A stretch of DNA of 53,000 bases from NCBI GenBank assembly GCA_947167135.1, contig CAMVGV010000015.1:1-53000 (forward strand), read 5' to 3'. Each line of letters starts with the position of its first letter. Within the stretch, counting starts at the first letter, position 1. The translations under genes were made by a program, and so were the position numbers. The DNA is from an uncultured Lachnospiraceae bacterium. GTDB lineage: Bacteria; Bacillota; Clostridia; Lachnospirales; Lachnospiraceae. Below the pieces are notes generated by a model. That model saw only the letters and a program-made list of their open reading frames with translations, did not search any database and had not been told where the DNA came from. Below, piece by piece: positions 1-53,000 of this stretch.

Positions 1-158
1 TTTCGCTCAGGATGACAGCGGCTCGATAATCCTTCGCTTTCGCTCAGGATGACAGTGGCTCGATAATCCTTCGCTTTCGCTCAGGATGACAGCGGCTCGA
101 TAATCCTTCGCTTTCGCTCAGGATGACAGTGGCTCGATAATCCTTCGCTTTCGCTCAG
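1..158. repeat. 37-bp tandem repeat array built from the dispersed hairpin repeat
   Basis: Four full copies and a partial fifth begin at 1, 38, 75, 112 and 149, an exact 37-bp period. Each unit holds the hairpin core TTCGCTTTCGCTCAGGATGACA and a short GGCTCGATAATCC linker. One base in the linker (CAGCGG or CAGTGG) alternates C, T, C, T along the array, so the true unit of the last duplication may be a 74-bp dimer. There are no variable spacers. The array lies downstream of greA and continues out of the window on the left. Confidence 0.9.
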
Positions 159-223
159 GATGGTAAAATGTCCAGTGGACATTTTACGGGCACGTCTTGA
201 TGCGCTCAGCGCATCAGTGCCCC
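142..223. repeat. Composite repeat: core hairpin plus two further hairpins (copy 1)
   Basis: After a core repeat copy come two strong inverted repeats. The first is an 11-bp perfect stem (163-173 with 177-187, loop AGT). The second pairs TGATGCGC (198-205) with GCGCATCA (209-216), inside an outer GGGCAC/GTGCCC stem (188-193 with 217-222). A homologous composite lies at 30617-30697, with changes that keep the stems paired. No coding potential is seen. Confidence 0.8.
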
Positions 224-238
224 GCACACTGATTTGAC

Positions 239-265
239 AGATCCTTCGCTTTCGCTCAGGATAAC
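239..265. repeat. Single dispersed hairpin repeat next to the greA stop
   Basis: ATCCT (241-245) and AGGAT (258-262) bracket TTCGCTTTCGCTC. The copy lies just past the greA stop codon on the minus strand, where it would form a hairpin in the 3' end of the greA message. There is no T-run, so a terminator role is only possible. Confidence 0.6.
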
Positions 266-269
266 TTCA

Positions 270-770
270 TCAGACGTTTCCTGCTGATACCTCGAGTATC
301 TTGTATTTTATCTTTCCTGCCTTTGTTTCTACCTTAACCGTATCTCCCTTTTTGTGACCGAGTATTGCGCGGCCAACGGGTGATTCGTTACTCATTTTCC
401 CCTGAAGGCTGCTGGCTTCGGTAGAGCCCACGATCTGGAACTCCATATCTTCCTTATATTCCATATCCCTGAGCTTGACCCTGCAGCCTATGCTGACCTT
501 TTCGGAATCTATCTCGCTGGCATCCACAACCTCGACATTCTTAAGTAGGGTTTCTATCTCAACTATTCTTTCCTCCATGATCCGCTGTGCATCCTTTGCG
601 GCATCATATTCGGCATTCTCCGAAAGGTCTCCCTGTGCACGCGCTTCTTTTAATTCCTGTGCTATCTCGGCACGCTTATTATTTTTAAGATCGGAAAGCT
701 CGTCCTCCAGCTTTTTCAGACCGTCCGCTGTAAGAATGACCTTCTTCCCGTTTTCCAGTTCTTCTGACAT
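270..770 (-). CDS. greA: Transcription elongation factor GreA
   Basis: GreA binds stalled RNA polymerase and stimulates cleavage of backtracked RNA. The 166-residue length is close to the family norm of about 158. The N-terminal half is the expected coiled coil (about residues 12-80) with the signature GDLSENAEYDAAK, whose acidic residues form the tip that enters the polymerase channel. The C-terminal half is the FKBP-like domain, with a family-like segment SNESPVGRAILGHKKGD. The start has a strong site, GGAGGAGGG, just upstream. It is the last gene of the apparent pfkA-to-greA run, 36 bp after dusB, a common place for greA in Clostridia. The identification is secure. Confidence 0.97.
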   Translation of the reverse strand: MSEELENGKKVILTADGLKKLEDELSDLKNNKRAEIAQELKEARAQGDLSENAEYDAAKDAQRIMEERIVEIETLLKNVEVVDASEIDSEKVSIGCRVKLRDMEYKEDMEFQIVGSTEASSLQGKMSNESPVGRAILGHKKGDTVKVETKAGKIKYKILEVSAGNV

Positions 771-806
771 TTGACCCTCCTCCGTTATGGTATTTCACAA
801 TTCAAC

Positions 807-1763
807 TCACGTATTATAGCCGCCTGACCCGATCATGTCAATAAGTGAGACAAGCTGTTCAGCGGTTTCCACACTGCAGCACTCCGACCTAAGCTTAGCC
901 GAATGAGGTATTCCTGAAGTGTACCAGGCAATATGCTTCCGCATCTCTCTAACTGCTGTATATTCGCCTTTATATTCAGTTTCAAGCTCAAGATGTCTCT
1001 TTATTACGCTCTTTCTTTCTTCAGGAGACGGGTTATATTTTTTCCCCCCGGTCATTTCCCTGAAGATCCAGGGATTTCCCCTTGCAGCCCGTCCTATGGA
1101 AACAGCGTCACAGCCCGTTTCCTTTATCATTCTGACTGCGTCTTCATAGGAGCGTATGTCTCCGTTTCCTATGACCGGGATGGAAACAGCTTCCTTTACC
1201 CTTCTTATTATATCCCAGTCTGCTTCTCCCTCGTAATAGTCTTCTCTGGTCCTTCCATGGATATGAACTGCGGCTGCGCCGCCTTTTTCAGCTGCCAGAG
1301 CTGCTTCGACCGCATTTACATGGTTCTTATCGAAGCCCTTTCTGATCTTAACCGTTACAGGTTTTTTCGAGGCAGCGGACACAGCCGAGACAATGTCAAA
1401 AATAAGCTCCGGCTTTTTCATAAGGGCGGAACCCTCTCCGTTATTCACTATCTTCGGCATGGGACAGCCCATATTGATATCAAGGATCTCAAATTCCATA
1501 TCGGAGAGCGCTGCAGCCTGCTCTGCCATAATATCAGGTTCCGAACCGAATATCTGCAGTGATACCGGGTGTTCATTTTCGTGGGTACGGAGAAGCTCCT
1601 TAGTGGCCTTATTTTTATAGTGCAGAGCCTTTGCGCTTATCATTTCCGTGCATACCATCCCGGCACCCATTTCACTGCATATCAATCGAAATGGCAGGTC
1701 TGAAACTCCTGCCATGGGTGATAAAATATATTTACTTTTAAGCGTCACATCACCTATCTTCAC
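807..1763 (-). CDS. dusB: tRNA-dihydrouridine synthase, DusB type
   Basis: FMN enzyme that reduces specific uridines in the tRNA D-loop to dihydrouridine. The 318-residue protein has the TIM-barrel start [12 protein letters not shown], the catalytic-cysteine motif [19 protein letters not shown] (about residues 98-116), the substrate/FMN segments [10 protein letters not shown] and [14 protein letters not shown], and the phosphate-binding IPVIGNGDI. The C-terminal helical domain is present. The start overlaps the stop of the upstream small gene by 4 bases, which suggests translational coupling. DusB and DusA/C can be confused in short fragments, but the [10 protein letters not shown] form and the greA neighbour favour DusB. 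Confidence 0.95.
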
Positions 1764-2089
1764 TCGAAGGTCTCACCCAGAAAAACTGCCTTGAAAAACA
1801 ATGTCAGCTGCTCAAAGAGCTCCTTTTTATCGCTCCTTAGTCTCTTTACCAGAAGCCCTGCTCCTATCTCATCATAGGATGCATCCATTTCATCGGCCTC
1901 AGTCCGTAAAAGGAGCTCCCCATCCATGTCAAAAAGCATTTCAAATATACCACCTGCTTCTTCCGTAAAAAGAACACACATTGCCTGAAGCTCATCCTTC
2001 ACGGCCTCCGGCAGCAGTCCGAATTCCGGATTTAGGTAGTATTTTTTTTCATATGAATTTGCGGCACAGAGAACGATATTTTCTTCCAT
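1760..2089 (-). CDS. Small uncharacterised protein (Lachnospiraceae family, possibly DUF6145)
   Basis: A 109-residue acidic protein with no signal peptide or membrane segment. It begins [20 protein letters not shown] and has a predicted alpha/beta pattern. I recall similar small proteins between birA and dusB in Lachnospiraceae, annotated as DUF6145, but cannot confirm this here. It overlaps dusB by 4 bases and sits 47 bp after birA, so it is co-transcribed with both. The ribosome binding site is weak (AGGT). The coupling supports a real gene. No function can be assigned. Confidence 0.8.
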
Positions 2090-2136
2090 ATATTTTTACC
2101 TGATTTACGATTCTTCGCGATGCTCATATTGACATC

Positions 2137-2955
2137 TTACGTGTATCCGTAAACGCCTCTTACGCTGACCTCACCTGCATAAACTTCCCTTACCCTTCCG
2201 TCATCCGTCCTTACCAGAAGGCTTCCTCTTTCATTTATGCCCAATGCTTCACCCTCGAAGCTTTTAAGGGGATCAAGTACCTTTACACGCCGTCCGTTAT
2301 TTACACATACAGCGTTGTATTCATCCTGCATATCCTTCAGGCTTCCCGTGCTTTTGAACAGTTCATAATACTCTTCAAAACAGTTGGCGCACTCCGCGGT
2401 GATCCCGGATCTGGAAACCTTTTCCCCCGTTTCAAGAAACAGTGAGCTTGCCGTCTCGGATATTTCCTCCGGGAACACACTCTGATTAATGTTTATCCCC
2501 GTTCCTACCACAACATAGCCTATCCTTCCGTTCTCCGGTGACATTTCCGTAAGGATACCCACAAGCTTTTTCCCCTTTGACACGATATCATTCGGCCACT
2601 TTATAAGGGTTTCAAGTCCGGTCACATTCCGGATGGCTTTTCTGCAGGAAAGAGCCATTATAAGCGTTATTGCGGATGCCAGATCGGGATCAAAGTCGGG
2701 TCTCAAAAGATAGCTCATTGCGGTATTTAAACCTGCTTCTCCCTTCCATACCCTTCCGCGTCTTCCCTTTCCGGAATTCTGGAGATCCGCTATTACAACG
2801 AGTCCCTCCTCTGCTCCCTTTCCTGCCTGACTCACAGCCTCATCATTGGTGGAACCGATCTCCCTAAAAAACAGCAGTCTTCCCTCCGTTCCGAGCCATC
2901 GGGTCCTCAGAAATGAGCTTATCTCATCCACTCCGAAATTATCGTCAACAGACAT
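2137..2955 (-). CDS. birA: Biotin-[acetyl-CoA carboxylase] ligase, no DNA-binding domain
   Basis: Joins biotin to the carrier lysine of acetyl-CoA carboxylase and related enzymes through biotinyl-AMP. The 272-residue protein shows the nucleotide/biotin loop GKGRRGRVWKGEAG (about residues 62-75), the KWPNDI motif and a C-terminal SH3-like domain from about residue 215. The catalytic domain begins near residue 10, so the N-terminal helix-turn-helix of repressor-type BirA is absent and this should be a ligase only. The start has AAGGATAGAAAGC in front and lies 5 bp after the argF stop, inside the same operon. Confidence 0.93.
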   Translation of the reverse strand: MSVDDNFGVDEISSFLRTRWLGTEGRLLFFREIGSTNDEAVSQAGKGAEEGLVVIADLQNSGKGRRGRVWKGEAGLNTAMSYLLRPDFDPDLASAITLIMALSCRKAIRNVTGLETLIKWPNDIVSKGKKLVGILTEMSPENGRIGYVVVGTGININQSVFPEEISETASSLFLETGEKVSRSGITAECANCFEEYYELFKSTGSLKDMQDEYNAVCVNNGRRVKVLDPLKSFEGEALGINERGSLLVRTDDGRVREVYAGEVSVRGVYGYT

Positions 2956-2960
2956 GCTTT

Positions 2961-3959
2961 CTATCCTTCGAAACCGAGAGTAGCAGCCATTACTGCTTTT
3001 ATTGTATGCATACGGTTTTCCGCCTCGTCAAAGAGCACCGTTCTGTATTTGGAGAAGACCTCGTCCGTGACTTCCATATCCTTTAATCCGAATCTTTCCC
3101 CCATTTCCTTTCCGATCTCCGTCTCGTGATCATGATAGGCAGGAAGACAGTGCATAAAGATCGCTGTATCCTTCGCAGCCTTCATCTTGTCCATGGTGAC
3201 CTTATAAGGAGAAAGGTCTCTGATCCTCTCTTCCCAGACCTCCACCGGTTCCCCCATGGATACCCAGACATCGGTATAGATCACATCGGCATCCTTCAAA
3301 GCTTCGGATATATCTTCCGTATGCGTGATGCTCCCGCCGTTTTCCTCTGCCCACTTCCTGCATTTTTCCGTGAGCTCCTTATTGGGGAAGTACTTTGATG
3401 GTGCACAGGCCACGAAGTGAAGACCCAGCTTTGAACATCCTACCATAAGAGAATTCCCCATATTAAAGCGGGCATCTCCCATATAGACAAGCTTCTTTCC
3501 CTTCTCGTCCTTTAGATGCTCTCTTATGGTAAGCATATCTGCAAGGATCTGAGTCGGATGGTACTCGTCAGTAAGTCCGTTCCAGGTAGGAACACCGGAA
3601 TACTCCGCTATTTTTTCCACCCGTTCCTGTCCGAAGCCCCTGTATTCTATCCCGTCAAACATCCGTCCAAGAACAGAGGCCGTATCTTCAACACTCTCCT
3701 TTTTTCCGAGCTGTGAACCTGAATTATCAAGATATGTGGCATGCATTCCGAGATCGTGTGCTGCCACCTCAAATGCACATCTGGTTCTTGTGCTGGTTTT
3801 TTCAAAAATAAGGGCAACGTTCTTCCCTTTTAATCCGTCATGAACCTTTCCTTCTTTTTTAAGGCTTTTGAATTTTGCGGCGAGATCCAGAAAATGCCTT
3901 ATCTCATCCGGTGTAAAATCCATAAGCGTCAAGAAATTTCTGCCCTTCAGTTCCGACAT
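2961..3959 (-). CDS. argF: Ornithine carbamoyltransferase
   Basis: Makes citrulline from ornithine and carbamoyl phosphate, for arginine synthesis or run in reverse for the arginine deiminase pathway. The 332 residues are the normal length. The carbamoyl-phosphate motif STRTRCAFEVAAHDLGM is near residue 55 and the ornithine/cysteine motif HCLPAYHD near residue 270. No arcA, arcC or other arg genes are adjacent, so the sequence does not decide between the biosynthetic and catabolic roles. The gene lies between the SpoU methyltransferase and birA with gaps of 18 and 5 bp, which fits one operon. Confidence 0.95.
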   Translation of the reverse strand: MSELKGRNFLTLMDFTPDEIRHFLDLAAKFKSLKKEGKVHDGLKGKNVALIFEKTSTRTRCAFEVAAHDLGMHATYLDNSGSQLGKKESVEDTASVLGRMFDGIEYRGFGQERVEKIAEYSGVPTWNGLTDEYHPTQILADMLTIREHLKDEKGKKLVYMGDARFNMGNSLMVGCSKLGLHFVACAPSKYFPNKELTEKCRKWAEENGGSITHTEDISEALKDADVIYTDVWVSMGEPVEVWEERIRDLSPYKVTMDKMKAAKDTAIFMHCLPAYHDHETEIGKEMGERFGLKDMEVTDEVFSKYRTVLFDEAENRMHTIKAVMAATLGFEG

Positions 3960-3977
3960 ATTAACCTCTTTTCCGGA

Positions 3978-4730
3978 TCACGATCTGTTCCTGTAGTCAT
4001 ACATAATAAGTGCTGCTGCGACAGCCGCATTAAGGGATTCCGTCTGTCCCTCCATAGGGATCTTAAGACCTTTGTCCGAAAGCTCAAGTGCCTTCCGGCT
4101 CAGTCCTCTTCCCTCATTTCCGATAAGAACCGCGGTTTTTTCAGCATATTCCGTTTCATGGTAAAAGCATTTCCCTGCAGGATCGGCAGCATAAACGCAC
4201 ACACCTTTTTGCTTTAACTCCCTGACCGTTTCATAAAGGTCATCGCTGTAAAAGAATGGTGTCCGGTAGATCGACCCCATAGTGGCTCTTACCACCTTTG
4301 GTGAATAAATATCCGCCGTGTCGTGATCCATTATCACGGCCTTCACTCCGGCTGCTTCTCCGGTTCTTATCATGGTTCCCAGGTTCCCGGGATCCTGTAT
4401 GCCCTCCAGCAGAAGAAATAGTCCGCGTTCTCCCGACAGGACTTTATCAAAGTCAAAGACGGGATTCCTTACCACGGCCAGTATCCCCTGGGGGGTCTTT
4501 GTATCGGAAAGCCTCTTAAATACTTCATCCGAAACAAGCTCTCCTGAAATACCGGGATTATCTTCATAAAAAGATTGACTTATGTAAACCTCTTTTAGCA
4601 GACTTTCCGGTGTTTCATTAAACATGCGGATGCCCTCGATAACGAAAGCACCCGCTTTTTTCCTTGCCCTTGAGCGTTCCAGAAGCTCCCGGACATTCTT
4701 CAGTTTCGGATTTGAATATGAGCTTATCAA
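3978..4730 (-). CDS. TrmH/SpoU family RNA 2'-O-methyltransferase
   Basis: SAM-dependent enzyme that methylates a ribose 2'-OH in rRNA or tRNA. The 250-residue protein has an N-terminal substrate-binding domain (about 1-95) and the SpoU knot domain. It carries the three family motifs: NLGTMIRTGEAAGV, IGNEGRGLSRKAL and MEGQTESLNAAVAAALIMYDY. These residues form the trefoil-knot SAM pocket. It begins 2 bp after the pfkA stop. The exact target nucleotide cannot be read from the sequence. RlmB-like or TsnR-like activity is possible. Confidence 0.92.
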   Translation of the reverse strand: MISSYSNPKLKNVRELLERSRARKKAGAFVIEGIRMFNETPESLLKEVYISQSFYEDNPGISGELVSDEVFKRLSDTKTPQGILAVVRNPVFDFDKVLSGERGLFLLLEGIQDPGNLGTMIRTGEAAGVKAVIMDHDTADIYSPKVVRATMGSIYRTPFFYSDDLYETVRELKQKGVCVYAADPAGKCFYHETEYAEKTAVLIGNEGRGLSRKALELSDKGLKIPMEGQTESLNAAVAAALIMYDYRNRS

Positions 4731-4732
4731 TT

Positions 4733-5716
4733 TCAGCGTGCCAGAGCCCCTGCTATCTCCACATAGTATTCCTGAATCTCCTTCTTCATAGCAAGTGCCT
4801 CGTCTATGTCAAAGTCCTTGAATTCTCCGTCCTTATGACCGATCACTCTGTTTATTATCCCCTGCTTCAGGAGATCTGCAGCCATTGCTCCCATTATGGA
4901 TGCATAAAACCTGTCCTTACAGGTAGGAGAACCGCCCCGCTGCATGTATCCGAGGATCGTAGCCCTGGTCTCCATACCCGTAGCCGCTTCGATACGTCTT
5001 GCCATGGAAACAGAGTGTCCCACTCCTTCTGCGTTTACTATAAGGAAGTGCGTCTTTCCGAGCTTTCTGGTCTCAACAATATGGTTTATTATCTTCTGCT
5101 CGTCAAAATCATACTTTTCGGGAAGCAGAATTTCCTCGGCACCGCTTGCAACTCCGCACCAGAGTGCTATGTAGCCCGCATGCCTTCCCATAACCTCAAT
5201 GATGGAACACCTCTCATGTGAAGAGGATGTATCCCTGACCTTATCTATGGCATCCATTGCGGTATTTATGGCGGTATCGAAGCCGATCGTGTAGTCCGTA
5301 CAGGCTATATCAAGATCTATGGTTCCGGGTATGCCGATCACTCCGATGCCCTCATGCGAAAGACCCAGGGCACCCTTATATGATCCGTCACCGCCGATAA
5401 CAACCAGCGCGTCGATCCCATGCTCCTTAAGTATCTTTGCACCCTTTACCTTACCCTCGGGCGTTGCAAATTCCTCGGATCTTGCGGTTTTTAAGATAGT
5501 TCCGCCCCTCTGTATGGTATCGGAAACATCCTTTGCGTTCAGCTCTCTGATCTCTCCGTTCAAAAGGCCCTGATAGCCCTTATCTATTCCCATTACCTTA
5601 AGACCGTTCTTTATGGCTTTTCTGGCAACGGCACGGATAGCCGCATTCATTCCCGGAGCGTCTCCGCCGCTTGTCAGTACTGCGATGGTCTTTATTTCCT
5701 TCTTTGCTTTAGACAT
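4733..5716 (-). CDS. pfkA: ATP-dependent 6-phosphofructokinase
   Basis: Commits fructose 6-phosphate to glycolysis. The 327-residue protein has the N-terminal GGDAPGMNAAIRA, the nucleotide-site GGDGS (about residues 109-113, the glycine that marks ATP use rather than pyrophosphate), the catalytic segment PGTIDLDIACTDYTIGFDT, and the fructose-6-phosphate motifs EVMGRHAGYIAL and MQRGGSPTCKDR. The catalytic loop reads TIDLD where the textbook enzyme has TIDND. Both aspartates remain. The ribosome binding site GGAGGAG is strong. The gene follows dnaE by 141 bp, with a hairpin repeat between them. Confidence 0.95.
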   Translation of the reverse strand: MSKAKKEIKTIAVLTSGGDAPGMNAAIRAVARKAIKNGLKVMGIDKGYQGLLNGEIRELNAKDVSDTIQRGGTILKTARSEEFATPEGKVKGAKILKEHGIDALVVIGGDGSYKGALGLSHEGIGVIGIPGTIDLDIACTDYTIGFDTAINTAMDAIDKVRDTSSSHERCSIIEVMGRHAGYIALWCGVASGAEEILLPEKYDFDEQKIINHIVETRKLGKTHFLIVNAEGVGHSVSMARRIEAATGMETRATILGYMQRGGSPTCKDRFYASIMGAMAADLLKQGIINRVIGHKDGEFKDFDIDEALAMKKEIQEYYVEIAGALAR

Positions 5717-5798
5717 TTTTCTCCTCCTGCAAAAATCCAGCTAATTATATTAAATGTGCCGTTTTTTTTCAAGTTTTTTGAGAAAGTGAGGTTTTTAA

Positions 5799-5830
5799 GA
5801 TCCTTCGTCGCTTCGCTCCTCAGGATGACA
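5799..5830. repeat. Dispersed hairpin repeat between dnaE and pfkA
   Basis: GATCCTTCG...CTCAGGATGACA with a slightly expanded centre (GTCGCTTCGCTCC). It is followed by a second GCTTCGCTCC fragment near 5835-5848. It lies downstream of dnaE on the minus strand and upstream of pfkA. No clear terminator T-run follows it. Confidence 0.65.
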
Positions 5831-5857
5831 TAAAGCTTCGCTCCTCTGCTTCCTTTG

Positions 5858-8800
5858 CTATACAAGCTTTATGTTTTCCTCACCGAACATTGTTCGCAGT
5901 GATGATATAAGAATATCGTCAGCCTTCACATTTTGTGAAGAGGGATAAGCCTTTTGCTTTTTCTCCTTTTCAAGGTAGACCACCACCCTGTCACGTCCGG
6001 AAGAGGCGGAAAGGGCTTTGTCAAGCTCTCCTGACCGTTCTTTGTATGAGTCGAGATCCTTAAAACGGATATACAGGGTGCCCCCGATCTCATCAAAGGC
6101 TATCACCTCGTCTATCATAAGCTGGCCGTCCTTTTCGTCATCGGCCTTAACCCTGCCCTTTAGGAATACCTTTGAATCCTCTGTCAAAAGAGCTCCGTAC
6201 TCTGCATATATTCTTGGCCAGGCTATGCACTCAACGATTCCCAGCATATCCTCCAAAGTCAGTACTGCCATGGTATCGCCCTTTTTTGTCTGCCTGCGCC
6301 TTACAGAAGAGATCATTCCTCCTATGGTTACCTTTTTCCCCTCCCTTATACCAATGGTATTAGTTTCCGGATTCAGGAGAAAATCAGTGCTTACCGTATC
6401 AGTGTGCTTCTTTATGAGCTTCGTATATTCCGACAGGGGATGTCCGGTAAGGTAGATCCCCAGAACCTCCTTTTCAAAGAGAAGCTTGGTTTCTTCAGGA
6501 AACTCCTCCACATCGGGAAGTATATCTCCCCGGGAGGGTGCTCCCTCCTCCTTATCCAGAATATCAAATATGGACATCTGTCCTGCTATGCTGTCCTTCT
6601 TCGCCCTTACGGCATTATCCAGCATAGACTCGTAAACTTCCATGTACTGATGGCGGTTTCCCATAAAGGAATCAAACACACCCGCCTTGATAAATGCTTC
6701 TACCGTTCGCTTATTTATCTCATTCCCCGCCATACGGTTAATGAAATCCGTGAAGGATGTGAAATCCCCGTTGCACTCCCTTTCATTTTCAACAGCCCTT
6801 ATAACCGGAACCCCCACTGACTTTATTGCGGAAAGCCCGTATCGGATCTCCCTGTCCCCCGCGGGAGAGAAACCGGAGACCGCCAGATTTATATCCGGAG
6901 GAAGTATCTTTATCCCCATACTCCTGGCGGAAAGCATATACCCTGCGAGCTTTACGGTATTATCGAGCACGCTGGTCATAAGGCTCGCCATAAATTCCAC
7001 GGGATAGTGGCACTTAAGGTATGCTGTCTGCATGGTCACATATGCATAGCAGGCGGCATGGGATTTATTGAATGCATATTTTGCAAAGTCATTCATGCTC
7101 GCATAGATTTCCAGAGCCGCCTCTTCTTTGATACCCTTTGCCACACAGCCCGGTATCTTCTGGATCTTATCCCTTACCCTCGTTTCTCCGCCGTAAACAA
7201 AAATATCCCGGTTTGCATCAATGTCCTTCTGCTTTTTCTTACTCATTGCACGGCGGATAATATCCGCAGCTCCCAGGGAATATCCTGCAAGATCCCTGAA
7301 TATCTGCATTACCTGCTCCTGATAGACTATGCAGCCGTAGGTAGGTTTAAGGATGGGCTCCAGCTCCGGACAAAGATAGCTCACCTTATCCCGGTTTTTC
7401 TTTCCCTCTATATACCGGGGGATAAAGTCCATAGGCCCCGGCCTGTATAAAGCAATTCCCGCTATTATATCCTCCAGCTTTTCGGGAGCAAGCTCCTTCA
7501 TAAAGCGCTGCATTCCTCCGGACTCCAGCTGGAATACGCCGTCCGTTTCCCCGGTGGAGATAAACTTAAGGGTTTCCGGATCATCATAATCTATTTTTTC
7601 AATATCCAGACTGATCCCCTGTCTCTCGTTAATAAATCCTACCGCATTCTGTATAACGGAAAGGGTCCGGAGCCCGAGAAAGTCCATCTTCAAAAGCCCC
7701 AGCTCTTCAAGGGTAGTCATCACAAACTGCGTTGTTATCTCCCCGTTTGGTCCCTTGTATAAGGGGACGTAATTATCCGCTTCCTCCGGTGTTATCAATA
7801 TTCCGGCGGCATGGATCGATGAATTCCGGGGAAGCCCCTCCAGCTTCATGCTCATGTCTATGACGCGTTTGACATCCTCATCCGCCTCATAGAGCTTCCT
7901 TAGATCGTTATTTTCTTCCATAGCCCTTTTCAGGGTTATATTCAGCTCATTCGGGATCATCTTTGAGAGATTGTCCCCGAAAGCGTAGGGAAGATCCATA
8001 ACACGGGATACATCCCTTATGACGCCCTTGGCAGCCAGGGTGATAAACGTGACTATCTGTACGCAGTTCTTCCTTCCGTACTTTTCAACCACATAGTCGA
8101 TGACCTCCTGCCTCTTTTCAAAGGCAAAATCTACGTCTATATCGGGCATTGACACTCTTTCGGGATTTAGGAACCTCTCGAAAAGAAGATCATATTTAAC
8201 GGGATCGATATCCGTTATCTTCAGTGCATAGGAAACCAGGCTCCCGGCAGCCGAACCGCGCCCGGGTCCGACTGAGATGCCATGCTCCTTTGCGAAATTA
8301 ATATAGTCCCAGACTATCAGGAAGTAGTCCACGAATCCCATGGTCTGTATGACGGAAAGCTCATACTCCATCCTTTTATAAAGGCTTCCGTCATCATCGG
8401 GATAACGCTCCTTGAATCCTCTGTCACAGAGAAATTTAAGATATGCATAGGAATCCGGAAATTCCTCCGGATATGCGAAATGCGGCAGCTTCGTCCTGTG
8501 AAACTCAATATCCACCTGACACCTGTCAGCTATCTTCTGCGTATTTTCCAGAGCCTCGGGAACATAGGAAAAGAGAGAGCGCATCTCTTCCTCAGACTTC
8601 ACATAATACTGTCCGCCCTCATATCTCATACGGTCGGTGTCACTGAGCTTCTTTCCGGTCTGCAGGCAGAGCAGTATGTCATGCGGCTCCGCATCCGATG
8701 CATTGGTATAATGACAGTCATTCGTGCAGACAAGGGGGATATTGAGCTTTTTTGACATGGAAATAAGAGTCTGATCCACAAGCTGCTGCTCCCGTATTCC

Positions 8801-9334
8801 GTGATCCTGAAGCTCCAGGAAGAAATTCCCCCTGCCGAAGATATTTAAGTACTTAAGGGCAGCCTTTTCGGCTTCCCCGATAAGCCCCCTTATTATTGCC
8901 TTTGGGATCTCGCCTGCGAGACAGGCTGAAAGACAGATAAGCCCTTCATGGTATCTTTCCAGTGTTTCCATATCCACTCTGGGCTTGTAATAATGACCCT
9001 CCGTGTGCCCCACGGAGACGATCTTCATAAGATTGTGGTAGCCGGTATTATTTTCGGCAAGCAACACCAGATGGTGATACCTGTCCTCATTCATACCGGC
9101 TTCCTTATCAAATCTGGAGCCGGGGGAGACATAGATCTCACACCCCAGCACCGGATTTATATTTGCATCCCTGCAAGCATTATAAAAATCTATCACGCCA
9201 AACATGACCCCGTGGTCTGTGATGGCGGCTGCATTCATTCCGAGTTCCTTTACCCTCGCCACATATTCTTTTATCTTATTGGAACCGTCCAGTAAGGAGT
9301 ATTCCGTATGTGTGTGTAAATGAACAAAACTCAT
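5858..9334 (-). CDS. dnaE: DNA polymerase III alpha subunit, DnaE type
   Basis: Replicative polymerase of the C family. With the start at 9334 (MSFVHLHTHTEYSLLDGS) it has 1158 residues, normal for DnaE. The N-terminal PHP domain keeps HLHTHTEYS and AITDHG. The polymerase core has GPGRGSAAGSLV and the catalytic PDIDVDF near residue 395. A helix-hairpin-helix region follows, and an OB fold (VTIGGMISSVRRRQTKKGD) lies near the end. The frame stays open 93 bp further upstream, but that part encodes only repeat DNA, while the PHP domain starts at the chosen ATG. AAGGATCT in front serves as the ribosome binding site. There is no exonuclease insertion, so this is not PolC. Confidence 0.95.
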   Translation of the reverse strand: MSFVHLHTHTEYSLLDGSNKIKEYVARVKELGMNAAAITDHGVMFGVIDFYNACRDANINPVLGCEIYVSPGSRFDKEAGMNEDRYHHLVLLAENNTGYHNLMKIVSVGHTEGHYYKPRVDMETLERYHEGLICLSACLAGEIPKAIIRGLIGEAEKAALKYLNIFGRGNFFLELQDHGIREQQLVDQTLISMSKKLNIPLVCTNDCHYTNASDAEPHDILLCLQTGKKLSDTDRMRYEGGQYYVKSEEEMRSLFSYVPEALENTQKIADRCQVDIEFHRTKLPHFAYPEEFPDSYAYLKFLCDRGFKERYPDDDGSLYKRMEYELSVIQTMGFVDYFLIVWDYINFAKEHGISVGPGRGSAAGSLVSYALKITDIDPVKYDLLFERFLNPERVSMPDIDVDFAFEKRQEVIDYVVEKYGRKNCVQIVTFITLAAKGVIRDVSRVMDLPYAFGDNLSKMIPNELNITLKRAMEENNDLRKLYEADEDVKRVIDMSMKLEGLPRNSSIHAAGILITPEEADNYVPLYKGPNGEITTQFVMTTLEELGLLKMDFLGLRTLSVIQNAVGFINERQGISLDIEKIDYDDPETLKFISTGETDGVFQLESGGMQRFMKELAPEKLEDIIAGIALYRPGPMDFIPRYIEGKKNRDKVSYLCPELEPILKPTYGCIVYQEQVMQIFRDLAGYSLGAADIIRRAMSKKKQKDIDANRDIFVYGGETRVRDKIQKIPGCVAKGIKEEAALEIYASMNDFAKYAFNKSHAACYAYVTMQTAYLKCHYPVEFMASLMTSVLDNTVKLAGYMLSARSMGIKILPPDINLAVSGFSPAGDREIRYGLSAIKSVGVPVIRAVENERECNGDFTSFTDFINRMAGNEINKRTVEAFIKAGVFDSFMGNRHQYMEVYESMLDNAVRAKKDSIAGQMSIFDILDKEEGAPSRGDILPDVEEFPEETKLLFEKEVLGIYLTGHPLSEYTKLIKKHTDTVSTDFLLNPETNTIGIREGKKVTIGGMISSVRRRQTKKGDTMAVLTLEDMLGIVECIAWPRIYAEYGALLTEDSKVFLKGRVKADDEKDGQLMIDEVIAFDEIGGTLYIRFKDLDSYKERSGELDKALSASSGRDRVVVYLEKEKKQKAYPSSQNVKADDILISSLRTMFGEENIKLV

Positions 9335-9340
9335 ATTAAA

Positions 9341-9469
9341 GATCCTTACTGTTGCTTCGCAACCCCTCGCCGGGGGGGCATCCCACATCTGCGATGTGGG
9401 ATAAACCTCGCCGGGGCGGCATCTCACATCTTTGATGTGAGATATGCGTCGCTGACGCTCAGGATGACA
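9341..9469. repeat. Large composite hairpin repeat in the dnaE leader
   Basis: Begins GATCCTT and ends CTCAGGATGACA like the simple repeat, but holds a tandem pair of 41-bp units (starting at 9366 and 9407), each with a perfect 10-bp stem: 9380-9389 with 9393-9402, and 9421-9430 with 9434-9443. The two stems differ by one base pair changed on both sides (ATCCCACATC/GATGTGGGAT versus ATCTCACATC/GATGTGAGAT). The element fills most of the gap between metK and dnaE, so it forms the 3' end of the metK message and the leader of dnaE. Confidence 0.85.
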
Positions 9470-9481
9470 TCAGCATTTTTC

Positions 9482-10687
9482 TTAAAGGTATTTCTTCAAC
9501 GCATCAACCTTGTCCAGCTTCTCCCAGGGAAGATCCACATCGGTCCTTCCGAAATGTCCGTAGGCTGCAGTCTGCTTATAGATAGGACGGCGGAGATCCA
9601 GCATCTTAATTATGCCGGCGGGGCGGAGGTCAAAGTTCTCACGGATTATCTTCGTAAGCTCTTCATCGCTTACCTTTCCGGTACCAAAGGTGTCGGCCTG
9701 TACCGATGTGGGCTCCGCTACACCTATGGCATACGAGAGCTGTATCTCAACCTGATCCGCAAGTCCCGCTGCCACTATATTCTTTGCCACATACCTTGCA
9801 GCATATGCTGCGGAGCGGTCAACCTTGGTGCAGTCCTTTCCGGAAAAAGCACCGCCGCCGTGGCGTGCATATCCGCCGTAGGTATCCACTATAATCTTTC
9901 TTCCGGTAAGACCCGCATCTCCGTGAGGTCCGCCTATAACAAAGCGCCCGGTGGGGTTGATGTAGATCTTCGTCCTTTCATCTATCATTCCCGAGGGAAC
10001 AACGGGATCAAATACATACTTCTTGATGTCCTTATGTATCTGCTCCTGGGTCACATCATCGTCATGCTGAGTGGAGATGACAACCGCCTCAAGTCTTGAG
10101 GGCTTTCCGTTCTCGTCATATTCCACTGAGACCTGTGATTTTCCGTCCGGACGGAGATACTTCAAGGTTCCGTCCTTCCTTACCTTTGTAAGCTGAAGAG
10201 TAAGCTTATGGGCAAGGTCGATGGGATAGGGCATATACTCCGGTGTCTCATTGGAGGCATAACCGAACATCATTCCCTGATCCCCGGCTCCGATAGCACC
10301 GATCTCATCATCGGACATATTCTTCTCCAGAGCCTTCAGATCTGCCTTTGTCTCCAGGGCATTGTCCACTCCCATGGCGATATCTGCAGACTGCTCGTCA
10401 ATTGCTGTAAACACTGCACAGGTATCGGCATCAAAACCGTACTCGGACTTTGTGTAGCCTATCTCACGAACCGTATCACGGACAGTCTTCTGAATGTCCA
10501 CATAGGCCTTCGTCGTGATCTCGCCTGTAACTACCACAAAGCCGGTGCAGGCCATGGTCTCACAGGCAACACGGCTCATGGGATCCTGTCTCATGCACTC
10601 GTCAAGGATCGCATCCGATATAGCGTCGCATACCTTATCGGGATGTCCTTCTGTAACTGATTCTGAAGTAAATAGTCTTTTTTCCAT
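9482..10687 (-). CDS. metK: S-adenosylmethionine synthetase
   Basis: Makes SAM from methionine and ATP. The 401-residue protein has the ATP motif [16 protein letters not shown] near the N-terminus, the SAM synthetase signature [12 protein letters not shown] (about residues 130-141) and the phosphate loop [19 protein letters not shown]. All three repeated domains are present. AAAGGAGTG precedes the ATG. The gene sits alone behind a SAM-I riboswitch and terminator, so its product represses it by feedback. The identification is secure. Confidence 0.97.
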
Positions 10688-10720
10688 TTTTCACTCCTTT
10701 TCTAAAAACCTGACAATAGT

Positions 10721-10751
10721 AGAAAAGAGTCCACCTTTGCAGAGTGGACTC
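10721..10751 (-). terminator. Riboswitch-controlled intrinsic terminator of metK
   Basis: Read on the minus strand, GAGTCCAC (10744-10751) pairs with GTGGACTC (10727-10734), followed directly by TCTTTTCT. It lies between the SAM aptamer and the metK ribosome binding site, as expected of the expression platform of a transcription-attenuating riboswitch. Confidence 0.85.
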
Positions 10752-10767
10752 GACTTCTCATCAAATC

Positions 10768-10873
10768 CTCTCATTGTTCGATATTACTCGCTCAAGGGTG
10801 GCACCTTCCCGTTTCCGCGGGAGGTTGTCGTGACTTCACAGATCCTTTGCATCTCCATCACTCTTAATAAGAG
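10768..10873 (-). promoter_or_regulatory. SAM-I (S-box) riboswitch aptamer upstream of metK
   Basis: On the minus strand the P1 strands CTCTTATT (10866-10873) and AATGAGAG (10768-10775) pair over eight bases with one G-U. Between them are the S-box features in order: GATGGAGATGCAAAGGATC, GTGAAGTCACGACAACC, a CCCGCGGAAACGGG stem, AAGGTGCCACC, and TGAGCGAG...CGAACAATGAGAG. GCAACC-like (GACAACC) and AGGTGCCA are core S-box positions. A terminator hairpin and then metK follow. High SAM should stabilise P1 and permit termination. Confidence 0.92.
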
Positions 10874-10909
10874 AATACTACCATATTCATTTGTGAACTC
10901 TCGACTACT

Positions 10910-10938
10910 AATGTACTCTAAGAGTGCCTTTCTGTCAA
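10910..10938 (-). promoter_or_regulatory. Sigma-A-type promoter of metK
   Basis: TTGACA (10933-10938) and TACATT (10910-10915) on the minus strand with a 17-bp spacer, about 40 bp upstream of the riboswitch. The -35 box ends one base from the rubrerythrin stop codon. Confidence 0.6.
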
Positions 10939-11481
10939 TCAGAAATTCTCCTCATGAACCTCAAAGAATGACTGGGGATGTGCACAGACAGGACAAGCCG
11001 CGGGAGCCTTTGTCCCAACAACGATATGCCCGCAGTTACGGCATTCCCATACCTTAACTTCGCTCTTTTCGAATACCTGCTTTGCTTCCACATTCTGAAG
11101 AAGCTTCCTGTATCTCTCCTCATGCATCTTCTCGATAGCTGCTACGCCGCGGAACTTTGCTGCCAGTGCTGTAAAGCCCTCTTCCTCGGCTTCCTTAGCC
11201 ATACGCTCGTACATATCGGTCCACTCGAAGTTCTCTCCGTCTGCTGCTGCAGCGAGGTTTTCCTCAACCGTTCCGAGCATTCCAAGCTCCTTGAACCAGA
11301 GCTTTGCATGCTCCTTTTCATTATCCGCGGTCTTTAAGAACATTGCGGCAATCTGCTCATAGCCTGCCTTCTTTGCTACGGATGCAAAGTAAGTGTACTT
11401 ATTCCTTGCCTGTGATTCTCCAGCAAATGCTTCCTGAAGATTCTTCTCTGTCTTGGTTCCTGCATAGGGATTGTTTGCCAT
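10939..11481 (-). CDS. rbr: Rubrerythrin
   Basis: Non-haem iron protein that reduces peroxide in anaerobes. The 180 residues are the classic length. The N-terminal ferritin-like four-helix domain holds the di-iron ligands, in segments [15 protein letters not shown] and [18 protein letters not shown]-terminal rubredoxin-like domain binds one iron through CRNCGHIV and CPVCAHP (from about residue 145). AAAAGGAGGACAG is a strong ribosome binding site. A possible promoter (AGGACA, 17 bp, TATACT with its -10 at 11519-11524) lies in the gap after the NiaR-kinase gene, so it is probably expressed on its own. It fits a strict anaerobe that meets oxygen. Confidence 0.96.
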
Positions 11482-11530
11482 TATACTGTCCTCCTTTTTT
11501 AAAATACCTTGTCCGCTAAGTATAGCACGT

Positions 11531-12985
11531 TTACCATGTTTTGTCCTTATTTATTACTTCCTCAAAAGACGGCGGATCATAGTCATATCCTATACCCACA
11601 CTGCCCTCCTTTACAACCACCGTTGCCGCATGGGCTGCAGCCGCTTCCAGTGCATGCTTTATCCCTTCTTCCCGCTGCTGCCCCTCATTTCTGCCTGAAA
11701 TAAAGTCAACAAGGAAGGCTCCGATAAAGGAATCTCCGGCACCCAGGGCATCTGTTGCATCAACCTTTTCCACCTTATGAACGTAATAGCTCTCACCGTC
11801 ATATGCGATTATGGGATCACATCCCCTTGTACCCACGGCTATACTGCATCCCAGGTCTGCGGCCTTCTTTAATACCCGTCTTATCTCCGGTTCCTTAAGG
11901 TGGCTGCAGGAGAAAAAGCCGTATTTCACATGAGGCGCTATCTTTTCGATATCCTCATCCGTAAATGCCGAGTGGAAGTCATAGCATATCTCGATCTTCT
12001 CTTCCTCGTGGAGACGCTTAATGGTTTCGGGAGTCACATCAGCAACCCGTCCCATAGTGATGACATCAAAGCTCTTAACATATTCCGTCTCTTCCGGGGT
12101 GAACTGCACGGGATAGAGATCCGTTACTCCCTCCTTATTCCAGTCCAGAAAGATCCTGTCACCATCCTCCTTTAATATTACAATGCTGTACCCGCTGGAA
12201 CCGTTTTCATCCCGGCACTTTGAAGTATCCACGCGGAGCTCCTTAAGTGTCTCCTTTAGAAGATTCCCTGCCATATCATTTCCGAATACACCGAGAAATC
12301 CCGCCTCTGCATTTAATAGAGCCGCATTGCATACCACATTGTACTCATTTCCGCCTGGATACATTCTCTTTTTTTCGGGATAGATATCCATGGTGGCTAC
12401 CCCGGTACCAAGGATCCTCACCTTCTTTTTCCGGGATCCCTTTTTCTTCTTCCTGAATTCCACCGGTTCAAAGTCCTGCAGGGACGCAAGGTATCCCCGT
12501 TCCTTAAGCTTTTCCTGAATGATATCCAGAAGCGCCTCGGAATTTGCACTTACCGTGTGATAATGATAGCCGGCGGTAACATTTTTCAAAAGACTGGATT
12601 TGCCGCTCTTTATATCCGACAGAAAATGCTCTATATCCACCCTGCTCCCGATATTCAGATCCGCTCTCACGGTCCCGTATACCTTGTGGTAGACAAAGAC
12701 GTCCTGCACCAGTCCCCCGAGATCCGTTATAAGCTTCAGCTCATCAGCCACGGCCTCATCACTGTGATTCACCTTAAAAACACGAACCGCGCTTTTCTTT
12801 TTCGAAAGAAGATAACCGTTATTAGTTGATGAGATCTCATAGCGTTCCGCACGGAGGAGAGCAATGTCCTGCACTATGACCTGACGGCTCACATTGAAAA
12901 GAGACGCCAGCCTCTTACCGGAAACCGGCTCCCTTTCATTTTCGAGATACTCTATTATCTTCTTTCTTCTGTCCTCTCCCTTCAT
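11531..12985 (-). CDS. NiaR-type repressor fused to a PfkB-family sugar kinase
   Basis: A 484-residue two-function protein. Residues 1-60 are an HTH_11 DNA-binding domain ([16 protein letters not shown]). Residues about 70-168 are a 3H domain with H74, E82, H141 and H143, in the pattern of the metal and ligand site of NiaR, the niacin-responsive repressor of NAD salvage. Both parts closely resemble B. subtilis YrxA/NiaR as I remember it. After a basic linker ([10 protein letters not shown]), residues about 188-480 form a PfkB kinase with PGGNEYNVV and the catalytic [12 protein letters not shown]. Within PfkB it looks nearest to FrlD (fructoselysine 6-kinase). It is the last gene of the ECF operon, 4 bp after the ATPase. 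The domains are seen in the sequence. The substrate and ligand are inferred. Confidence 0.9.
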
Positions 12986-12989
12986 ACGG

Positions 12990-14639
12990 TCAGGCCCCCA
13001 GTAATTCCCTTAACGCGGTGATATATGGCTTCTGCAGCTTTGCTTCCGAAAGGACCTCATCCTCCGAGAATACCTTTTCCGCACTGCCCTCCGAAAGAAT
13101 CCTGCCATGTGCCATTACGATTACTCTTTCAAAATTCTCCTCCACAAAATCCATGTCATGGAGTATGGCTATCACCAGCTTTCCCTCGGAGCTTAAATGC
13201 CTTATCATGTCCCCTATGAGCTTCCTGCCTTCATAGTCCTGGGCAATTGTAGGCTCGTCCAGTATTATCACATCCGTATCCATGGCAACAACAGACGCAA
13301 TGGCGGTCATCTTTCTCTCATAGAGCTCCAGATCATAGGGATTAACATTTTCCCTGCCTTTAAGCCCCATAAGCTCCAGAGCCTTCAGTGCTTCCTCCTT
13401 CGCCTTTTCTTCGGACATGCCTATATTCAAAGGACCAAACATGGTCTCATCAAGAACGTTATATTTAAATATCTGGTCATCCGGATTCTGGAAAACGTAT
13501 CCCACCTTATCCGCCAGCATGGCAACGGTCTTTTTTGAAATGTCGTCATTTTTGAAATATATACTGCCGCCAACCGGCTTTAAGAGCCCTTTTAAAAGCC
13601 TTACCAGAGTTGTCTTCCCTGCGCCGTTCTGTCCGATTATGGCCGTGGGACGGTTATTCAGGGTCAGGGAAAGCTTTTGGAAAATCGGCGTTCCTTCCGT
13701 ATAGTAAAAGTCCACATTGTCCATACGGAAGAGCTCCTCCGTATCATCGGCTTTGCTGTTTAGCAGGCAAGAGCCGGTTTCTGCTTCTTTTAAGGGTCTG
13801 ATATTCTTTTCCTGAAACAGCCTCTTTGTATCCTCAAGCTTTACCGGATATGTACCGTCCGGCAGAGACAGACCGTATTCCCGGCATATCCTTGTGAAAG
13901 CCGGAGCTTTGATTCCGTATTCCGAAAGATCGTCCCTTGAAAAGATCTTTTCCGGTGTGTCAAAGTCGATGACCCTGCCCTCGCTCATAAGGATGATCCT
14001 GTCAGCGTAATGGGCAAGCTTCTCCAGCTTCTGCTCTATCATAATGATGGTGATACCTGTTTCCGTAAGGTCATCCACCACCCTGAAGACCTCCTCGGTT
14101 CCCTGGGGATCAAGCTGGGACGTGGGCTCATCAAGGATTATTATGTCCGGCTCCATGCAGAGGATACTGGCTATGGCAACTCTCTGCATCTGTCCCCCTG
14201 AAAGCTCAAAAGGATTTCTGTCCCTGTACTGCCATATATCCAGCCGTTTTAATACCTGTTCCACCCGTGACAGGATGATCTCAGGCTCGGTACCAAGATT
14301 CTGGAGTCCGTATGCCACTTCATTAAAAACCGTCTCTGCTGCTCCCGACAGCTGGTTAAAGGGATTCTGGAAGATAAGTCCCACAAACTCGCACATCTCC
14401 TCAACCGGAGTCTCTTCCACCACTCTCCCGTTCACCTCAACCCTGCCTCCGTAAGCACCGTTATAAAATCTTGGCACCAGACCGTTTATCGCCTGACCGA
14501 GGCTGCTCTTTCCTGCGCCGTTCCTTCCGGCTATCCCGATAAATTCCCCCTTCTCTATCTCAAGGGAAATATCGTTTAATGCAAGCTTCTCCGTATTGGG
14601 ATATCTGTACTTTAAGTGCTCTGCTTTTATGATAGGCAT
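12990..14639 (-). CDS. ECF transporter ATPase, fused A and A' subunits
   Basis: Energises the vitamin-type importer. The 549 residues hold two complete ABC domains that are separate proteins in most ECF systems. Domain 1 has GRNGAGKSSLGQ (Walker A, near residue 40), an LSGGQMQR signature and IIILDEPTSQLDP. Domain 2 has GQNGAGKTTLVR near residue 335 and VIILDEPTIAQDY, but in place of LSGGQ it reads YDLELYERK, a degenerate signature that suggests unequal ATP sites. The start at 14639 (MPIIKAEHLKYRYP) is preferred over the ATG at 14654, because GGAGG sits 8 bases before it and overlaps the earlier ATG. It overlaps the T-component gene by 13 bases. Confidence 0.92.
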   Translation of the reverse strand: MPIIKAEHLKYRYPNTEKLALNDISLEIEKGEFIGIAGRNGAGKSSLGQAINGLVPRFYNGAYGGRVEVNGRVVEETPVEEMCEFVGLIFQNPFNQLSGAAETVFNEVAYGLQNLGTEPEIILSRVEQVLKRLDIWQYRDRNPFELSGGQMQRVAIASILCMEPDIIILDEPTSQLDPQGTEEVFRVVDDLTETGITIIMIEQKLEKLAHYADRIILMSEGRVIDFDTPEKIFSRDDLSEYGIKAPAFTRICREYGLSLPDGTYPVKLEDTKRLFQEKNIRPLKEAETGSCLLNSKADDTEELFRMDNVDFYYTEGTPIFQKLSLTLNNRPTAIIGQNGAGKTTLVRLLKGLLKPVGGSIYFKNDDISKKTVAMLADKVGYVFQNPDDQIFKYNVLDETMFGPLNIGMSEEKAKEEALKALELMGLKGRENVNPYDLELYERKMTAIASVVAMDTDVIILDEPTIAQDYEGRKLIGDMIRHLSSEGKLVIAILHDMDFVEENFERVIVMAHGRILSEGSAEKVFSEDEVLSEAKLQKPYITALRELLGA

Positions 14640-15403
14640 GACAGTATCCTCCATACAGAAACAGCAAGGATAAGCGCCGCCAGAATAATGCTTATGACTA
14701 TATCGGCGCTGCTCTTTTTCCTGTCCGTGATATAGCTTCTCTTATTCCTTCGCCCGAAGCCCCGTACCTCCAGGGCTATAGCCCTTTCTCTGGTATTAAT
14801 GAGGGCACTCATTACAACGGGAGAGATAAGGGGAAGAAAGGCCCGGATCCTGGTGAACAGGGAGCCTTCGGTTTCCATACCTCTGCTTCTCTGGGCATCG
14901 ACTATGGTATCCCTGGTCTTCATCATCTGGGGTACTATCTGGAAAACAGAATTGATGACATATCCGAATTTCGGTGAAAAACCGTTTTTCTCCATTTCCT
15001 CCACCAGATCCTGCGGTGCGGTGGTGAGTACGAACACCGCAAAGCTTAAGAGCATGTTTAAGATATTTAAGGCTATGCCCGCCGCATATATCACGCCCTC
15101 CCTGTAAAAGGTCAGTATCCGGATATTAAAAAGCGGATTCTCGTTCTTATGATAAAAAAGCCCCTGTATCAGAAAGATCACAATGATAAGGGTGAAGGAA
15201 AATGCCACAAGGGGCAGGGCCCGCCTGAAGACCCTCCCGGTCAGAAGGAGTATCAGGCTGAACAGTATGGTAAGGGGGAAGATGAGAAGCCTTCCCCCGA
15301 TAAGCGGGATCAGTATCGCCGCAAAAACATACAGAAGCTTTGTATAGGGGTGCAGCTTATTTAAGAAGCTCCCCTTATCCACATATAGACTTAACGCGCT
15401 CAT
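14627..15403 (-). CDS. ECF transporter transmembrane T component
   Basis: Membrane coupling subunit that links the substrate-binding S component to the ATPases. It has 258 residues and about five to six hydrophobic segments. Two cytoplasmic-helix motifs of EcfT are visible: AQRSRGME near residue 185 and ALEVRGFGRR near residue 215; their Arg-Gly pairs dock onto the ATPases. It starts immediately after the S-component stop, and its end overlaps the ATPase start. This dedicated S-T-A arrangement is a group I ECF system, whose T and A subunits serve one substrate. Confidence 0.9.
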   Translation of the reverse strand: MSALSLYVDKGSFLNKLHPYTKLLYVFAAILIPLIGGRLLIFPLTILFSLILLLTGRVFRRALPLVAFSFTLIIVIFLIQGLFYHKNENPLFNIRILTFYREGVIYAAGIALNILNMLLSFAVFVLTTAPQDLVEEMEKNGFSPKFGYVINSVFQIVPQMMKTRDTIVDAQRSRGMETEGSLFTRIRAFLPLISPVVMSALINTRERAIALEVRGFGRRNKRSYITDRKKSSADIVISIILAALILAVSVWRILSCLS

Positions 15404-16006
15404 TCAGTCCAGTCTTTCTATCTCCGCATTCACATCATAAAGAGCCTTAAGCTTTGCCGGAAGACCCTTAAGGATCAAAAAAGCGATAATGACCGTCAGT
15501 ATTTTGTCCGGCACATCCACCACAAGCTCGTCAAGGAAGGATCCGACGACTACCGGCATTCCGTTTGCCTGTGTTACGGCAAAGAGTGCATCGCCCCAGA
15601 CATTGCCGGTGGTGCCTCCCCAGAACATCACGTTTAAGGGAGTGGAAATTATCACCGCGGCAAGTCCTCCCGCAAGGGCACATACGAAGGATTTCGGAAA
15701 TGTCTCCATAAAGCCCAGCCTCGCGGTGATACCTACCGCAATACCTATTCCAAGACTTGTGAGAGCGTAAACAAGGGAGATATTATCTCCGGTGGTAAGG
15801 CCGTAAATGATATTATTGACCGCACCGCAGATGCCACCGATCACAGGACCGCCGAGAGCGGCTCCGATGCAGGTGCCTATGCAGTCAAGCCACAGCGGAA
15901 GCTTCAGAAACTGTGCAAAGAGCTTCCCGAGATAATTGATACCTATGCAGGCAGGTATCAGAACTATAGTGGCTGCATTGAGTTTTGTTTTGAAAATATT
16001 TGACAT
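15404..16006 (-). CDS. ECF transporter substrate-binding S component, substrate unknown
   Basis: A 200-residue integral membrane protein with six hydrophobic segments, the size of ECF S components. The first two-thirds is Gly/Ala rich with GAALGGPVIGGICGAVNNIIYG, a helix-packing pattern typical of S proteins. Next to T and A subunits the assignment is firm, but the family is not one I can name. NiaX, PnuC and riboflavin-type motifs were not recognised. The linked NiaR-kinase suggests a niacin-like or glycosylated NAD precursor. AAGGAGAAAAG lies before the ATG, 29 bp after the hydrolase gene. Confidence 0.85.
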   Translation of the reverse strand: MSNIFKTKLNAATIVLIPACIGINYLGKLFAQFLKLPLWLDCIGTCIGAALGGPVIGGICGAVNNIIYGLTTGDNISLVYALTSLGIGIAVGITARLGFMETFPKSFVCALAGGLAAVIISTPLNVMFWGGTTGNVWGDALFAVTQANGMPVVVGSFLDELVVDVPDKILTVIIAFLILKGLPAKLKALYDVNAEIERLD

Positions 16007-16035
16007 GATCTTTTCTCCTTTGCCTGTTTATTTGA

Positions 16036-16602
16036 TTAGCCGGCGTTTCGCTTTTCCAAAAGATATTCGTCACCTGTCATTATTCTGACCTGAAGAGGAA
16101 CAAGACCCGAAAGAACGGTTTCCACAGCCTTTTCGGTCACCTGATCCAGTCCTGAAACACAATCCTTTAGATAAATTATCTGTGCCCCCTCATCTATAGC
16201 GGCGAAGGCCGTTGACAGTACACAGCATTCCGCCACCACTCCGGACAGAAGAACCCTGTCCGCTTTACATACCGCCTTTTTTACATCGGGTATTGCCATT
16301 GATGAATATACGGATTTGCTGTAAAGGGGATAATTCTCCAGTTCCCCCTTAAGTATCTCCGCCATCTCATTGGCATAGGCGTCACTGTTAATGTCCGCGT
16401 TTTCCCGGTTGTAATCCTTCCAGGCGCCTTCTGCACCATCATCTGCAAGGAACCTCGTAAATATAACGTCAAAACAGTCCCTGCCATCACGGATAAGCTT
16501 CAAAATATTCTCCGCCGCTTTTCCGAAGCTGTGGCAGCACCAGGCTCCTCCCTGCCCGTAAACATTCTGCATATCTATGACAAGCAGAAGATCTTTTTTC
16601 AT
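16036..16602 (-). CDS. Isochorismatase-superfamily cysteine hydrolase
   Basis: A 188-residue hydrolase and first gene of the ECF operon. The catalytic triad of the superfamily is visible: D10 in VIDMQ, K96 in YSKSVYSS and C127 in GVVAECCVLST. Members cleave amide or ether bonds, and nicotinamidase PncA is one of them. However, the DxHxxxH zinc motif of true nicotinamidases is not found between residues 45 and 95. The activity may be nicotinamidase-like in a divergent form, or an N-carbamoyl or other amide hydrolase. AAAGGAGCG precedes the ATG, behind a strong promoter. Its place in the operon says it acts on the imported compound or a product of it. Confidence 0.85.
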   Translation of the reverse strand: MKKDLLLVIDMQNVYGQGGAWCCHSFGKAAENILKLIRDGRDCFDVIFTRFLADDGAEGAWKDYNRENADINSDAYANEMAEILKGELENYPLYSKSVYSSMAIPDVKKAVCKADRVLLSGVVAECCVLSTAFAAIDEGAQIIYLKDCVSGLDQVTEKAVETVLSGLVPLQVRIMTGDEYLLEKRNAG

Positions 16603-16623
16603 TAAATTTACGCTCCTTTAAGG

Positions 16624-16640
16624 TGACAAGACAGATGTAA
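16624..16640 (-). promoter_or_regulatory. Candidate operator downstream of the ECF operon promoter
   Basis: The minus strand reads TTACATCTGTCTTGTCA between the -10 box and the first gene, including the dyad ACATCTGT. ACAnnTGT-like elements occur in sites recognised by NiaR, as I remember them, and a site here would block elongation or open-complex formation. Only the position and partial symmetry are seen; recognition by the fused NiaR is inferred. Confidence 0.35.
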
Positions 16641-16651
16641 ATGTATAACTG

Positions 16652-16680
16652 ATTTTACAGCCTCAACACCCTTAAGTCAA
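16652..16680 (-). promoter_or_regulatory. Promoter of the hydrolase-ECF-NiaR/kinase operon
   Basis: TTGACT (16675-16680) and TAAAAT (16652-16657) on the minus strand, 17 bp apart, about 50 bp before the hydrolase start. It is a near-consensus sigma-A promoter and the only good one in front of the five genes. Confidence 0.75.
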
Positions 16681-16685
16681 TCGGT

Positions 16686-16714
16686 TTTTCAAAATGGGAG
16701 ATTTCTGATATAAT
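16686..16714 (+). promoter_or_regulatory. Promoter for the aminotransferase gene
   Basis: An extended -10 box TGATATAAT (TATAAT at 16709-16714) lies 17 bp from a weak -35 box TTTTCA (16686-16691). It faces the aminotransferase and is divergent to the ECF operon promoter, with about 5 bp between their -35 boxes. Confidence 0.6.
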
Positions 16715-16733
16715 TAAGAATCTTTAAGATAAA

Positions 16734-16809
16734 GATCCTTCGCTGTGCTGCAAAAGATCCTTCGCTGCGCTCAGGATGACATTTGACAACTGTGATGCTC
16801 AGGATGACA
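16734..16809. repeat. Cluster of partial dispersed hairpin repeats
   Basis: A truncated GATCCTTCGCTGTGCTGC, a complete GATCCTTCGCTGCGCTCAGGATGACA, and a right-half ATGCTCAGGATGACA follow one another in the aminotransferase leader. The complete copy has a TGC loop instead of TTC. These lie between promoter and start codon, so they are transcribed in the leader. Confidence 0.75.
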
Positions 16810-16826
16810 AAAGAGAGGTGCAATAA

Positions 16827-18116
16827 ATGAAATCATATCTTGAAATGACTAAAGAAGAGCTGTCCGCTGAGATAGAGAGCCTCCGGTCAGAATACAGGAA
16901 ATATCAGGGAATGGAGCTGAAGCTGGATATGAGCAGGGGTAAGCCCTGTCTTGATCAGCTTGATCTCTCAATGGGTATGATGGATGCCCTGAATTCCCGC
17001 GCGGATCTCTCCTGCGCTGACGGCACCGACTGCCGGAATTACGGACTGCTGGAGGGTATTCAGGAAGCAAGGGAGCTTTTGGGGGATATGATGGAGAATA
17101 ACCCGAAAAACATCCTGATCTACGGAAATTCTTCCCTCAATGTCATGTATGACCAGATCTCCCGTTCCTTTACCCACGGGGTTATGGGAAATACTCCCTG
17201 GTGTAAGCTTGACAAGGTAAAGTGGCTGTGTCCGGTTCCCGGCTATGACCGGCATTTCAGTATAACGGAATACTTCGGCATAGAGATGCTTCCCGTTCCC
17301 ATGACGCCTGCAGGTCCCGATATGGGCATAGTGGAGAAGATGGTTGCGGAGGACAGGGCAATAAAGGGTATCTGGTGTGTTCCGAAATACTCAAATCCCC
17401 AGGGCTACTCCTACAGCGACGAAACGGTAAGGCGCTTCGCGAGACTTAAACCCGCTGCCAAGGACTTCCGTATATACTGGGACAATGCCTATGGCATACA
17501 CCACCTTTATGACGACCATCAGGATTATCTTATAGAGATACTTGCCGAGTGCAAGAGAGCCGGAAATCCGGATCTGGTGTATAAGTTTTCATCCACGTCG
17601 AAGATCACCTTCCCCGGAAGCGGACTTGCGGCCATTGCCACCAGCGCCAACAATCTGGAGGACATAAAGACGCAGCTCAGGAACCAGACCATAGGACATG
17701 ACAAGGTAAACCAGCTCCGCCACGTCCGTTTCTTCAAGGATATCCACGGTATGACGGAGCACATGAGAAAGCATGCCGATATTCTCCGTCCGAAGTTCGA
17801 ATCTGTGGAAAATATCTTTGAGGAGAATCTGGGCGGACTGGGGATCGCGGAATGGACAAAGCCCAACGGCGGCTACTTCATAAGCTTCGACGGGATGAAG
17901 GGAAGTGCAAAGCTCATAGTTGACAGGGCAATGAAAGCCGGTGTTAAGCTTACGCCTGCTGGCTCCACCTGGCCTTACCATAATGACCCCGAGGATAAGA
18001 ACATAAGAATAGCTCCGACTTATCCGACCCTTGAGGATCTTTCCACCGCTGCAAGGCTTTTCACGGTCTGTGTACGGCTGGTAAGTGCGGAGCTCCTTTT
18101 TGAAGAAATCGGGTGA
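16827..18116 (+). CDS. Class I aminotransferase, probable aspartate aminotransferase (subgroup Ic)
   Basis: PLP enzyme predicted to interconvert aspartate and oxaloacetate with glutamate/2-oxoglutarate. The 429 residues and MocR-like fold match the Asp_aminotransf (PF12897) group, distinct from the usual AspC. Seen are DMSRGKPCLDQLDLS near residue 34, YGNSSLNVMYD (cofactor phosphate region), VPKYSNPQGYSYS, IYWDNAYGIHHL (the Asp that holds the PLP ring nitrogen) and the PLP lysine in SSTSKITFPGSG, near residue 258. GAGAGGTG precedes the ATG. Only this gene and the EamA gene run on the plus strand. A substrate other than aspartate is possible. Confidence 0.85.
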   Translation: MKSYLEMTKEELSAEIESLRSEYRKYQGMELKLDMSRGKPCLDQLDLSMGMMDALNSRADLSCADGTDCRNYGLLEGIQEARELLGDMMENNPKNILIYGNSSLNVMYDQISRSFTHGVMGNTPWCKLDKVKWLCPVPGYDRHFSITEYFGIEMLPVPMTPAGPDMGIVEKMVAEDRAIKGIWCVPKYSNPQGYSYSDETVRRFARLKPAAKDFRIYWDNAYGIHHLYDDHQDYLIEILAECKRAGNPDLVYKFSSTSKITFPGSGLAAIATSANNLEDIKTQLRNQTIGHDKVNQLRHVRFFKDIHGMTEHMRKHADILRPKFESVENIFEENLGGLGIAEWTKPNGGYFISFDGMKGSAKLIVDRAMKAGVKLTPAGSTWPYHNDPEDKNIRIAPTYPTLEDLSTAARLFTVCVRLVSAELLFEEIG

Positions 18117-18125
18117 GGAAGGGAA

Positions 18126-18155
18126 GATCCTTCGGGCTTCGCCCTCAGGATGACA
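18126..18155. repeat. Dispersed hairpin repeat with a lengthened inner stem
   Basis: GATCCTTCGGGCTTCGCCCTCAGGATGACA. Compared with the core repeat, the inner GC/GC stem is lengthened to GGGC/GCCC, with both arms changed together. It lies between the convergent aminotransferase and permease-GGDEF genes and could act as a two-way barrier to transcription, although no T-run follows. Confidence 0.75.
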
Positions 18156-18162
18156 TTTGACG

Positions 18163-20385
18163 TCACCCGTTCTTCAGTTCATTTTTTCTCACATACATAA
18201 GGGCATCGGCTCTTTCAAAGACCTCGCGGTAGGTTTTATCCGTTTCCGGAACGTATTCGGATAAGCCTGCCGCGATCACTACCTGACAGTTCATTTTATT
18301 ATATTCGACCCTTCTGTTCAGGTCCTCCATGATCTCCAGTCTTCTCTCATAGTCCTGTCCGGTCAGCAGCACCACAAATTCGTCTCCGCCTACCCTGAAA
18401 ACAGGGCTGTGCTTGAACAGCTCGCAAATCATACGGCAGGCACTCTTGATAAGCTCATCCCCCTCCTTATGCCCCATGGAGTCATTTACCTGCTTTAACC
18501 CGTTTATATCGCAGACTACTACTGCGAATTCTTCAATATCCCTGCTGTTTACCAGATTCTCAAACTGGCTCTCTCTCGCAGCGTAAGCTGCCTTGCTCTT
18601 CACTCCGGTAAGAGGATCCGTATATGCGGCTGCCCTTGCTTCGTTCAGTTCTCTTTCGTGTTCGGTTTCACGCTTCACCATTATTGATTGGTTGCTTAAG
18701 ATGATCCACACGGCAAAGGTAAAAAGAATAAGGGTAACGCCGATCGAATAATTATTGATCAGTCCCAGCTTTTCCATTTCAGCCCTGACAAAATCATCCG
18801 TCGTCTGATCCTGTTCCTCTTCCGTGCTTTCCTGCCTGTAATGGGAGATGATATTCTCCATTGAGGTTCGGGTATAAATAGCCGAGGTCTGCTTCACCCA
18901 TTCAAGGCTTGTCATAAGTATCAGCATAAGAAGTACCACCCATACAATTCCTGTTTTTCCAAACCTTCTGTCCTTATGGTCATGGAGCAGGATATGCCGG
19001 AAGAATATAATTCCGATCACGGCCCAGACAGCAAAGAGGAAATAGGATTCCGTAGCCATCGCACCGGTGTACAGAAAATTCGGAAGTAAGAGCATCACCA
19101 CAAAAACAATCATGACAATGACACCCAACAGCCCCGTTACGGTCTCGACCACCCGACCCTCCTTCCGGGCCTTTATAAAGGCGGAGCCCGAAACAAAGCC
19201 GTAAATAATGGTGGCTCCCAGTGTTGTCACATCCACGATCCACCCAACAGCGGTCCGTCCGAAAAAAGGAATGATGAGCGATACGATCACGATGAGCCTG
19301 AATGCATCCACAGGACTCTTCTGCCTGTTGAGCCTTGAATATTTTTCCGGCATAACCTGATCCTTTGACAATGCATACATAAGGCGGCTCAATGCCAGAG
19401 TATTGCCGATAAGACTGGTGATAACAACCGAAAATAGGACAAAGAGAAGTACTATCTCCCCTGCAGGTCCGATATTCCTGTTTGCGGCATAGAACGCGGG
19501 CAGACCCTTTAGTCCGCTTAAGGAACCGGTGTCTCGGATATACGAAAGCCAGCTGTCATACTCCGGAGGAAAGGCAGACACCGAAAGAAGAAACAGGAAA
19601 ATATAGAGAAGCGTAACCGTCAGAATGGAAATAAGCAATATCCTGAATACCTTTTTTACGGGGAAATTGATCTCCTCCGTAAGATTGGATATATTTTCAA
19701 ATCCGATGAACGCCCAGGGAGAAATGCAGGCGATGTGCGCTATCTGGAAAGCAATGTTCCCACCGGGTATGAAGACCGGCTTCATAACCTCATAATTCCC
19801 TCCGAGCCGGATAAATGCCAAAACAAAGCAAACCGTGATCCCGACGGAAAAAACAAGAGAAAGCACGATCACCACCAATATCTTCAGCTTTTTCGTCAAT
19901 GTGCAAAAAAGAACCGATATCACTATGGCTGCCATTGAGAGCAGTATTTCCCCGAAATAGATCTCGTAACCGAAAACGGAATAATGAAAACCGAAACGGA
20001 AAAGATCACCCAGAAAATAACCGGCAAATATGGGAAGTGAGGTGACATTTGCCCAGAAAATGGACACATAGGTCAGTCCCAGAAACCAGGCTGTAAGGAA
20101 GCCGTAGTCAAAGCCAAAGGTAGTTCTGGTATATGTATAGGCGCCGCCGGAATCAGGAAAAATCTCCATCATATAATGGTAATTTCTGGCGACAACCACC
20201 ATAATGGCAGCACCGATCAGAATTCCGAGAACGCTCCCCAAGGGTCCGGCACTTGAAAGATAGGCATTACCCGTAACAACAAAGGATCCCCACCCTATTG
20301 CGGTACCTACGGATATCGCCCATACGGCAAGAGGTGACAGATATTTGTCCAAGCCATTTCCCTGCTTGTTGTCAGAAGTATCCAT
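18163..20385 (-). CDS. APC-family amino acid permease fused to a GGDEF diguanylate cyclase domain
   Basis: A 740-residue fusion. Residues about 10-470 are an APC permease with the TM1 motif SVGTAIGWGSFVVTGNAYL and the TM6-region segment SPWAFIGFENISNLTEEI. Further helices near 478-500 and 555-575 flank a soluble acidic loop (about 505-550). Residues about 585-738 are a GGDEF domain with YTDPLTGVKSKAAY and an intact RVGGDEF (near 660), so it should make cyclic di-GMP. The RxxD inhibitory site before GGDEF is absent. GGAGGAAG precedes the ATG. The layout suggests a transporter that reports amino acid flux or occupancy as a second messenger. The architecture is seen; signalling is inferred. Confidence 0.92.
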   Translation of the reverse strand: MDTSDNKQGNGLDKYLSPLAVWAISVGTAIGWGSFVVTGNAYLSSAGPLGSVLGILIGAAIMVVVARNYHYMMEIFPDSGGAYTYTRTTFGFDYGFLTAWFLGLTYVSIFWANVTSLPIFAGYFLGDLFRFGFHYSVFGYEIYFGEILLSMAAIVISVLFCTLTKKLKILVVIVLSLVFSVGITVCFVLAFIRLGGNYEVMKPVFIPGGNIAFQIAHIACISPWAFIGFENISNLTEEINFPVKKVFRILLISILTVTLLYIFLFLLSVSAFPPEYDSWLSYIRDTGSLSGLKGLPAFYAANRNIGPAGEIVLLFVLFSVVITSLIGNTLALSRLMYALSKDQVMPEKYSRLNRQKSPVDAFRLIVIVSLIIPFFGRTAVGWIVDVTTLGATIIYGFVSGSAFIKARKEGRVVETVTGLLGVIVMIVFVVMLLLPNFLYTGAMATESYFLFAVWAVIGIIFFRHILLHDHKDRRFGKTGIVWVVLLMLILMTSLEWVKQTSAIYTRTSMENIISHYRQESTEEEQDQTTDDFVRAEMEKLGLINNYSIGVTLILFTFAVWIILSNQSIMVKRETEHERELNEARAAAYTDPLTGVKSKAAYAARESQFENLVNSRDIEEFAVVVCDINGLKQVNDSMGHKEGDELIKSACRMICELFKHSPVFRVGGDEFVVLLTGQDYERRLEIMEDLNRRVEYNKMNCQVVIAAGLSEYVPETDKTYREVFERADALMYVRKNELKNG

Positions 20386-20415
20386 GTTCTTCCTCCGTTA
20401 CAGCCCCTGTTTGTA

Positions 20416-20445
20416 ATTATAACCCTACCTGGCTCTTTACTGCAA
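20416..20445 (-). promoter_or_regulatory. Promoter of the permease-GGDEF gene
   Basis: TTGCAG (20440-20445) and TATAAT (20416-20421) on the minus strand with an 18-bp spacer, about 31 bp before the start codon. Confidence 0.6.
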
Positions 20446-20454
20446 CAATCACTT

Positions 20455-20533
20455 GGGGTATAGTTGGATAAACGCATCAATCTCTCAATCCGTATTCTGG
20501 AGAGATTGATGCGTTTATCCTGTGGGGTATAGT
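20455..20533. repeat. 21-bp perfect inverted repeat flanked by 10-bp direct repeats
   Basis: GGATAAACGCATCAATCTCTC (20466-20486) has an exact reverse complement at 20500-20520 with a 13-base loop. GGGGTATAGT flanks the pair at 20455-20464 and 20524-20533. The structure sits between divergent promoters, upstream of both expected start sites. It could be a small mobile hairpin element with its target duplication, or a large operator. It is unrelated to the dispersed GATCCTTCG repeats. Confidence 0.8.
20506..20533 (+). promoter_or_regulatory. Candidate promoter for the EamA transporter
   Basis: TTGATG (20506-20511) and TATAGT (20528-20533), 16 bp apart, facing the EamA gene. The -35 box lies inside the right arm of the inverted repeat and the -10 box inside the right direct repeat, so the element would contribute to the promoter. 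Confidence 0.45.
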
Positions 20534-20575
20534 AGCAGGGTGCTGCCGTTTTATGAAAGGAAAGATCAAGTAAAA

Positions 20576-21499
20576 ATGAAGATCAACAGATCAAAAATCT
20601 TAAGTCCTCTCCTGCTCCTTTTTACAGCGATGATATGGGGAAGCGCCTTTGTCGCACAGAGCGTGGGTTCGAGATCCTTAGATCCCTGGACCTTTGTATT
20701 CTCACGCTATGTTCTGTCGTCTCTGGTGCTCCTTCCGGTGACGCTGTTAAGCGAGAAAAGAACCGGGGCAGAAGAAAGACCGGAAGAAAAGAAGGCCTTA
20801 CTGAAGGGAGCTCTTTTCTGCGGTTTCTTTCTGGGACTTGCCAGCATAGCCCAACAGGCAGGTATCCGTTACACCACCGCGGGAAAGGCAGGTTTCATTA
20901 CAACCCTGTATGTGGTGATGGTTCCTCTTATTTCGTTTTTCCTGGGAAAAAATCCTGAACGGAAGACCTGGCTCTGTACCTTTCTGGGCTTAACCGGTCT
21001 TTACCTTATAAGCGTGAAAGAGAACTTCACCATAGGAAAGGGAGACGCCCTTGTGATCCTCTGTGCGCTGCTATTCTCATTCCAGATAATCTGTGTGGGC
21101 TATTATTCCGCCAGGGTAAGAAATGTTGTAAAGCTCTCGAACCTGCAGTTTCTGGTTGCTTCCTTCGTAGTCCTTCCCGGCATGCTGCTTTTTGAAAAGC
21201 CTTCGATTACGGATATCTGTGAAGGAGCCCTGCCTGTTCTCTACGCGGGGATATTTTCCGGCGCCATAGGCTATACCTTGCAGGTCGTTGCGCAAAAAAA
21301 TACAGACCCCGCAGTAGCCTCACTTATCATGAGCATGGAGTCTGTATTTGCAGCCATCACAGGCTGGATCGTCCTGGGGCAGAGCTTAAGTCCCAGAGAA
21401 ACAGCGGGCTGCGGGATTCTTTTTCTTGCCGTGATCCTGTCTGAGCTGCCCGTCTCCCTGCCGGAACGAAAGTATAGCCGGAATAAAGATGGAAATTAG
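20576..21499 (+). CDS. DMT-superfamily EamA transporter
   Basis: Ten-helix inner membrane carrier of the drug/metabolite superfamily. Such proteins often export amino acids or other metabolites. From the ATG at 20576 (MKINRSKILSPLLLLFTAMIWGSAFVAQ) it has 307 residues, with two EamA repeats (about 10-145 and 160-295). The first repeat starts with the classic WGSAFV. The frame is open 18 codons further upstream, but AAGGAAAG and the membrane start favour 20576. It is divergent from the permease-GGDEF gene, and its stop overlaps the convergent small-membrane-protein stop by 3 bases. The substrate cannot be told. Confidence 0.88.
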   Translation: MKINRSKILSPLLLLFTAMIWGSAFVAQSVGSRSLDPWTFVFSRYVLSSLVLLPVTLLSEKRTGAEERPEEKKALLKGALFCGFFLGLASIAQQAGIRYTTAGKAGFITTLYVVMVPLISFFLGKNPERKTWLCTFLGLTGLYLISVKENFTIGKGDALVILCALLFSFQIICVGYYSARVRNVVKLSNLQFLVASFVVLPGMLLFEKPSITDICEGALPVLYAGIFSGAIGYTLQVVAQKNTDPAVASLIMSMESVFAAITGWIVLGQSLSPRETAGCGILFLAVILSELPVSLPERKYSRNKDGN

Positions 21500-21804
21500 T
21501 CCTTCTTAAGAGCCATCCGGACCGACCCCTTAGGATCTGTGATAAGGAGCTTTACGATCCAGATCACGAGCCCTAAGGCAACCACCGAGAGTCCGAGATA
21601 GGTATCATTCAGCATATCCTCAAGTGCCGGGGAAAAGAACGCTGCACCGTCTCCAATGTATTCAAAGACCGCATCCACAAACCACATAATGGAAGCACCC
21701 CAGTAAAGAAAGCACAATGTCAAAAGCTGCATCTCGTCATTCTTTCTGCAATACCAGAATGCAGTCACACTGACCGCAGCAAAAACAGTTATAAGCAGGG
21801 TCAT
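21496..21804 (-). CDS. Small membrane protein of unknown function (second of a pair)
   Basis: A 102-residue protein with three hydrophobic segments: MTLLITVFAAVSVTAFWYC, a middle MQLLTLCFLYWGASIMWFVDAVF and a C-terminal LGLSVVALGLVIWIVKLLI. The start is the ATG of an ATGA overlap with the upstream partner gene, the normal sign of coupling. The frame is open further upstream, but that part overlaps the partner gene and has no membrane logic. I do not recognise a family. The pair probably forms one membrane complex. Confidence 0.75.
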   Translation of the reverse strand: MTLLITVFAAVSVTAFWYCRKNDEMQLLTLCFLYWGASIMWFVDAVFEYIGDGAAFFSPALEDMLNDTYLGLSVVALGLVIWIVKLLITDPKGSVRMALKKD

Positions 21805-22208
21805 TCTTCTGCTCCCTTCGCGGTCGCTTTGCTGTTCTTCCTGCTCACTATGGAGTCTGCGGCAAAGCACATAACAGCCCAGACAACAGTCACAAGAACC
21901 GCCATACATACCCCCGCCGTAGACATTTCAAGCAGCATTGCAGCAGTTCCGTCCGGACTGCTCATGGCTGTAAGGAAGGGGAACCAGGGAACAACCTCTC
22001 CGTGCCAGATATGTTCGAATAAGAGGAGGATAACTCCCCCAATAAGCATATGGGAAAGCCAGTTAAGCTTCCGGCTAAGAGGGATCTTTATCTCCTTTTC
22101 CTCATTGTTGTCGGTAGAAAGTACTGCTTCCGCCTCACTTTTCTTAACCATCTTCTCAACAGTCTTCACTACAACCGCTTCTGCAGCCGGTACCAAAAAA
22201 CAAGCCAT
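21801..22208 (-). CDS. Small membrane protein of unknown function (first of a pair)
   Basis: A 135-residue protein. It starts MACFLVPAAEAVVVKTVEKM, then has a charged stretch to about residue 45, then hydrophobic segments near 52-66 and 93-115. I remember proteins with this MACFLVPAAEA start in other Clostridia, always annotated hypothetical. It is coupled by a 4-base overlap to the following small membrane gene. AAAAGGAGGAATTTG precedes the ATG. Trp and His in FEHIWHGEVVPWFPFL, in the first membrane region, stand out as possible ligand positions. No function is assigned. Confidence 0.78.
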   Translation of the reverse strand: MACFLVPAAEAVVVKTVEKMVKKSEAEAVLSTDNNEEKEIKIPLSRKLNWLSHMLIGGVILLLFEHIWHGEVVPWFPFLTAMSSPDGTAAMLLEMSTAGVCMAVLVTVVWAVMCFAADSIVSRKNSKATAKGAEE

Positions 22209-22284
22209 TCCAAATTCCTCCTTTTCCTTTTTATTCTTATAGTTTTATAGATGTTTCGGCAATTTGTCAAGGTGCCGTAATCAT

Positions 22285-23058
22285 TCAGACCTGCACCTTT
22301 CCGGTCTTGAAAAAATTCCTTAAGTTTGCGAGCAGCTCTTCCCTTCCGATGGTCTTCAGAAGATAGCCTTCGGGCTTCAATGCCACTACCTGCATAACGC
22401 TTTCCTTATCGCCCTTTCCCGTCAGGAAGATAACCGGAATGGACTTCGTATCCGCATCGCTCCTCAGCATCTCAAGAACCTGCGGGCCGCTGGTAACAGG
22501 CATCTCATGATCTAATAGTATGAGATCCACACCATTCTTTCCAAGCCACTTTATAGCCTGAAGCCCGGAATTTGCCATGGAGACCCTGTACTCATCCTTC
22601 AGCCAGTCCCGTACGAGACCCATATAGGTGGGATCATCATCCACGATAAGGATACTTTTTTTGTACTCTCCTGCCTCTATTTTTCCGAAAAGATCCGATA
22701 CGGTCTTTACAAATTCATCATTATTGAGAGGACGGGTAAAGGCTTTGTATATGAGATTGCCGGGCATATTGTCAATAACCCTGCGGGTATCCGCCGCATC
22801 ACCGATAAGGATGAACTGCCGTCCCTCGTCAGTCAGTTTGTCTGTAAGAAAGCTTAGGATCTCATGCGGGATCTTCTCATCACTGTCCATATAATATGTG
22901 AGCAGCGCATCCTCCCTGCCTTCAAGGGAAGCGTTTATTGTATTTACTCCGGCCTTTACAAAGGCCGCATCGATCCCTGCTTCCTTAAGCTTCTTAACCA
23001 GTACCCTTATGATAAAGCTCTCTTTTACACCGACAATAAAAACGGTCTTTTCTTCCAT
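22285..23058 (-). CDS. Response regulator with a degenerate and an intact receiver domain
   Basis: A 257-residue protein with no DNA-binding output domain. Residues about 5-125 have a receiver-like fold pattern but lack the acidic pocket and phospho-acceptor Asp. Residues about 134-255 are a full receiver: SILIVDDDPTYMG, the phospho-acceptor in LILLDHEMPVTSGP, the Thr in VIFLTGKGD and the Lys in LLKTIG. It begins 15 bp after the hybrid kinase stop, so the kinase's HPt domain is the likely phosphate donor. It may act by protein contact, or through a remote effector. Confidence 0.88.
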   Translation of the reverse strand: MEEKTVFIVGVKESFIIRVLVKKLKEAGIDAAFVKAGVNTINASLEGREDALLTYYMDSDEKIPHEILSFLTDKLTDEGRQFILIGDAADTRRVIDNMPGNLIYKAFTRPLNNDEFVKTVSDLFGKIEAGEYKKSILIVDDDPTYMGLVRDWLKDEYRVSMANSGLQAIKWLGKNGVDLILLDHEMPVTSGPQVLEMLRSDADTKSIPVIFLTGKGDKESVMQVVALKPEGYLLKTIGREELLANLRNFFKTGKVQV

Positions 23059-23073
23059 GTCATTCTCTCCGCG

Positions 23074-26000
23074 CTATGAAACCGTTCTTAAAAGTTCCTC
23101 CATCCCGTCCCAGTCAAGAACCTTAAGCTTCTTCTTCATTTCCTCAAGAACAATGCTGTCCTCAGCCGGCAGCCGGAACTCCTCCACTTGGGATAATACC
23201 ATTTCCACGGCATCATAGTCCATACCGGGAATAAATTCTCTTAAAGCCGCATAGGCATCCTCAAGTTCTTCCCGGGGAATAAGCTCTCTTTCATCATCTT
23301 CATTTTTTTCGGAAAGCCTCTGAAGCTTTTCCTTATACTCCCTGTATTTCCGTAAAAGAGGATCCGTATTCGCATCAATATAGTCAAGATCCCCGCTCTT
23401 TCCCGCATCCTCCAGGGCACGGGCCATTTCCGAAAGCTCACCTGCTCCTATTATCCTGGCCGAGCTCTTAAGAGCGTGCACCTTTATCGTATACATCTCA
23501 ATATCCCCGGCAGAGCGGGCGTTTCCTATTGTCTCCGCGTTATCGGAAAGGGTGTCGTAAAAGGTTCTTAGGGAATTCAAAAATGAATCCGCTCCTCCGC
23601 AGAACCTTATTCCGTCCTTAACGGAAATACCCTCTGTTTCATTAAGCCAGGCCATATTATCCGGCAGGACTTCCTCTGCTTCCGGGGCATCTCCTTCCTC
23701 CGGCTCTTCCAATATATCAGAGGGCAGATATTTCTTTATGGTCTTTTCTATCTTGTCAGCTTCAACAGGCTTTGCCAGATAATCCTGAAAGCCTGCCTCC
23801 CTGTAAAAGTCCTTTCCGCTGGTGGCTGCATTCGCAGTCAGCGCTATGACCGGAAGCTCCGGAAAATCCTTTCTGATCCCGGCACAGGTCTGGATTCCGT
23901 CCATTTCAGGCATCATATGATCCAGAAGCACCAGATGGAAGGACTGCTCCTTCAGCTTCTCAAGACACTCCTTTCCGCTCGTTGCGGTAGTGAGCTTCAG
24001 CCTCGTTCTCTTTAAGAGTCCCTTTATCACCTGCAGGTTCATATCGTTGTCATCCACAACAAGCACCCTGCCCTCTGGTGCAATGAACTCGGGAAGATAT
24101 TTACTCTTTTCAGTGTCGGGGCTGCTCTCCGTGTATTCCCCTATGCCCTCAGCGTCTATGATCTCCTGCTCCGCGCTGAAGTAGAAGGTAGAACCTTCCC
24201 CGTATATACTGTCACACTTAAGCTCTCCACCCATAAGCTGGACAAAGTGTCTCGAGATATCAAGTCCCAGGCCGGTACCCTGAACCGCACTGTTTCTTTC
24301 TTCATCAACTCTTTCGAAAGCAGAGAAGAGCTTCTCCATATCCTCCGGCTTTACTCCTATACCGGTGTCCTTAACGGCAAAGTGCAAAAGGCACTTATTC
24401 CCATTCCTTTCCTCCACCTTTACCGAAAGGGTAAATCCGCCCTTTTCCGTATACTTCACGGCGTTTGTAAGTAGATTCAAAACCACCTGCTTGATCTTTC
24501 CCGCATCTCCCCGGAGCTTTTTCGGAAGCTCCTTATCAATATCCGTTTCAAAGGTAAGATCCTTTTCATTGCTCTTCACCCTTATCATTGTGGTAAGGGA
24601 TCTTAAAAACTCAAGTGTGTCATAGTCCTGAAGGACCAGATTCATCTTGCCGGACTCGATCTTCGACAGATCCAGGACATCATTCACAAGTCCCAGCAAG
24701 AGCTCGGATGCCCGTTTTATATCCTTTGCATAACCTCGTACCGACTTGCTGTAGTCCTCGGGAACATTTTCCGTATCCTCTCGAAGTATCATCTCATCCA
24801 TTCCCATAATGGTATTTATGGGAGTCCTGATCTCATGGGACATATTGGCGAAGAATCTGGACTTTGCACTGTTTGCCCGGTCGGCCTCATCCTTGGCTAT
24901 CCTTATCTCCTCATACTGTCTCCTGATAATGGTGCTCTGCATAAATCTCCAAACCAGGAACCCTACCAGAAGAGCCCCGAGGACAGCAAGAAGGATCCGT
25001 ACAAAGAGAAGCTCCATGATCCTTGGTTTTTTGTAGATCATAAAAACCTCATCCCTTAGGACAGATCCGTCATAATTATTTAATATCTGTATATGAAGCT
25101 TATAATGCCCGTATGGAAGATTGGTATATTCAAGGTATCCCAGCCCCCTCTGGAAAGAAGTGAGACCCTCGTCATCTGCTCCCTCAAGGAAAATATGTAT
25201 GGTGGGATTCGAAAGGGTGAAATTCAGGATCGCTGCCTTTATCTGAATACGTCCGGTGGTAGGGGGCAGGATAAAGACTCCTCTTTCGTCCGGAATCACC
25301 TCCTTATCCTCACAGAGAATATATTCCACATCGATATTGCAGTCCTTATCCACATAATCATAGCCCTTGGTCCTTATTTCCCTGACGCCGTCGCTGCAGC
25401 AGAGTAAAAGCCTGTCGCCGGAGTCAAGCGGGAGATTCCAGGAATTGGCGGTTAATGTGGTATTGAAGCCCCTGGTATAGTCCAGGAGGTTATATCTGTA
25501 ATCTCCGTTGGAAATAAGATCATCAACATTGACAACATAAATACCGGCGCTGGATGATACCCAGGCCTCATTATCGGGAGTCACGAAAATATCGTAATTA
25601 TTGCTGTATGGAAAGGAATCCAGCCGTTTTATCGTATTCCCGTTATCGTAATATATCGCATCGCTGGTGACGTAAAAGTAGCCGTTGTCATAGGGAACGA
25701 TCCTCAATACCACAAGGGTTCCCAGACCGTCCTCCTTACCGATATTGTCAACTACCTTATCGTCTTTTATCACGTATATGCCGCCGCCGTCACTGCCGGC
25801 CAGTATCCGTCCGTCCTTATCCTCCACGAGCGTAAGGATCTGAGGAGTATTAAGTCCTTCATCCGCTCCGATCGTCTTTACTACCCTGTCTCCGTCAATA
25901 AAGTTCAGTCCCGTGTTGCTGACCGCAAGTATCCGTCCGTCCGAAAGCTCGGTACTGTAACGGAATCTCGCCCCGAGAGTCCCGCTTCCTTCATGAAAGG

Positions 26001-27249
26001 GCTCCACCTCTCCGTCCGCATCTATACGGTAAAGTCCTTCCTGCCCGTAGGTGCTAAGCCATACATTGCCCCCGGAATCAATATTAATATGCCTTATCCT
26101 GACACCGTCAAACTCCGATATGAAGTCATAGTCGCAGGGCTTATAGCCGTCCTTGTTTACAACGCTTAAGCCGTTGTCCTTTCCGATATAGATATCGTCG
26201 CCTTTATACCCAATGGCATTTACGACGCTTCCTTCTATGCCTGCCTTTACAAAAACATCCGTAAAGGGATTCGGTGAAAGCTTGAGTATGCCCTGCTTAT
26301 TGGAAACAAACCAGATATTGCCCTGATAGTCCTTCGTAACCTGGCATACGGAGCTTTCAAAGCCCTCCCGGGCAAGAGATATAACCTCACCGCTTTCCTC
26401 TTCTACGACCCCCATTCCGTTTTCGGCACCGAAGAAATATTCATGCGAGAGGCTGTCATAGTAAATGGAGCTGAAATAGCTTATGTTCCCCGTATCGTAA
26501 CGGTCTACCCGCCTGATGCCGTCTCCGTCAAACTCAAGCTTATCAATAAAGGCATTTGACGTACCGGCCAGTACGGTTTCCCCATTCAGAACCTCCACAC
26601 AGGTATAATCAACACCCGGCACGTCACAATCACTTTCTGCTATGACCTTATCATCCCTTATAAAAAAAAGGCTCCCGCCGTTTGTGACCCCGGCTATCAG
26701 ATCTTCATAGCCGCACAATGAACGGATCCCCGTATTTATGGACGTATCCTGTATTTCAGATATGACTCCATCGGGATCGATCTTAGATAAGCCGTCGACG
26801 GTTCCAACGTAGATACAGCCTTTATCATCCTCTGTTACGGCTCGGATACTGTCTGCCGTGAGCCCCGTCTCTACCGTGTAAAATGCCATATCCCTTAAGG
26901 ACGGATCATAGCAGCCGAGTCCGGATTCATTGGTACCTATCCAGAGCCTTCCCCGGCTGTCCACAAAGAGCGCCATTACGCTGTTTATATTGTAGCTCGC
27001 CGCAACTCTTTCAAAGGAAGCTCCGTCAAATCTGTAAAGACCGGAATAGGTTCCTGCCCAAATATAGCCGTCACCGGTCTGGACAATGGCATTGGTCTCC
27101 GTGGAAAGGAGTCCGTCATCCTTTCCATACTGCATAGCCTCGTAGCCTGCCAGATAATCAATGCCCTTTGATCCGGAGAGATCAGCGGCAAGAACGTTTC
27201 CCGGTCTTCCAAGAGACAGTATTAAGATGATAAAAAACAGTAATGCCAT
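23074..27249 (-). CDS. Hybrid two-component sensor kinase with beta-propeller sensor
   Basis: A 1391-residue membrane kinase. A short hydrophobic start (MALLFFIILILSLG) leads to an extracellular region of repeated propeller blades (about 35-630, recurring WxG, DGR, IxAGSDGG motifs), a Y_Y_Y-like domain (about 640-716) and one membrane helix near 743-763. Then come HisKA with FFANMSHEIRTP (His near 803), HATPase (LLTNAVKYTEKGG near 915), a receiver (VLVVDDND near 1060, LLDHMMPEMDG) and HPt (VHALKSSARIIGA near 1255). This matches the hybrid systems that sense carbohydrate in gut bacteria, but without their AraC output. The start lies 3 bp after the S1 gene, with only AAGGA touching the ATG. Confidence 0.92.
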   Translation of the reverse strand: MALLFFIILILSLGRPGNVLAADLSGSKGIDYLAGYEAMQYGKDDGLLSTETNAIVQTGDGYIWAGTYSGLYRFDGASFERVAASYNINSVMALFVDSRGRLWIGTNESGLGCYDPSLRDMAFYTVETGLTADSIRAVTEDDKGCIYVGTVDGLSKIDPDGVISEIQDTSINTGIRSLCGYEDLIAGVTNGGSLFFIRDDKVIAESDCDVPGVDYTCVEVLNGETVLAGTSNAFIDKLEFDGDGIRRVDRYDTGNISYFSSIYYDSLSHEYFFGAENGMGVVEEESGEVISLAREGFESSVCQVTKDYQGNIWFVSNKQGILKLSPNPFTDVFVKAGIEGSVVNAIGYKGDDIYIGKDNGLSVVNKDGYKPCDYDFISEFDGVRIRHINIDSGGNVWLSTYGQEGLYRIDADGEVEPFHEGSGTLGARFRYSTELSDGRILAVSNTGLNFIDGDRVVKTIGADEGLNTPQILTLVEDKDGRILAGSDGGGIYVIKDDKVVDNIGKEDGLGTLVVLRIVPYDNGYFYVTSDAIYYDNGNTIKRLDSFPYSNNYDIFVTPDNEAWVSSSAGIYVVNVDDLISNGDYRYNLLDYTRGFNTTLTANSWNLPLDSGDRLLLCCSDGVREIRTKGYDYVDKDCNIDVEYILCEDKEVIPDERGVFILPPTTGRIQIKAAILNFTLSNPTIHIFLEGADDEGLTSFQRGLGYLEYTNLPYGHYKLHIQILNNYDGSVLRDEVFMIYKKPRIMELLFVRILLAVLGALLVGFLVWRFMQSTIIRRQYEEIRIAKDEADRANSAKSRFFANMSHEIRTPINTIMGMDEMILREDTENVPEDYSKSVRGYAKDIKRASELLLGLVNDVLDLSKIESGKMNLVLQDYDTLEFLRSLTTMIRVKSNEKDLTFETDIDKELPKKLRGDAGKIKQVVLNLLTNAVKYTEKGGFTLSVKVEERNGNKCLLHFAVKDTGIGVKPEDMEKLFSAFERVDEERNSAVQGTGLGLDISRHFVQLMGGELKCDSIYGEGSTFYFSAEQEIIDAEGIGEYTESSPDTEKSKYLPEFIAPEGRVLVVDDNDMNLQVIKGLLKRTRLKLTTATSGKECLEKLKEQSFHLVLLDHMMPEMDGIQTCAGIRKDFPELPVIALTANAATSGKDFYREAGFQDYLAKPVEADKIEKTIKKYLPSDILEEPEEGDAPEAEEVLPDNMAWLNETEGISVKDGIRFCGGADSFLNSLRTFYDTLSDNAETIGNARSAGDIEMYTIKVHALKSSARIIGAGELSEMARALEDAGKSGDLDYIDANTDPLLRKYREYKEKLQRLSEKNEDDERELIPREELEDAYAALREFIPGMDYDAVEMVLSQVEEFRLPAEDSIVLEEMKKKLKVLDWDGMEELLRTVS

Positions 27250-27252
27250 TCC

Positions 27253-27975
27253 TTATAATTTGATGTTCTTTAAGAGATCTCCGAGGGAGGTGGTCACGGG
27301 AGCCGATTCGGGGAGTTTATAGATCTCCTCTGCCTCCGCACGCTCCTCATCAGCCTGAAGTGCTCTTATTGAAAGTGATATCTTCCGGTCCTCTGTTTTT
27401 ATTACCTTCACCTTTACGGTATCACCCACATGGAGTACCTCATCCGGGGTCTTGATCCTCTTTTCCGATATCTGTGATACATGGAGAAGACCGCTCACTC
27501 CGTCACCGAGATCTATGAATGCCCCGTAGGGTTGTATGGTCTCGACCTTTCCTTCAAGGACCATTCCCTTTTCAATAGAGGAGCGCTTCCTTTCCTTTTC
27601 TTTCTCTTCCTTTTCTTTCAGGATGGTCTTTGCAGACAGTACCAGCTTTTTTCTGGCGCTGTCACAGGTAATGATCCTGACCGTGAGATCCTTCCCGAGC
27701 CACTCCTCCAGATTCTCCACAAAGTCAAGGGAGATCTGTGAGGCAGGTATAAAGCCCCTGATATTTTCAATATAGGCAATGAGGCCGCCGTTCACCATTC
27801 CTCCTACCTTGACCTTTATCTCCTCTCTGTTCTTATAAAGTTCATGAACATGAGCCCAGGCCAGGTTTTCTTCAGCGCTTTCCTCATCCTCCACCTTTCC
27901 CTCCATGACATCCTCTCCATCCAGCTTTTTCAGGGATTCATCAAGCTCCTTCTTGTAATCATCCATTGTCTCCAT
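27253..27975 (-). CDS. S1-domain RNA-binding protein
   Basis: A 240-residue protein with two OB-fold S1 domains: about 46-115 (IKVKVGGMVNGGLIAYIENIRGFIPASQIS) and about 130-205 (GMVLEGKVETIQPYGAFIDLGDGVSGLLHVSQIS). It is much shorter than ribosomal protein S1, which has four to six such domains, and resembles the two-domain S1-like proteins of Clostridia. It probably binds mRNA or the ribosome. An acidic N-terminal tail precedes the domains. It is 6 bp after the ATPase gene and in the same reading frame as the kinase that follows it. Confidence 0.88.
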   Translation of the reverse strand: METMDDYKKELDESLKKLDGEDVMEGKVEDEESAEENLAWAHVHELYKNREEIKVKVGGMVNGGLIAYIENIRGFIPASQISLDFVENLEEWLGKDLTVRIITCDSARKKLVLSAKTILKEKEEKEKERKRSSIEKGMVLEGKVETIQPYGAFIDLGDGVSGLLHVSQISEKRIKTPDEVLHVGDTVKVKVIKTEDRKISLSIRALQADEERAEAEEIYKLPESAPVTTSLGDLLKNIKL

Positions 27976-27981
27976 AACCGT

Positions 27982-29559
27982 TTACTCTCCTTTTTTATTT
28001 TGTTTCGGTGTTCTGCTGCTGTTGCAGGTCAGGTAAATTACCTGGCAGCTTTTTGCAAACTCCTCTGTCATCCGCATGGCGCTTTGGAAACGCTCCTCAT
28101 CCAGATTGTTCATTACGTCATCAAGTATAACACAGGGCTTGTCATTCTCAAACAACGCATCGATAAGTGCGAAGCGTGCACTTAGGTTTATTATATCCCT
28201 GATGCCGCTGCTTTCCGCCAGAACCGGATGAAGGGCTCCGGATCTCTCAAGGCTGATATTGAAATCCGTATCCATTGAAGCTCCGATGTCGGCTATTCCG
28301 GCTTTTTCAAGATAAGCTGCAAACTTGCTCTTCAGCCTGTCCATATAATGGCCGGAAAGACTCTGTCTGGCCTCCGAAAGAAGCTCCAGGGTACGCTCTA
28401 TCTGATCCAGCTTTTTCCTGTCTTCATCACCCGCTGCCTGCAGTCTGTCTATCTCCTGCCTGAGCTTCTCCGGATCCTCATACTCACGGTTCAGCCCGTC
28501 TATCTCCTGCTTTAGCTCCGCCTCGCGCCCGGATGCGGCTTCAAAACTCTTACGCTTCTCTGTTACCCTGTCCTGCAGCAGTGCAAATTCAAGAGCCTTC
28601 TTTTTTATCCCGTAATGCCTTACGATCAGAATAATGAGAGCTATAAGGAAAATGACTGCTCCGACTACGGTAACAACCTGACCGTAAAAATAGAAAGCCG
28701 GCATCTTAATAACCGCGAAGCCTCCCACAGCTTCAGCTGCCAGGGAGAGGATTATAAGGAGAACTCCGAGAACCAGCATACCCGTTTTTCCGCCACCGGA
28801 AACATTTTCCTCCGTAAATTCCGTAAGCTCCTTTTCAGCCTCCTCCCTCTCGCTTTTACAGCCTTCCTTTTTCTTAACCGCCTCCGCAAGCTCGTTCTTC
28901 TTTTCCGCGGTTTTCTTTTCACCCTCAAGGGCCTTCCGAAGCCTTACCTCCAGCCCTGCCCTTTCCTCCGAATCACGGTCTATCTTTCCGCGCCCTCCGG
29001 TCTTTTTCAGCTCGCGTCTGGCATCGTTCAGTACCTTTACCGCATCCTCATAGGCATTGTCCTTCCCGTCATTCTCCAGAAGACCCAGAAGCTTAGTATT
29101 TACACTGTCATCGGTACCTATAGAAAGATCATTATGGGGAATATACACACTTCTTTCATAGCCGTATGCATCTATGCCGAAAAGTTCCTCACCCAGGGAG
29201 GAGGTAAAATCCGTAGACGGCTTCATGGTGGCAAGATCCGTAAGCTCAAAGGAGTCATCCTTTTTTCTTTCACCGAAAAATCTTGTGACCCTGTATTCCT
29301 TACCCTCTGTCTCGAATTCGACATAGCCTCCGAAATTCCCCCCCTGCCAGGGAGTCAGGTTCTTCCTGAAGTCCCCGGGATCATAGGAGGCACCGGGCCT
29401 TGGATTATCCAGGCCGTAAAACATTGCCCGCAGAAAAACCGCGAAGGTGCTCTTTCCCCAGCCGTTCCTCTCATTAAGGGAATTCAGACCCTTATTCAGT
29501 CTGCACTTCACATGGTGAAGGGAACCAAAATTTTCTATATAACAAGCAAGGATTCTCAT
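27982..29559 (-). CDS. SbcC/YhaN-like AAA ATPase with membrane-spanning coiled-coil tip
   Basis: A 525-residue SMC-type ATPase, partner of the downstream-overlapping phosphoesterase. The N-terminus has the Rad50-like start MRILACYIENFGSLHHVKC and Walker A NGWGKST. The C-terminal half has Walker B CVILDDVMNNLDEERF. Between them the coiled coil is short and broken by two hydrophobic helices (about 257-276 and 288-310), so the hairpin tip probably sits in the membrane, as in YhaN. YhaN is usually near 900 residues, so this is a reduced form. With YhaO-like partners such proteins process DNA ends. The membrane anchoring is inferred from hydrophobicity. Confidence 0.85.
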   Translation of the reverse strand: MRILACYIENFGSLHHVKCRLNKGLNSLNERNGWGKSTFAVFLRAMFYGLDNPRPGASYDPGDFRKNLTPWQGGNFGGYVEFETEGKEYRVTRFFGERKKDDSFELTDLATMKPSTDFTSSLGEELFGIDAYGYERSVYIPHNDLSIGTDDSVNTKLLGLLENDGKDNAYEDAVKVLNDARRELKKTGGRGKIDRDSEERAGLEVRLRKALEGEKKTAEKKNELAEAVKKKEGCKSEREEAEKELTEFTEENVSGGGKTGMLVLGVLLIILSLAAEAVGGFAVIKMPAFYFYGQVVTVVGAVIFLIALIILIVRHYGIKKKALEFALLQDRVTEKRKSFEAASGREAELKQEIDGLNREYEDPEKLRQEIDRLQAAGDEDRKKLDQIERTLELLSEARQSLSGHYMDRLKSKFAAYLEKAGIADIGASMDTDFNISLERSGALHPVLAESSGIRDIINLSARFALIDALFENDKPCVILDDVMNNLDEERFQSAMRMTEEFAKSCQVIYLTCNSSRTPKQNKKGE

Positions 29560-30578
29560 AAGACGCTCTTTCCTCCCAAAGCCGCCGTTCCCATCTCTAT
29601 AACAGCCTTTTTTTCATCCTCGGTCCAGTCCTTTTCCATAACAAGCCTTATGAATTCACCTTTAAGGGAAATATCGTATTCCACACCGCTTTCTTCCGTT
29701 CCGGCTATCGAAGTATCGTCAACAATATGCACGGCATAGAAATCCTCTTCATACTTCTTTAATAGAAAGCCTGTATTGATCTCACTCTTTGCAACCCCGG
29801 TGAGAACGATCTTTATCAGATCATCTGCAGGAATACCCCTTTTCCCGATCTCCCCCGAGATAAGGGAATCGGCATCTCCGGTTCCCTCTGCCTCCGAAAC
29901 ATCGACCCGTATTTCATGAACCGTGCGTTTCGATGCCTGCATAAATACGGGCTCCAGGGAACCGTTTTCGATATTCAGCCTCACAAAGCCCTTTTCACCG
30001 CATTCATCGAAGCCTCTTCCCTCCAGACATCCGGAATAACAAAACCTCCCTCTGCTTCCGAGAGAGCCCTCTCTTAATTCGTGGTAGTGCCCCAGGGCAA
30101 GATAGTCTATATTTTTGTGTGCCCAGGCATTTGGCCGTATGGTCCCGTGATAGAGGACTATATTATAATCAGACGGCAGAAGATCGAGTTCCGACGGGTC
30201 GGATACGCAGGATATGGTGATGCCTTCGTCATACCTGTAGGTTCTTGTACGATCAAAGGTTTTCAGATTCCGGGGTATATCCTCCAATGCTTTAAGAAAG
30301 GCCTCCTTCTCATGGTTACCAGCAGTATAGTAAAAATCTATGCTCGGATTTCCTATTATACATTTTTCCACTATATCCAGGGTGGCCGGGTTTATACGGA
30401 TACTGTCAAACAGATCCCCGACGATAAGTATTGCCTTCACATCATTTTTTGCTGCATACCTTACCATACGGACGAATGTCAGAAGTATCTCGTTGCGTCT
30501 CTCCTCCGCTTTTTTTTCGTCCTTTAATGCGGACATAGCGGCATCCAGGTGGATGTCGGAACAGTGTATGAGTTTCAT
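29556..30578 (-). CDS. SbcD/YhaO-like metallophosphoesterase
   Basis: A 340-residue calcineurin-type phosphoesterase, predicted Mn-dependent nuclease. The metal motifs are in order: DIHLD near residue 8, GDLFDS near 54, GNHEKE near 87 and ALGHYHE near 162. The C-terminal 120 residues form a second domain, as in YhaO. The stop overlaps the ATPase start by 4 bases (ATGA), the usual coupling of an SbcCD-like pair. It heads a five-gene run that continues with S1, kinase and response regulator genes. Confidence 0.9.
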   Translation of the reverse strand: MKLIHCSDIHLDAAMSALKDEKKAEERRNEILLTFVRMVRYAAKNDVKAILIVGDLFDSIRINPATLDIVEKCIIGNPSIDFYYTAGNHEKEAFLKALEDIPRNLKTFDRTRTYRYDEGITISCVSDPSELDLLPSDYNIVLYHGTIRPNAWAHKNIDYLALGHYHELREGSLGSRGRFCYSGCLEGRGFDECGEKGFVRLNIENGSLEPVFMQASKRTVHEIRVDVSEAEGTGDADSLISGEIGKRGIPADDLIKIVLTGVAKSEINTGFLLKKYEEDFYAVHIVDDTSIAGTEESGVEYDISLKGEFIRLVMEKDWTEDEKKAVIEMGTAALGGKSVL

Positions 30579-30616
30579 TGCTTTTACCTTTCTGTTAATC
30601 AGATCCTGCCTAAAGA

Positions 30617-30697
30617 CCTTCGCTGACGCTCGGGATGGAAAAACGTCCTGTGGACGTTATTCAGGCACGTTTTGATGCGCCCGGCGCGTCAGTGCAC
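30617..30697. repeat. Composite repeat: core hairpin plus two further hairpins (copy 2)
   Basis: Same order as at 142-223: a CCTTCGCTGACGCTCGGGATGG core, hairpin 1 AACGTCC (642-648 of this 30-kb region) with GGACGTT (652-658), and hairpin 2 TGATGCGC (30673-30680) with GCGCGTCA (30684-30691), inside an outer GCAC/GTGC pair. Compared with copy 1, hairpin 1 has a T-A pair replaced by C-G. It lies between the phosphoesterase operon and the downstream GT-C gene. Confidence 0.78.
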
Positions 30698-30708
30698 CGC
30701 CGAGTGTC

Positions 30709-32124
30709 TCACGGGAGTCCCAGCAGATAGTAAACCGCTGCCGAGGATATGATAAATACCCCGCCTGCCGGATAGATGAATACTGCAGCTGCTTTTCTTC
30801 CGGACTGTATCTTTAATCCGATAAGAAGAGCTGCCGGCAGTATGATCCACGCAATATACCTCAGATCCCCCGAGCTGAAATTCGGAACCGAAAGCATAAG
30901 TCTGAGCTGGAAGAGTATCCCCGTAAGTATCAGTATACTCCAGAACATGCGTATTGGCACTTCTTTTATGAGCTTCCCCCGTAAATGCAGTATGAATAAA
31001 ATCGAAACCGTGATAAAAAGGAGAGAGCCGGAAATGAAAAGAAGCCAGGCAAAGGCTGTGATATAGGGGTTATAAACACTGTAATCATATTCGCCCGTAA
31101 GCCCTGTTTTAATAAGCATCAGGAAAATATTGAACTCGTCGTAGGGGTTTCCGTTTTTTATCATACAGGCATACGGTGTCTGCGTCCTTATGTCGATGAA
31201 ACGCTGAAGGAGGCTGTATCCGGACAGGTCTTCTCCCACCTCCGGCATAAATGTAAGGGGTACAGAAAAAAGGATCAGGTTTCTTAAGGGGAAGAACAGC
31301 CCTAAGGGAAAAACTGTCAGGGCAAACAGAGCATATTCTCCGATACGTTTTAGCAGTCTTTCCCGGTCCTTTCTCTCCGAAACAAGCCTGCCGGCCATAA
31401 GAAACGCCACCGCAGGTGCGATCAGCACTCCGGACAGCTTTGACATCATTGAAAGACCTGTAAAAAGCGCGGTAAGCAAAAGATCTGTAAGCCGGTCCCC
31501 CCTCTGCCATTTCAGCACGTAATAAACAGCCATCACTAGAAACATATGACTTAGCATATCATTATTTATACTGCCGGAAAGAAGGGTGAGCACCGGATGA
31601 AATGCCAGCAGCGCTTCCGAAAGATAAAGAGCCCTCCCCTTGAGCCCCATTAGGGCAAGGATCCTGAAGCCGAAAAAAATAAACACCATGCTATAGATCA
31701 ATGTAAGGATCTGAAGGCTCTCACAGGCTCTGCCAAAGTTCATGCCTCGTAAGAGGCTTATCTTCAGCGCTGCTGCTGCAATGATATGGTGAAGCAGGGG
31801 CTGGAAGAATCCCCATCTGGTGGTAGGGTCAAAATCAGGGAGCCGTCCCTCATTCAGGAGATACTCTATCAGAGCCGCCTGTCCTATGCCTTTCCTGTTT
31901 CCGAAGCCTATAACATCATGCTGCCTGACCCAGGTATCGGTGTAGGAAATGTAAAATCCGTGGAGGATAAGTGAGTTTAAAAAGATTAGGAGCGGCAGGA
32001 ACAGATCCTTTTTCTTAAATACCTTTCCTGCCGCGTAGGAAACAAGCACGCTTCCCACGCTAAGGAAAATGATAAAAACCAGGTATTCCCTTCTGGATAG
32101 ATCCATAATACCGCTCTGCCCCAT
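30709..32124 (-). CDS. Multi-pass membrane protein, GT-C glycosyltransferase-like
   Basis: A 471-residue protein with about eleven hydrophobic segments. The first outer loop carries YTDTWVRQHDVIGFGN, an acidic position like that of GT-C enzymes such as the PMT/ArnT group, followed by loops with GRLPDFDPTTRWGFFQPLLHH. This pattern suggests sugar transfer from a lipid-phosphate donor on the outer face. The identification rests on topology and the Asp motif only. It overlaps the upstream GTPase stop by one base (TGATG) and is the last gene of the lon operon. An internal ATG at 32106 is a possible alternative start. Confidence 0.7.
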   Translation of the reverse strand: MGQSGIMDLSRREYLVFIIFLSVGSVLVSYAAGKVFKKKDLFLPLLIFLNSLILHGFYISYTDTWVRQHDVIGFGNRKGIGQAALIEYLLNEGRLPDFDPTTRWGFFQPLLHHIIAAAALKISLLRGMNFGRACESLQILTLIYSMVFIFFGFRILALMGLKGRALYLSEALLAFHPVLTLLSGSINNDMLSHMFLVMAVYYVLKWQRGDRLTDLLLTALFTGLSMMSKLSGVLIAPAVAFLMAGRLVSERKDRERLLKRIGEYALFALTVFPLGLFFPLRNLILFSVPLTFMPEVGEDLSGYSLLQRFIDIRTQTPYACMIKNGNPYDEFNIFLMLIKTGLTGEYDYSVYNPYITAFAWLLFISGSLLFITVSILFILHLRGKLIKEVPIRMFWSILILTGILFQLRLMLSVPNFSSGDLRYIAWIILPAALLIGLKIQSGRKAAAVFIYPAGGVFIISSAAVYYLLGLP

Positions 32125-33086
32125 CAGCTGAACATTACCACTTCTTCCTGCGGCGGTTCCGCAGCCTCCACCGAGTCAGCTATGAGAAAGGGAACCGGTC
32201 CCTCGACTCCCGGCATCTTTGCTGCCCTGACAGTAGCAGTCACGGTTATAAAATCCTTTTCCTTCAACTCCTCAGCATGCTCATATCTGCACTGGAAACC
32301 TACAAACTGTATGTCCGCGGCACAGCAGGTCATAGCAAACCTGCCCGGTACAAAGATATCCCTGTCCCTTTTTTTCGGGAAATATACCTGTCCCTTAAAA
32401 CGGACTCTTTTCCCTATGTAATTATCCATGTGGTCAAAGGAATCTATATACCAGATACCAAAGTCATCATCATCGATATCAATAAGATCAGCATTCAGGT
32501 CATAGGGCAGCTCTTCCCTGATATTATTGTTTATACTGCCGTCGGTCATCTCAAAAATAACCTGGGCACGGCGGTTTTTTGCCCTTGCCGTTCTCTTGAA
32601 GCCTGCAAGATCTCCGTTCTCTGCCATTTCCTCCGTACATCTGTTGAACAGTATGAGATCCGAATAGGTGAACTGGTTTAACATCAGCATCTTCATATTA
32701 TTCAGATGATCCGTGTATGTGGAGGCATCAACAGCAGCTATGCCCTCCGCCACAAGCCAGTTTTCCGGCAGAGCCTCCACCAGAACATCCTGATCCCACA
32801 TACCGTTATACTCTATGATGACCCTGTCCGGCTTCAGCTTCTTATCTATTTCGAGAAAGCGCTCCTCACTTATCTCAGACTGTTCCTCTATATTTACTGT
32901 CTTGAACTTATTGACCTGAAGCTGCTCCTCATCTATCTCCTCAAGCCCTTCCTCACACAGGATATAAACGGTCTTTTTCCCGTCCCGGAACTGACCCTCC
33001 TTCATTGTCTCCATAATGAAGCTGGTCTTGCCCCCTTCCAGAAAACCGAAAAACAGATATACAGGTACTTCCTTACTCTTAAACAT
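32124..33086 (-). CDS. G3E (COG0523) GTPase with YcgQ/DUF1980-like C-terminal domain
   Basis: A 320-residue protein. The N-terminal 190 residues are a CobW-type GTPase with P-loop GFLEGGKTS near residue 14 and switch segments VIIEYNGMWDQD. The CxCC metal motif of the neighbouring paralogue is missing. The C-terminal part (about 205-310) has FVPGRFAMTCCAADIQFVG, which I associate with the DUF1980/YcgQ family. YcgQ works with the permease YcgR beside a zinc-linked CobW in bacilli. It overlaps the upstream GTPase by 8 bases. The two GTPases probably act together in metal delivery. The C-terminal match is from memory and needs a profile search. Confidence 0.78.
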   Translation of the reverse strand: MFKSKEVPVYLFFGFLEGGKTSFIMETMKEGQFRDGKKTVYILCEEGLEEIDEEQLQVNKFKTVNIEEQSEISEERFLEIDKKLKPDRVIIEYNGMWDQDVLVEALPENWLVAEGIAAVDASTYTDHLNNMKMLMLNQFTYSDLILFNRCTEEMAENGDLAGFKRTARAKNRRAQVIFEMTDGSINNNIREELPYDLNADLIDIDDDDFGIWYIDSFDHMDNYIGKRVRFKGQVYFPKKRDRDIFVPGRFAMTCCAADIQFVGFQCRYEHAEELKEKDFITVTATVRAAKMPGVEGPVPFLIADSVEAAEPPQEEVVMFS

Positions 33087-34179
33087 TGAAAAGCTCCCTT
33101 AAAAGGTCTTCCTTTATTCCTGAACCTATAACACAGATACGTCCGGTGTAGTCTGCAGAACCCTTACGGATCTCATACTCACCGGGGGTAAGATCGAAGT
33201 GTATCCATTCACCTCCGTTTTTGTCCGGAACATAGCCCTTGGCTCTAAGCACCATTCCATAGGTATCTCCCTCCTTGAGCTTCTCAAGGATATCCCTGAT
33301 CTCATCCTCGTCAAACTTTCGTGCGGTCTCCTCACCCCAGCTCTGGAATACCTCATCCGCATCATGGTCGTGATGATGATGGTGATGATCATGGTCGTGA
33401 TGGTGCTCATGATGATGATCGTGATCGTGGTCGTGATCGTGATCATGGTCGTGGTCATGATCGTGGTCATGGTCATGCCCGTCCTCGTGCCCGTGATGAT
33501 GGTCGTGGTCGTGATGATGATGTTCATGCTCATCTTCATCGTGAGGCTTTGACATTATCTCCTCAATAAGTGAATCCACCAGGGTATGACCCTTTTCCAT
33601 TGCGGAAAGTATCTGATCTCCCTTCAATTCATCCCAGGGAGTGGTTATAATGACCGCCTCTTTATTATGCTCACGAAGAAGCCTGTGGAGTTCGTCAAGC
33701 TTTTCCTGCTTCACCGACTGGCTGCGGCTTATTATGATGGTTCCTGCAGTCTCCACCTGATTATTAAAGAACTCTCCGAAGTTCTTCATATACATCTTCG
33801 CCTTATTGCCGTCCACAACGGTGACCATGCTGTTTACCTTCAGCTCATCCCCGTCTGCTCTCTCCACTGCCCTTGCCACATCGGAAAGCTTTCCGACTCC
33901 GGAGGGCTCTATTATTATCCTTTCGGGATGATACTTTTCCACCACTTCCTTCAGGGCAGTACTGAAATCTCCCACAAGAGAACAGCAGATACAGCCGGAG
34001 TTCATTTCAGTGATATTTATACCGGCATCCTTTAAGAAACCTCCGTCAATGCCGATCTCCCCGAATTCATTTTCTATGAGTACCACCTGCTGTCCCTTAA
34101 AGGACTCCGCGATAAGCTTCTTTATCAGGGTGGTCTTCCCTGCTCCCAAAAATCCTGAAATTATGTCAACCTTTGTCAT
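33079..34179 (-). CDS. G3E (COG0523) metallochaperone GTPase with long His/Asp tract
   Basis: A 366-residue CobW-family GTPase. It shows P-loop GFLGAGKTT (9-17), the metal motif C63-x-C65-C66 in NSGCICCSLVG, and IIIEPSGVG. After the GTPase domain comes a tract of about 60 residues (roughly 214-275) made almost only of His and Asp with a few Glu and Gly, then the CobW_C domain. The tract should store or buffer Zn, Ni or Co. The DNA of the tract (33360-33540) is a low-complexity GTGATGGTC-like repeat. It overlaps engB by 4 bases. No Zur gene or site is seen nearby. Confidence 0.92.
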   Translation of the reverse strand: MTKVDIISGFLGAGKTTLIKKLIAESFKGQQVVLIENEFGEIGIDGGFLKDAGINITEMNSGCICCSLVGDFSTALKEVVEKYHPERIIIEPSGVGKLSDVARAVERADGDELKVNSMVTVVDGNKAKMYMKNFGEFFNNQVETAGTIIISRSQSVKQEKLDELHRLLREHNKEAVIITTPWDELKGDQILSAMEKGHTLVDSLIEEIMSKPHDEDEHEHHHHDHDHHHGHEDGHDHDHDHDHDHDHDHDHDHDHHHEHHHDHDHHHHHHDHDADEVFQSWGEETARKFDEDEIRDILEKLKEGDTYGMVLRAKGYVPDKNGGEWIHFDLTPGEYEIRKGSADYTGRICVIGSGIKEDLLRELFNV

Positions 34180-34784
34180 TCTTCAACACTCCTTTCCAGT
34201 ATTTCATCTATCACCTCATATATCTCATCCCTTCCCGATTTATCCAGGGAAGAAAAAGGGATTATCCTTGCTTCACTCTTTAGCTTTGCTTCCAGAGTGT
34301 TTTTCAGGCTGTCAAGCCTTTTGATCTTTTCCTGCCTTTTTACCTTGTCGGCCTTTGTGGCTATGACTATGGGTTCGAAGCCGGAGGACTTCATCCAGTC
34401 CAGCATCATAAGGTCGTCCTCATTCGGATCTCTCCTGATGTCCATAAGGAGGAATATGGCCCGTAAGTCCCTCGATGCAGCAAAGTACCCCTCTATCATA
34501 GGCCCCCATTCGGCTCTGAAATCCGTTTTTACCTTTGCGTAGCCGTAGCCCGGAAGATCCACAAAGTAAAACTCATTATTGATATGGTAAAAATTCATGG
34601 TCCGGGTCTTTCCCGGTGTCTCCGAAACCCTGGCATAGTTCCTGCGGTTCATAAGAGCATTTATAAGGGTTGATTTCCCCGCATTGCTTCGTCCTGCAAA
34701 AGCTATCTCCGGCTGTCCCGTTACGGGAATGGTCTTCGTGGTGACACCAATGACCGTTTCCAGTTCCACATTTTTTATGATCAT
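34176..34784 (-). CDS. engB: Ribosome biogenesis GTPase EngB/YsxC
   Basis: Essential GTPase for 50S subunit assembly. The 202-residue protein has the P-loop GRSNAGKSTLINAL near residue 31, G2/G3 TPGKTRTMNF and DLPGYGYAKV, and G4 ATKADKV. The layout and lon neighbour are standard for Firmicutes. It overlaps the lon stop by 4 bases (ATGA) and the COG0523 gene start by 4 bases, so it lies in the middle of a coupled operon. Confidence 0.96.
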   Translation of the reverse strand: MIIKNVELETVIGVTTKTIPVTGQPEIAFAGRSNAGKSTLINALMNRRNYARVSETPGKTRTMNFYHINNEFYFVDLPGYGYAKVKTDFRAEWGPMIEGYFAASRDLRAIFLLMDIRRDPNEDDLMMLDWMKSSGFEPIVIATKADKVKRQEKIKRLDSLKNTLEAKLKSEARIIPFSSLDKSGRDEIYEVIDEILERSVEE

Positions 34785-37180
34785 TTCTTCCCGCTGCCCG
34801 CTCTGCTCCTCTTTGCTGCCGGTTTTTCAACAGGCATTTCCACGAGGGCTCTTTCCAGCACTTCCTCTATTCTCTTTACATAGATGATGTCCAGTCCTTC
34901 TGTGATCTCCTCGGATATCTCGGAGAAATCCCTCTTATTCTTTTCGGGAACCAGAACTGTACGCATCTTTGCATTTTTCGCGGCAAGCAGCTTTTCCTTC
35001 AGACCGCCTATCGGAAGAACATTACCCCTAAGGTCTATTTCCCCGGTCATGGCAATATCACCCCTTACCGGGGAGTCGGTTGCCACGCTGAAGAGAGCCG
35101 TGGTCATTGTTATCCCGGCAGAGGGACCGTCCTTCGGAACCGCGCCCTCCGGGATATGAAGATGGAAATCGTGGCTCTTAAAGTACCTGGCATCCTTTCC
35201 GTACTTCTCTGTCATGCTCCGGACAAGTGTAAAGGCTATATTCGCCGATTCCTTCATCACGTCTCCGAGCTGACCCGTAAGGGTAAGGGCGCCCTTTCCG
35301 GGCATCTCATTTACCTCTATCTCAAGGGTCACGCCGCCTACGCTTGTCCAGGCAAGACCCCGGACTATGCCTATCTCCGGCTTCTTTGCTTCATCCTCCG
35401 GAAGGTATTTTACATTTCCGAGATACTCCTCCAGATTCTTAGCATTTACGGAAATACGGCTCTTTTCCTCGCTATAAACCTTCCTTGCAGTCTTTCTGCA
35501 GATCTCACCTATACGGCGCTCAAGGCTTCGTACACCCGATTCCCTTGTATAAGAGCTTATCATGGCTCTTATGGCGGAATCGTTTATCCTCAGGTTGCTT
35601 CTCTTCAAGCCGTTCTTTTTAAGCTGCTTCCCGATCAGATGCTCCTTTGCTATATGGAATTTCTCATTTTCCGTATAGCCGGACACCTCCACTACCTCCA
35701 TCCTGTCAAGAAGCGGCCCCGGTATGGTATCGGTGGTATTCGCAGTTGCGATAAAGAGAATATCCGAAAGGTCAAGAGGCACCTCGATATAATGATCCCT
35801 GAAGAACCTGTTCTGCTCCGAATCCAATACCTCCAGAAGAGCTGAGGCTGTTGCTCCATGGTATTCCGAGCTTATCTTGTCTATCTCATCCAGAAGTATG
35901 AGCGGATTTCTGACCTTTGCATGCTGCAGTCCTTTGGCGATGACTCCGGGCATGGCTCCCACATAGGTTCTCCTGTGCCCTCTTATCTCCGCCTCATCCC
36001 TCACTCCTCCCAGGGATATGCGGATATACTTTCTGTTCAGAGCTTCCGCAATGGATTTTGCTATGGAGGTCTTTCCCGTTCCGGGAGGCCCCACGAGCAG
36101 TATTATGGGGCTCTGTCCCTTTTCGGTAAGGTTTTTCACAGCCAGGAATTCCAGCATTCTCTCCTTTACCTTTTTCAGCCCGTAATGATCCCGCTCAAGT
36201 ATCCTCTCTGCATTGTCGAGAGATTTATTCTCTTCTGACTCTTTATTCCACGGCATGTCCAGAAGCGTCTCAATATATACCTGCTCCACTCCGCTTTCCG
36301 AAGACCCCGAAGGAATGTTGGTAAATCTGTCGATCTCCTTTTCTATATGCTCCTTTACCTCCTCGGGAGCATCCAGCTTTTCCAGTGCTTTTCTGTACTT
36401 ATCGGCCTCGGTCTCAGGCGAATCATCACCCAGCTCCTCCCTGATATAACGGAGCTGCTCCCGGAGCACATAGTCCTTCTGATCCTTCTCAACCTTTCCG
36501 TTGACCTTTACGGCAAGCTCAGAACGGATACGGGCCACATCCAGTTCCTCTTCCAGTATCCTGCTCTCTTCCTCATATCTTTCCGATATCTTTAAGGATT
36601 CAAGGATATGCTGCTTCTTTTTGTTTTCCAGTGGAAGGTTTGCTATGATGGCATCCATCATATCCCCGAGATCCTCTATTTCCAGAAACTGCGCCCTGAA
36701 GGTCTTCCCTGTCCTTGGAAAGAATGAGATATATTCCCAGAAGCGCTGCAGGATCTCCCGGCGCATAGCCTCAGCCCTCTCAGGGGTTACATCATTAAGC
36801 TCCTCCCTTGTATAGGTCCTCACATCGACCTTTCTTAGCTTCTTAGTCCCGCTGAAGGAAATGATCTCCGCTCTTTCCTTACCTTCAACCATTATGCGGG
36901 AGATACGGTTCGGCATCTTGATAACCTGCTTGATGCTTACAAGGGTGCCTATGGTGTTGATGTCCTCATTCTCTATGGTTTCCTTATCGGGATCCTTCGG
37001 CGTAGCGACCAGAAGCTCCTGGCTTCCCGTCATTGCAAGGTTCATGGCATTTATGGATATTTCTTCGGAAATATCAAAGTGCATGATCACATTCGGCAAA
37101 ATGGTGAGATCCCTTAAGACTATGCAGGGTAATCTTTTCAGTTTTTCTGTCTTTTCCGTCTTTTCTGTCTTTTTTCTCAT
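34781..37180 (-). CDS. lon: ATP-dependent protease Lon
   Basis: Cytoplasmic AAA+ protease for damaged and regulatory proteins. The 799 residues contain the N-terminal LON substrate domain (about 20-205), the helical region, the AAA module (PPGTGKTSIAKSIAEAL near 365, sensor motifs after it) and the protease domain with catalytic Ser in KDGPSAGITMT (near 690) and Lys in GGLKEKLLAAKNA (near 732). The N-terminus starts with a run of KTEKTEK repeats, visible in DNA as a short TTTTCTGTC repeat. It is the first gene of the lon-engB-COG0523 pair-GT-C operon, 128 bp after clpX. Confidence 0.97.
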   Translation of the reverse strand: MRKKTEKTEKTEKLKRLPCIVLRDLTILPNVIMHFDISEEISINAMNLAMTGSQELLVATPKDPDKETIENEDINTIGTLVSIKQVIKMPNRISRIMVEGKERAEIISFSGTKKLRKVDVRTYTREELNDVTPERAEAMRREILQRFWEYISFFPRTGKTFRAQFLEIEDLGDMMDAIIANLPLENKKKQHILESLKISERYEEESRILEEELDVARIRSELAVKVNGKVEKDQKDYVLREQLRYIREELGDDSPETEADKYRKALEKLDAPEEVKEHIEKEIDRFTNIPSGSSESGVEQVYIETLLDMPWNKESEENKSLDNAERILERDHYGLKKVKERMLEFLAVKNLTEKGQSPIILLVGPPGTGKTSIAKSIAEALNRKYIRISLGGVRDEAEIRGHRRTYVGAMPGVIAKGLQHAKVRNPLILLDEIDKISSEYHGATASALLEVLDSEQNRFFRDHYIEVPLDLSDILFIATANTTDTIPGPLLDRMEVVEVSGYTENEKFHIAKEHLIGKQLKKNGLKRSNLRINDSAIRAMISSYTRESGVRSLERRIGEICRKTARKVYSEEKSRISVNAKNLEEYLGNVKYLPEDEAKKPEIGIVRGLAWTSVGGVTLEIEVNEMPGKGALTLTGQLGDVMKESANIAFTLVRSMTEKYGKDARYFKSHDFHLHIPEGAVPKDGPSAGITMTTALFSVATDSPVRGDIAMTGEIDLRGNVLPIGGLKEKLLAAKNAKMRTVLVPEKNKRDFSEISEEITEGLDIIYVKRIEEVLERALVEMPVEKPAAKRSRAGSGKK

Positions 37181-37263
37181 ATTCTTTATTCCACTATGAA
37201 ATGAACCAATAATAATTCGTTAAGCGCCCTCTGAATGACACTTTCCTGCGAGAATAGCATCAA

Positions 37264-37287
37264 GGGTGGAAGCCGAAGCCTCCACCC
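37264..37287 (-). terminator. Hairpin with UUCG tetraloop after clpX
   Basis: On the minus strand, GGGTGGAGGC (37278-37287) pairs with GCTTCCACCC (37264-37273), one pair being G-U, closed by a TTCG loop. It lies 22 bp beyond the clpX stop. The T-run that follows (TTGATGC) is poor, so it may be a weak terminator or an mRNA 3'-end stabiliser before lon. Confidence 0.6.
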
Positions 37288-37308
37288 CTCGTTAACATTA
37301 CAGTTTTC

Positions 37309-38559
37309 TTATTTTGCTTCCTTTTGTTCTCTGTCATAATGAACGAGAAGCGGCTCTGTCGTTCCCTCAACGGCCTCCTTTGTCACTATGACCTCCTGGA
37401 CGCTGTCGTCTGACGGAATATTATACATTACATCCATCATTACGTTTTCGACTATGGATCTCAATCCCCTGGCTCCCGTCTTTCTCTCCAGAGCCTTATC
37501 CGCTATGGCTTCCACCGCGGCTTTTTCTACGGTAAGCTTCACGTCATCCAGCTCCATAAGCTTCACATACTGCCTGACCAGAGCATTTTTCGGTTCAGTA
37601 AGTATGCTTACCAGAGCGTCCCTCTGCAGGTTATCAAGCGCCACCGTAACCGGAAGTCTTCCTATCAGCTCCGGTATCAGTCCAAATTTATTCAGATCCT
37701 CGGGCAGAACCTTGTGGAAGGCTTCTCCTATTCCGGACTCCTTACTGGAGCCTATCACGGCATTGAAGCCTATGGACTTCTTATCCAGCCTGGTCTCTAT
37801 TATCTTGTCCAGACCCTCAAATGCACCGCCGCAGATGAAGAGGATATTTGTCGTATCTATCTGTATTAGCTCCTGATGGGGATGCTTCCTGCCTCCCTGG
37901 GGTGGAACGGAGGCGACGGTTCCTTCCAGGATCTTCAGCAGCGCCTGCTGTACGCCCTCTCCCGAAACGTCCCTTGTAATGGAAACATTCTCTCCCTTTC
38001 TGGTGATCTTGTCTATCTCGTCTATATAAACGATCCCGATCTGTGCCCTTTCCACATCATAGTCCGCAGCCTGTATGAGCTTCAGAAGGATATTCTCCAC
38101 ATCCTCTCCAACATAGCCTGCCTCCGTGAGACTGGTAGCATCCGCTATGGCAAAGGGAACATTCAGAACCTTTGCGAGCGTCTGAGCCAGCAGGGTCTTT
38201 CCCGATCCGGTGGGTCCCAGCATCAGAATATTGCTCTTCTGCAGCTCTACGTCCGATTCTTTATTTGAAAGTATCCTTTTGTAGTGGTTATATACTGCTA
38301 CAGACAAGACCTTTTTCGCTTCGTCCTGATCCACCACATACTCATCCAGGAATTCGTGGATCTGTCTGGGCTTCAGGAGGTTTATCTCCGTTTCATTGCC
38401 GAAGGATAATTCCTCCATCTCCTCGTCCAGAATGTCTGCGCAGATGGCAACACATTCATCACAGATATATGCTCCGTTCGGGCCCGAGATCAGCTTCGTG
38501 ACCTGATCCTGGCTTTTATTGCAGAAAGAACATCTTATCTTTGGTTCATTTTTTGCCAT
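37309..38559 (-). CDS. clpX: ATP-dependent Clp protease ATP-binding subunit ClpX
   Basis: Unfoldase that feeds substrates to ClpP. The 416 residues are the normal length. It has the zinc-binding domain CSFCNKSQ...ICDECVAIC (about 10-40), Walker [13 protein letters not shown] near residue 118, pore loop GYVGED, Walker [13 protein letters not shown]-like loop [21 protein letters not shown] and the ClpP-docking IGF in SIGFNAVIG. It starts directly after the clpP stop (TAAATG). A second ClpX-like gene lies at 43635-45281. This one keeps all the canonical features and the clpP neighbour, so it is the main ClpX. Confidence 0.97.
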
Positions 38560-39174
38560 TTACTTTTCCTTTGCCTTTGCTGCTTCCTCAGCGGCCGCTC
38601 TGGAAACCACGATCTCATCTATGATCCCGTACTCCTTTGCTTCCTCGGCAGTCATCCAGTTGTCCCTTTCAGTGTCAAGGGCAATGGTTTCAAGGGGTTT
38701 ACCTGTGTTCCGGGAAAGTATCTTATTCAATCTTTCCCTGGTTCTCAATATCTGTCTGGCGGTTATCTCGATCTCGGTCGCCTGCCCTCTTGCACCGCCC
38801 GAAGGCTGGTGGATCATAATCTCCGCATTGGGAAGAGCAAGCCTCTTTCCCTTTGTTCCTCCTGCAAGAAGGAAAGCTCCCATGGATGCTGCCATTCCCA
38901 GACAGATCGTGGAGACATCGCATTTGATGTAATTCATTGTATCATAGATCGCAAAACCCGCCGTTACTGAACCTCCGGGAGAATCAATGTAGAAATGGAT
39001 GTCCTTATCGGGATCCTCCGCCTCCAGAAACAGCATCTGTGCAACCACAAGTCCTGCGGTCTGGTCTGTAACCTCATCGCCGAGAAAGATGATACGCTCC
39101 TTTAACAGCCTGGAATAAATATCATAGGCTCTCTCCCCGCGGTTAGTTGTCTCTATGACTGTAGGGACCAGCAT
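38560..39174 (-). CDS. clpP: ATP-dependent Clp protease proteolytic subunit ClpP
   Basis: Serine protease barrel of ClpXP. The catalytic triad is visible: Ser in [14 protein letters not shown], His in MIHQPSGG and Asp in DTERDNWMT. The start at 39174 ([21 protein letters not shown], 204 residues) is preferred over the ATG at 39186. The nearest good site AGAAGGA lies 11 bases before it, whereas the earlier ATG touches that site, and the protein start then matches typical ClpP. With this start, the gene begins 1 base after the tig stop. Confidence 0.95.
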
Positions 39175-39175
39175 G

Positions 39176-40495
39176 TCATTCACCATCCTTCTTCTTTGAT
39201 TTCTTTTCTGCGGTTTCCTTCGCTTCGGAAAGTATCAGGTCAATCGCCTTCTGCATCCTGATATCATGGTGGATGTTTTCTTTTTCCTCGTCCATCATCA
39301 TTTCCTTCAGCTTTTCGGTCTCCATTTTGTACTGGGAAGCCATCTTTTCCACTTCCCTGTCAAAATCCTCATCCGTGGACTCAATGCCTTCGGCCTCCGC
39401 AATGGCCTCAAGAACCAGACGGCTCTTTATGTTCTTTTCCGCCTGTTCCTTCATCTGATCCTTTAATCTTTCCCGGGTCATGCCGGTATACTGCATATAC
39501 ATTTCAAGGCTCATTCCCTGGGAAACGATATTACGGGTAAAGCTGCGTACCAGGCCGTCAGCCTCCGTATCGATCATAGCCTCGGGAATATCCATCTTTG
39601 AATCCTCTATTATGGCTCCCAGAAGCTCATCCTCTTTGGCTGCCTTTGCCTCGTCTTCCTTTCTCCCGGCAATGCTCTTCTTTATATCTTCCCTGTATTC
39701 ATCAACGCTGTCAAAGCCCTTATCCGAAGCATAATCCTCATCCAGTGCGGGGATCTGCTTTTCCTTGATGCCCTTTACGGAAACCTTGAAAAGTGCTGCC
39801 TTTCCCGCAAGGCTCTTCTCCTGATAATCCTCAGGGAATGTGACGTTCACTTCCGTATCATCGCCAATGCTCTTCCCGATAAGCTGCTCCTCAAAGGTAT
39901 CAATAAAGGAGTGGGAGCCTATGGTCAGATCGTAGTCTGTACCCTTGCCTCCGTCAAAGGCAACATCATCCACAAATCCCTCAAAATCTATGGTGGCGAT
40001 ATCCTTGTCCTTTATGGCACGGTCTGTAACGGGAACTATCCTGGAATCCCTATCCCTCTCTTCCTCTATCCTCTTGTCGATCTCCTCGTCCGAAACAGAG
40101 GTATCGATCTTTGTGCACTTGACACCCTTATACTTGCCGAGCTCAACCGGGGGCTTTAATGCAACCTCCGCCGTAAAGATAAAGGGCTTTCCCGCCTCTA
40201 TCTGGACTATATCCACTTCAGGACGGGATACTATTTCCAGCTCCTTATGCTCCTTTATCTCATTGCTGTATGCCTCCGGAATAAGTTCATTTGCCGCTTC
40301 CTCAAAGAACACTCCTTCGCCATACATCTTTTCTATAAGCTTTCTGGGAGCCTTTCCCTTTCTGAAACCGGGAACGGTGATCCTCCCCTTCTGCTTCTGG
40401 TAAGCACTCTGACATGCCTTCTCAAAATCCTCGGCAGAAGCCTCTATGGTAAGGCATGCCATATTGTGCTCTAAATTCTCAACCTTTAAACTCAT
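39176..40495 (-). CDS. tig: Trigger factor, ribosome-bound chaperone
   Basis: Prolyl isomerase/chaperone that docks at the ribosome exit tunnel. The 439 residues hold the ribosome-binding signature [17 protein letters not shown] (about 43-59), the PPIase domain (about 160-245, [21 protein letters not shown]) and the C-terminal chaperone arms. The C-terminus is a Lys-rich tail (KKSKKKDGE). It heads the classic tig-clpP-clpX group behind its own promoter and a structured leader. Confidence 0.96.
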
Positions 40496-40512
40496 TTCTC
40501 TTTCCTTCCTAT

Positions 40513-40551
40513 GGATCCGGGTAAAGTGCGGGCTCTCTCCGCCACGGATCC
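40513..40551 (-). promoter_or_regulatory. Structured leader of the tig-clpP-clpX message
   Basis: Between promoter and tig start the leader can fold: GGATCCG (40545-40551) pairs with CGGATCC (40513-40519), enclosing a GCGG...CCGC stem. It ends about 17 bases before the tig ribosome binding site. It is not a riboswitch class I recognise. Confidence 0.5.
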
Positions 40552-40578
40552 AAGTATTACGATAATCACAACCTTGGA

Positions 40579-40608
40579 ATTATACCATAAGAAAGCTTAA
40601 ATAATCAA
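40579..40608 (-). promoter_or_regulatory. Promoter of tig-clpP-clpX
   Basis: TTGATT (40603-40608) and TATAAT (40579-40584) on the minus strand, 18 bp apart. The -35 box overlaps the last codon of the upstream DJ-1 gene. No CtsR or CIRCE operator was seen. Confidence 0.65.
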
Positions 40609-41153
40609 TATTGTACCTTACTTAATATTTCCTCTGCCTTTTCCTTCCCGAGGAGTGCCTCCAGCACCGCTCCGCCGAATTCAACGGAAACACCCATTCC
40701 TCTTGCGGTTATGAACCTGCCGCTTATTACTGCCTTTTCTCCGGCTGCAATCTCAGCACCCTCGAGGAACTTTTCGTTTCCCGGGAAGCAGATGGCTCTT
40801 TCGCCACTCAGGAGACCAAGCTTTCCGAGCACCCTCGGAGCCGCACAGATAGCGGCTATCAGCTTCTTTTCACTGTCTGCTTTTTTCAGGAGATCAAGAA
40901 GCTTTTCACAGCTTTCCAGGTTTTCCGTACCCTTGCCGCCTCCGGGAAGAAGCAGCAGGTCCATCCCTCCAAAATCCACTTCCTCAAACAGCTTATCCGC
41001 CTTTATTATAATGTCGTGGCTCCCGCGGATATCTAAGCTTCCGCTTATTGACACGGTAGTCACCTCCACCCCGGCCCGTCTCATCATATCAACCGGCGTA
41101 AGGCCTTCTATCTCTTCAAATCCGTCTGCTAAAAATACTGCTGCTTTTTTCAT
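40605..41153 (-). CDS. DJ-1/PfpI family protein
   Basis: A 182-residue member of the DJ-1 group of the glutamine-amidotransferase-like superfamily. The nucleophile elbow AAICAAPRVL holds the reactive Cys (near residue 102), with the supporting Glu in DGFEEIEG near residue 14 and GGGKGTENL before it. Relatives include ThiJ/YajL, with roles in thiol and carbonyl-stress repair. The old thiamine label is not supported by any neighbour here. AAAGGAGCACAC precedes the ATG. Confidence 0.9.
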   Translation of the reverse strand: MKKAAVFLADGFEEIEGLTPVDMMRRAGVEVTTVSISGSLDIRGSHDIIIKADKLFEEVDFGGMDLLLLPGGGKGTENLESCEKLLDLLKKADSEKKLIAAICAAPRVLGKLGLLSGERAICFPGNEKFLEGAEIAAGEKAVISGRFITARGMGVSVEFGGAVLEALLGKEKAEEILSKVQY

Positions 41154-41211
41154 TGTGTGCTCCTTTCTATCCCTCTGCCGTTCGTAACTCTTCGTTTGAC
41201 ATACATCTCTT

Positions 41212-41235
41212 TGTCATCCTGAGGAACCTGCGACG
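41212..41235. repeat. Dispersed hairpin repeat variant in reverse orientation
   Basis: TGTCATCCTGAGGAACCTGCGACGAAGG begins here, the reverse of the other copies' ...CAGGATGACA end. GAACCT/AGGTTC can pair in a shifted inner stem. It is the only copy in this window clearly in the opposite direction, lying between the CYTH and DJ-1 genes. Confidence 0.6.
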
Positions 41236-41244
41236 AAGGTTCTT

Positions 41245-41736
41245 TCATTCTTTCTCCACGGTCACCTCTGATAAGGCCAGAAATGCGTTCTTGTACTGCC
41301 GTTCCCCCGTCACATCTTTTCCGAACCAGTCCGGAGCCCTGTAGGCAAGAGCCTCCTCTTCGCTGTCAAACTCAACCTCGGCAAGGATAAGTCCCTCATA
41401 GGGTACGTCAAAAATATCCAGCTCTATGGTCAGCCCATCCTTCTCCGGAATGAGGTAGCGTTTCTTCCGTATGAGTCTTCCGTCCCTTTTTTCCTTCAGG
41501 TGTTCATAGGAAGCCCTGTCAAGGGGGAGGTTGTATTCCGAATGGGACAGGTCATTGTTTCCATCTGTTCCATGGGCACCCTTGTAGGTCAGGTAGTATT
41601 CCTCATTTTCCCGTCTGACCCTCACGGTCGGAGATACTGATAGATAGGCCTGCTCGATAATAAGACAGCTGTATTCCTCCGGGTCAAAGGGGAGCTTGTC
41701 TATGAGCCATTTTCGTTCGATTTCTACGTCTTTCAA
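41245..41736 (-). CDS. CYTH-domain protein (triphosphate tunnel metalloenzyme)
   Basis: A 163-residue CYTH protein. The signature ExExK is EIERKW at residues 5-10. The tunnel strands follow: TVRVRREN, YYLTYKGA, GRLIRKKRYLI, LTIELDIF and LILAEVEFDSEEEA, with alternating Arg/Lys and Glu that bind triphosphate and metal. Bacterial relatives act as tripolyphosphatase or thiamine-triphosphatase, and many have no known role. It follows malQ after 23 bp that are mostly repeat. Confidence 0.9.
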   Translation of the reverse strand: MKDVEIERKWLIDKLPFDPEEYSCLIIEQAYLSVSPTVRVRRENEEYYLTYKGAHGTDGNNDLSHSEYNLPLDRASYEHLKEKRDGRLIRKKRYLIPEKDGLTIELDIFDVPYEGLILAEVEFDSEEEALAYRAPDWFGKDVTGERQYKNAFLALSEVTVEKE

Positions 41737-41759
41737 TAGATGTGCTCCTCTTCAAATAA

Positions 41760-43283
41760 TCAGTAAGATCCTTCGCTTCGCTCAGGATGACAGTACGAAG
41801 AATTTTTTCTTCTGTATAATTTCACCATCTCTGAGATCCGTTTAACTGTCTTCTTCGTAAGCTCGTTTTTCTTCATACGCCATTTCCAGTTATCCCCAAG
41901 TGTCGAGGGCGTATTTATCCTGGCCTCGCTTCCGAGCCCCAGAAAGTCCTGCACCGGAATGATACAATAGTCCGAAACACTCATCATTGCGGCTCTTATA
42001 AAGCTCCATGAGATCTCCTTTTCGGGTACATTCCCGATATCCAGGTATTTATCCGCAAAGCGCCTGTCCTTTTTTGACAATGATCTGTACCATCCACGGC
42101 AGGTATCATTATCATGTGTTCCTGTATAGATCACGGAATTCTTAACGATATTGTGGGGCAGATAATCGGAATCTCCCTCCGCATCAAAGGCAAACTCCAG
42201 AATCTTCATTCCGGGATATCCGGTTCTTTTGAGAAGCCTCCGGACCGATGGGGTAAGAAAGCCGAGATCCTCCGCAATGACCTCTCTGTCCCCAAGTTCT
42301 TTTTTCATCCTTTCAAAGAGGGCATAGCCCGGTCCCTTTTCCCAGTGTCCGTGCTCTGCGGTCTTATCGCCGAAGGGGATCGCGTAATACTCGTCAAATC
42401 CCCTGAAGTGGTCTATCCTCACAACATCATAGAGCTCAAAGACCCTCTTTAAGCGTTTCATCCACCACTTGAAGCCTGTATCCTTATGGTACTGCCAGTC
42501 ATACAAAGGATTCCCCCAAAGCTGCCCTGTGGCGGAAAAAGCATCCGGCGGACATCCTGCCACGGATACGGGACGAAGACTTTTGTCAAACTGAAAAAGC
42601 TTCGGATTTCCCCAGGCATCGGCACTGTCCGCAGCTACGTATATGGGGATATCACCAACTATTATTATTCCCCTGTCATTTGCGTATTTCTTAAGCTTCT
42701 TCCACTCTTCCCAGAATTCAAACTGCAGGAATTTGTGAAACAGTATTTCCCCGGAGTATTTTTCCCGCGCCTCTCTTATGTCTTTCTGTTTTCTTATTTT
42801 TATTCCATCATCCCAATCTGTCCAGGGAGCTCCCTTTTCCGCAGTCTTTAACGCCATAAATAAGGCATAGTCATTAAGCCAGGATCCATTTCTTCTTTCA
42901 AAGCTCCTGAATGCCCTGTTTTCACTGATACCGCTGTTCCGGAAGGCTTTTTTCAGCATTTTGAAGCGGTTTTCGTTCAGCTTCTCATAATCGATATATC
43001 GTTCATTTCTCCCGAAATCATACTTCTGAAGCTCTGTTCTCCTTATCCACCCCTTTTCCACGAGGCTTTCGGGATCGATAAAATACGGATTCCCCGCGAA
43101 GGTTGAAAAGGATGAATAGGGACTGTCACCGTATCCCGTAGGCCCCAGCGGAAGCAGCTGCCACAGTGAAAGGGATGCCTCACTTATCCTGTCCACAAAT
43201 TCATAGGCTTCCTTTGAAAAGCATCCTATTCCATGATCGGACGGAAGCGAAGATATACTCATCAATATACCGGCTGTCCTCAT
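41760..43283 (-). CDS. malQ: 4-alpha-glucanotransferase MalQ, C-terminus encoded by repeat DNA
   Basis: GH77 enzyme that shuffles alpha-1,4-glucans in maltodextrin and glycogen metabolism. It has 507 residues with SSLPSDHGIGCFS at the N-terminus, VGDIPIYVAADSADAW, the nucleophile region VRIDHFRGFDEYYAIP, the acid/base IAEDLGFLTP, and YTGTHDNDT near residue 385. The domain ends at about LYRRKNSS. The last residues, CHPERSEGSY, are a translation of the dispersed repeat at 41767-41792, and the stop lies inside that repeat. The start overlaps the lspA stop by one base (TAATG). Confidence 0.94.
   Translation of the reverse strand: MRTAGILMSISSLPSDHGIGCFSKEAYEFVDRISEASLSLWQLLPLGPTGYGDSPYSSFSTFAGNPYFIDPESLVEKGWIRRTELQKYDFGRNERYIDYEKLNENRFKMLKKAFRNSGISENRAFRSFERRNGSWLNDYALFMALKTAEKGAPWTDWDDGIKIRKQKDIREAREKYSGEILFHKFLQFEFWEEWKKLKKYANDRGIIIVGDIPIYVAADSADAWGNPKLFQFDKSLRPVSVAGCPPDAFSATGQLWGNPLYDWQYHKDTGFKWWMKRLKRVFELYDVVRIDHFRGFDEYYAIPFGDKTAEHGHWEKGPGYALFERMKKELGDREVIAEDLGFLTPSVRRLLKRTGYPGMKILEFAFDAEGDSDYLPHNIVKNSVIYTGTHDNDTCRGWYRSLSKKDRRFADKYLDIGNVPEKEISWSFIRAAMMSVSDYCIIPVQDFLGLGSEARINTPSTLGDNWKWRMKKNELTKKTVKRISEMVKLYRRKNSSYCHPERSEGSY
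41767..41792. repeat. Canonical dispersed hairpin repeat inside the malQ 3' end
   Basis: GATCCTTCGCTTCGCTCAGGATGACA, the consensus copy. Structure: ATCCT, TC, GC, loop TTC, GC, TC, AGGAT. On the minus strand it is read as the last codons of malQ. Confidence 0.85.
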
Positions 43284-43708
43284 TAAACCTCCTTTTTCCC
43301 GTCGAGGAGCGTTCCTGCCACAAATCCGGCGGTTCCCGCCGCTATTGCAAAATCCGCCAGATTGTATACATACCTGCCCTTAGGAATATAATCTACCACA
43401 TAATGCCTGAAAAGTCTGTCCAAAGTATTACTGAAGCCCCCGGCAGAAAGCAGGGTCCAGCCGGCTTTCCTGATCCTTTCCATTACTGTGTCATCGGGGA
43501 GAAAAAAGATCATGGAAATACCGAAAACCGTAAGAACGGCAGAAACCATCCTTACGATCTCCGGTCTGTTTTCCAGTCTCTCTCCGGCAAAGCCGCTGTT
43601 TTTGACTACCTCCCTATACTTTTCGGGATGCAGCTCAGCATGGAGCTTCACTGACTGATCGATAGCCGTTATAAATGCTCCCGTCAGGATATACCTCGTG
43701 TTCTTCAA
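43283..43708 (-). CDS. Signal peptidase II (LspA) homologue, divergent
   Basis: Predicted aspartyl protease that cuts lipoprotein signal peptides after lipid addition. The 141 residues are slightly short. The two catalytic Asp motifs are present: GGFSNTLDR near residue 97 and VYNLADFAI near 117. The DQSVK of helix 1 and an NSGFA segment, like the usual NxGAAF, also fit. Membrane helices are near 8-24, 56-74, 88-100 and 113-135. The start is a TTG at 43708 with AAGGGGGT nine bases before it. It overlaps the upstream ClpX-like gene by 74 bases, and no later start keeps helix 1. It may be a specialised paralogue. Confidence 0.8.
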   Translation of the reverse strand: MKNTRYILTGAFITAIDQSVKLHAELHPEKYREVVKNSGFAGERLENRPEIVRMVSAVLTVFGISMIFFLPDDTVMERIRKAGWTLLSAGGFSNTLDRLFRHYVVDYIPKGRYVYNLADFAIAAGTAGFVAGTLLDGKKEV

Positions 43709-45281
43709 GCTCCATAACCCCCTTAAGGTCTATAATAGGTCCGCCCGTCCCGTTTACATAATCTTCCGTAATGGTCACCCGTCCGATGTTTTCGTCCTTC
43801 GGAACCTGGAACATGATATCCAGCATAAAATCCTCTATCACGGAACGCAGTGCCCTTGCGCCGGTATCCCTTTCCATAGCCTTCTTCGCTATGGCATGCA
43901 TGGCCTCATCCGTAAACTTAAGGCTCACACCGTCCATGGAAAGCAACTTTTCGTACTGCTTTATGATGGCATTTTTCGGCTCTTTCAGTATTTCTACCAT
44001 CATATCCTCCGAAAGACCCTCCATGGGACAGATCACCGGGAGACGGCCTATGAATTCCGGTATCATCCCGAACTCCCTTATGTCATCGGCCGTAACCTTT
44101 TTCAGTATGTTCTTTTCCTTATCCCACCTGTCCTTAAGCTCCGCATTAAAGCCTATGGAGGTCTCCTTTGAAAGGCGCTGCCGGATTATCTCGTCAAGAT
44201 CCGGAAAGGCTCCGCCGCAGATGAAAAGTATATCCTTGGTGTTTATCTTTACCATAGGTACCATCGCGTTCTTGCTGTTGGCACCCACCGGAACCTCAAC
44301 CTCCGCACCCTCCAGAAGCTTAAGCATCCCCTGCTGCACGGATTCGCCGCTCACGTCCCTCGTACGAGTCTCTTTTTTCTTTGCAATCTTGTCTATCTCA
44401 TCCACAAAGATTATGCCGCGTTCCGCCCTGTTCACATCATTGTCGGCTGCTGCCAGAAGCTTTGACACCACGGACTCTATATCATCGCCTATATATCCCG
44501 CTTCCGTAAGGCTCGTGGCATCTGCTATGGCAAGGGGAACATTGAGGAGCCTTGCCAGGGTTTTCACCAGATAGGTTTTCCCGCAGCCTGTAGGTCCGAG
44601 GAGCAGGATATTTGACTTTTCCAGCTCCACATCATTATCGTCCTCGATATCCGCCTGCACTCTTTTATAGTGATTGTAGACCGCAACGGATATGGTCTTC
44701 TTCGCATGCTCCTGCCCCACCACATATTGATCAAGCATTTCCTTCACCCTGTGGGGCTTTTCGACCTTCGAAAAATCAAATTCCTTCTTCATATCCTCCT
44801 TGGAGGATTTTTTGATCTTACTCCGTCCCATCATGGGTCCGAAGCCGTTTGTGAGATCGGAAAGATTAAGGAAGGAAATATTGGGAATACCGGGGAATCC
44901 GTAGGGTGCCCCTTCTCCGGGATCACTGTCCTCCTTTGTGTCGATATTCTCTTTTTCCTCTTCCCCAGGCTTTTCTGCAACCGTGATCTTTTCCGCTTCC
45001 TGATCCTTTGCAGCGTCATCCTGCTTCTCATTGGCAGCCGGCTTCACCTGCCTTTGATCTCCGGCCGGCTTCACCTGCGGCATAAATGCGGATCCGTTCA
45101 TAAATAGATTTGAAAGATCAATGGAGCTCACCTGCTCCATGGTTTTTCTTAAGCAGTCCTGACAAATATTGATGCCGTTTGGCATACGGAAAAGATCCTT
45201 TTTGGAAGTTATGGTACGTCTGCAGATATAGCAGATCTCGGTGATCTCTTCGTCTGTATCTTTATTGTTTTCTTCGCTCAT
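43635..45281 (-). CDS. Second ClpX-like AAA+ unfoldase with long linker
   Basis: A 548-residue ClpX paralogue, started at 45281 (MSEENNKDTDEEITEICYIC) with CGGAGAA before it. The upstream open frame codes repeat DNA. The zinc domain is CYICRRTI...ICQDCLRK. A long acidic and glutamine-rich linker (about 65-165) is absent from normal ClpX. The AAA part has GPTGCGKTYLV, pore loop GYIGDD (not GYVG), FVDEIDKI and SIGFNAELK with the ClpP-docking IGF. The RKH loop is shortened (KKKETRTRDVSGES). It lies before lspA and malQ, away from clpP. It could give ClpP a different substrate range. Confidence 0.9.
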   Translation of the reverse strand: MSEENNKDTDEEITEICYICRRTITSKKDLFRMPNGINICQDCLRKTMEQVSSIDLSNLFMNGSAFMPQVKPAGDQRQVKPAANEKQDDAAKDQEAEKITVAEKPGEEEKENIDTKEDSDPGEGAPYGFPGIPNISFLNLSDLTNGFGPMMGRSKIKKSSKEDMKKEFDFSKVEKPHRVKEMLDQYVVGQEHAKKTISVAVYNHYKRVQADIEDDNDVELEKSNILLLGPTGCGKTYLVKTLARLLNVPLAIADATSLTEAGYIGDDIESVVSKLLAAADNDVNRAERGIIFVDEIDKIAKKKETRTRDVSGESVQQGMLKLLEGAEVEVPVGANSKNAMVPMVKINTKDILFICGGAFPDLDEIIRQRLSKETSIGFNAELKDRWDKEKNILKKVTADDIREFGMIPEFIGRLPVICPMEGLSEDMMVEILKEPKNAIIKQYEKLLSMDGVSLKFTDEAMHAIAKKAMERDTGARALRSVIEDFMLDIMFQVPKDENIGRVTITEDYVNGTGGPIIDLKGVMELEEHEVYPDGSIYNGYRSVSEAPC

Positions 45282-45310
45282 TATAATTTCTCCGTTGTTT
45301 TTTGCGGTTA

Positions 45311-45428
45311 AAGATTCTTCGCCTCGCTCTTTGACATCAGTCTGAAAGACTGATGTCATGGCGACATCTTTGAGCGATAGCGAAAAGATGTTGGTTGTGG
45401 AGCTTGGAAAGATTCTTCGCTTCGCTTA
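45311..45428. repeat. 98-bp structured repeat unit (copy 1) plus half core
   Basis: One unit starts at 45311 and the next AAGATTCTTCGCTTCGCT begins at 45409, an exact 98-bp step, as in 47062-47258. Inside is an 11-bp perfect hairpin GACATCAGTCT-GAA-AGACTGATGTC and a second, ACATCTTT...AAAGATGT. The copy differs from the other two by few bases (for example GTCATGGCG for GTCGTGGCG). It lies upstream of the second clpX. Confidence 0.88.
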
Positions 45429-45477
45429 GAAGATTAATAAATACACTAGCATAAACGCGGTTTTTACGCAACACGGA

Positions 45478-45506
45478 AGCCGGCAGCCAAAATTTAGCTG
45501 CCGGCT
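45478..45506 (-). terminator. Probable terminator hairpin after araA
   Basis: AGCCGGCAGC (read on the minus strand from 45506) and its complement at 45478-45487 form a perfect 10-bp stem with a 9-base loop, 32 bp after the araA stop. The run after it (TTCCGTGTT) is only partly T-rich, so efficiency is uncertain. Confidence 0.65.
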
Positions 45507-45537
45507 CTTATATCGTTATTTACTGTACTGATCCGTA

Positions 45538-46968
45538 TCAGAATTTCCTGATATCCGCCTCTGTTGTATTCTCGTCTATGATGATGAGCTCGGTGTCCGT
45601 AAGGTGGGCAAATAAGATGATATCCTCCTTGGTAAGCGCCGTGGATACTACGGAGTGATGTGCACCTCCTGCCTGGCACCAGCCTGCGGTTCCGATCTTG
45701 AAGTTCGGCTTATGACGGTACATGATCTGCGCAACGGGAAGCTTCGGCATAGGCTGTGGAACCTTTACGAGCTCGATATCGGCACAGATTATCCTGAAGT
45801 GATCGCCAAGGTCTATAATGGTAACCTGTATGCCGTCTCCGGTAACGCTGTCAAACACAAGACGTGCAGGATCCGCCTTTCCTCCGATGCCTAAAGGATG
45901 TACCTGTATCTTCGGCTTTGTAAGTGCGAAGGATGCGGGAACCTCAAGCATATGTGATGCCAGCTCCAGTTCACTGCCGGCTGTGAGATCATAGGTATAA
46001 TCCTCTATAAATCCGGTAGCTCCCTTTCTTCCTTCAGCCATCTTCATAAGAACAGCGGAAAAAGCTGAGATCTTGTAATCGCCCTCGGGGCCGAAGCCCA
46101 CTCCCTTTGCCATAAGGTTCTGAATGGCGATTCCGGGAAGCTGCTTCATATTGTGCAGATCCTGGAAGGTATCTGTGAATGCTCTGCATCCGTTGTCCTT
46201 AATAAACTTCTCGAAAGCTATCTCATACTTTGCCTGCTCACGTACAGCTTCGGTATTGTCTGTATCCATCTCATACTTTGAGAGATACTCGTCCATCTTC
46301 TTATCGGTTTCCTCGTCGCTTATCTTTTCGACGATGTCCGCGATCTCTCCGATACCCCAGTACTTGATCTCCCAGCCATACTTGATCTCGGCTTCCAGAC
46401 GGTTTCCGTCGGTAACCGCAACATCACGCATATTGTTCCCGAAGGTTGCAACCCTTAAGTCGTGTGAATACGCGATTGCCTTTGCCACCTCCGCAAAGCG
46501 CTTTACGCCTTCGAGGAAATCGGGGTTCTCATAGTATCCTGCCACGACCTCGTGAGGGATGCCAAGCTTCTTTACGATGAAGCCGTACTCCCTGTCCCCG
46601 TGGGCGGCCTGGTTTAAGTTCATGAAATCCATATCGATCTCGCTGTAGGGAAGCTTTTCATTGGCCTGGGTATGGAGATGGAGAAGGGGCTTACGAAGAA
46701 GCTGCAGACCCTTTATCCACATCTTTGCCGGAGAGAAGGTATGCATCCAGGTGACTACGCCTACGCAGTCATCATCTGCCATTACCTTCTTCATATCCTC
46801 CACGCAGATCTTTGATGTTTCTACCGTTGGAAGAAGCTCGAATTTCACGGTATCGCCAAGCTTCTCATTGAAGAAATCGTTCATTTTCTTACAATCAGCG
46901 GCCACCTGCTTTAAGCACTCCTCACCGTATAAGTCCTGGCTGCCGGGAATAAAATACAGTTTACTCAT
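45538..46968 (-). CDS. araA: L-arabinose isomerase
   Basis: Converts L-arabinose to L-ribulose with Mn. The start is the ATG at 46968, with AGGAGG seven bases before it; a TTG two codons earlier is less likely. It has 476 residues, the family norm. The metal and catalytic positions known from the E. coli enzyme are present: Glu in GFGPEGDYK, Glu in GFIEDYTYD, His in ELASHMLEVP and His in GGAHHSVVSTA. It is downstream of araR and the sugar ABC importer. araB and araD are not in the window. Confidence 0.96.
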   Translation of the reverse strand: MSKLYFIPGSQDLYGEECLKQVAADCKKMNDFFNEKLGDTVKFELLPTVETSKICVEDMKKVMADDDCVGVVTWMHTFSPAKMWIKGLQLLRKPLLHLHTQANEKLPYSEIDMDFMNLNQAAHGDREYGFIVKKLGIPHEVVAGYYENPDFLEGVKRFAEVAKAIAYSHDLRVATFGNNMRDVAVTDGNRLEAEIKYGWEIKYWGIGEIADIVEKISDEETDKKMDEYLSKYEMDTDNTEAVREQAKYEIAFEKFIKDNGCRAFTDTFQDLHNMKQLPGIAIQNLMAKGVGFGPEGDYKISAFSAVLMKMAEGRKGATGFIEDYTYDLTAGSELELASHMLEVPASFALTKPKIQVHPLGIGGKADPARLVFDSVTGDGIQVTIIDLGDHFRIICADIELVKVPQPMPKLPVAQIMYRHKPNFKIGTAGWCQAGGAHHSVVSTALTKEDIILFAHLTDTELIIIDENTTEADIRKF

Positions 46969-47061
46969 TTTCAATCCTCCTTGTTAATTAAAAAGATTCG
47001 TAATGCCTTGTTTTTCATACGCCACTTGCGGTTCCGCAAGTGACTGTTCTGAATAGTTACA

Positions 47062-47285
47062 AAGATTCTTCGCTTCGCTCTTTGACATCAGTCTGAAAGA
47101 CTGATGTCGTGGCGACATCTTTGAGCGATAGCGAAAAGATGTTGGTTGTGGAGCTTGAGAAGATTCTTCGCTTCGCTCTTTGACATCAGTCTGAAAGACT
47201 GATGTCGTGGCGACATCTTTGAGCGATAGCGAAAAGATGTTGGTTGTGGAGCTTGAGAAGATTCTTCGCTTCGCTCAGAATGACA
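47062..47285. repeat. Two tandem 98-bp structured repeat units ending in a core repeat
   Basis: Units start at 47062 and 47160, and the third AAGATTCTTCGCTTCGCTCAGAATGACA at 47258 closes the array. Unit stems: 47084-47094 with 47098-47108 (11 bp, perfect), and 47115-47122 with 47135-47142. TTCGCTTCGCTC before the stems and GAGCGATAGCGAA within the second loop can also pair. The closing core is ATTCT/AGAAT where most copies have ATCCT/AGGAT. Confidence 0.9.
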
Positions 47286-47300
47286 ATGGTATTGCTCAGA

Positions 47301-47380
47301 ATGACATTGTTTTCACTTAAATGACATTGTTTTCACTTAAATGGCATTGTTTTCACTTAAATGGCATTGTTTTCACTAAA
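47301..47380. repeat. Four tandem 20-bp repeats next to the araR stop
   Basis: Four copies of ATGACATTGTTTTCACTTAA, the last two with ATGGCATTG and the final one ending CTAAA. They begin where the core repeat's AGAATGACA end is repeated (TCAGAATGACATTG), so the unit probably grew from that end. The array ends 12 bp from the araR stop. Confidence 0.9.
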
Positions 47381-47392
47381 ACGACATATAAT

Positions 47393-48502
47393 TCAGCTGA
47401 TGTCCAGTACGGAATTTCCGTTGCTTATTGATACCGGGAATCTGTAGGAATAGCCCTGCTCCGGATCTCCGCTTTCCATCATTCGGATAAGATTTCTCGC
47501 AGCTCTTTTTCCCAGCTCGAACTTCGGGTGTATGGCACTGGTGAGCTTCAGCTTCACATTTTCCGACAAACTGATATTGTCAAATGAAACTATTGACAGA
47601 TCCTCCGGGATCCTCTTTCCCTTATCCTCCGCAAAGTCTATAAACTTCTCCGCTATCTCATCATTATAGAGAATGAGAGCCGTACATTCCCCGGTCTTTT
47701 TCAAAAAACCGGAAAGACTTTTTTTGGAAAACTGATAGTCGAAATCCTTTGTGGAATACCACTTTATACAGTCGTCATTAATGTGCAGTCCGTTTTCCGA
47801 CATACATTCGGTAAAACCCCTGTAACGCTCAACACCCTGCATATCGTCATACTTGAAGATCCCCCCGATCTTTTTGTGACCGTTGTCTATAAGGATCCTC
47901 GTCAGCTCGTAGCTGCACTTCTCATCCGCCATCTCAACACTGCTGCATTTCAGGTTGCTGTAGTGATTGTGGATGAAGATAATTGGTATGTTCCGCCCCT
48001 CCAGCTCCCTGTACAGCTTCAGATTCGGGTTCGGGAAGGTGGATCTTGTACCCTCCACTATGAGGCCGGAAACATTTGAATTCAGAAACCTTTCCAGATA
48101 CATGGTCTCGTCATTCAGTTTGTTCTTTGTCACAGCAACATCGATGGCGATGCCTTTTTCTTTCATAACAGACTCTATGCCCTCGTATATCTGCGGGAAC
48201 ATATAATCCGCAAAGTAGCTCATAATAAGCCCGATATGCTCACTGTTCCTTTCACCTCCGGCTTCGACATAGGAAATATAGGTTCCGCTGCCTCTGACCC
48301 TGCGGATCAGACCATCCTCCTCCAGCCTGTTTAAGGCTGTCCTCACGGTCTGCCTGGAAACCCCGAATTTCTTCTGCAGCATATGCTCGGAGAGCATTTT
48401 TTCTCCGGTTTTCAACACTCCGCTAAGGATCAGTGTTCTGGCCCAGTTATAGAGCTTTACATATTTCAGGCTCTCATTTAAGGAGTCATTTCCCTCTATC
48501 AT
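47393..48502 (-). CDS. araR: GntR/LacI-type transcriptional repressor, probable AraR
   Basis: A 369-residue regulator with the AraR architecture. Residues about 10-80 are a GntR winged helix (LSEHMLQKKFGVSRQTVRTALNRLEEDGLIRRVRGSGTYI), and 90-369 a LacI/periplasmic-binding-like sugar sensor (GLIMSYFADYMFPQIYEGIES ... VSFDNISLSE). It should bind arabinose and release operators of the transport and araA genes. It lies 12 bp after the ABC permease gene and before araA. The ribosome binding site at the ATG is poor, consistent with a low-level regulator. The choice of arabinose rests on araA next door. Confidence 0.9.
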   Translation of the reverse strand: MIEGNDSLNESLKYVKLYNWARTLILSGVLKTGEKMLSEHMLQKKFGVSRQTVRTALNRLEEDGLIRRVRGSGTYISYVEAGGERNSEHIGLIMSYFADYMFPQIYEGIESVMKEKGIAIDVAVTKNKLNDETMYLERFLNSNVSGLIVEGTRSTFPNPNLKLYRELEGRNIPIIFIHNHYSNLKCSSVEMADEKCSYELTRILIDNGHKKIGGIFKYDDMQGVERYRGFTECMSENGLHINDDCIKWYSTKDFDYQFSKKSLSGFLKKTGECTALILYNDEIAEKFIDFAEDKGKRIPEDLSIVSFDNISLSENVKLKLTSAIHPKFELGKRAARNLIRMMESGDPEQGYSYRFPVSISNGNSVLDIS

Positions 48503-48514
48503 TGCTTTATGCTA

Positions 48515-49507
48515 TTACTTCACTATCTGTACCGAATTGCGGTCACTGGTTATTGCAACAACGATAAGGAATACGATACCTTCTATAAGCTGCTGCATGG
48601 CAGGGGTAAGCCCCAGGGTTACAAGTCCCGCATTCAGTATGATGTAGAGAAGGGATCCTACAACCACATTCTCAAACTTAACCTTGGCTCCTCCTGAGAT
48701 CGGCATTCCGCCGAGAACCAGAGCTATCATTATCTGCGTCTCCAGCTGGTTCCCTGAATTCGCCGTTACAGAACCTACCTTGACCACGTTTATGAATGCT
48801 GCAAGTCCCGTGATCGCTCCGGCAAGAACATATACCCAGAACTTCATCTTATCAGTCTCGATTCCGGAAAAAGCCGCCGCCTTTTCACCGGCTCCTATGG
48901 CCTTCAGATACTTACCGAACTTGGTGAACCTGAAGAAGAAGAACGCGATGACGAGAACGATAAGGGTTATTGTTATCTTCAGCTGGTCATTATTTAAGGA
49001 CACGGTCTTTACTATGTCACCCTGTACAGGAGCGTTCGTTGTTGCAAATTCTATAACTCCTCTGAAAAGGAACATTGTGCAGATCGTAACCACGAAGCTC
49101 TTTACCTTCCGCTTCACATAGAAGAAGCCGTTTATTGCTCCTATCAGTGCCCCTGCGCATATACCTCCGACTATTGCCAGAGGGATATTATACTTTGACA
49201 GAAAGCAGAATACTATCGAGGCTATTCCGAGTATCGAGCCCTGGGAGAAATCAAGACCTCCCATTGTCATTATGAAGAACACGCCTGTTGCCGCTATCAT
49301 GGTCACATAGACCTGTGACATCAGAAGCTTTATGTTCATTGGTGCCAGAAGCTTACCGTTGGATAGTATATTAAATATCAGTGATACCGCCACAAGACCG
49401 ATTATAGGAAGGACGGCTCTTATCCTGGAGGCGAGGACTGCTCTTTTTAAGGCTTTCTCCTCGGCTGCAAGGACTTCGTCATTTTTTATTGCATCCGTGT
49501 TTTCCAT
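48515..49507 (-). CDS. Sugar ABC transporter permease (ribose-type, CUT2)
   Basis: A 330-residue membrane protein of the RbsC/AraH/YtfT-like family. It has about eight to ten hydrophobic segments, the conserved GGLDFSQGSILGIASIVFC near residue 85 and the ATPase-contact loop KFGKYLKAIGAGEKAAAFSGI near 200. LALVLGGMPISGGAKV near 265 is also typical. It follows the ATPase gene by 10 bp. Together with the other permease it forms a heteromeric channel. Confidence 0.92.
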   Translation of the reverse strand: MENTDAIKNDEVLAAEEKALKRAVLASRIRAVLPIIGLVAVSLIFNILSNGKLLAPMNIKLLMSQVYVTMIAATGVFFIMTMGGLDFSQGSILGIASIVFCFLSKYNIPLAIVGGICAGALIGAINGFFYVKRKVKSFVVTICTMFLFRGVIEFATTNAPVQGDIVKTVSLNNDQLKITITLIVLVIAFFFFRFTKFGKYLKAIGAGEKAAAFSGIETDKMKFWVYVLAGAITGLAAFINVVKVGSVTANSGNQLETQIMIALVLGGMPISGGAKVKFENVVVGSLLYIILNAGLVTLGLTPAMQQLIEGIVFLIVVAITSDRNSVQIVK

Positions 49508-49517
49508 TTCGTCCTCC

Positions 49518-51020
49518 TTAAACCATCTTCGCTATAAGATCATTCTCGGTGAGCTCAGGGCTGCGGAGAAGCTCTTCCCCGCTGTTACGTCCATCCTTCA
49601 TGATAATGATACGGTCGCACATACCTATAAGCTCCATGATCTCCTCGGAGATCATGATTATGGACTTTCCGTTCTTTCTCATATCGTCCATAAGCGCATA
49701 GATATCAGCCTTCACCTTTACGTCTATTCCACGGGTGGGACTGTCAAGGACCAAGATGTCCGAATCCTTCCCGACCCAGCGGGCAAGAACCACCTTCTGC
49801 TTGTTTCCTCCGGAAAGCTCGGATACGAACTGATCCGTGTCCACCATCTTTACCGTCATTTCCTTTGCATGCTTTTCCGCAAAGGCCTTTAATTTCCTGT
49901 CGTTTAAGAGATGTGTCTTCCCGCCCAGCTCATCAAGGGATGGCAGGCAGATATTGTCACCTATACTCTCGTTTATGACTATGGACTCATTATCCCTGTC
50001 CTTCGATGCGTAGGCGATGCTGTGCTTTATGGCCTTGACTATGGAATCTATCTCTGTTCCGTCTGCCAGCTTAACCGACCCCTTCCTGTCATAGGAGGCA
50101 CCGAATACAGCCTTTCCGACCTCATGCATCCCGCATTCGGAAAGCCCTCCGAAGCCTAAGATCTCTCCCTTATGGAGATCAAAGCTCACGTCATATATGA
50201 CCCCGGGAACCGTTACATTCTTCACGGAAAGCACCACCTCATCGGATATCTTCTCCCCGTAGTCTTCCCTGTAATAGTGTTCCCCGAGCTCACGTCCCAC
50301 CATAAGCTTCTTAAGGTCGTCCTCGGTCACGTCCTTAGCGTTCACCGTATCAATGTAAACACCGTCACGGAGTACCGATACCCGGTCGCATTTATCCAGA
50401 ACCTCGGGCAGGTCGTGGGAAATAAAGATCACCGTATTCCCCTCTTCCCTTATCCTATTCATATGCTTATAAAGCTCTTCTCTTCCTTCCTGGGAAAGAG
50501 CCGTTGTGGTCTCGTCGATGACCACCACCTTGGGCGCGAAATAGGTGGACTTCACTATCTCTATAAGCTTCCTGTCCTCGAAGTTGTAGCGGTCTATCAT
50601 GTCCGCCGCATTGATGCGTCCGAAGCCGTACTTCTCAAGAAGTCCGTTTGCTTCCTTTACCATTGCATTGGTATTCTTGATACCGAATTTAACAAACCTG
50701 TCCTCATGGCCTAAGAAGATGTTCTCCGCAACCGTGAGTCCCGACAGGGTTCCAAGCTCCTGTACTATGATGGAGATCCCTTCATTATTGGCCTCCACCT
50801 GGTTACGGACGTGTATCTCCTTCCCGTCCAGGATGAATTTGCCGCTGCCTATGGTATATATACCCGTAAGCATCTGCATTAGGGTGGATTTCCCGGAGCC
50901 GTTCTCTCCGATCAGTCCGTGAACCTCACCCTTATAAAAATCTATGGATACGTTCTGTACTGCCTTTACGATTCCGAAGGTCTTACATACATCTACGGCC
51001 TGTAATCTGATTTCCGACAT
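49518..51020 (-). CDS. Sugar ABC transporter ATPase, tandem domains (RbsA/AraG-like)
   Basis: A 500-residue double ABC protein, started at the ATG at 51020 (MSEIRLQAVDVCKTFG) with AGGAGG eleven bases before it; a TTG three codons earlier is too close to that site. Domain 1 has GENGSGKSTLMQML, EDRKLIEI in the signature region and VVIDETTTAL. Domain 2 has a degenerate Walker A (GFGGLSECGMHEVGK), as usual for this family, but an intact LSGGNKQKVVLARW and ILVLDSPTRGIDV. It energises the importer encoded by the flanking permeases. Confidence 0.94.
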   Translation of the reverse strand: MSEIRLQAVDVCKTFGIVKAVQNVSIDFYKGEVHGLIGENGSGKSTLMQMLTGIYTIGSGKFILDGKEIHVRNQVEANNEGISIIVQELGTLSGLTVAENIFLGHEDRFVKFGIKNTNAMVKEANGLLEKYGFGRINAADMIDRYNFEDRKLIEIVKSTYFAPKVVVIDETTTALSQEGREELYKHMNRIREEGNTVIFISHDLPEVLDKCDRVSVLRDGVYIDTVNAKDVTEDDLKKLMVGRELGEHYYREDYGEKISDEVVLSVKNVTVPGVIYDVSFDLHKGEILGFGGLSECGMHEVGKAVFGASYDRKGSVKLADGTEIDSIVKAIKHSIAYASKDRDNESIVINESIGDNICLPSLDELGGKTHLLNDRKLKAFAEKHAKEMTVKMVDTDQFVSELSGGNKQKVVLARWVGKDSDILVLDSPTRGIDVKVKADIYALMDDMRKNGKSIIMISEEIMELIGMCDRIIIMKDGRNSGEELLRSPELTENDLIAKMV

Positions 51021-51039
51021 TATACGCAAAACCTCCTTT

Positions 51040-52008
51040 CTACTTGACTATCTCGCCCTTGACAGGCTTCATTGTAAGGGCAACCACAAGGAGCAATGCA
51101 ACTCCCGTTACCACGTTCTGTATGGCTGTTGGCGCTCCAAGGGTTACAAATCCGTTGTAGATTATCTGTATCAGGAATTCACCCACGATTATTGCCGGGA
51201 TCGGTAGTCCGAACTGGCGGAATGCAAGCCCGAAGAAGCAGCCCATAGTAGGTGCAAAGTTCCGGCTCATGGATGCCATTCCCGTTACCGATACCATTGA
51301 TGAACCGTAGGAGATAGCCAATATTCCCATTAGTCCGTCAAAGAAGCCGGTGATAATAAAGGTCAGTACCTTATATTTATTTACGTTGATACCCATGTTC
51401 TTCGCCACTGCTTCATTGGAGCCGATGGCGTAGGCGTAGGTTCCGACCTTGGTATATACCAGAAGAGTATATGATAAAAGGAATGCCGCGCAGGCTATGA
51501 TCAGGTTTCCGGGAGCATGTCCGAAGAAGGTCTGATCCTTTGTAAGGAAGGCCTGGACGCCTCCGCTCACATAGTAGCTCACCGATTCGTAGATAAGGGC
51601 GAGTCCCGTCGTGACTATCATTGACGGTATGTGCAGCTTGATATAGGCGATACCGTTTATGAGTCCCACAAAGGCCCCGCAGATAAGGGGAGCGATCAGA
51701 AAGCCTGCATAGCCCATCCCCAGATTTTTCATGCATACGGTTCCCACAATGGCGCAGAGTATGCAGTTCGCACCAATGGAGAAATCGAATAGTCCCATGA
51801 CTATTATGAAGTAAAGACCCACGGCGCCTACCGAATCAATAAGGCACTGCTGGAAATAACCCAGCACCTGCTGAGGCTGCCCGAAGGTTTCGGGACGGAG
51901 TATCTTGAAAATGATATACGAAACCAGAATAAGACCAACAAGGATGATCGCTCCGGTATAGCGCCCGAATATCCCCTTCGATCCGTTCTTTGTATTGGAA
52001 GAATTCAT
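51040..52008 (-). CDS. Sugar ABC transporter permease (ribose-type, CUT2), second copy
   Basis: A 322-residue permease with the same fold as the 48515-49507 protein. The conserved MGLFDFSIGANCILCAIVG is near residue 70 and the coupling loop KVGTYAYAIGSNEAVAKNMGINV near 195. Only limited identity between the two permeases suggests an obligate heterodimer, as in the Ytf-like galactofuranose or arabinose systems. It lies 98 bp after the binding-protein gene, and a strong hairpin separates the two. Confidence 0.92.
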   Translation of the reverse strand: MNSSNTKNGSKGIFGRYTGAIILVGLILVSYIIFKILRPETFGQPQQVLGYFQQCLIDSVGAVGLYFIIVMGLFDFSIGANCILCAIVGTVCMKNLGMGYAGFLIAPLICGAFVGLINGIAYIKLHIPSMIVTTGLALIYESVSYYVSGGVQAFLTKDQTFFGHAPGNLIIACAAFLLSYTLLVYTKVGTYAYAIGSNEAVAKNMGINVNKYKVLTFIITGFFDGLMGILAISYGSSMVSVTGMASMSRNFAPTMGCFFGLAFRQFGLPIPAIIVGEFLIQIIYNGFVTLGAPTAIQNVVTGVALLLVVALTMKPVKGEIVK

Positions 52009-52046
52009 AATTTCCCTCTTTTTCTTTTTTACACCTTCTGTTTAAT

Positions 52047-52084
52047 AGAGCCGGCATCGCCTTGATCCCGGCGAAACCGGCTCT
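52047..52084 (-). promoter_or_regulatory. Intercistronic hairpin between binding-protein and permease genes
   Basis: On the minus strand AGAGCCGG (52077-52084) pairs with CCGGCTCT (52047-52054), with an inner TCGCC/GGCGA stem (52057-52061 with 52070-52074) beyond a 2x2 internal loop. It is followed by ATTAAAC, with no T-run. Such structures protect the 3' end of the abundant binding-protein message or partly terminate transcription. Confidence 0.7.
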
Positions 52085-52106
52085 TAAAGATCAGATAATA
52101 CTATTC

Positions 52107-53000
52107 TCAGCCGTGACGGGACTGAACGTCTTCAAGTGAAAGTGATCCTGCCTTTTTCTCAAGATCGGGAAGTGAAAGCTCGGACATTTCCTTCAGCTCT
52201 TCATCTGTGTAAGGAAGCTCATCAACAAAGTACTTTGCATAGTTATCATAGTCTTCCTTTGATGCTACGAAGAGGTAGGGGAACTTAACGTCCTCGAAGG
52301 AATCGGTTGCTACCTGGTAATTACCCTTTACTGCATTGTAAACAAGCATGAATGCGAACAGAGGGTCGCAGTAGTGTCCGCCGGACTCACCTGCCATTGA
52401 ACCATTCTCAAGTCTCTCGCCGAGGTCGGGAAGGAAGTCGGTTGATACGATAGCGATCTGGCCGGTCTTTCCTGCGCCTTCAACTGCTGCGATAGCTCCC
52501 TGAAGAGGATCTCCGCCGCCGCCTGCGGGGATAAGAGCATCGATATTAGGGTCGGCTGACATAAGAGCCTCTGCTGCCTGACGTCCGCCGTCTGAAGATG
52601 TTCCTGCGTACTGGGGCTCTGAAAGAACCGCCTGATCATCGGGATGAGCTGCGTTCCAGGCCTCAAGACCCTTCTTATAGCCTTCCCATCTTCCGAGGAA
52701 TGTAGCATCTCCCTGCTCCCATCCGATAAGGCCTATGTCTCTGCAGCCCTTCTCCTCGGTAAGTATTCTCATAAGCTCCTGTCCGTTTGCTACCTCATCC
52801 TCGTGAACCGCACCGATGAAGTAAGGGGACTCCTGAGCCATCTTGTAGATCTCAGGGCTGTTCTCTTCGGAGATTATCCTGAAGAACTGAGCAAGATAAA
52901 CCTTGTTGTCATTACAGGTCTGGATAGCCGATGCCATTTCGGAATCAGCTGAGTTACAGATGATGATACCCTGGCAGCCTGCTGCCGCGAGCTGCTCAAC
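52107..53000 (-). CDS. Sugar-binding protein of the arabinose-type ABC importer (N-terminus outside the window)
   Basis: The frame is open to the right edge at 53000, so 297 C-terminal residues are seen; the lipoprotein signal and first beta strand lie outside. The visible part is a Peripla_BP_4 fold: CQGIIICNSADSEMASAIQTC at the start, YFIGAVHEDEVANGQELMRIL, LIGWEQGDATFLGRWEGYKKG, and IDALIPAGGGGDPLQGAIAAVE. Its place before two CUT2 permeases, an ATPase, AraR and AraA makes L-arabinose the probable ligand. An internal ATG at 52937 is not the start. Confidence 0.9.
   Translation of the reverse strand, partial: VEQLAAAGCQGIIICNSADSEMASAIQTCNDNKVYLAQFFRIISEENSPEIYKMAQESPYFIGAVHEDEVANGQELMRILTEEKGCRDIGLIGWEQGDATFLGRWEGYKKGLEAWNAAHPDDQAVLSEPQYAGTSSDGGRQAAEALMSADPNIDALIPAGGGGDPLQGAIAAVEGAGKTGQIAIVSTDFLPDLGERLENGSMAGESGGHYCDPLFAFMLVYNAVKGNYQVATDSFEDVKFPYLFVASKEDYDNYAKYFVDELPYTDEELKEMSELSLPDLEKKAGSLSLEDVQSRHG

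What the first reader, a model, noticed from the sequence alone, without database searches (positions are those of the whole stretch)
11531..16680. ECF importer operon ending in a NiaR repressor-PfkB kinase fusion: candidate new NAD-precursor salvage system
One promoter drives a cysteine hydrolase, ECF S, T and fused A-A' subunits, and a 484-residue protein joining NiaR (HTH plus 3H domain with H74, E82, H141, H143) to a FrlD-like PfkB kinase. NiaR is an established niacin-responsive repressor of NAD genes. FrlD-like kinases phosphorylate the sugar of an N-glycated compound. Inference: the system takes up a glycosylated pyridine such as nicotinamide riboside or nicotinic acid riboside, phosphorylates it, and represses itself when the 3H domain binds the pyridine. 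Repressor, enzyme and importer are physically linked.
Basis: partly seen in the sequence, partly recalled or inferred. Interest (0 to 1): 0.88.

Follow-up and report, generated by a model that had tools for sequence, protein, structure and literature searches.

The report
Predicted nicotinamide-riboside import and salvage operon
A rumen-type gut bacterium with no detectable gene for the usual first step of making NAD, or for using niacin, carries an operon that probably imports a ready-made vitamin B3 nucleoside and phosphorylates it, using an enzyme physically joined to the repressor that switches the operon off.

Summary
Confirmed: minus-strand operon 11531-16602 encodes a cysteine hydrolase, ECF S, T and fused A-A' subunits, and a 484-residue HTH_11+3H(NiaR)+PfkB protein. 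The fusion is real: five named genomes share it and both halves are under purifying selection. Comparative evidence points to an NAD-linked nucleoside. Of 80 related loci, 47 have a nucleoside phosphorylase by the S gene, 14 this kinase, none both. A TGTCTTGTCA box lies within 1.4 kb before S in 37 of 80 (four copies in the other 1.25 Mb) and before 12 of 20 nadA genes. NadA is undetected in 17 of 18 transporter genomes; the window's genome also shows no NAPRT/NAMPT or PnuC, but has CinA/PncC. Best reading: NR (or nicotinate riboside) import, phosphorylation, NiaR autorepression; an independent counterpart of enterobacterial NadR. Cautions: the kinase's nearest relatives sit in fructosamine-type operons, phosphorylase was probably swapped for kinase once, other NAD genes were not searched, and no activity or structure was tested.

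The parts
16652..16680 (-). promoter-like element TTGACT-17-TAAAAT
   Evidence: consensus match only
16624..16634 (-). NiaR-type operator core CTGTCTTGTCA, about 18 bases downstream of the -10-like element
   Evidence: core TGTCTTGTCA before 37 of 80 related operons and 12 of 20 nadA genes
16036..16602 (-). isochorismatase-like cysteine hydrolase (188 aa), conserved D10, K96 and C127 motifs, no PncA-type metal motif; proposed amidase of nicotinamide riboside or nicotinamide
   Evidence: linked to S in 50 of 80 loci
15404..16006 (-). ECF S (substrate) component, 200 aa, CD3073-related
14627..15403 (-). ECF T component (CbiQ family)
12990..14654 (-). fused ECF A-A' ATPase, 554 aa
11531..12985 (-). 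NiaR-PfkB fusion protein, 484 aa
12812..12970 (-). HTH_11 DNA-binding domain (aa 6-58)
12488..12778 (-). 3H domain (aa 70-166) with H74, E82, H141, H143
12425..12484 (-). variable basic linker (about aa 168-187)
   Evidence: 90% identical to L146/L147, 35-45% to L148/L149/L201
11600..12376 (-). PfkB kinase domain (aa 204-462), GGN at 211-213 and GAGD at 415-418

Best explanation
The operon is a self-regulated NAD-precursor salvage system. The ECF transporter (S, T, A-A') imports a pyridine nucleoside, most likely nicotinamide riboside (NR), less likely nicotinate riboside (NaR). The PfkB domain, a relative of fructosamine-operon kinases, phosphorylates the 5'-OH, giving NMN (or NaMN). NMN is deamidated by the CinA/PncC protein found in the genome, or the amide is removed earlier by the cysteine hydrolase; NadD and NadE (not searched here) would finish NAD. 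The NiaR part binds the TGTCTTGTCA operator just behind the promoter and represses when the 3H domain holds a pyridine ligand. In many relatives the same transporter feeds a nucleoside phosphorylase (NR to nicotinamide plus ribose-1-phosphate, then nicotinate and NAPRT). Shown: gene content, fusion, box shared with nadA genes, no hit for NadA, NAPRT/NAMPT or PnuC in this genome. Inferred: substrate, kinase and hydrolase reactions, DNA binding, ligand of the 3H domain.
For: Nucleoside phosphorylase (PF01048, 7.1e-40 for L088) near S in 47 of 80 loci, kinase in 14, both in 0: they look like alternative first steps on one imported nucleoside. Exact box within 1.4 kb before S in 37 of 80 loci against 4 copies in the other 1.25 Mb; in 33 of 36 NiaR-linked loci and in 4 loci without linked NiaR. 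Exact box before 12 of 20 nadA genes, shuffled mean 0.0; the window's site differs from the S. pneumoniae NiaR operator at 4 of 23 positions (consensus from passages of PMC5343564). NadA in 1 of 18 transporter genomes against 160 of 379 others, Fisher p=0.0011, kinship not corrected. Window's genome: no hit for NadA, NAPRT, NAMPT (PF04095) or PnuC, one CinA/PncC. NAPRT in 11 of 11 phosphorylase-type genomes of the 18. Nicotinamidase-like gene behind A-A' in two Roseburia loci (39 bits each against a cut-off of 174; DTH motif seen in L169). Best PDB chains of the kinase part are 1tyy/1tz3/1tz6, which I recall as aminoimidazole riboside kinase, a PfkB kinase acting on a small N-riboside. A nucleoside phosphorylase (XapA) can make NR from nicotinamide (PMC3923242, abstract).
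Against: Best named model of the kinase is fructoselysine 6-kinase (143.5 of 247 bits), and relatives at 52-55% identity (L036-L039) sit in fructosamine-type operons as far as scanned. Kinase/phosphorylase exclusivity is nearly one historical event, since kinase-bearing S proteins fall in one clade (100/97), so the Fisher value overstates it; the 80 loci also hold near copies. Four of the six kinase-type genomes among the 18 have NAPRT, and in G150 S and kinase lie on different contigs. 22 of 80 loci have phosphorylase and hydrolase without linked NiaR or box; in G024, G164 and G208 no box was seen in the 260 bases before the phosphorylase. In the window's genome the four other box sites lie before no recognisable NAD gene, and the reversed control pattern gave 2 sites against 5. 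NadC, NadD, NadE, NadR/NRK and PncA were not searched in the window's genome (cap reached). Without NAPRT a hydrolase that frees nicotinate would be useless there, so the hydrolase's role is unsettled. No structure model could be made.
Confidence: 0.74

Rival explanations
1. The system salvages a fructosamine or other glycated amine; the kinase keeps its ancestral FrlD activity and NiaR is a carried-over neighbour.
For: Kinase is nearest to the FrlD model and to kinases of fructosamine-type operons at 52-55% identity. One kinase locus, L155, has a sugar-binding-protein-like hit (28%) about 6 kb from S.
Against: No FrlB/SIS deglycase hit in any of 80 loci, three queries at 1e-5; a nucleoside phosphorylase stands in place of the kinase in 47 loci; box shared with nadA genes; ECF-linked kinases are a separate clade with a stem of 0.49 changes per column and consistent differences at 196, 219, 267, 312, 338, 413, 414.
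Confidence: 0.08
2. The ECF transporter imports niacin (nicotinate or nicotinamide) as NiaX does; the nucleoside enzymes serve recycling of internal NR from NMN turnover.
For: NiaR regulons hold niacin transporters NiaP, NiaX, NiaY (PMC5343564, PMC6593275, passages); two Roseburia loci pair the transporter with a nicotinamidase-like gene.
Against: The window's genome has no NAPRT or NAMPT hit and so no visible way to use niacin; phosphorylase near S in 47 of 80 loci, usually directly before it; a more distant S relative sits with a RihC-like nucleoside hydrolase and ribokinase (L101). I had no NiaX sequence to compare.
Confidence: 0.12
3. The imported compound is another nucleoside (pyrimidine, purine or modified) and NiaR coordinates it with NAD status.
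For: The phosphorylase scores best against the uridine phosphorylase model (191 of 280.3 bits for L088).
Against: No clear reason for NiaR control, for a nicotinamidase-like gene in the operon, or for the lack of NadA in 17 of 18 genomes.
Confidence: 0.06

Closest known systems
Enterobacterial NadR (repressor joined to NR salvage enzymes)
   Same: One protein joins a transcriptional repressor of NAD genes to an enzyme of NR salvage (PMC7221760, passages).
   Different: Built from other parts: NiaR HTH_11+3H and a PfkB kinase; no adenylyltransferase domain; paired with an ECF importer rather than PnuC. Kinase activity here is only predicted.
NiaR (YrxA) regulons of Firmicutes
   Same: HTH_11+3H protein with H74, E82, H141, H143 kept; operator of the same kind; linked to NAD-precursor genes (PMC5343564, passages).
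   Different: Here NiaR is fused to, or followed by, a kinase inside the operon that it is predicted to control; the passages I saw name NiaP, NiaX, NiaY and PnuC as transporters of such regulons.
PnuC + NadR nicotinamide riboside salvage
   Same: Predicted substrate and first reaction.
   Different: PnuC works by facilitated diffusion (PMC7221760, passages), and the table passage of PMC6593275 gives PnuC alone for Nr; here an ATP-driven ECF importer and no PnuC hit in the genome.
FrlD fructoselysine 6-kinase / fructosamine operons
   Same: PfkB family, closest kinase sequences found (52-55%).
   Different: No deglycase hit in 80 loci, ECF in place of a sugar ABC transporter, separate clade.
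CD3073-family ECF S component (NF045596)
   Same: All 29 S rows of alignment A3 match it.
   Different: Window S scores 87.3 bits against a cut-off of 180; no PDB sequence matched the A3 profile at E 1.

Membership tests
NiaR | HTH_11 followed by 3H domain above cut-off | tested here: met
   55.7 and 113.3 bits, cut-offs 25
NiaR | 3H metal-ligand residues | tested here: met
   alignments to 7cv0, 9ebr, 1j5y; residue roles recalled
NiaR | operator shared with nad genes | tested here: met
   (12 of 20 nadA upstream regions exact, 15 of 20 with at most one mismatch)
NiaR | nicotinate-responsive DNA binding | not testable with these tools
   needs a binding assay
FrlD fructoselysine 6-kinase | score above the curated equivalog cut-off (NF007321, 247 bits) | tested here: not met
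   143.5 bits; the frl-type relative L036 also misses it (170.1), so the test is weak
FrlD fructoselysine 6-kinase | deglycase gene nearby | tested here: not met
   no hit in 80 loci (up to 9 kb each side of S)
PfkB sugar/nucleoside kinases | PfkB profile and GAGD motif | tested here: met
ECF transporter with dedicated module (group I) | S, T and A-A' in one operon | tested here: met
CD3073-family S component | curated cut-off 180 bits | tested here: not met
   87.3 bits
Nicotinamidase PncA (hydrolase gene) | metal-binding Asp-x-His motif | tested here: not met
   FTRF where the two PncA-like rows (G380, L169) have MDTH and RDTH; role of the motif recalled
Nicotinamidase PncA (hydrolase gene) | Asp, Lys, Cys catalytic residues | tested here: met
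   (20 hydrolase rows of the 51 held were aligned); roles recalled
NadR | NMN adenylyltransferase domain | tested here: not met
   no such domain in the fusion; an analogue, not a member
Nicotinamide riboside kinase (function) | phosphorylation of NR | not testable with these tools
   needs an assay

The most novel reading that the evidence does not exclude
A complete, previously undescribed route of vitamin B3 nucleoside salvage: an ATP-driven ECF importer for NR, a cysteine hydrolase without the PncA metal motif that deamidates NR itself (making NaR), and a descendant of fructosamine kinases that turns it into NaMN, so that neither PncC nor NAPRT is needed; with NiaR fused to the kinase as an independently evolved counterpart of NadR in which the kinase's own substrate or product sets repression in cis.
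Probability: 0.3. Interest if true: 0.88.

Novelty: new variant of a known kind. Interest (0 to 1): 0.74.

Why it matters
In the papers I saw, NR salvage in bacteria is PnuC plus NadR. An ATP-driven NR importer in Lachnospiraceae, Oscillospiraceae and Spirochaetota (named loci), with no NadA in 17 of the 18 genomes where I could look, would mean that many commensals compete for host or dietary NR, and would change predictions of B3 auxotrophy from genomes. The NiaR-kinase fusion would be a second, unrelated invention of a repressor that carries its own salvage enzyme.

Tried and rejected
Artefact or frameshift join of two genes: rejected; six genomes, one clade in the kinase tree, dN/dS against the window 0.05-0.11 in both halves for the four fusions compared (dS is near or above 2, so saturated, in three of the four). 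Fructosamine salvage: disfavoured. A wide NiaR regulon in the window's genome: the box pattern gave 5 sites against 2 for the reversed control, and none of the four others lies before a recognisable NAD gene, so only autoregulation is supported there. CD3073 as a lead in print: no paper of the library holds the term. Literature for an ECF NR transporter, a PfkB NR kinase, or NiaR with a nucleoside phosphorylase: the listings, judged by titles and abstract starts, showed none; the library is of open papers only, and RegPrecise and subscription papers were not seen. PncC as a mark of the kinase type: the window's copy lies next to a pgsA-like gene as CinA usually does (gene read by eye; the usual place recalled), so nothing special. 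Structure prediction never started.
Full report
OBSERVATION. The operon reads on the minus strand of 11531-16602. Five ORFs follow one another with overlaps or short gaps. Profile searches place an isochorismatase-like hydrolase, an ECF S component, a CbiQ-type T component, a double ATPase and the HTH_11-3H-PfkB fusion. The NiaR half aligns over aa 3-167 with three solved chains at 1e-31 to 1e-32, with H74, E82, H141 and H143 in register. It is the only 3H protein found in its genome.

THE FUSION IS REAL BUT RARE. In 299 genomes of the family no other printed match spans both parts (the list is cut). A scan of a named collection with the S alignment confirmed 227 relatives, of which the best 80 were kept and studied. 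Five of these carry the fusion: L146, L147 (record title: bacterium AD3010), L148, L149, L201; nine others have NiaR and kinase as adjacent genes. With the window that makes six fusions. The NiaR halves are 71-99% and the PfkB halves 74-98% identical to the window's; the linker is 90% identical in the two nearest and 35-45% in the other three. dN/dS against the window is 0.05-0.11 in both halves for four fusions, with dS saturated in three. In the kinase tree the six fusions are one clade (99/94) within one clade of 17 ECF-linked kinases (99/99), which lies beside the five frl-type kinases taken; these five are not themselves one clade, the root is only a midpoint, and the program warns of long branches.

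WHAT THE NEIGHBOURS SAY. In the family sample 18 of 397 genomes, the window's included, have an S orthologue of 53% identity or more; the next matches drop to 40%. In eleven of the 18 a phosphorylase gene (only a partial ORF in my call for L092) stands before S; of these, two were scanned with Pfam and three with NCBIfam, and all match PNP_UDP_1-type nucleoside phosphorylases, below the NCBIfam cut-offs of the named enzymes. Six of the 18 have the kinase instead, in G150 on another contig; one, G119, has neither. Over the 80 named loci: phosphorylase 47, kinase 14, both 0, neither 19; linked NiaR 36; hydrolase 50; nicotinamidase-like gene 2 (searched from 2.2 kb before to 7 kb after S). No locus gave a FrlB-like deglycase hit; weak hits to other frl parts were a GntR-type regulator in 11 loci, a sugar-binding protein in 2 (one, L155, a kinase locus) and an epimerase in 1. 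No phosphorylase locus holds a kinase-like hit of 80 bits or more. The S tree puts the kinase-bearing loci in one clade of 18 rows (100/97), two of which show no kinase (L150, and L157 on a broken contig), so the exchange of phosphorylase for kinase probably happened once. It is strong as an anatomical argument, weak as a statistical one.

OPERATOR. The core TGTCTTGTCA lies within 1.4 kb before S in 37 of 80 loci (48 sites), while the remaining 1.25 Mb of the same loci holds four. It is present in 33 of 36 NiaR-linked loci; of the three misses two begin on short contig ends and the third, L157 (apparently the contig of G150), has a one-base variant. It also occurs in four loci without linked NiaR. 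Upstream regions of nadA were taken for 20 of the first 21 rows printed (one, at a contig edge, was passed over): 12 hold the exact core and 15 the core with at most one mismatch; simple base shuffles gave means of 0.0 and 0.66. The window's site differs from the S. pneumoniae NiaR operator at 4 of 23 positions (consensus from passages of PMC5343564). Against a universal rule: 22 of 80 loci have phosphorylase and hydrolase but neither linked NiaR nor box, and three operons with separate A and A' genes showed no box in the 260 bases before the phosphorylase.

THE GENOME'S NAD ROUTES. NadA is found in 1 of the 18 transporter genomes, against 160 of the other 379 (Fisher p=0.0011, kinship not corrected). 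The window's genome (99.83% complete, 119 contigs) has no hit for NadA, NAPRTase_N, the NAPRTase/NAMPT domain or PnuC, but one CinA/PncC domain. The only other of the 18 without NAPRT is G236, 83% complete and also of the kinase type; the other four kinase genomes have NAPRT. All 11 phosphorylase-type genomes have it, as a phosphorylase route needs. NadC, NadD, NadE, PncA and other NR kinases were not searched.

MECHANISM. Taken together the imported compound is best explained as a pyridine nucleoside. The hydrolase points to an amide, hence NR rather than NaR: it keeps the Asp-Lys-Cys motifs of the family (D10, K96, C127) but not the metal motif of PncA, and two Roseburia loci in which it was not found have a PncA-like gene behind A-A' (that gene scores 39 bits against a nicotinamidase cut-off of 174). 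In the window's genome a nicotinamidase would lead nowhere without NAPRT, so the hydrolase may act on NR or NMN; this is inference. A fructosamine kinase is a plausible ancestor, since its substrate also offers a furanose with a terminal CH2OH and a nearby charged nitrogen (my reasoning); the nearest solved chains, 1tyy/1tz3/1tz6, I recall as aminoimidazole riboside kinase. Positions 196, 219, 267, 312, 338, 413 and 414, among eleven listed, differ consistently between 17 ECF-linked and 5 frl-type kinases; that they line the pocket is not shown.

COMPARISON. NadR of enterobacteria is a repressor joined to NR salvage enzymes (PMC7221760, passages); the window's protein would be an independent analogue from other folds, not a member. 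PnuC alone is given for Nr in the table of the gut-genome survey PMC6593275 (passages). Eight paper searches, judged by their listings, gave no description of an ECF NR importer, of a PfkB NR kinase or of NiaR beside a nucleoside phosphorylase; the library is open-access only.

VERDICT.

Noticed in passing
L226:434-4048 (-), L228:5680-9279 (+), own genome L229:2723-4858 (-): An ECF-S-like N-terminal domain (39-41% identical to the window's S in L226/L228, 26% in L229) is fused to signalling proteins ending in an HD_5 (HD-GYP-type) domain, in L226/L228 with Reg_prop/Y_Y_Y repeats between; beside L228's lies a PnrA-like binding protein. By my count 57 matches printed have open frames over 1100 aa; only these two were scanned. 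It suggests S components reused as sensors.
   Followed up: partly
L101:6116-12982 (-), L098:1496-8975 (-): More distant S relatives (30-32%) with T, A, A' sit with a RihC-like nucleoside hydrolase, PfkB and a LacI-ribokinase fusion (L101), or with GlmS-like SIS, ribokinase-like, BtpA/SgcQ and allantoinase-like genes (L098): perhaps further ECF importers of N-glycosides.
   Followed up: partly
18163-20385 (-): 740-residue ORF that reads as an amino-acid-permease-like protein with a GGDEF-type C-terminus (RVGGDEF); transporter-signalling fusion, judged by eye from the translation.
   Followed up: no
16720-16810: Repeated GATCCTTCGCTG...CAGGATGACA units between the operon and the aminotransferase-like gene, resembling a dispersed repeat (seen by eye).
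   Followed up: no
L150:12019-13444 (+): One member of the kinase-type S clade has NiaR but no kinase hit; a 266-aa protein without Pfam or NCBIfam match follows instead.
   Followed up: partly
L035:13741-15949 (-): In G185 no hydrolase was found beside S; a sensor kinase and a response regulator (by sequence reading) lie before S.
   Followed up: no
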